Below are positions 1-33,254 of a stretch of 33,254 bases of DNA, in pieces. The position numbers were made by a program, and so were the translations under genes. Numbering within the stretch: the first letter of the stretch is position 1; each line of letters opens with the position of its first letter. The DNA is taken from NCBI GenBank assembly GCA_012520595.1, contig JAAYNZ010000090.1, positions 1 to 33,254 on the forward strand. Direction: 5' to 3'. The stretch comes from Candidatus Epulonipiscium sp. GTDB taxonomy: Bacteria; Bacillota; Clostridia; Lachnospirales; JAAYNZ01. The notes beneath the pieces were generated by a model. It searched no databases and was not told where the DNA came from. It saw nothing but the letters and a program-made list of their open reading frames with translations.

Positions 1-66
1 CTTTAATATAAGTTATTTATATAACACCCCTTTGCCCCTTCTCCTAACGATAGACAAAGGAAGGTA

Positions 67-978
67 TTATTCCTTTAAAGATCCTAGCATAACTCCCTTA
101 ATAAAATACTTTTGAAAAAAGGGATAGGTAAAAATAATAGGTAATGTGGTAAATACAATAATAGAATATTTCAATTGAATATTTGATAGCATCCGCTCTA
201 CAGCCTTCGATGCATCATCAAAAGACAACTGTTTCAAGTCCACTGATTGCTGCACTACAACTCGGTATAGATACATCTGTAAAGGATGTAATTTTTCATT
301 AGGTAAATACACTAAGGCACTAAACCAACTATTCCAAATTCCTACAATGGTATAGATGGCAATCACCGCTAATATAGGAACAGAAATAGGAATCATGATC
401 TTAAATAGTAACTGCAAGTGATTGGCTCCATCAATGAATGCAGATTCTTTTAATGCTTCAGGAATCCCCATAAAATAAGTTCGAACCATGATAATGTTCC
501 AAATCCCCACAGCTCCTGGAATAATAATAACCCACATGGTATTGTAAAGACCTAATTTATTCATAAGCAAAAATGATGGAATGAGTCCTCCCCCAAAATA
601 CATGGGAATAATTAAAAAACGTACGATCCATTTTCGTCCATATAAATTTTTTACCGACAATGGGTAAGCTCCTAAAACAGCCGTTAGGCAATTTAAAAAA
701 GTTCCACTTAGTACATAAATAATGGTGTTTAAGTAGGATTTCCACATTTTTATATCTCTCATAATTAATTGATAGGATCCAAAGTATAGCCCCTTAGGAT
801 ACCAGTAAACATTCATCGCTGCTACTTCCATAGGATCACTAATAGACATAATAATAACATAATAAAAAGGATACAATGTAATCAGACATACTGACAGGGC
901 TAATAGATAGAAGATGACATCTACTGCCTTTGAACCTTGTTTAATTTTATTAGGATTTTTTTTCTTTCCAAACATCAT
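67..978 (-). CDS. Carbohydrate ABC transporter permease, LplC/YtcP-like (MalG-type)
   Basis: 303 aa ORF with multiple hydrophobic segments, the EAA-loop-like 'EALKESAFIDGANHLQLLFKIMIPISVPILA' and the C-terminus 'FFQKYFIKGVMLGSLKE' typical of LplC-like permeases. Confidence 0.9.
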   Translation of the reverse strand: MMFGKKKNPNKIKQGSKAVDVIFYLLALSVCLITLYPFYYVIIMSISDPMEVAAMNVYWYPKGLYFGSYQLIMRDIKMWKSYLNTIIYVLSGTFLNCLTAVLGAYPLSVKNLYGRKWIVRFLIIPMYFGGGLIPSFLLMNKLGLYNTMWVIIIPGAVGIWNIIMVRTYFMGIPEALKESAFIDGANHLQLLFKIMIPISVPILAVIAIYTIVGIWNSWFSALVYLPNEKLHPLQMYLYRVVVQQSVDLKQLSFDDASKAVERMLSNIQLKYSIIVFTTLPIIFTYPFFQKYFIKGVMLGSLKE

Positions 979-987
979 CTTCCCCCC

Positions 988-1950
988 TTACCATAATGCA
1001 TAGTCACTGACTTTGCGGCTAATTGTATTGGCGATATATAACAAGCCAAAATTAATCAAAGAAGTGAAAATTCCAATAGCCGTACCAGAGCTAAAGTTTC
1101 CAGCCATCAATCCTTCTCGATAAACATAGGTACCAATTACATCTGCAGTCTCATAAATTGCTGGATTGTAAACCAATAAAATAAATTCTGTATTGGCATT
1201 TAATAAACCACCAATAGCAAAAATTAAAAGAATGAAAATTGTAGGCTGAATCGATGGTAACGTAATATGCCACATTTGTTTAAATCGATCGGCTCCATCC
1301 ATTCTAGCTGCTTCATACAAACTAGGATCAATCGAAGTAATGGATGATAAATATAAAATACTATTCCAACCAAAACTCTTCCATATACTTGTAATGGTAT
1401 AGATAGCCGGAAAATATTGAGGGTTTGTATTAAGTGGCATGGGCGTTTTTCCAAAGAACTTCAACACAATATTGAAAATTCCATCTACATTAATAAAAGA
1501 AAGCACCATTCCTGCTACAACAACATTGGCAATGAAATAGGGTAAATAACTAGCAGTCTGTACAAATTTTTTGAAGAATCCATTTTTCAGCTCATTAATT
1601 AAGAGAGCAAATAAAATGGGAATCCAAAAACCAAAAATAAAATAATAAAAACTAAGAACAAAAGTATTTTTAAACAACCTTGCAAAATACGGACTCGAGA
1701 AAAAATTAATAAAATGTTTAAATCCTACCCATTTTGTACTTCCATCGAAAGCCAAAAAGGGACTTCCAGGATAATAATCTTGAAAAGCAATAACAATTCC
1801 ATACATTGGAATATAAGAAAAAATAAAAATATGAACCAAAACAGGTAACATAATTAAGTAAAGTTCTATATTTTCTTTGATGCGGCGACGCTTAGGCTGA
1901 CTGAGCCCAACATTAGATTGTGACATAGCCATAGCTAATTTTCTTTTCAT
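988..1950 (-). CDS. Carbohydrate ABC transporter permease, LplB-like (MalF-type)
   Basis: ORF with 'DPSLYEAARMDGADRFKQMWHITLPSIQPT' EAA loop and 'YALW' C-terminus. The track starts at 1986, but the ATG at 1948-1950 (MKRKLAM) has the purine-rich GGGGGAAGAGG directly upstream. Confidence 0.88.
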   Translation of the reverse strand: MKRKLAMAMSQSNVGLSQPKRRRIKENIELYLIMLPVLVHIFIFSYIPMYGIVIAFQDYYPGSPFLAFDGSTKWVGFKHFINFFSSPYFARLFKNTFVLSFYYFIFGFWIPILFALLINELKNGFFKKFVQTASYLPYFIANVVVAGMVLSFINVDGIFNIVLKFFGKTPMPLNTNPQYFPAIYTITSIWKSFGWNSILYLSSITSIDPSLYEAARMDGADRFKQMWHITLPSIQPTIFILLIFAIGGLLNANTEFILLVYNPAIYETADVIGTYVYREGLMAGNFSSGTAIGIFTSLINFGLLYIANTISRKVSDYALW

Positions 1951-2102
1951 CCTCTTCCCCCTTTGCATTTTTTGATAAAAAAGCATATTCCATATCTTAT
2001 TTATTTGTATACTTTTATTTGTTTTTTCTAATTCTTGTGGTTGCTTTTAAAAATAATATCTAAAAATTTTGATCAAGATTCGATATGAAATATTGCTCCT
2101 TT

Positions 2103-2131
2103 ATAATATCAATTGCTCATTTTGAATTCAA
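2103..2131 (-). promoter_or_regulatory. Putative sigma-A promoter for the sugar permease genes
   Basis: On the minus strand, TTGAAT - 17 nt - TATTAT upstream of the LplB-like CDS. Confidence 0.5.
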
Positions 2132-2231
2132 GAAACAATATTTGATGGATCGCACAATATTTTCTTTTTAGGTTGAAAGCTAGTGTTTATAAGGGTTCCA
2201 CTATTATCTCCACGCAAAAAAAAAGTGCAAA

Positions 2232-2287
2232 ATAAAAGCATGAAAAAAGTGCTGTGGAAAACTCCTAGCACCTTTTCATGCTTTTAT
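2232..2287 (-). terminator. Strong rho-independent terminator downstream of the MCP pseudogene
   Basis: Inverted repeat ATAAAAGCATGAAAA...TTTTCATGCTTTTAT with inner GTGCT/AGCAC, followed by a T-rich run on the minus strand. Confidence 0.8.
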
Positions 2288-2316
2288 ACTAAAACAGATA
2301 ACCCAATTTTAGATTT

Positions 2317-3554
2317 TTAATCCAATTTAAATTTATGTACGGAACGATTTAATTCTTCAGCCATCTCTGCTTGGGCAAAAGCTAATTTAGCTACTTCTTC
2401 TACTGCCTTTCCCTTAGCAATGGCTTGTTGAATAGTATTTTGATTTTCTTGATATAATTGAGTTGCTATCTCAATCGAAATATTTCCTTCCTGTTCGACA
2501 GAATCAGCTCGTTGGATAACTTCTTCTAATACTTATTATACCCCTTCATCTTTTGATCTAAGGTGATACTGAGCTCATAAACTTCTTGAAGTGTTTTACT
2601 TACCTCTTGTGTTATTTTACTTAGTCCTTGAGTTCCTTCAGCAATAACTTGAGCTAATTCTGTAACATTATCAATGGTTGAAGTCATTTCTTCTGTGGTA
2701 GCTGATAGTTCTTGACTAGATGCACTCATATCTGTAGATCCTATCGTAATCTCTGAAAGTAACACTCTCATATTTTCAATAGCCTTCTTTAAAGATTTTC
2801 CTAAAACTCCAACTTCATCTTTGCCAAGAATAGACATTTTCTGACTTAAATCTCCTTGTCCAAAAGAATAAGCAAATTGAGTAGCCTTCGATAATCTTTT
2901 TGAAATATTAATAGAAATAAACCCACCTAATAAAATAGCAACGATAAATCCTATCATTGTAATAAATCTATTAATTGTAATGGAATTTACATAACTTTGT
3001 TTGTTTTCTAAGTTTGCTGCAGTTGCTCCTTGTTTGTGAGATGCAATTAATTCATCTAAAGATAACAAGGCTTGGTTACTAGCTTCTTCTAATTTTTTAT
3101 ATTGACGATCTGCTTCATAAAATCGAAAACTTTTCACTAATTTTAAAACTTCTTCTCTTTCTTCTTGGTATAAAATCAAATATTCTTTAAACTTATTTAA
3201 AATCTCTTTATCTCCTTGGCTCAAATCCTTTATTTCTATGGTATAAATATCTGCTTCATTACCAATCGTTAATTGATTAAATTGTTCTTCTGCTTCTACA
3301 ATTGTCTCTTCCACTGGCTTTCTTAAAACGTCCATAAGGTAGCTATTACTAAGGACGACCCTTTGTTTTATACGATGCACTGTATCAATGGATATTAAAT
3401 GTTGTTCATACATGGCGATAACATTTTATTGGATGCGATCCATATAAATCTTACTAACTTCTCCGACAACAAAAATAAAACAAGCAAGAGTTAAAAAGGA
3501 AATCAATACTTTTTTAGTAATTGTCAAATGATAATTCAATCGTCTTTTTGCCAC
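2317..3554 (-). pseudogene. Methyl-accepting chemotaxis protein (4HB/HAMP type), degraded
   Basis: GTG start near 3552-3554 (VAKRRLNYHLTITKKVLISFLTLACFIFVVGEVSKIYMDRIQ*) is in frame with the 295-aa ORF but interrupted by TAA at 3426-3428. The ORF then stops at 2526, and a MCP-like C-terminus (VLEEVIQRADSVEQEGN...LAQAEMAEELNRSVHKFKLD*) continues in another frame. The conserved hairpin tip is absent. Confidence 0.85.
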
Positions 3555-3717
3555 TTTCGTCTTCCTTTCTTTTCTAAATAAGCTTTATCCATCCTATCAA
3601 AAAATGTCTCTATTTGTCAACTCATACTATTTGATATTGCATAATAGAGCAAAAAGCATTATCATAGAACTATATTCTTTAAACAGAAATGATACTTAAT
3701 CGTTAGGGGGAAATAAT

Positions 3718-4113
3718 ATGTTAAAAGAATTTAAAGAATTTGCTACGAAAGGAAATGTAATTGACCTAGCTGTTGGGGTAATTATTGGAGGGGCCTTTAA
3801 CAAAATCGTATCTTCCTTAGTCAATGATATGATTATGCCCTTATTAGGACTCCTAATGGGGGGTATTAATTTTGCTCATTTACAAAAAAATTTTACTGGA
3901 CTTCATGGAGTTGAAATTACTTTAAACTACGGACAATTTATTCAATCCATTGTTGATTTTCTCATTATTTCCTTTTCCATTTTTCTCTTTGTGAAATTTA
4001 TAAATTCTTTACGAAAGGAAACTAAAAAAACACCTTCCGCTCCTCCAAAACCTTCCAAGGAAGAAATACTTTTAACAGAAATTCGTGATTTGTTAAAAGA
4101 AAAGGATATTTAA
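3718..4113 (+). CDS. mscL: Large-conductance mechanosensitive channel
   Basis: 131 aa; 'MLKEFKEFATKGNVIDLAVGVIIGGAFNKIVSSLVNDMIMPLLGLLMGG' is the MscL N-terminal signature; GGGGG ribosome-binding site upstream. Confidence 0.98.
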   Translation: MLKEFKEFATKGNVIDLAVGVIIGGAFNKIVSSLVNDMIMPLLGLLMGGINFAHLQKNFTGLHGVEITLNYGQFIQSIVDFLIISFSIFLFVKFINSLRKETKKTPSAPPKPSKEEILLTEIRDLLKEKDI

Positions 4114-4160
4114 ATAGTAAAAAGGTTGTTTGGAAATCTCCAAATAACCTTTTTACTATT
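4113..4160. terminator. Bidirectional terminator between convergent mscL and the nucleoside kinase gene
   Basis: Near-perfect inverted repeat AATAGTAAAAAGGTTgTTTGGAaatcTCCAAAtAACCTTTTTACTATT. Confidence 0.85.
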
Positions 4161-4176
4161 TCTGTTAAACTTTACT

Positions 4177-5853
4177 CTAATGAAAACAACTACCACCAAT
4201 AAATTCTCTAATGATGGAGTTTCTTGGAACTTCTTCGCTGCTAACTCCCAAAAAATAATCTAAAAATTTAATTAATCGTTTTGCTTCTGCATAATGTGGG
4301 TCTTGCTTATCAATTTGAAAAAGCAAGGGTTCTGCATATTGTTTCAAAATGGCTAATTCATATACTAAAGCAGAGTTAAACATAATGTCCGCTTGTTCTT
4401 GAAAAGGAAACATATTCCTTTCCTCTCCTCTTCTTACTGACGGCCACATTTCAATGGTTTGGCTAGCAGGCATCCCTCGATACTGATTATCCCTTACAAT
4501 CCTTCTTAGTAATCGAGTATCCGTTGTAGGAATACGGTTATGTTCATCTAAATTTAATTGAGTTAAAGCACTAATATAGATTTTAAACTTATTTTCTTTT
4601 GGAATATCTTTTGTTAATTGATCATTTAGTCCATGGATCCCTTCAATAACTAGGATATCATTTTCACCTATCTTTAAAAAGTGATCCCTATATTCTCTAC
4701 GTCCTGTCTTAAAGTTATAAGTAGGAAGAGATATTTCCTCTCCTTTTAATAAATCCTGTAAATCTTGATTAAATAACTCCAAATCGATAGCTTCTAAAGC
4801 TTCAAAATCTGGATTTCCTTCTTTATCTAAAGGGGTTACATGTCGATCTACAAAATAATCATCAATAGATATAGGATGAGGACGAATACCATTTACACGA
4901 AGCTGAATGGACAAACGTTGGGCAAAAGTAGTTTTTCCAGAAGAAGAAGGACCAGCAATCAATACCATCTTAACTTGTTCTTTTTTATTAAAAATTTCAT
5001 CTGCAATATTGGCAATCTTCTTTTCTTGCAATGCTTCTGAAACCCGAATCAGATCTCCAATACCTCCTCTTGAAATAATTTCATTTAAAGCTCCTGTTGT
5101 ATCCACATTCATAATACGGCCCCATTTTTCTGATTCAATAAAGATTGTTGAAAGTTTTTCATGAGGAACACTTGGTGGAAGAATATTTGGATTTTCTCGA
5201 CTGGGAAATTGAAGAATAAAACCTGGAGCATAAGGAATCAATCGAAAGGTTTGCAAATAACCTGTACTAGGAACCATATAGCCATAAAAATAATTTTTTA
5301 ACCAACTCAGTTGATATAAATTTACATTAGAGGCTCTCCTATACTTAAATAACTGGAGTTTATCATACATCTGGTATTCTTCAAAAATATCCATAGCCTT
5401 ATCCAGTGAAACAGTTTCTTTTTTGAAAGGGAGATCTTGTTCTACTAACTCTTTCATCCTTTGTTCAACCATTTGTAAAATTTCTTTTGTAACAGCTGGT
5501 ATACCTTCAATCTCACAATAAAAGCCATTATTCATAGAATGATTAATGCGAACCTTTGTAATCCCTTGTTCTTCTAGCACTTCGTAAGCAGCTAAAATAA
5601 GTACAAAGGATAAACTTCTTTGGTAAATACGAAATCCATCTTTATGAGTAATATCAATAAACTGTATCTCCGCATCATGTTCAATTGTTTCTCTTAATTC
5701 AGCTAATTTATTATTTACGATTGCAGCTACAATAGGAGAAGAAAACTGGCTTTGAAAATCTTTACTAATATCAATTAACCCAATTCCCTTAGGATACTGT
5801 CTTTTATATCCATTATCCAATGTTATTTCAATCTGATTTTCTACTTTTATCAT
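4177..5853 (-). CDS. TGS domain-containing uridine kinase-like nucleoside kinase
   Basis: 558 aa: N-terminal TGS/ThrRS-like region, P-loop 'LIAGPSSSGKTTFAQRL', and 'ILVIEGIHGLND' of uridine kinase-like proteins. Confidence 0.9.
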   Translation of the reverse strand: MIKVENQIEITLDNGYKRQYPKGIGLIDISKDFQSQFSSPIVAAIVNNKLAELRETIEHDAEIQFIDITHKDGFRIYQRSLSFVLILAAYEVLEEQGITKVRINHSMNNGFYCEIEGIPAVTKEILQMVEQRMKELVEQDLPFKKETVSLDKAMDIFEEYQMYDKLQLFKYRRASNVNLYQLSWLKNYFYGYMVPSTGYLQTFRLIPYAPGFILQFPSRENPNILPPSVPHEKLSTIFIESEKWGRIMNVDTTGALNEIISRGGIGDLIRVSEALQEKKIANIADEIFNKKEQVKMVLIAGPSSSGKTTFAQRLSIQLRVNGIRPHPISIDDYFVDRHVTPLDKEGNPDFEALEAIDLELFNQDLQDLLKGEEISLPTYNFKTGRREYRDHFLKIGENDILVIEGIHGLNDQLTKDIPKENKFKIYISALTQLNLDEHNRIPTTDTRLLRRIVRDNQYRGMPASQTIEMWPSVRRGEERNMFPFQEQADIMFNSALVYELAILKQYAEPLLFQIDKQDPHYAEAKRLIKFLDYFLGVSSEEVPRNSIIREFIGGSCFH

Positions 5854-5869
5854 ATTTCATATCCTCCTT

Positions 5870-6709
5870 CTATTCTTGTATTAATTGAAATGGATCTCTT
5901 TCCACTTTTGACTCTAATATCATGATTTTCCCTTGGGTCCATTCTTTCAAAGACTTTGCCAATGCTGGAACAATCAAATGCTCTGTTCCATAATGTCCAG
6001 CATCAATGATAGCAATACCTTGCTGTAATGCTTCTTGTGCTTCATGAAACTTTACATCTCCTGTAATAAAAACATCGGCCCCTTGCCGTATACCCTCCCA
6101 CAAATAACTCATTCCACTTCCTGTACAGATAGCAACCTTCTGTATTTTTTGATTTACGTTTCCAACAACTCTTACATAAGTAAGTCCTAAACTTTTACGT
6201 ACATGATTTGAATATTTTTTTAGAACCATAGGTTCAGATAGTTTTCCTATCCTCCCCATACCTAGTATCTCTCTCTTATGTACCCCAGAATCTTTATGTT
6301 CTCCTTTTTCCTCCATCGAAAGAGGCGATAAAATATCTACAGACTCTAATCCTATCTCATCAGCCAAAACATCATTGGTTCCTCCAAAGGCAATATCTAA
6401 ATTTGTATGAGCTGCATATAAACTAATATGATTTTCTATCATCGAAAAGATCAATTTACCTTCCACCTGATCCCTTCGTACGGATTTAAACCCTCGAAAA
6501 GGAAAAGGATGATGAGTTACAATTAAGTCTACCTGATTTACTATTCCTTCTTCAACGACTTGTGGCGTAGCATCTAAAGCTACTAAAATCTTTTCTATTC
6601 TTCGATCAGGATCTCCTATTAAAAAACCTACATTATCCCATTCTTCTGCATATTTTAAAGGTGCTAACTCTTCCATATAATTCATTAATTCTCTACCGGT
6701 TAAAGCCAT
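5870..6709 (-). CDS. Nif3-like dinuclear metal center hexameric protein (YqfO family)
   Basis: 'YAEEWDNVGFLIGDP', 'VTHHPFPFRGFKSV', 'AAHTNLDIAFGGTNDVLA', 'ITGDVKFHEAQEALQQGIAIIDAGHYGTE' motifs. Confidence 0.95.
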   Translation of the reverse strand: MALTGRELMNYMEELAPLKYAEEWDNVGFLIGDPDRRIEKILVALDATPQVVEEGIVNQVDLIVTHHPFPFRGFKSVRRDQVEGKLIFSMIENHISLYAAHTNLDIAFGGTNDVLADEIGLESVDILSPLSMEEKGEHKDSGVHKREILGMGRIGKLSEPMVLKKYSNHVRKSLGLTYVRVVGNVNQKIQKVAICTGSGMSYLWEGIRQGADVFITGDVKFHEAQEALQQGIAIIDAGHYGTEHLIVPALAKSLKEWTQGKIMILESKVERDPFQLIQE

Positions 6710-7389
6710 TGTAAAACCTCCTTACAAATATTTTGAAATACGATGGCTTCCTCTTTCTTTTTTTGTACTGCCTCTGTTTCATATCCCTGTATGTTATTTA
6801 TTATTGTATCATATTTAGACAACTGGTCACAAATGTACTCTTTTAAAATAGGACTTTTTTCTTCTATTAGTTTTCTACCAAATAAATAATCTACTTCTCG
6901 TTGGTAACTTTCTTGTCCAGGGATCCCTGTAATAATGGTATAATAATGCCCTTCTTCTTTTATCATTTGTTCATTACTAATTTTAAATCCTTGTTTATGT
7001 AAAAACCGTCGTGTTTTTTCTTGATCCCTTTGAGGTTGAAGGATTAGACGCTGTACTGTTCTTAGTACCCCAGTTTTTCCCTCTAAAATTTGTTGTATTA
7101 ATAAGCCTCCCATACCAGCAATAATAATCGTATCTACTTCTCCTATTTCTAGTTTTTCCAATCCATCAGATTGTCTTGTTTCAATTACAGAAGAAGCCTC
7201 ATACATTTGAATGTTTTTTTTTGCTCGCGCCAAAGGCCCTTCACCAATATCCATAGCGATACCTTTTCTAATCTTACCTTTTAAATACAAATAAATTGGC
7301 ACATACCCATGATCAGTACCAATATCTGCAACAGCTGAGCCTGGAAGTACTTCATCTGCAATGCATTGTAAACGCCTTGATAAATCCAT
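6700..7389 (-). CDS. trmK: tRNA (adenine(22)-N(1))-methyltransferase TrmK
   Basis: 'MDLSRRLQCIADEVLPGSAVADIGTDHGYVPIYL' and 'IIAGMGGLLIQQIL' motifs. Start moved from 7521 to the ATG at 7387-7389, which has a good RBS (GAAGAGGAGAAGATC). Overlaps the Nif3-like gene by 10 nt. Confidence 0.93.
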   Translation of the reverse strand: MDLSRRLQCIADEVLPGSAVADIGTDHGYVPIYLYLKGKIRKGIAMDIGEGPLARAKKNIQMYEASSVIETRQSDGLEKLEIGEVDTIIIAGMGGLLIQQILEGKTGVLRTVQRLILQPQRDQEKTRRFLHKQGFKISNEQMIKEEGHYYTIITGIPGQESYQREVDYLFGRKLIEEKSPILKEYICDQLSKYDTIINNIQGYETEAVQKKKEEAIVFQNICKEVLQWL

Positions 7390-7431
7390 GATCTTCTCCT
7401 CTTCTTTTACGAAAGTAATAAATACTATACA

Positions 7432-7515
7432 AGTATATCGATATCCACATTCATAATTGAAAATAAGCCAATTGCTAAGCAAGTGCATAGTATCAGCAAA
7501 TACGTAACTTTTTAG
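7432..7515 (+). repeat. Intergenic element, copy A (truncated at the right end)
   Basis: Contains 'ccaattgctaagcaagtgcatagtatcagcaaatacgtaactttt', matching the cores of copies B and C; left end 'tatcgatatccacatt' resembles the terminal inverted repeat of copy B. Confidence 0.65.
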
Positions 7516-7522
7516 TAGCAAA

Positions 7523-7548
7523 ATAGAAGTTGAAAATTCAACTTCTAT
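7523..7548 (-). terminator. rpoD terminator overlapping the rpoD stop codon
   Basis: Perfect 26-nt palindrome ATAGAAGTTGAAAATTCAACTTCTAT followed by TTTT on the minus strand. Confidence 0.7.
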
Positions 7549-8621
7549 TCTAAATAATCCTTTAATTTTTTACTTCGGCTAGGATGCCTTAATTTACGAA
7601 GAGCTTTTGCTTCAATTTGACGAATTCGTTCTCGAGTTACATTAAATTCTTTTCCTACCTCTTCTAAGGTTCTAGCTCTTCCATCATCCAATCCAAAACG
7701 AAGACGAAGAACCTTTTGTTCTCGATCTGTAAGAGTATCTAACACTTCTACTAATTGTTCCTTTAATAAGGTAAAGGCTGCTGCCTCTGAAGGAGCAGGT
7801 ACATCGTCATCAGGAATAAAATCACCTAGGTGACTATCCTCTTCTTCTCCAATCGGAGTTTCTAAAGAAACAGGTTCTTGGGCAATTTTTAAAATTTCCC
7901 TTACCTTCGCTACTGGCATTTCTAGTTCTACTGCAATTTCTTCCGGTGTTGGTTCTCTTCCTAACTCTTGCAATAACTGTCTAGAAACCCGAATTAATTT
8001 ATTGATAGTCTCCACCATATGAACAGGAATACGAATGGTTCTTGCTTGATCTGCAATAGCCCTTGTAATCGCTTGACGAATCCACCAGGTAGCATAAGTA
8101 CTAAACTTATATCCTTTTCGATAATCAAACTTTTCCACTGCTTTGATTAATCCTAAATTTCCTTCTTGGATCAAATCTAAAAATAGCATCCCCCTGCCTA
8201 CATATCGTTTAGCAATACTTACAACTAAACGAAGATTAGCTTCTGCTAATTGTTTTTTTGCCTCTACATCTCCTGCTTCCATTCGCTTTGCTAACTCAAC
8301 TTCTTCTTCTGCTGTTAAGAGAGGAACTTTCCCTATTTCTTTTAAATACATACGAACAGGATCATCAATATTAACACCCTCTGGAATACTTAAATCCAAT
8401 TCTTTATCTTCTTCTTCCTCTTCTTCTTCAATTATTCCAAAAACATCAATCCCTTTATTTTCTAAATATTCGTAAATTTTCTCGATTTCATCGGGTTCTA
8501 ATTCCATGTCCGCAAAATGATCCATTATTTCTTTATATTCTAAAACGCCTTTTTTTTGCTTTCCACTCTGAACTAATTCTTGCAAGCGCTCTAAAAATTT
8601 GCTTTCATCTCCTGGTTTCAC
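7545..8621 (-). CDS. rpoD: RNA polymerase primary sigma factor (SigA/RpoD)
   Basis: '[29 protein letters not shown]', '[55 protein letters not shown]', and region 4.2 '[23 protein letters not shown]'. Confidence 0.99.
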
Positions 8622-8653
8622 AAAAACCCTTCCTTTCTTATGTGTTTACTAGT

Positions 8654-10423
8654 TTAACCATCCAACCATGAAATATTCATACGTTCTAATTGACGCTTTT
8701 CCTCGATGAGTCCTTGTAACTCCTTGAGATCTTTCGTCTTGCGACTACGGTGTTCAATGGAGGCTTGTTTCACTAGCTTAACTTGGTCATAAATGATCTT
8801 TTGCTTTTGCTCTCTTGATTGAAAATGAACTTCTCCTGTAAAAATTTTAGATGCTTTTTGCTGCTCTTCTAATGAAGAAAATCTTGCTACAATATTTGCT
8901 CCATCTATTTTTTCATTCTTTTCATAAGCTGTATAAATGTAATCGGCTACTTGTTCATAGACTTGATCAATAAAATCTTGAGGTTGTAAATACTGCTTTA
9001 ATCCTGGATATAACCTTGGTTCTGTAAAAAGAAGATATAACAAACTTCTTTGGGCTTTGGTAACACCTGTATCCTTTTCTAAGAGTTGCTTTTTAGGAGT
9101 TGTGGAATGATAAGTAAAAGGTTCTGGTTGTACTTTTTGATAACGTAACATTTCCTTTTTCAATGACTCAATGGGTATACCTCCTATTTTAGCAACTTCC
9201 TGTGTATAAATTTCTTGGGCCACTGTACTTTTAATCTTTATTAAACGTTGTCCTGCTTCTCGTATAAATCCTATTTTCCCTTCCGGATCTTCTAAATTAT
9301 ATTTCTCCATCATTAAATTTATTTCAAACTCCATACTGCTACAAGTATGTTCATGGATTAATTCTTTAAAAGCTTCTGTGCCATTAGTTTTAATATAATC
9401 ATCTGGATCTTGCTTTCCTGGGATTTTTAAAATTTTAATTCCTAAACCATACTCTTCTAAGATAGGAATAGCTCGTAAGGCAGCCCGGATACCTGCATCA
9501 TCACTGTCATAAATCAGTACTACTTCCCTTACATATCTTCGCAACAACTGAGCATGATAGGGAGTAAAGGCTGTTCCTAAAGAAGCCACTACATTGGAAA
9601 ATCCTGCTTGGTGTAAAGCAATTACATCCATATATCCCTCTACAATGAGAATTTGATCTTGTCTGGCTGTTCTAGCTATGTTTAATCCATATAAATGTTT
9701 ACCTTTATCAAACAATGGAGTTTCAGGAGAATTCAAATATTTAGGTTCTCCATCTCCTAATACACGACCTCCAAAACCAATGATACGGTTGTGTACATCA
9801 AAAATTGGAAACATTAAACGATTAAAAAATCGATCAAAATATCCAGTTGTTCTTTTTTCAGGAATCACTAACCCACTTTGTGAAAGAACACGGTCCGTAT
9901 AACCTTTATTTAATAAAAATTGATATAAATCATTGCGGCTAATATTGGCATAACCAAGTCCAAACATTCTTTGATACTTAGGATCCATTTGTCTCCTGTT
10001 TAAATATTCCAAAGCACGTTTTCCTCTGGCAGAATGAAGATTGGAATAAAAATACCTAGCAGACTCTACATGAATTTCTAATAATTGCTGCTGTAATTGC
10101 ATTTTTTCTTTTTCCTGCTCCGACATTTCTGGATCTGGTAGAGAAATGTGAGCTCGATCTGCTAAATATTTTACGGCTTCTACAAAATTATAATTTTCCA
10201 TTTGCATAATAAAAGTATATACATTTCCTCCCGCTCCACACCCAAAACAATAGTACATTTGTTTATCCGGGCTTACAGAAAAAGAAGGCGTATTTTCATT
10301 ATGAAAAGGACATAAACCAAAATAAGAACTTCCTCGTTTTTTTAATTGTATATATTCTCCGATCACATCTTCAATTACATTTTGAAAACGAATTTCTTCA
10401 ATTAACTCTGTCGGATAATACAT
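8654..10423 (-). CDS. dnaG: DNA primase
   Basis: CHC2 zinc finger 'CPFHNENTPSFSVSPDKQMYYCFGCGAGGN'; Toprim 'LIVEGYMDVIALHQAGF'. Confidence 0.99.
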   Translation of the reverse strand: MYYPTELIEEIRFQNVIEDVIGEYIQLKKRGSSYFGLCPFHNENTPSFSVSPDKQMYYCFGCGAGGNVYTFIMQMENYNFVEAVKYLADRAHISLPDPEMSEQEKEKMQLQQQLLEIHVESARYFYSNLHSARGKRALEYLNRRQMDPKYQRMFGLGYANISRNDLYQFLLNKGYTDRVLSQSGLVIPEKRTTGYFDRFFNRLMFPIFDVHNRIIGFGGRVLGDGEPKYLNSPETPLFDKGKHLYGLNIARTARQDQILIVEGYMDVIALHQAGFSNVVASLGTAFTPYHAQLLRRYVREVVLIYDSDDAGIRAALRAIPILEEYGLGIKILKIPGKQDPDDYIKTNGTEAFKELIHEHTCSSMEFEINLMMEKYNLEDPEGKIGFIREAGQRLIKIKSTVAQEIYTQEVAKIGGIPIESLKKEMLRYQKVQPEPFTYHSTTPKKQLLEKDTGVTKAQRSLLYLLFTEPRLYPGLKQYLQPQDFIDQVYEQVADYIYTAYEKNEKIDGANIVARFSSLEEQQKASKIFTGEVHFQSREQKQKIIYDQVKLVKQASIEHRSRKTKDLKELQGLIEEKRQLERMNISWLDG

Positions 10424-10608
10424 TGAACTCTCCTCATCTTTTTTACAGTTCTATACTCTTTATTCATTCGACATTTTTTTCGAAAATCCTTTTAAAAAAA
10501 TGATTTTTGTATAATGTATATAAAAAAAATTTTTTCCATTTGATTTTTATTCTTTTATACCATAGTTTTATGTATTTTTTTACAAATTAAAACAATATTT
10601 TACTCTAC

Positions 10609-11619
10609 CTAATAGATATTCCAAGAAGTAGGAATATAAATTTTTTCAAACATTTTCATAGCATAACGATCTGTCATTCCTGCAATATAATCACATACGA
10701 CTTGTTCTATAGGAGCTTCCTTTCGAATATACATCTCTCTACATTCGCCTGATAGCTCCTCAGGATAACATATAAAATGCTGATACAATTTTTTTAAAAT
10801 ATATTGTGCTTTTTTGTCTTCTGCCTTGGCTTTTGATCCAATATATACTTTTTCAAACATAAATTGTCGAACTACATACATGGCTTCCTTTGTTGCTTCA
10901 CTCATGATGATATCTGGTTGATGATAACTTTGTTTAACAATATCACAAACCATATGATGAATTCTTCGGCTGGAAGTTTCTCCAAGAATAGTAATGGCTT
11001 CTCTTGGCAGGTCTTCTACCCGTAGCACTTGACCACGTAATGCATCATCAATATCATGATTAATGTATGCGATCTTATCTGCAATTTGAACCACTTTTCC
11101 CTCTAATGTAGAAGGACTTCCCTTCGTTGGATGATTCAAAATTCCATCTTGAACTTCCCATGTTAAATTCAGCCCTTGGCCTTCTCTTTCCAAAACTTCT
11201 ACTACTCGTAGACTTTGCTCATAATGTCGAAAACCAAAAGGATTTACTTGATTAAGTAATTCTTCTCCTGTGTGTCCAAAAGGAGTGTGTCCTAGATCAT
11301 GTGCTAGAGCAATAGCTTCTGTTAAATCCTCATTCAATTGCAGTGCTTTTGCAATGGTTCTAGCAATCTGGGCTACTTCCAATGTATGAGTTAAACGAGT
11401 ACGATAATGGTCACCTTCTGGAGAGATAAATACTTGTGTTTTATGTTTAAGTCTCCGAAAAGACTTACAGTGTAGAATACGATCTCGATCCCTTTGAAAA
11501 GTTGTTCGAATGGTACAGGGCTCCTCTTGCCTTTTTCTTCCCTTTGTATTAATACTGTAACAAGCATAAGGACTTAAAATACGCACTTCTTGTTCTTCTT
11601 GAATTTCACGTATGTTCAT
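10609..11619 (-). CDS. Deoxyguanosinetriphosphate triphosphohydrolase-like protein (HD domain)
   Basis: 'HCKSFRRLKHKTQVFISPEGDHYRTRLTHTLEVAQIARTIA' and 'ALAHDLGHTPFGHTGE'. Confidence 0.96.
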   Translation of the reverse strand: MNIREIQEEQEVRILSPYACYSINTKGRKRQEEPCTIRTTFQRDRDRILHCKSFRRLKHKTQVFISPEGDHYRTRLTHTLEVAQIARTIAKALQLNEDLTEAIALAHDLGHTPFGHTGEELLNQVNPFGFRHYEQSLRVVEVLEREGQGLNLTWEVQDGILNHPTKGSPSTLEGKVVQIADKIAYINHDIDDALRGQVLRVEDLPREAITILGETSSRRIHHMVCDIVKQSYHQPDIIMSEATKEAMYVVRQFMFEKVYIGSKAKAEDKKAQYILKKLYQHFICYPEELSGECREMYIRKEAPIEQVVCDYIAGMTDRYAMKMFEKIYIPTSWNIY

Positions 11620-11765
11620 TTTTATCCCTCCTACTCATTATCACCCTTTTACTATTTTCCTATCGTGATTTGAAATTTATTTTCAAAATTTAATCTTCTT
11701 ATTATATATATACTACATTTTTTATCAAAATCCTTTATTTCAAAAAAACTTCCCCAATGTACTTT

Positions 11766-11797
11766 AAAAAAACCATCTGTATTTAAGATGGTTTTTT
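11766..11797 (-). terminator. Terminator overlapping the 3' end of the Gfo/Idh gene
   Basis: AAAAACCATCTgtatttAAGATGGTTTTTT; the hairpin arm encodes the last codons and the stop. Confidence 0.8.
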
Positions 11798-12898
11798 GCT
11801 TTTGTCCTCTTTTGTCGCTGTTTTCCCTTTTCTTTTTTTATTTTTGTTCATATCCTGTGTCAAATAAGTGCCCATGGATTGGACCTCTATGACTTGTTGC
11901 GTTTCCATTGCCTTTAGTATATCAAAAATAGTTTTTGTATCTCCAAATTCTACTATTGGGGGAACTTGTATTTCTTCTTTCCCCATAATTGAGTTATAAT
12001 AATTCAAAAACTCATTATAATATCCTCTTTGAGGTGTAAAAGGAATTAATTCATGCCTTCCATCATTATAAAATACATTAATAAAACCACAATTTTTATC
12101 TTCTAGATAAATCATACCTTCTGTTCCAAAAATTCGAAGCCCTATTGCAGGCTTTTGAGATTCTTCTCCTTTTGTCCAATAAATAAAATGCCCAATGAGA
12201 CCGTTTCGAAATAGAAATTGAGAATGAATAGAGGTATAGGGACAAAAACTATCTTCCCTAGGCTGTCCGAATGCGGAGATTTTATCCATGTCTCCAAAAA
12301 TATAACGTATGGCTGCCATGTCATGAACCGCTGCATCTAAAAAAATACCACCTGGAAAGTCAGGGTATTGCCTCCACTCCTTCCCAGCAAATGTATCCTT
12401 CTTCATCTCTTCTGGAAAATTAACAACATTATGATAAATAAAGTAGAGTGGATTTCCAATCTTCTTCTCTTCTACTAGATTACGAATAATATTAATTTCT
12501 TCATTATATCGATAGTTTTCTGCAATCATAATACGGATACCATATTTTTTGGGAAACTCAATAAAATGAGCAGCTTCTTCTAAAGTAGGAGCTAAAGGCT
12601 TTTCACAAATTAAATTTTTACCTGCCTTTGCTACATCCAATGAAACTTTATAATTCATAGAAATGGGTACAGCAATATTCACTACATCTATTTCTTCTTT
12701 TTTTAACATATCATGGTAATCAGTATAAAGATGCCCCTTAGATAAACCTATTTTTTCCCCTGCTTTGACTAGCTTTTCTTGGGTTGGATTGGCCAAAGCC
12801 ACTACTTCATACTGTTCATGAAGCTCTTGTAATGCTGGAAAATGAAGACGATCCCAAGCCATACCTGTACCGATTACTGCCATTTTTAATTTTTTCAT
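11783..12898 (-). CDS. Gfo/Idh/MocA family NAD(P)-dependent oxidoreductase
   Basis: N-terminal 'KLKMAVIGTGMAWDRLHFPALQEL' Rossmann motif, 'NLICEKPLAPTLEEA', and Lys-rich C-terminal tail. Confidence 0.93.
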   Translation of the reverse strand: MKKLKMAVIGTGMAWDRLHFPALQELHEQYEVVALANPTQEKLVKAGEKIGLSKGHLYTDYHDMLKKEEIDVVNIAVPISMNYKVSLDVAKAGKNLICEKPLAPTLEEAAHFIEFPKKYGIRIMIAENYRYNEEINIIRNLVEEKKIGNPLYFIYHNVVNFPEEMKKDTFAGKEWRQYPDFPGGIFLDAAVHDMAAIRYIFGDMDKISAFGQPREDSFCPYTSIHSQFLFRNGLIGHFIYWTKGEESQKPAIGLRIFGTEGMIYLEDKNCGFINVFYNDGRHELIPFTPQRGYYNEFLNYYNSIMGKEEIQVPPIVEFGDTKTIFDILKAMETQQVIEVQSMGTYLTQDMNKNKKRKGKTATKEDKSKKPS

Positions 12899-12972
12899 CT
12901 ATTCTCTTTCTCCTTTCTATAATAAATCTTTCTTTCTTAGAATCTGATAAAAAATTATTTTTTATACACAAA

Positions 12973-12998
12973 AAAAAGACCCTTTTCAGGGTCTTTTT
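12973..12998 (-). terminator. ppdK terminator
   Basis: AAAAAGACCCttttcaGGGTCTTTTT hairpin just downstream of the ppdK stop. Confidence 0.85.
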
Positions 12999-13025
12999 AG
13001 AAGATCTTCTTTATACTATATATAT

Positions 13026-15662
13026 TTATTTATTGTTTTTTTCTTTAATGGCCGCTTGGGCTGCAGCTAATCGAGCAATGGGTACTCTAAAGGGTGAACA
13101 AGATACATAATTCAATCCTAAGGAATGACAGAATTCTACAGAAGAAGGATCTCCTCCATGCTCACCACAAATACCTAATTTTAGATCAGACTTAGCAGAA
13201 CGTCCTTTTTCTGCTGCAATTTTGATCAATTGACCAACACCTTTTTGGTCAATTCTAGAGAAGGGATCAAACTCATAAACTTGTTTGTCATAGTAATCTT
13301 CTAAGAATTTACCAGCGTCATCTCTAGAAAATCCAAAGGTCATTTGGGTTAAATCATTGGTACCAAAAGAGAAGAAATCTGCTTCTTTTGCAATTTCATC
13401 TGCTGTTAAAGCTGCTCTTGGGATCTCAATCATAGTACCTACATGGTATTCAATTTCTACCCCAGCCTCTTTTAAAACATCATTAACAGTATTTACAACT
13501 ACTTCTTTTACATATTGTAATTCTTTTACTTCCCCTACTAAAGGAATCATAATTTCTGGAATGATGTCATAGCCTTTATTTTTCTTTACTTCTACTGCTG
13601 CTTCCATGATAGCTCTTGCTTGCATTTCAGCAATTTCAGGGTAAGAAACAGCCAAACGACAGCCTCGATGACCCATCATTGGGTTAAACTCATGTAAAGA
13701 TTGTATTGTTGCCTTTAAATCCTCAAAAGGAATCTTCATGGTTTCTGCTAACCCTTTGATATCTTCATCTTCTTGAGGTAAAAATTCATGTAAAGGAGGA
13801 TCTAAGAGACGAATGGTCACTGGTTTTCCTGCCATTACTTCATATAAACCTACAAAATCTTGTCTTTGTAAAGGTAATAATTCACCTAAAGCAGCTCTTC
13901 TACCTTCTTCATTTTGAGCTAAGATCATTTTACGTACTTTAGTAATACGATCTTCATCAAAGAACATATGCTCTGTACGGCAAAGCCCAATACCTTCTGC
14001 GCCAAATTCTAAAGCTTTTTCTGCATCTCGTGGAGTATCTGCATTGGTTCTTACACTTAACATTCTTTCTTTATCTGCCCATCCCATGAAACGAGCAAAA
14101 TCACCAGAAATTTCTGGATCCACGGTAGGTATATCTTCTCCGTATACATTTCCTGTAGAACCATCTAAAGAGATATAATCTCCTTCTTTATAAGTAGTTC
14201 CATCTTCAGTAACAAAATATTTTTCTTCTTCTACGATTTTAATATCATGGCAACCCGATACACAGCAAGTTCCCATACCTCTTGCTACAACTGCAGCATG
14301 AGAAGTCATACCGCCTCGGCCTGTTAAAATCCCTCTTGCAGCAGCCATACCTTCAATATCTTCTGGAGATGTTTCTAAACGAACAAGAATAACTCTTTCG
14401 CCTCTTTCATGAGCTGCTTTTGCATCTTCTGCTGTAAAATAGATTTTACCTGCAGCTGCTCCAGGAGATGCGGGTAAGCCTTTTGCAATAGGTGTTGCTG
14501 CATTTAAGGCTTTGTTATCAAAGTTAGGATGCAACAATTGATCCAATTGCTTAGGATCTACTTGTAAAAGAGCTTGTTGCTCTGTAATTAAACCTTCTTC
14601 TACTAAATCAACAGCAATTTTAAGGGCTGCTGCTGCTGTTCGTTTCCCATTACGTGTTTGTAAAATGTATAACTTTTCATCTTCAATGGTAAATTCCATG
14701 TCCTGCATGTCTTTGTAATGTTTCTCTAAGTTTTCTGCAATCTCAACAAATTGTTTATACGCTGCAGGCATTTTTTCTTCTAATGTACGAATGGGGTCTG
14801 GCGTACGGATTCCAGCTACTACGTCTTCACCTTGTGCATTAATGAGGTACTCACCATATAATACGTTTTCACCTGTAGCAGGGTTTCTTGTAAAAGCAAC
14901 ACCTGTTCCAGAAGTTTCACCCATGTTTCCAAAAACCATCATTTGTACGTTAACAGCTGTTCCCCAACTAGCAGGAATATCATGCATTCTACGATATACG
15001 ATGGCTCTTGGATTGTTCCATGAACGGAATACTGCTGTAATAGAAGCTAATAATTGAGCCTTAGGATCTTGTGGAAAATCTTGTCCTAATTCTTTTTTAT
15101 AAAGAGCTTTAAATTGTGTAATAATATCTTTTAAATGATCGGCTGTTAAGTCAGTATCTAATTCACAACCATTTTTTTCTTTTACAGCATCAAAGATTTC
15201 ATCAAATTTAGCTTTGGGAATTTCCATAACAACATCAGAAAACATTTGAATAAATCTTCGATAAGAGTCATAAGCAAAACGAGGATTATTAGTTGCTTTT
15301 GCAAAACCTTCTACAGCTACATCATTCAATCCTAAATTTAAAATCGTATCCATCATTCCAGGCATAGAAGCACGAGCACCGGAACGAACAGAAACTAATA
15401 AAGGATTCTCTGTATCTCCAAACTTCTTACCTGTAATTTTTTCTAATTCAACTAAGGACTTTTCAATTTGTTCTATAATGTCTTCAGACACCTTTTGTCC
15501 TTGATCATAATAGTCAATACATGCTTCGGTAGTAACAATAAATCCTTGGGGAATGGGAAGGCCTAAGTTAGTCATTTCAGCTAAGTTAGCACCTTTTCCA
15601 CCTAAAAGATTTCGCATGGTGGCATTGCCTTCACTGAACATGTAAACAAATTTTTTGCTCAT
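13026..15662 (-). CDS. ppdK: Pyruvate, phosphate dikinase
   Basis: 878 aa: 'KKFVYMFSEGNATMRNLLGGKGANLAEM', 'GRGGMTSHAAVVARGMGTCCVSGC', 'SFGTNDLTQMTFGFSRDD', 'LGICGEHGGDPSSVEFC'. Confidence 0.99.
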   Translation of the reverse strand: MSKKFVYMFSEGNATMRNLLGGKGANLAEMTNLGLPIPQGFIVTTEACIDYYDQGQKVSEDIIEQIEKSLVELEKITGKKFGDTENPLLVSVRSGARASMPGMMDTILNLGLNDVAVEGFAKATNNPRFAYDSYRRFIQMFSDVVMEIPKAKFDEIFDAVKEKNGCELDTDLTADHLKDIITQFKALYKKELGQDFPQDPKAQLLASITAVFRSWNNPRAIVYRRMHDIPASWGTAVNVQMMVFGNMGETSGTGVAFTRNPATGENVLYGEYLINAQGEDVVAGIRTPDPIRTLEEKMPAAYKQFVEIAENLEKHYKDMQDMEFTIEDEKLYILQTRNGKRTAAAALKIAVDLVEEGLITEQQALLQVDPKQLDQLLHPNFDNKALNAATPIAKGLPASPGAAAGKIYFTAEDAKAAHERGERVILVRLETSPEDIEGMAAARGILTGRGGMTSHAAVVARGMGTCCVSGCHDIKIVEEEKYFVTEDGTTYKEGDYISLDGSTGNVYGEDIPTVDPEISGDFARFMGWADKERMLSVRTNADTPRDAEKALEFGAEGIGLCRTEHMFFDEDRITKVRKMILAQNEEGRRAALGELLPLQRQDFVGLYEVMAGKPVTIRLLDPPLHEFLPQEDEDIKGLAETMKIPFEDLKATIQSLHEFNPMMGHRGCRLAVSYPEIAEMQARAIMEAAVEVKKNKGYDIIPEIMIPLVGEVKELQYVKEVVVNTVNDVLKEAGVEIEYHVGTMIEIPRAALTADEIAKEADFFSFGTNDLTQMTFGFSRDDAGKFLEDYYDKQVYEFDPFSRIDQKGVGQLIKIAAEKGRSAKSDLKLGICGEHGGDPSSVEFCHSLGLNYVSCSPFRVPIARLAAAQAAIKEKNNK

Positions 15663-15689
15663 TTGATTTTACCTCCTGTGTTTATGTAT

Positions 15690-15801
15690 TTTTCATTGGT
15701 AGAATAGTGAGCTCTAGATATTCTTCTCTCTCTTTTTATCTGGGACAATAAATCAATTTGTGCGAGCTCTAGGGATCTATTCCAAATCCGCTTATATTAT
15801 A
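15690..15801 (-). promoter_or_regulatory. ppdK promoter region and possible structured 5' leader
   Basis: -10 TATAAT (15796-15801, minus strand), then a leader in which GGAATAG...GAGCTC can pair with GAGCTC.A.CTATTC. CTAGAGCTC occurs twice. Confidence 0.4.
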
Positions 15802-15852
15802 ACACAAAAAAATTTTTTTAATAGGCATTTTTGATATTTTTTTGTGTTTTTG

Positions 15853-17256
15853 TTAAAAATCAAATTTTTCATTAAAATATGCTTCTAAATCATCAATTTT
15901 AATTCGTTCTTGTACCATATTATCCCGATGTCGAATAGTAACAGCATGATCTTCTAATGAATCAAAATCAAAAGTAATACAATAGGGAGTACCAATCTCA
16001 TCTTGTCGGCGATATCGTTTTCCAATACTACCTGCATCATCAAATTGAACCGTATAATGTTTTAATAACTTTTCATATACCTCTTGGGCTTGTTCTGACA
16101 ACTTCTTTGATAAAGGTAATACCGCTATTTTAACTGGAGCCAAAGCAGGATGGAAACGAAGTACTGTACGAACTTCTCCATTTTCTAACTCTTCTTCATC
16201 ATATGCTTCACATAAAAAAGCAAGGGTTACTCGATCAGCTCCAAGAGAAGGCTCTACACAATAAGGAATATAACGTTCATTGGTTTGAGGATCAAAGTAA
16301 CTCATATCTTCTCCTGAATGTTCTTGATGTTGTTTTAAGTCATAATCTGTTCGATCCGCAATTCCCCAAAGTTCTCCCCATCCAAAAGGAAATCGGTAGT
16401 CAATATCTGTTGTTGCTTTACTGTAATGAGACAGCTCTTCAGGACTATGATCCCTTAGTTGTAAATGTTCTTTAGGGATACCTAAAGAAAGTAACCAATT
16501 AAAACAGAAATCTTTCCAATATTGAAACCATTCTAAATCAGTACCTGGTTCGCAGAAAAACTCCAATTCCATTTGTTCAAATTCTCGAGTTCGGAAAATA
16601 AAATTACCGGGAGTAATTTCATTTCGGAAAGACTTACCAACTTGACCGATTCCAAAAGGAATTTTTTTTCTTGTAGTTCTTTGGACATTTTTAAAATTAA
16701 CGAAAATACCTTGTGCTGTTTCTGGCCGTAAATATACTGCATTCTTTGAGTCTTCCGTTACCCCTTGAAAAGTTTTAAACATAAGGTTAAACTGACGAAT
16801 ATCTGTAAAGTCTTTTGCTCCACAAGAAGGGCAAGGAATATTTTCCTCTTGGATGTATGATTGCAATTTTTCATTACTCCATCCATCTACTTCTTCTTCT
16901 GTTCCTTGTTTTTTCATATATTCTTCAATTAATTGATCAGCTCGAAATCGTTCTCTACAGTTTTTACAATCCATTAACGGATCATTAAAACCATCCAAAT
17001 GTCCAGAAGCTTTCCATACTTGTGTATTCATTAAAATAGCACAATCTACCCCTACATTGTATGGACTTTCTTTAATAAACTTTTTCCACCAAGCTTGCTT
17101 TATATTATTCTTTAATTCTACCCCTAAAGGACCATAATCCCATGTATTTGAAAGTCCACCATAAATCTCAGAACCAGGATAGACAAATCCTCTTGCCTTG
17201 GCAAGTGCTACAACTTTTTCCATTGTTTTTTCTATTGGGTTCATTTTAATTTTCAT
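15853..17256 (-). CDS. glyS: Glycyl-tRNA synthetase (single-chain, class II)
   Basis: '[36 protein letters not shown]', '[17 protein letters not shown]', '[25 protein letters not shown]', '[14 protein letters not shown]'. Confidence 0.98.
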
Positions 17257-17303
17257 TCCTTCCTATATCTAAATGCTAGCTAGAAGATACATTCTGTTGA
17301 AAT

Positions 17304-17495
17304 AAAAAAACATCTTCCATCCCATAAGGGACGAAAGATGTATCTTCCGCGGTTCCACCCTTGTTGATATGTAAAATACATATCCACTTTGGTTCTACTG
17401 CTCAAAAGTGCCCTTCTTCAAAGTGATTCATTGGGCTTCCACCTTCCCCAACTCGCTATACAATCTTTCTTTGAATACTCCTCTTTTTCATCGCA
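17304..17495 (-). ncRNA. T-box leader (glycine type) upstream of glyS, including its terminator
   Basis: Minus strand contains the T-box/antiterminator AAGGGTGGAACCGCGG (17348-17363), stem I elements (GCGAGTTGGGGAAGGTGGAAGCCCAATGAATCAC...), candidate specifier GGC at 17410-17412, and the terminator ACATCTTTCGTCCCttatGGGATGGAAGATGTTTTTTT. Confidence 0.95.
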
Positions 17496-17539
17496 ATTAT
17501 ATAATTTTAAATTTAATGTAGCAAATTTTCTTTCTTTTG

Positions 17540-18292
17540 TCAATAGGCAGATCCTAATTCTTCGATAAAAGCTAAGGTTTTAAATTTTTTATCTAAGTAA
17601 TAACCTACAAAAGCTTGACTTAGCACTGAAAGCTCTTTTAAAACCTGAGGAGACACTTGAAATTGAAAAAGTGCTTTTAAGTCAGAGGATAAAATATAAT
17701 GAATAGTATATAAGGTTCCCGGTAAAATTTTTTTGGCAGAAGAATCTATATCACAACATTCTTCACATAAGACTCCTCCCTCTGGAATACTAAAGAAAGG
17801 AAAATACTCCTTCTCCTCTCCACAATGAACACAAAAAATCACTTCTGGTGTAAATCCACTAAAAGACATGACCTTCCATTCATAAATTCGAAGAACAAGT
17901 TTAGGATCTAACTCCCCATTTGCTAACTTCCATAAAGTATAAAGTGTTAATTTCAGTAACTTTTCATTAGGACTATTTTCTTCTCCTACTGTCTCTAACA
18001 ATTCCATCATATAAATCCCACAAGATAAGACATAGATATCATTTCGAAGGTTATGAAAAGTCTCTATGACTTCTACTTGAGAAAGATTCCAATTATTTTT
18101 TCCCTTATATAATATAAAATCACAATAAGCAAATACTTGGGTTCCTGCCACAAATCGACTTCTCGGTTTTCTTGCTCCTCTTGCAGAAACTGAAATTTTA
18201 CCCTGCTCTTCTGTAAAAATGGTAATAATTTTATCTGCTTCTCCTACTGCCACTTCTCTAAGAACTAATCCTTTGGTTTTCAGTTCTTGCAT
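17540..18292 (-). CDS. recO: DNA repair protein RecO
   Basis: 'TKGLVLREVAVGEADKIITIFTEEQGKISVSARGARKPRSRF'; four-cysteine cluster C-C...C-C ('FCVHCGEE', 'LCEECC'); adjacency to yqzL and era. Confidence 0.96.
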   Translation of the reverse strand: MQELKTKGLVLREVAVGEADKIITIFTEEQGKISVSARGARKPRSRFVAGTQVFAYCDFILYKGKNNWNLSQVEVIETFHNLRNDIYVLSCGIYMMELLETVGEENSPNEKLLKLTLYTLWKLANGELDPKLVLRIYEWKVMSFSGFTPEVIFCVHCGEEKEYFPFFSIPEGGVLCEECCDIDSSAKKILPGTLYTIHYILSSDLKALFQFQVSPQVLKELSVLSQAFVGYYLDKKFKTLAFIEELGSAY

Positions 18293-18329
18293 AACATCCC
18301 TTTCTTTCTATGTAAAGAAAAGAGATGGA

Positions 18330-18491
18330 TTACCATATCACATCTCTTTCATGTAATGACGCTTCCCTAAATTCTGTATGATCATCACCTTGTTCTTGTT
18401 GTTCTTGTTGCCCTTGGTACTCGATCATGCCAAGATAAGCATCTATATTTCCTGTTTGTTCAAATACCTTCCAAAAAAACTCGTCCAACAT
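18330..18491 (-). CDS. yqzL: YqzL family protein
   Basis: 53 aa starting MLDEFFWKVFEQTGNIDAYLGMIEY, matching the YqzL pattern; RBS GGGGGCTGTC upstream; lies between era and recO as in Bacillus. The track's 91-aa ORF is probably over-extended. Confidence 0.85.
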   Translation of the reverse strand: MLDEFFWKVFEQTGNIDAYLGMIEYQGQQEQQEQGDDHTEFREASLHERDVIW

Positions 18492-18626
18492 ATGACAGCC
18501 CCCTAATCCATTACTCAAATTATTTATACTACTAGGGTAACCGTCTCCAAAAAAATCATACCACGCAAAACTTCCCAATTCTTTTTTATAAAATCCCCTT
18601 GACAAAACCTTCTCCGTATTCTATCG

Positions 18627-19532
18627 TTACATCGACTTTGGATCAAACCCAAAATTCTTTAGCATAAAATCACTATCTCGCCAATTTTTTTTCACTTTTA
18701 CCCACAATTCCAAATAAATTTGAGAACCTAACAATCGTTCAATGTCCTGCCTTGAAAGACTACCAATACGCTTTAGCATACTTCCCTGCTTTCCAATAAT
18801 GATAGACTTATGAGAATCCTTCTCACAATAAATAACAGCTTGGACATCGATAATATCCTGTTCCTCCCTTTGTCGCATACTTTCAATCTCAATAGCAATC
18901 CCATGAGGAATTTCTTCTTGCAACAAATGAAGTGCTTTCTCACGAATCAATTCTGCTACTAATTGTCTCTCTGGCTGATCTGTAATCATATCCTCCGGAA
19001 AATACTGAGGTCCCTCAGGTAAACGTCGATAAATCATATCAAAAAGGACCTTCACATTTTCCCCCGTTATAGCTGACAAAGGAATAATCTCAGCAAAAGG
19101 AAATAAATCTTTATACACATCAATTACTTCTAACAATCGATCCTTAGCAATAGTATCAATTTTATTAATGACTAAAAAAATAGGTGTATTCACATTTCTG
19201 AGTTGTTCAACAATATATCGATCTCCTGGTCCTATCTTTGTTTCTGGTTCCACCAACCATAATACAAGATCCACCTCATTGAGTGTTGTTTCTGCTACTT
19301 TTACCATGTATTCACCTAGTTTATGCTTAGGTTTATGAATACCAGGAGTGTCAATAAATATAATCTGACTCTTCTCATCTGTTACAATACTTTGGATTTT
19401 ATTTCTTGTGGTCTGAGGTTTATTCGACATAATCGCAACTTTTTGACCTGTTAATTGATTCATTAGGGTGGATTTACCTACATTGGGACGTCCAATAATA
19501 GTCACAAACCCAGATTTAAAATTCTTCGCCAT
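18627..19532 (-). CDS. era: GTPase Era
   Basis: G1 'GRPNVGKST', G3 'DTPGIH', G4 'NKID', KH domain 'SHKSIIIGKQGSMLKRIG'. ATG at 19532 fits the RBS AGAGGAG better than the GTG at 19538. Confidence 0.98.
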   Translation of the reverse strand: MAKNFKSGFVTIIGRPNVGKSTLMNQLTGQKVAIMSNKPQTTRNKIQSIVTDEKSQIIFIDTPGIHKPKHKLGEYMVKVAETTLNEVDLVLWLVEPETKIGPGDRYIVEQLRNVNTPIFLVINKIDTIAKDRLLEVIDVYKDLFPFAEIIPLSAITGENVKVLFDMIYRRLPEGPQYFPEDMITDQPERQLVAELIREKALHLLQEEIPHGIAIEIESMRQREEQDIIDVQAVIYCEKDSHKSIIIGKQGSMLKRIGSLSRQDIERLLGSQIYLELWVKVKKNWRDSDFMLKNFGFDPKSM

Positions 19533-19552
19533 ATTCACTCTCCTCTCACGTA

Positions 19553-19711
19553 TTTATAGATATACACATTGTAAGTCAATTACTAAGCAAGTACATATTC
19601 TCGGCAAATACGCCACTTTTGTCCTCCAATTGCTTCAAATGTAAAAGCAGGAGAGTGATATACGAGCTTACTGAAATTTTAGATTTTCAACATGGATATC
19701 TATATCGATGC
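19553..19711 (+). repeat. Intergenic element, copy B (full length)
   Basis: Core 'tactaagcaagtacatattctcggcaaatacgccacttttgtc'; hairpin CTCCaatTGCTT...AAGCAGGAG; imperfect terminal inverted repeats 'tatagatatacacattg' / 'caacatggatatctata'. Confidence 0.7.
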
Positions 19712-19733
19712 TCTTGTTTTGTGGAGACAACGT

Positions 19734-22664
19734 TTATTGAAATAACTCCACTAATTCCTTGAAAATTTCTTTATTTCCTTTTAACTTATTTTCATTTCCC
19801 ACAACACAGATATACTCTTGTCCCATAGAATCCTTTATAAGATCTTCCATCTCTTGGATTTTTTCTACGGTTGTACCTAAAATCTCCTCTCTTTCCCTTT
19901 GAACATCTTCTGGAGTAATACCACTAATATAATAAGCTAATGCTTTTTCTCCTTTCATCATAGGGCTTAAAGGAAAATCAATTCGACTCATGGTTCCAAT
20001 AATATACTTCCTCATTTCCCTTTCATCGGTTTTAAAGTTTCGTATATATTCATGCATTTTATTGTATACTTGTAACGTTTCCTTTAAATTCGGATCCCGA
20101 TAAGAAGTAAGATACATATTACCACTCCTAGAAAAGCCAGCCATACATCCATACGCTCCACCAGAAACTCGCACTTCTTTCCAAAGATAATCTAAACTAG
20201 CAATGGTTTGAAGCACTTGTAATACTCCTGTATACGAATGCCCTAATTCAATAAAATTGGCTGCCTTTGCCACATATTGAATTTTACCAGATGTTAAAAT
20301 ACCTTCATTTTTGTTCTTTAATGAAAATGAAATAGGTTGTTTTTCTATAACTTCTTTAGACAAATCCTTGAGAAAAGATAAAAAATGAGCTTCAAAAGCC
20401 TTATACTCCTCTTCCTCTCCCGTAAGACTTACTAAAAGGTTGGTAGAATGAAAAATCTTATCTGTAATCTCTTGTAACTTGCCCATAACCTCTTCTTGTT
20501 TTTCTTCAAAATATTGATCTATATGAGCAATAAATTGATAAAAAGAAATTCCTTGGGTTTGTTCCTGATAATAAGCCATAGGTGAGAAATAGGATTCTGC
20601 TCGGTTAGCTGCCACTACATGTCCTTGGCTCATAATCCCCATTTCCAACCGTGACTTAGTCTCTCCAATTAAATCCTTCAATCTTGAAGCGTCCATATAG
20701 CGACTATGCTTTATAATTTCTCCCATTAACTCTAACAATTTAGGCACTTGTTCTGTTAATGATTTTCCCCGAATGCTTAGCTTAGGAAGACAACTCTTAG
20801 GATTGCCATTTTCACCATAGATAGATAGGGTTACTTGAATACCTCCTGTATATAAGTTGATTTCTTTATCTAATTCTTCATAGGAATAGGATTGGGTATC
20901 CAATTTCCCTAAAACTCTCGTTAGAAGTCCTATATAAGGAAGTTCTTCCTCGTTAAAACCAACCAAGTCAAAGAGAAAATTTAAATAAGTAATCTGATTG
21001 GTAAATAGAGGATGATGTAAAACTTTAACTCCTTGGATTTCTTCTTCCTCTTGGGGCAAATGATCTGCCTTAGGGTTAATATCTTTTAAAGAAAGCAAAG
21101 GGATCTTTTCTAAATCTTCTTTGGGCGTAGCTTCGCCTTGAAACTCTTTTAATCTTCGAGTTTGATTAATCAAATCTTCTAGTTCTTCTGGAGATAGGGT
21201 AGCTTTGTATTCTCGAAGTTCTTCCTTGATTTCTTCTTCCTTTTTGGCAGCTAAGCCCTTTTCAGGCTTTACAATTACAGTGGAAGCATGAGGATTATCT
21301 AATAAATATTGTTGAATTAACTGTTCAAAATAATCCGTCTCCACTTTATCCTTTAATTCTTTTAAAATCCAATCATATTGAAGATGCATCATTGGATCTC
21401 CATCATACAACCAACTATTCATACTCATAATATTATAATCTAAGCCTTTTGGATGGCGCCCATAATCTGCCTCGCGTAATCGAAATTCTAAAGTATTGAT
21501 GGTGGCAAGAATGAGCTTTTTATCGATTCCATTTTCCACTAAAGATCCAAGAGTACTTTGGATAACATGATGAAAATCATCCAATTGAGAAAGATCTGCA
21601 TTTTTAGCAACTACACTAAAAATAGGCTGCAAAATACTATTATCATAAGAACCAAATACATCTTTACCAATACCTGCTTCTAGTAAAGCTTTTTTCAAAG
21701 GTGCTCCCTCTACTTCTAAAAGTAAGTTTTCTAAAATGGTAAAAGCAAAACAAAGCTTTGCATCTAAGGATGTGCCAATTACTGCATTATAACTAAAATA
21801 AGTTTTATTTACTTCTTGTTCGTTGGCTGCAATAGGATAAGAAACTTCTACCTGAATGGGTTGGGAAAAAGCGGGCTGTATCCCAATGCTAGAATCAATG
21901 TTAATACGATCAAAAGCTTGTAAGTATTCTTTATCCAACCATTCTAAATAACTTAAAACATCCATGTCTCCATAAAGATAGATATAACTATTACTAGGGT
22001 GATAATACCGTTTATGAAAATTTACAAATTCTTTGTAGGTTAACTTTGGAATTTCATCCGGATCTCCTCCTGATTCAGTGGAATAAGGGGTGTCAGGAAA
22101 CAAAGATTGTTGAATCCTACGAAATAAAATCTGCTCTGGGGATGAAAAAGCTCCTTGCATCTCATTGTAAACAACACCTTTATAAATGAGGTCATCCTCC
22201 ATCTGATCCAATTCATAATGCCATCCTTCTTGCATAAAAATTTCTGGTTGTTGATCAATGTTAGGATATAAAACTGCATCCATATAAACATCCATTAAAT
22301 TACGAAAGTCTTTTTCATTACGACTGGCCACTGGATACATGGTTTTATCTGGGTAAGTCATGGCATTTAAAAACGTATTCAAAGAACCTTTAGCTAATTC
22401 AATAAAAGGATCTTTGAGAGGAAACTTTCTAGAACCACATAAAACAGAGTGTTCTAAAATATGAGGTAAGCCTGTACTATCATGAGGCGGTGTTCGAAAA
22501 CTAATGGAAAAAACTTTATTATCATCGTCATTGTTTTGTAAATGAAAAAGCCTAGCACCACTTTTTATATGCTCAAATACCCTACCAACGGAATGTAACT
22601 CAGGTATCTCTTTTTGGGTCAATAAATAAAAACCAGAATAGGTTTGACCTACGGTTAATGCCAT
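19734..22664 (-). CDS. M16C family insulinase-like metalloprotease (presequence protease-type)
   Basis: 976 aa with inverted zinc motif 'HDSTGLPHILEHSVLCGSRKFPLKDPF' and PreP-like C-terminal half ('RVSGGAYGCMAGFSRSGNMYLTSYRDPNL'). Confidence 0.96.
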   Translation of the reverse strand: MALTVGQTYSGFYLLTQKEIPELHSVGRVFEHIKSGARLFHLQNNDDDNKVFSISFRTPPHDSTGLPHILEHSVLCGSRKFPLKDPFIELAKGSLNTFLNAMTYPDKTMYPVASRNEKDFRNLMDVYMDAVLYPNIDQQPEIFMQEGWHYELDQMEDDLIYKGVVYNEMQGAFSSPEQILFRRIQQSLFPDTPYSTESGGDPDEIPKLTYKEFVNFHKRYYHPSNSYIYLYGDMDVLSYLEWLDKEYLQAFDRINIDSSIGIQPAFSQPIQVEVSYPIAANEQEVNKTYFSYNAVIGTSLDAKLCFAFTILENLLLEVEGAPLKKALLEAGIGKDVFGSYDNSILQPIFSVVAKNADLSQLDDFHHVIQSTLGSLVENGIDKKLILATINTLEFRLREADYGRHPKGLDYNIMSMNSWLYDGDPMMHLQYDWILKELKDKVETDYFEQLIQQYLLDNPHASTVIVKPEKGLAAKKEEEIKEELREYKATLSPEELEDLINQTRRLKEFQGEATPKEDLEKIPLLSLKDINPKADHLPQEEEEIQGVKVLHHPLFTNQITYLNFLFDLVGFNEEELPYIGLLTRVLGKLDTQSYSYEELDKEINLYTGGIQVTLSIYGENGNPKSCLPKLSIRGKSLTEQVPKLLELMGEIIKHSRYMDASRLKDLIGETKSRLEMGIMSQGHVVAANRAESYFSPMAYYQEQTQGISFYQFIAHIDQYFEEKQEEVMGKLQEITDKIFHSTNLLVSLTGEEEEYKAFEAHFLSFLKDLSKEVIEKQPISFSLKNKNEGILTSGKIQYVAKAANFIELGHSYTGVLQVLQTIASLDYLWKEVRVSGGAYGCMAGFSRSGNMYLTSYRDPNLKETLQVYNKMHEYIRNFKTDEREMRKYIIGTMSRIDFPLSPMMKGEKALAYYISGITPEDVQREREEILGTTVEKIQEMEDLIKDSMGQEYICVVGNENKLKGNKEIFKELVELFQ

Positions 22665-22754
22665 TTTTATCTTCTCCTTTACGTTATTAGTATAACTATA
22701 TTATACATCAAAAAAAATTTTTTAAAATCAAAATTGAAAAAATCCATATAAAAA

Positions 22755-22780
22755 CGCCTTTCATTCTAGAATGAAAGGCG
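22755..22780 (-). terminator. Cold-shock gene terminator
   Basis: Perfect 26-nt palindrome CGCCTTTCATTCTAGAATGAAAGGCG followed by TTTTT on the minus strand. Confidence 0.85.
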
Positions 22781-22844
22781 ATGTTGTTACAGCATCATCT
22801 ATATTTTCTGCAATTTGTAATCAGTCAATCCTACGAGTAGACGA

Positions 22845-23045
22845 TTATAACTTAACAACGTTAGAAGCTTGAGGTCCTTTTTCTCCTTCAACAACTTCGA
22901 ATTCAACCTCTTGTCCTTCTTCTAATGTTTTATATCCATCTCCTTCAACTGCGGAGAAATGTACGAATACATCATCTTCACCGGGAACGGAAATAAAACC
23001 AAAACCTTTTTTTGCATTGAACCATTTTACTGTACCTGTTTTCAT
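22845..23045 (-). CDS. Cold shock protein (CspA family)
   Basis: '[33 protein letters not shown]'. Confidence 0.99.
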
Positions 23046-23095
23046 TAAAAATCCTCCTAAACATAAAAAAAATTGAAAAAATTAACTCGATATAT

Positions 23096-23124
23096 ACAAT
23101 AGCACACTTTATATTCTTTGTCAA
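23096..23124 (-). promoter_or_regulatory. Putative sigma-A promoter for the cold-shock gene
   Basis: Minus strand TTGACA - 17 nt - TATTGT. Confidence 0.7.
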
Positions 23125-23134
23125 TATATGATAA

Positions 23135-24592
23135 TTATTGTTTTTTCCAAACTAACTTTGGTTTCCGAGCTGCTGTTACCTCATCCAATCTTCGTACTGG
23201 ACTATGATGAGGAGCATTTTTTAATAACTGAGGCATTTCTTTTGCTTCCTCTGCAATGTCTTCAAGGGTACTAATCCACTGCTCCAATGTTTCTAAACTT
23301 TCTGTTTCTGTTGGCTCAATCATCATTGCTTCTTCTATAATGAGAGGAAAATAAATGGTCGGCGGATGATATCCATAATCAATCAATCGTTTTACAATGT
23401 CTAATGTAGTAATCCCAGCATCATTAGGGCCTAAACCACTAAGAACAAACTCATGTTTACATACCCGGTCAATGGGAAGAACATAGGTTTTTCTTAATCG
23501 TTCTTTTAAATAATTCGCATTTAATACAGCCATTTGACTAGCACGTTTTAATCCTTCTCCTCCCATGGTTAAAATATAGGCATAGGCTTTAAGAAAAACA
23601 CCAAAGTTTCCATAAAAACTTTTTACCTTACCAATGCTGTCTGGCTGATCATACGTCAAAGTATACCTTTCATCTACTTTTCTAATCATGGGTACCGGTA
23701 AAAATTTCTCTAAAAAAGCCTTCACTCCTACAGGACCACTTCCAGGGCCTCCGCCTCCATGAGGAGTCGAAAAGGTTTTGTGCAAATTCAAATGAACAAT
23801 ATCAAATCCCATATCGCCCGGCCGAGTAATCCCTACATTGGCATTCATATTAGCCCCATCACAATACAAAAGGCCTCCTGCTTTATGAATAACCTCTGCA
23901 ATTTGAACAATATCCTTCTCAAAAAGACCTAACGTATTTGGATTGGTTAACATAAAACCTGCCACTGTTTCATCCAATACGGCTTTCATGGCTTCCATAT
24001 CCACTAGACCTTCATCTGTAGAAGGGATTTCAACCACTTCAAACCCTGCCATAGCTGCACTGGCCGGATTGGTTCCATGGGCCGAATCGGGAATGAGAAT
24101 TTTTGTCCTTTGGTAATCTCCTCTCCATTGATGATAGGCTTTAATTAACATCAATCCGGTTAATTCCCCATGGGAACCTGCTGCTGGTTGTAACGTAACA
24201 GCATCCATCCCTGTAATCTCTGCCAGCATCTCTTGCAAATCAAACATAAGTTCTAAACAACCTTGTACTGTTTCTTCTGGCTGATAAGGATGAACATGGG
24301 CAAAGGCATCCAATCGAGCCACATCTTCGTTAATCTTAGGATTGTACTTCATAGTACAAGATCCTAAAGGATACATTCCCATATCTACTCCATAGTTTTT
24401 CTGTGACAATAAGGTATAATGTCGTACTACATCCACTTCACTCACCTGTGGCAGATCCGGTTGTTTCTCCCGCAACCATTCCTTCGGTATCATACTCTCT
24501 AACGGTTTTTCTGGAACTTCCTTAGGAGGGAGACGATAGCCTACTCGACCTTCTTTGGAAAGTTCAAAAATTAATATATCATAGGTTTTCAT
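23135..24592 (-). CDS. gcvPB: Glycine dehydrogenase (decarboxylating) subunit 2
   Basis: '[38 protein letters not shown]' and PLP-lysine motif '[23 protein letters not shown]'. Confidence 0.98.
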
Positions 24593-25932
24593 ATAATCCC
24601 CTCCAACACTTCCACCAAATAATCAATCTCTGCCTTGCTTCGTTTTTCTGTTACACAAAACATTAAACAATTTTTGTATTCGGGTCCCATAAATGCTAAA
24701 GAATAGCCGCCTAAAATGCCATGGTCTAATAAGACTTGTTGCACTATCTTGGGATCCCTTGACGTTCGTATCACAAATTCCTTAAAAAAGGGCTTTGAAA
24801 AAACAGGTTGATAGTTGGGTAATTGGGTGATCTTTTCAAAAGCATAATGAGCTTTTTCCATGGATTGTCTGCCTACTTCTTCCAACCCTTGTTTTCCTAA
24901 AACACTTAGGTAAATAACGGCACGTAAAGCATTCAGAGCTTGGTTTGACGTAATATTGGAAGTGGCTCGTTCCCTTCGAATATGCTGTTCTCTGGCTTGT
25001 AATGTTAATACAAATCCTCGACATCCATCTACATCTGTGGTTTCCCCTACGATTCTTCCCGGCATCTTTCTCATAAAACTAGATTTGGCTGCCATAAAAC
25101 CTAAATAGGGTCCTCCAAACTGAAGAGGATTTCCTAAAGATTGTCCTTCTCCAACAACAATATCAGCTCCCCATTCCCCTGGACTTTTAAGAACACCTAA
25201 AGACAAAGGATCGACATGCATAATCAAATAAGCTTTTTTCTCATGAACCATTTTTTCTATAGGCTCTATATCTTCTACAACACCAAAAAAATTAGGATTT
25301 TGAATAATAACTCCTGACGTATCAGCATCCACTGCTTTTTCAAGAGCATCCAAATCCGTTACACCCTCTAGAACAGGAATCTCTATGACCTGAATTCCCT
25401 TATACTTCATATAAGTAGAAAGAACTTGACGAACTTCTGGATGTACGGTTTTAGAAACTACTATTTTCTTTCTTCGATTGCTAGCCGCTGCCATCAAAGC
25501 AGCTTCTGCACAAGCACTAGCTCCATCATATAAAGATGCATTGGATACATCCATTCCCGTTAATTCACAAATCATCGTCTGGTATTCAAAAATTATCTGC
25601 AATGTTCCTTGGCTCATTTCAGCTTGGTAAGGAGTATATGCTGTATAAAACTCCGATCGGGAAGATAAATGATCTACCACTGACGGAATCCAATGATCAT
25701 AAGCTCCTGCACCAAGAAAACAAGGGTATTGATGAATATGTTTATTTTTTTCTCCTAAATGCTGAAATTGCTTTACAACTTCCCACTCACTTTTGGGTGG
25801 ATCTAATTGTAATGATCGATGAAGTCGGACTTCTTCTGGAATATCTTCAAATAACTCTTCCACTGTATGTACGCCGATAACAGAAAGCATATGCTTTTCC
25901 TCTTCTGGCGTGTGTGGTATATAGGGAAACAT
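24589..25932 (-). CDS. gcvPA: Glycine dehydrogenase (decarboxylating) subunit 1
   Basis: '[21 protein letters not shown]...' ; start placed at ATG 25930-25932 with RBS AAGAGGAGG. 4-nt overlap with gcvPB. Confidence 0.97.
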
Positions 25933-25933
25933 A

Positions 25934-26317
25934 TTATTCCTCCTCTTGTAAAAGAGCTTCATAAGCTTCTTTGGATAACAATCCTTCCACAGCGTCTAGA
26001 CTATCCATTCCAACACAAATCATCCAACTTTCATAGGGTTGACTGTTGACTAAACCTGGCTCATCCATAATTTCTTCATTCACCTCAAGTACAGTTCCAC
26101 TTACAGGTGCAAAAATATCAGAAGCAGCCTTTACGGATTCTACAGCTCCTAGCACATCTCCTTTTTCTAAAAAATCATCTACTTCTGGTAAATCTACAAA
26201 AACAATGTCGCCTAAAGCCTTTTGTGCATAATCTGTAATACCAATATAGGCTCGCTCACCCTCTACTCGTACCCATTCATGATCCTCTGTGTATAACAAA
26301 TCTTGTTTTAACTCCAT
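25934..26317 (-). CDS. gcvH: Glycine cleavage system H protein
   Basis: 'LLYTEDHEWVRVEGERAYIGITDYAQKALGDIVFVDLPEV' and lipoylation site 'GAVESVKAASD'. Confidence 0.99.
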   Translation of the reverse strand: MELKQDLLYTEDHEWVRVEGERAYIGITDYAQKALGDIVFVDLPEVDDFLEKGDVLGAVESVKAASDIFAPVSGTVLEVNEEIMDEPGLVNSQPYESWMICVGMDSLDAVEGLLSKEAYEALLQEEE

Positions 26318-26343
26318 AAAATATCCTCCTATTCAATTTTAAT

Positions 26344-27438
26344 TTATTGATGTCGATAAAACTTCTTGGATCGAATAACACCTTTTACTCTTTTGTTTCG
26401 AATAACCACTTGGATTTCTGTTCCCATGGCACTATACTCTTGTTTAATCAATGCTAGTCCGATGGGTTTTTTAAGAGTTGGCGATAAATACCCTGTAGTT
26501 ACCATCCCAATATCTTCACCATCTCCTTCAATTCTGTAGCCTTGTCTTGGAATCCCTTTCTCCAAAAGCTCAAAACCCACTAACTTTCTTTCCACTCCTT
26601 GCATCTTTTGACGATATAAAATATCTTTTCCTATAAAAGAAGGCTTGTGAAACTTAACAAACATTCCAAGACCTGCTTCTATTGGAGTTATTTCGTCCGA
26701 AAGTTCATGCCCATATAAAGGCAAAGCAGCTTCAAAACGCAGAGTATCCCGACATCCCAATCCAGCTGGTTGCAATCCTTCTGGTTTTCCAGCTTCCATT
26801 AGTGCATTCCATAATGAAATTCCAAACTGGGCATCTGTAAAAATTTCAAATCCATCCTCTCCTGTATAGCCTGTTCGAGATACAATGCAAGGAATCCCCT
26901 GAATCTGTATGGAACGTCGAAAAGTAAAGAAAGAAATTTCTGAAAGATTCTCTTCTGTTAAAGTTTGTAAAATTGACTCTGCTTTTGGTCCTTGTAAAGC
27001 CAATTGTACAATCGACGAAGAAGAATCTATAATTTCTACATCATATTCACCTTGGTGCTGGATTAGCCACTCTCGATCTTTTGCTGTATTAGCTGCATTC
27101 ACAACAAGAAAATAATGGGTATCGGAAAACTTATAAATCAATAAATCATCCACAACTCCTCCAGTAGGCATACAGAAAAAGCCATAAATAGCATCCCCTT
27201 GTTTCATGGAGGATACATCATTAGTAAATAAATATTGTAAAAAAGCTTCTGCCCCTTTTCCTTTTACTTCTAATTCTCCCATATGAGAAACATCAAAAAG
27301 TCCTGCTTTTTCACGAACTGCTTTATGCTCTTGGGTAATGCCTGCAAATTGTAGAGGCAAAGCCCAACCTGCAAAATCTACAATTTTGCCTTCATCCTTG
27401 TAAACAGAATACAAGGGAGTTCTTTTTAAATCATCCAT
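26344..27438 (-). CDS. gcvT: Glycine cleavage system T protein (aminomethyltransferase)
   Basis: 'RTPLYSVYKDEGKIVDFAGWALPLQFAGITQEHKAVREKAGLFDVSHMGE', 'SRTGYTGEDGFEI'. Confidence 0.98.
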   Translation of the reverse strand: MDDLKRTPLYSVYKDEGKIVDFAGWALPLQFAGITQEHKAVREKAGLFDVSHMGELEVKGKGAEAFLQYLFTNDVSSMKQGDAIYGFFCMPTGGVVDDLLIYKFSDTHYFLVVNAANTAKDREWLIQHQGEYDVEIIDSSSSIVQLALQGPKAESILQTLTEENLSEISFFTFRRSIQIQGIPCIVSRTGYTGEDGFEIFTDAQFGISLWNALMEAGKPEGLQPAGLGCRDTLRFEAALPLYGHELSDEITPIEAGLGMFVKFHKPSFIGKDILYRQKMQGVERKLVGFELLEKGIPRQGYRIEGDGEDIGMVTTGYLSPTLKKPIGLALIKQEYSAMGTEIQVVIRNKRVKGVIRSKKFYRHQ

Positions 27439-27479
27439 CTTTTTTCTCTCCCTCCTAGTATCATTTTATTCTTAATTTT

Positions 27480-27508
27480 ATTGTATTATAAAATTCCATT
27501 GTTTTCAA
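27480..27508 (-). promoter_or_regulatory. Putative sigma-A promoter for the gcv operon
   Basis: Minus strand TTGAAA - 17 nt - TACAAT upstream of gcvT. Confidence 0.6.
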
Positions 27509-27546
27509 TATCATTTCTCTTTTGTACCTATAAGAAAAGTATAAAA

Positions 27547-27591
27547 AAAGATCTGATTCATTTCCTTTTTTCACGATGAACCAGATCCTTT
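27547..27591 (-). terminator. Terminator downstream of the A-type flavoprotein gene
   Basis: AAAGATCTGATTCAT...GATGAACCAGATCCTTT inverted repeat with a T run on the minus strand. Confidence 0.75.
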
Positions 27592-27634
27592 ATTTCCTTT
27601 TTTTATACTTGTCCTACATAAAAAAATCCTACTT

Positions 27635-28828
27635 CTAAAATTTTATCTTAGCAGCCATTTCCTTGGCTATGATTCTACATTTTTGTAAGTCTTCCTCTGT
27701 AGGAGTACATTTGGCTTCTACTGCTTCTGCCACTACATCCCATTTTATTTTATCAGCAAATTGTTGGATGGCTTTTACACCACCACCACTCCAACTATAT
27801 GAACCAAAAATTCCTAAGGTTCTATTTTTTAATCCTATTTGCTCCATCTTTAATAACACTGCCTCCATAGGTGGAAAAATGCCAGCATTATAAGCACAGC
27901 TTCCAAAAACGACTCCTTTAAAACGCCAAACTGCATTAATAATATGTGAAATATGTGTTTTAGAAGCATCATAGACCCGAATGTTTTTGACCCCTTCTTC
28001 GGCTAAACCACGAGCAATAGTATCAGCCATTTTGGCTGTATTCCCGTACATAGAACCGTAGATGATGACAACGCCCTCATCTGCTTTGTACTGGCTCCAA
28101 TCTTGGTAATAACCTAAAACTCGTCCTAAGTCAGTTCGCCAAATGGGTCCATGGGTAGCAGCAATCATTTTAATATCCAATCCTTCTAGCTTCTGTAAAG
28201 CTCGTTGGACCATTAAGGAATACTTACCTACAATATTAGAATAGTATCGTCTCATTTCCTCTACATAGAAATCCAAATTTACTTCATCATCAAAGATACC
28301 TCCATCAAGAGTACCAAAACTTCCAAAAGCATCTCCTGAAAAAAGAATTTTATTTTTTTGTTCATAGGTCATCATGGTTTCTGGCCAATGCACCATAGGC
28401 GTCATAAAAAACTGTAATGTATGTTTACCTAAATTTAGCGTATCTCCATCTTTCACCACATAAAGATTTTCTGTAATACCAAAAAATCCTTTTACAAACT
28501 CAAAAGTTTTTGTATTTCCTACTAACTTTACGTTTGGAAAATGGTCCACAACCACTTGGATGGCACCTGCATGATCTGGTTCCATATGATTGATAATTAG
28601 ATAATCAACTGTCTTTCCTTCCCCAATCAGCTGTTTAATCTTTTGAATGTATTCATCCATTTTCGTAATTTTTACAGTATCAATCAAAGCCACTTTTTCA
28701 TCACAAATTAAATACGAATTATACGAAACACCATTTTCTAAAGGCCATATATTTTCAAATAAATGAGTTTCTCTATCGTTAACTCCAATCCAATAGATTT
28801 GCTCTGCAAGTTGAATCGGCTGTTGCAT
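27635..28828 (-). CDS. FprA-family A-type flavoprotein (flavodiiron protein)
   Basis: 'LIINHMEPDHAGAIQVV', 'ATHGPIWR', flavodoxin 'IIYGSMYGNTAKMADTIARGL'. Start set at MQQPIQLAEQ with RBS AGGAGG. Confidence 0.96.
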   Translation of the reverse strand: MQQPIQLAEQIYWIGVNDRETHLFENIWPLENGVSYNSYLICDEKVALIDTVKITKMDEYIQKIKQLIGEGKTVDYLIINHMEPDHAGAIQVVVDHFPNVKLVGNTKTFEFVKGFFGITENLYVVKDGDTLNLGKHTLQFFMTPMVHWPETMMTYEQKNKILFSGDAFGSFGTLDGGIFDDEVNLDFYVEEMRRYYSNIVGKYSLMVQRALQKLEGLDIKMIAATHGPIWRTDLGRVLGYYQDWSQYKADEGVVIIYGSMYGNTAKMADTIARGLAEEGVKNIRVYDASKTHISHIINAVWRFKGVVFGSCAYNAGIFPPMEAVLLKMEQIGLKNRTLGIFGSYSWSGGGVKAIQQFADKIKWDVVAEAVEAKCTPTEEDLQKCRIIAKEMAAKIKF

Positions 28829-28909
28829 AGTTATTCCTCCTGTGTATTTATTTCTATCCTCTATTGTATCTAAATCAATGTCTTTTTTCAATCCTCTTGA
28901 AAAAGAAAA

Positions 28910-29356
28910 CTATTTCTTCCCAAAACATTCTGCTACAATACCTAAAAAACTGCCAATGAAAATAAAAAAATCAGCTAGGTTATAAACAATGTGTCTCTTC
29001 TTGAAACGGAAAAAATCTACTACATATCCTCTTTGAATTCGGTCCCAAAGATTCCCCAATCCTCCCCCAATGATAAAAACAAAGGCCCATTTCCACAGTG
29101 TCTTTCCTTCTTGCAAAACCAGTTTTAGAAAATAAACAAAACTTAAAAAAACAAAAGACACATTCAAAAACATCAAAATAAAGGGATGATTTTTTAAAAA
29201 TCCTAACATGGCACCTGGATTTTTATGTAGAGTTAGAACAATGCGTCCACCTAAAATCTCATGTTCATCCTCATCACAAAGGGCAGTTAACGCTTTTTTC
29301 TTGGTTCGTTGATCCATCCAAAAAAGAACTGGTATCAGCAAAATATACCTGTACAC
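28910..29356 (-). CDS. lspA: Signal peptidase II-like protein, divergent
   Basis: 'MDQRTKKKA', 'NPGAMLGFL', 'GGGLGNLWDRIQRGYVVDFF', 'VYNLADFFIFIG' retain the LspA catalytic Asp motifs. Confidence 0.85.
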   Translation of the reverse strand: MYRYILLIPVLFWMDQRTKKKALTALCDEDEHEILGGRIVLTLHKNPGAMLGFLKNHPFILMFLNVSFVFLSFVYFLKLVLQEGKTLWKWAFVFIIGGGLGNLWDRIQRGYVVDFFRFKKRHIVYNLADFFIFIGSFLGIVAECFGKK

Positions 29357-29445
29357 CTTCTTTCCTCCTCTTGTTTCAATGATACACTCATTATATCATA
29401 TCAAGAAACATCCTACTTCATTTATTGAGTATGAAAGAATAGGAT

Positions 29446-30237
29446 TTAGTATGAAAAAAACTCATGTATACCATGCTCTTTTACTTTTGTTAAATTTCGA
29501 TCAAACCAACTTACTGCTTTTTGAGAAGCCATGGAACGAGCTACAAAAAATAATGCACCATTCGAATGATCTTCCCCCTCCAAGGCACGTTGTACTGCTT
29601 CCTTCGTTTTCTCTGAAATCGTTACTTTAAAATAACGTTCATCATCAATGGGAGAAAATTGAGCTCTACCATTCATTTTCTGATGAATCACATCATAGAC
29701 TGTGTCTGGAAAACCATCTGATCGAACACGATTAAACACTACATTGGCAATTAAAATTCGTCCAATTATATCTTCTTGGGTTGCTTCTGCTTCCACAATA
29801 CGATAAAGTGCTTCCAGATCCTTGTCTGTTAATTCATAGATAGGCTCTTTTTTCGAACTTACTTCTGACTTCTCAACCTTTTCCTCTATTTTTGATTTTT
29901 TTGTTGTGTCTTTTTCTTCTATTTTTGCTTGTATTTCTGGTTCTATATCTATTTCTGATTCTATTGCTAGACTTGTTTTCTGTATCTCTTGGTTGTCTAT
30001 AGTTGAAAAATCTTTTTCTAACATCGGTTCTTCATTCCAGTGCATACTAGCGTTTACCCGATGATCCCCAATGGACTGATTAGCAAAAAGGTTTGTAAAA
30101 AAACCCAGCATAAAGACTACAAAAAAGGTCATTAACATACAAATCATATAGAGTTGACTTCTTTTTTGTAACTCACTTTTAATATTGGTCCACTGGAAAA
30201 TTGAAAATATATTTTTCTTTATCATATACTTTTGCAT
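29446..30237 (-). CDS. SleB-type cell wall hydrolase (membrane-anchored)
   Basis: C-terminal 'LYRIVEAEATQEDIIGRILIANVVFNRVRSDGFPDTVYDVIHQKMNGRAQFSPIDDERYF'; N-terminal TM segment. Start set at ATG 30235-30237 preceded by GGAAAGGAG. Confidence 0.88.
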   Translation of the reverse strand: MQKYMIKKNIFSIFQWTNIKSELQKRSQLYMICMLMTFFVVFMLGFFTNLFANQSIGDHRVNASMHWNEEPMLEKDFSTIDNQEIQKTSLAIESEIDIEPEIQAKIEEKDTTKKSKIEEKVEKSEVSSKKEPIYELTDKDLEALYRIVEAEATQEDIIGRILIANVVFNRVRSDGFPDTVYDVIHQKMNGRAQFSPIDDERYFKVTISEKTKEAVQRALEGEDHSNGALFFVARSMASQKAVSWFDRNLTKVKEHGIHEFFSY

Positions 30238-30555
30238 ATGAGAAAGACTCCTTTCCTGTGTTACATTTATTTTTAACAATAAATCGGATTATATGGGAAC
30301 TAATTTAGAAAGTCAAATCCTTGTAAAAAATTTCAAGTTAAGCACTTCTAGGATAAACAATACAAAAAAAGTGGGTCAATCCTTTACTAAATATTAGTAT
30401 ATTTAAGGATAATGATTATTACATAACTTTTGTTCCTATATTTTTTGTTTAATAATACTAAATTTTTACTAATCTTTTTAGCACTTAGTATAGAAAATAT
30501 TCATTATCCAGTTTTGCCCATTTTGACTTTTTTTAAACTTTTAATATTAAATTTA

Positions 30556-30718
30556 AAACCAAATAAGAAGCAAGTGAATATTATCGGCAAATCCCACTTT
30601 TGTCTCCCTGTTCTTTCCTGCTCTTATATTTGAGCAACAGGAGGGACAATCAGGGCGTGAGCCAATGAATATACACCTTGGGAATTTTGGATTATAACAT
30701 TGTATATCCATATGCTTA
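30556..30718 (+). repeat. Intergenic element, copy C (nearly full length)
   Basis: Core 'agaagcaagtgaatattatcggcaaatcccacttttgtc'; hairpin CTCCcTGTT...AACAGGAG with inner GCTC/GAGC; right part 'gggaattttggattataacattgtatatccatat' matches copy B. Confidence 0.68.
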
Positions 30719-30729
30719 TAAAAATAAAA

Positions 30730-30791
30730 AATCGTAAAATATTCACAATTCTGTTTATAATTTTTCTTGCAGAATTGGAAATTTTACGATT
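30730..30791 (-). terminator. L,D-transpeptidase gene terminator (long imperfect hairpin)
   Basis: AATCGTAAAAT...ATTTTACGATT with inner AATTCTG/CAGAATT; T-rich tail on the minus strand. Confidence 0.7.
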
Positions 30792-30802
30792 ATACAAAAT
30801 AT

Positions 30803-32758
30803 TCAATTAATCCACACAGTACTTCCTTTTGGAATCCTTTGATAAAACCACTGACTATCTTCAAAAGAAAATCGAATGCATCCTTGGGAAGCTCTTCGTC
30901 CTAATACCCCTCTTTCTAACAAATACTGTCCTTTTTCATCAAAAAGCACAGAATGAAACAAATAATCCCCTTTGATTCGTACCCAGTTTTTAGCCATATA
31001 GCCTTTTCCAAAATGGGATCCCCGATCTTGTATTTGGAAAAATCCCCTCGGTGTTGGGGTAATGTTTTTTCCCGTAGAGCAGAGCATGGTGCGAATCAAC
31101 ACCCATTTTCCTTCTTTTTTTTCAAAAACATATGTTACTTGTCGATCTAAATCCGTCCAAATCAAATAAGGAGTCGAGCTTGTAAATCCTTTTTGAGAAA
31201 CATACCATTCTAATTGCTCTTGTGTCATTCGATGAGGGTTTGTTATAGGGTCTGGTGGAATAGTTACTGAGCCCCAAGGAATCCTGCCTTGTTTTCCCGT
31301 AGAGACACTTTTACACTCGTACCATTTTCCATCTTCTCCATATAAAATTTCTACTTTTTCTCCTTGTTGAAAAATGCCTGCATTGCGTTTCATCGTACCA
31401 ATAATGATAGAAGGTTTTACCATATCCAAAATTTCTTGATTTATTTTATATTGATATAAGTCCATAAAATACTGTAAACGCTCTTTTGTATACATATACT
31501 CCTTATCCATTTCCAAATAAGGGTTGGAACGATCCCCTACCGAGTCAATGACCGTTCCTATGTAAATTTCTTGGTCATCTAAAACAAAACGCTTCATTGA
31601 GATGGGTTCCCAAAAATTTGCCTCTAATCCACATCGCTCTTCCTGTATTTGCCGATACTGCTTTTTTTCTACATGATACCAAATATGCGTTAGTTTTATA
31701 TCTACCTTTTCTTGGTTTTTATTACACCATTTTTCTCTCCCCATCTCAAATACAAAGCCTGATTCATAGGCAAAATCACTTACTGTTATATGAATCTGTT
31801 CCCCTTCCTGTTGAACCATACCAAACAAATACAATTCTTCTAAAGGAATAAAAGTCCATCCTTTAATCTGATAAGAAGGGACTCTTCTTATACCAATGTA
31901 AACCTCTGTATCAGTATATAATACCTGGTTCCCTTTAAGCTCCTCTACTCCTCCTGATAGATCTAATCCTCTGATTTCTTTCGTTCTATTTCGATCCATA
32001 TGCATTACTTTTTCTCCTGCATTCCATCGAAGATCAAATCCAAAGTTGGAAAGGTGATGAATATTGACCCATCTTCTTCCTTTATATAAATATGTAGGAA
32101 TTTCATATTGATTGATTTTTGTTGTTCTTAAGGTAGCTTCTACTTGACCTACAACGGTTCCTGAAGGAAGTAAATGAAAAATATTTTTTTTCTGTTCTTT
32201 TTCTTGGAGCCCTTGTACAAAGGGCTGAAAATTTTTTATGTCTTCTCTTTTATAATATTCTTCTCTACGGTTTGTATACATTTCTAGGCGATTTAGCAGC
32301 GCTCTCCACTGCTCCCATGTCATCTTTTCTCCAATGGCTGGATCCCAGAGGGATAATAAACCTAAAGCAACGATATATTCCCCATTGGGCTCTTGAAAAT
32401 TAAGAAGACCTTCATAAGTAGAATAAGCAGGAGATATCCTTAAAATATTACAGGTTAAACGAGCTACATCATAAGATGAAAGGAAATCATCCATATTTTT
32501 CTCTTTGATACCTTGTAAATAGCCACATGTTTTTGCATATTCTAAATAATCCCCATCACTTACTTGTACATTTAATCGTTCTACTTTTTGTACTGCTGGA
32601 TCAATAGTCCGAACAAGTTCTGGAATACAATGCCGCAATGTAAGGGGAAAGGCTCCTTCTTCCCCAGCCTTAAGGGTAATAACATTCATGAGTAATAAAG
32701 ATAAGACCAATAATAAAATGATCCTACTCTTCATCGTATACTTTATTGTACGCTTCAT
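30803..32758 (-). CDS. Secreted multidomain L,D-transpeptidase (YkuD) with CuAO_N-like and SH3-like regions
   Basis: Signal peptide; 'YKGRRWVNIHHLSNFGFDLRWNAGEKVMHMDRN' (copper amine oxidase N-domain-like); SH3-like segment; C-terminal 'TPRGFFQIQDRG...FHSVLFDEKGQYLLERGVLGRRASQGCIRFSFEDSQWFYQRIPKGSTVWI'. Confidence 0.9.
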   Translation of the reverse strand: MKRTIKYTMKSRIILLLVLSLLLMNVITLKAGEEGAFPLTLRHCIPELVRTIDPAVQKVERLNVQVSDGDYLEYAKTCGYLQGIKEKNMDDFLSSYDVARLTCNILRISPAYSTYEGLLNFQEPNGEYIVALGLLSLWDPAIGEKMTWEQWRALLNRLEMYTNRREEYYKREDIKNFQPFVQGLQEKEQKKNIFHLLPSGTVVGQVEATLRTTKINQYEIPTYLYKGRRWVNIHHLSNFGFDLRWNAGEKVMHMDRNRTKEIRGLDLSGGVEELKGNQVLYTDTEVYIGIRRVPSYQIKGWTFIPLEELYLFGMVQQEGEQIHITVSDFAYESGFVFEMGREKWCNKNQEKVDIKLTHIWYHVEKKQYRQIQEERCGLEANFWEPISMKRFVLDDQEIYIGTVIDSVGDRSNPYLEMDKEYMYTKERLQYFMDLYQYKINQEILDMVKPSIIIGTMKRNAGIFQQGEKVEILYGEDGKWYECKSVSTGKQGRIPWGSVTIPPDPITNPHRMTQEQLEWYVSQKGFTSSTPYLIWTDLDRQVTYVFEKKEGKWVLIRTMLCSTGKNITPTPRGFFQIQDRGSHFGKGYMAKNWVRIKGDYLFHSVLFDEKGQYLLERGVLGRRASQGCIRFSFEDSQWFYQRIPKGSTVWIN

Positions 32759-32855
32759 CTTTATCCTCCTTATGCTTGTTTTATATTTTATTGGACATCA
32801 TATTCTATGTAGTACTTTTACCGAATATGCCTACTATATTATTATTTGCACAAAA

Positions 32856-32880
32856 AAAGAACTCCTTTTGGAGTTCCTTT
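32856..32880 (-). terminator. Terminator of the GNAT gene, adjoining its stop codon
   Basis: AAAGAACTCCttttGGAGTTCcttt; T run on the minus strand. Confidence 0.8.
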
Positions 32881-33254
32881 TACCGTAACATTCCCTTATA
32901 AATTCCTTTATCTCCACCTTCAATAACCATGGCACCAAAGGTTTTTTTGTAAAACTCAACAGGACCTGCTCCTCCAATGATCCCATAGGCATATCCCTGC
33001 TCTGCTAAAGCATGGAGAGAGGCTAGCAGTAAAGCCTTACCAATCCCTGCTCCTCGAGCAGCTTCGGTAACTCCTGTGGGTCCAAAATAATTACGATAGG
33101 TAGCATCATAACAAGCAAAACCTAGTATTTCTTGATCCTTTGTAGCAATAAAGCAAGAAACAGGTTGCCTAGAAAAAGCAATATCACATTCACTAGCCCA
33201 ATGATTATTGAACTCTTTACGGACCCATTCTACTACAATATGCTTTTCAGGCCC
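32880..33254 (-). CDS. GNAT family N-acetyltransferase, 5' end outside the window
   Basis: Open minus-strand frame from the window edge to TAA at 32880-32882: 'GPEKHIVVEWVRKEFNNHWASECDIAFSRQPVSCFIATKDQEILGFACYDATYRNYFGPTGVTEAARGAGIGKALLLASLHALAEQGYAYGIIGGAGPVEFYKKTFGAMVIEGGDKGIYKGMLR*'. 'ARGAGIGKALL' is the acetyl-CoA loop. Missing from the track because it lacks a start in the window. Confidence 0.85.
   Translation of the reverse strand, partial: GPEKHIVVEWVRKEFNNHWASECDIAFSRQPVSCFIATKDQEILGFACYDATYRNYFGPTGVTEAARGAGIGKALLLASLHALAEQGYAYGIIGGAGPVEFYKKTFGAMVIEGGDKGIYKGMLR

Follow-up and report, generated by a model that had tools for sequence, protein, structure and literature searches.

A Dispersed Clostridial Element with Exchangeable Arms and Tips, Very Probably a New Mosaic MITE Family

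The stretch of DNA analyzed here (hereafter, the window) is 33,254 nucleotides long and belongs to Candidatus Epulonipiscium sp. (contig JAAYNZ010000090.1). An initial annotation, made from its letters only, disclosed three intergenic copies of a hairpin-bearing repeat and raised the question of whether the repeat is a MITE-like element or a structured RNA; a conserved CTCC/GGAG helix, flanked by a second helix that appeared to have changed in a compensated manner, was taken to suggest selection or transposition on a folded form. The evidence presented below indicates that the three copies very probably belong to a new MITE family, composed of two subfamilies, marked by extensive mosaicism and, apart from an unexpected polarity, of an ordinary kind.

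The Three Copies in the Window

The three copies are real, with similarities far beyond chance, and lie close to the positions originally assigned to them, which could be refined to 7436–7512 (copy A), 19555–19704 (copy B) and about 30554–30712 (copy C), all on the plus strand. They share the same orientation, as already noticed, the c arm (one of the four arm types described below) being located on the left in each of them.

Copy B is complete and carries both terminal inverted repeats (TIRs), located at 19555–19570 (plus strand) and 19689–19704 (minus strand) and each matching the family repeat with one mismatch. It is a hybrid, in which a c/d-type left arm (78% identical to the c-arm consensus) is joined to a b-type right arm (97% identical to the b-arm consensus). 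The helix cited in the initial annotation corresponds to its tip hairpin (19622–19653, plus strand; CTCC..TGCTT paired with AAGCA..GGAG), whose 3' strand is located at the junction between the d tip and the b arm. The best non-self match of copy B in the genome is on contig C211 (locus L104), a d/b hybrid harboring the same tip junction, i.e., TTGCTTC(A/G)AATGTAAAA(A/G)C(A/G)GGAGAGTRATATAC.

The other two copies are incomplete. Copy A is a solo c-type end, consisting of the TIR TATCGATATCCACATT and most of the c arm (87% identity to the consensus, E 6e-23); its right side is truncated and stops before the tip. Copy C retains a c arm (matching consensus positions 33–94, E 3e-8), the tip hairpin and a d arm (81%, E 4e-18) with the right TIR; its left end has been lost, and a remnant of a b-g-c-d composite, joined at AAAACCAAATAAG, stands in its place. 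AAAACCAAATAAG is the tip sequence of this composite, of which locus L072 contains an intact instance with the same junction. When compared with a c:d copy located elsewhere in the genome, copies A and C gave E values of 2.5e-19 and 1.9e-22, respectively.

Copy Number, Ends and Boundaries

A search of the 2.52 Mb window genome with copy B as a query retrieved 41 places at E values up to 1, at least about 40 of them being strong matches (best non-self match, E 2e-19), so that the search for further copies proposed in the initial annotation had a positive outcome. At least 40 matches were obtained with a 68-base right-end consensus, and at least 38 with a complete c:d copy, representing the second subtype; the three counts (41, 40, and 38) are lower bounds. 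In total, 80 short genome stretches were gathered and about 60 loci were dissected. The copies are intergenic, a crude ORF caller having placed just 2 out of 62 module-bearing loci inside an ORF.

Intact copies are non-coding and mostly about 150–250 bp long (range about 135–270 bp), with the shape of a long imperfect hairpin, and no long ORF spans the element in those examined. They are bounded by nearly perfect TIRs of about 13–16 bp (TATAGATATCCACRTT); this end motif occurs 179 times in the genome with up to three mismatches, versus 95 occurrences for the reversed control, and paired ends were found at a spacing of 70–270 bp. The alignment of 82 ends revealed a sharp boundary at the terminal TATAGATAT (T1 93%, A2 95%, T3 100%), immediately outside of which the composition is that of the AT-rich background. 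No target-site duplication of 2–8 bp was found outside the ends, nor a convincing one over 2–10 bp; a signal at 9 bp was equalled by 6 out of 500 shuffles and is not significant over the nine lengths. It is possible that the terminal TA itself corresponds to a TA target duplication, with which it would fit.

The structure of the ends bears on the idea that the element might be a palindrome of the REP/REPIN kind, whose movement would depend on a tyrosine transposase of the IS200/IS605 type (RAYT). The hairpin form, the intergenic location, the possible strand bias and the lack of a visible long target duplication would all agree with it, but the element possesses true, nearly perfect TIRs with a sharp boundary and, at 150–250 bp, is not built from paired short REPs, which makes this reading very improbable.

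The median identity of the arms is 0.77–0.79, a value suggesting that the activity of the family is old; given the age of the copies (median arm identity of about 0.78), their present mobility appears doubtful.

Arms, Tips and Mosaicism

The dissection of the loci disclosed four arm types (a, b, c, and d) together with hairpin tips that can replace one another, of which e, f, g, and one or more further types were recognized. When the arms are read inward from the ends and compared with dinucleotide shuffles, a is complementary to b (z 8.7) and c to d (z 7.2). There is also similarity between a and c (z 4.5) and, to a weak degree, between b and d (z 2.4). All these z values are indicative, the core consensus strings having been hand-picked. 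Because of this similarity between arms, a:b and c:d elements might represent two diverged subfamilies of a single fold-back ancestor. Each of the two subfamilies has kept its own complementary tips, a finding compatible with fold-back descent and for which selection at the RNA level is not needed.

Spliced hybrids, in which arms and tips have been exchanged, recur at separate loci. In the longer copies (230–270 bp; e.g., loci L046, L049, L083, and L091 of the window genome, G000), two extra nested hairpins, with tips e and f, are located at the apex, which seems able to take in hairpin modules, with the outer arms remaining constant.

Folding and Covariation

The compensated change attributed to the helix next to CTCC/GGAG, i.e., TGCTT:AAGCA in copy B versus TGTT:AACA in copy C, does not withstand the assignment of the arms. 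The 3' strand of the helix belongs to the b arm in copy B and to the d arm in copy C, so that homology between the two pairs does not extend to both strands and the apparent covariation is a mosaic artifact, generated by comparing non-homologous arms. Within a single subfamily, i.e., in eight c:d copies, 90.7% of the cells pair, and two-sided changes affect 1 out of 33 pairs versus 0.9 in shuffles, a comparison of low power due to the few sequences; the covariation score of the same copies equals the shuffled mean, and with RNAalifold the covariation of the two subfamilies is close to zero. As far as eight sequences, with their low power, can tell, the fold looks inherited and decaying.

These data bear on the hypothesis of a cis- or trans-acting structured RNA family, maintained by selection on the fold. 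Some copies do fold better than their shuffles, clearly so in the case of copy C (z −3.4) and modestly in that of copy B (z −2.7 as a whole, about −1.1 to −1.4 without the first six bases), the fold of copy A being not significant; moreover, both subfamilies keep their pairing despite different tip sequences, and the orientation of the copies with respect to transcription is non-random (see below). Nevertheless, besides the absence of compensatory changes in excess of shuffles, hairpins unrelated to one another have freely swapped their tips, truncation affects many copies, a sister species lacks the element at each of the three window sites, and no Rfam family matches the five element loci searched at an E value of 0.1. 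The structured-RNA option of the initial annotation is, therefore, supported neither by the covariation counts nor by Rfam, and we consider it very unlikely. The sole Rfam match in the window lies elsewhere and is a T-box leader, a known family (RF00230, 104.8 bits; 17324–17500, minus strand).

Sister Species and Distribution

A second species of the same genus (G001), sharing about 77% DNA identity with the window genome, lacks the element at all three orthologous sites. At site A, the distance between the flanking matches is 113 bp in the window and 10 bp in G001, a clean empty site. The corresponding values are 190 versus 73 bp at site B, where the spacer has diverged, and 262 versus 181 bp at site C, where it is poorly alignable; the divergence between the intergenic sequences of both genomes prevents a base-exact definition of empty sites at these two loci. 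A 20-kb stretch of another contig was also tried for further empty sites, where synteny with G001 was too poor. The sister species harbors at least one complete a-g-b copy elsewhere (80% identical), whose flanks are common to none of the loci gathered from the window genome. Since all three sites are empty and the copies of G001 are located elsewhere, the data favor an insertion in the window lineage over a loss in G001, even though the latter is possible in principle.

Among 392 genomes of the order, matches were retrieved in the window genome and in G001, and in none of the approximately 390 other ones. No significant match was found in Defluviitalea phaphyphila and the four other nearest named genomes (selected by era), and plasmids, phages and viral contigs yielded no match at all. 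Within the sequences searched, the family is confined to a single, little-known genus of clostridia. The literature on Clostridia or Defluviitalea yielded no description of this kind of family, which is weak evidence of absence.

Orientation Relative to Neighboring Genes

Each window copy is embedded between two tandem minus-strand genes. The genes downstream had been correctly recognized as trmK (copy A), era (copy B), and a SleB-type cell-wall hydrolase gene (Hydrolase_2; copy C); the description of the copies as lying 5' of them was nonetheless incomplete, as each copy is equally located 3' of another gene, i.e., rpoD (A), an M16C/PreP peptidase gene (B), and a YkuD L,D-transpeptidase gene (C). 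The same arrangement prevails in the genome: with a simple ORF caller, both neighbors could be called for 33 copies, of which 26 have tandem neighbors, 4 divergent ones, and 3 convergent ones. In 33 out of 41 scorable copies (P 1.1e-4, two-sided binomial test), the b/d arm points towards the upstream gene, whose stop codon lies at a median distance of 23 bp; the orientation count takes in some solo ends with weak support. Several causes might account for this bias, since the directions of transcription and replication are confounded in such a genome and some of the solo ends are weakly supported.

One of them would be that the MITE has been secondarily kept in one orientation as an intercistronic or 3'-UTR mRNA element affecting the stability of the upstream transcript, as argued for ERIC, whose orientation matters for mRNA stability (PMC2229807). 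The polarity, the short distance from stop codons and the prevalence of tandem neighbors agree with this proposal, for which ERIC provides a precedent of an orientation-dependent effect (PMC2229807); yet, insertion with a polarity set by replication or transcription, or selection against the opposite orientation, could account for the bias equally well, and no terminator or promoter match was detected within copies B or C. We regard such a secondary role as unlikely. Similarly, there is just a small chance that the family is a transcription-polar MITE, inserted with a fixed polarity just 3' of stop codons between tandem genes, whose fold would act on upstream or downstream mRNA, or whose insertion would read the direction of transcription or replication, with mosaic arms being exchanged while pairing is kept. 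A role of copies B and C as intrinsic terminators or promoters was likewise considered and discarded, in view of the lack of matches mentioned above.

A complete copy of the sister species (locus L112, G001:C92, about 1497–1682) displays the same polarity as in the window genome: its b end overlaps what appears to be the stop codon of a nucleosidase/phosphorylase-like gene located upstream (GTATAATAGATATTC).

Comparison with Known Systems and Proposed Mechanism

The element is short and non-coding, with sharply bounded TIRs and fold-back arms; it is present in dozens of mostly intergenic copies, it gives rise to recurrent hybrids, and the sister species lacks it at the orthologous sites. These features bear out the MITE-like option of the initial annotation, and its closest counterparts can be sought among known elements of this form. 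The Correia elements (NEMIS/CREE) of Neisseria are likewise non-coding, about 100–155 bp long and provided with long TIRs having 5'-TA termini, and they exist in over 100 copies, with size variants due to an internal segment (PMC2229807, PMC10969869). They differ from the present family in the host phylum and in the TIR; unlike them, the present family comprises two subfamilies of arms, exchangeable tips of several kinds, and hybrids, with no known promoter or IHF motif. RUP of Streptococcus pneumoniae is also a small Firmicute MITE with TA-ended TIRs, present in about 110 copies and almost confined to S. pneumoniae and its close relatives (PMC2229807, PMC3049150); however, it has a uniform length of 107 bp and a candidate mobilizer, IS630-Spn1, whereas no IS630 was found here. 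The BOX elements of S. pneumoniae are similarly modular, variable in length, bounded by TIRs and able to fold back when transcribed (PMC3049150), but their variation derives from repeats of the boxB module, while in the present family whole arms and different tips are swapped. Lastly, ERIC/IRU of enterobacteria, a 127-bp palindrome with TA termini that is co-transcribed between genes (PMC2229807), is alike in form. On the whole, the family appears to match the TA-ended MITEs Correia, RUP, and ERIC in the way it works, and its modularity recalls BOX; the likeness concerns features rather than aligned sequences, and descent is not claimed.

Presumably, a transposase acting in trans cut or copied the elements by recognizing their TATAGATATCCACRTT ends and directed them to TA-containing intergenic DNA. 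The a:b and c:d subfamilies would have diverged from the fold-back ancestor suggested by the similarity of their arms; afterwards, arms and tips may have been exchanged between copies through recombination at short common stretches, and decay presumably followed. Copy B (a c/b hybrid), copy C (a c:d copy deprived of one end), and copy A (a solo end) would be the products of such exchange and decay. A derivation from IS630/Tc1 with an IS630-type partner was also considered and rejected, as neither G000 nor G001 contains a PF13358 match or a credible (above cut-off) NF033545 match, although multi-copy insertion sequences may go unseen in the draft assembly, which consists of 230 contigs. In this assembly, the same d/b hybrid copy is located at two contig ends (L085 on G000:C8 and L098 on G000:C140), and several further copies lie near contig ends, as expected if the repeats break the assembly.

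Conclusions

The data reported here document a high-copy and previously undescribed family, very probably of MITEs, in a poorly studied clostridial lineage. They also illustrate how two mosaic copies, when compared pairwise, can imitate covariation. The preference for facing upstream stop codons can be tested, and the copies of the element are likely to represent assembly-breaking repeats for the genus, several of them being located near contig ends.
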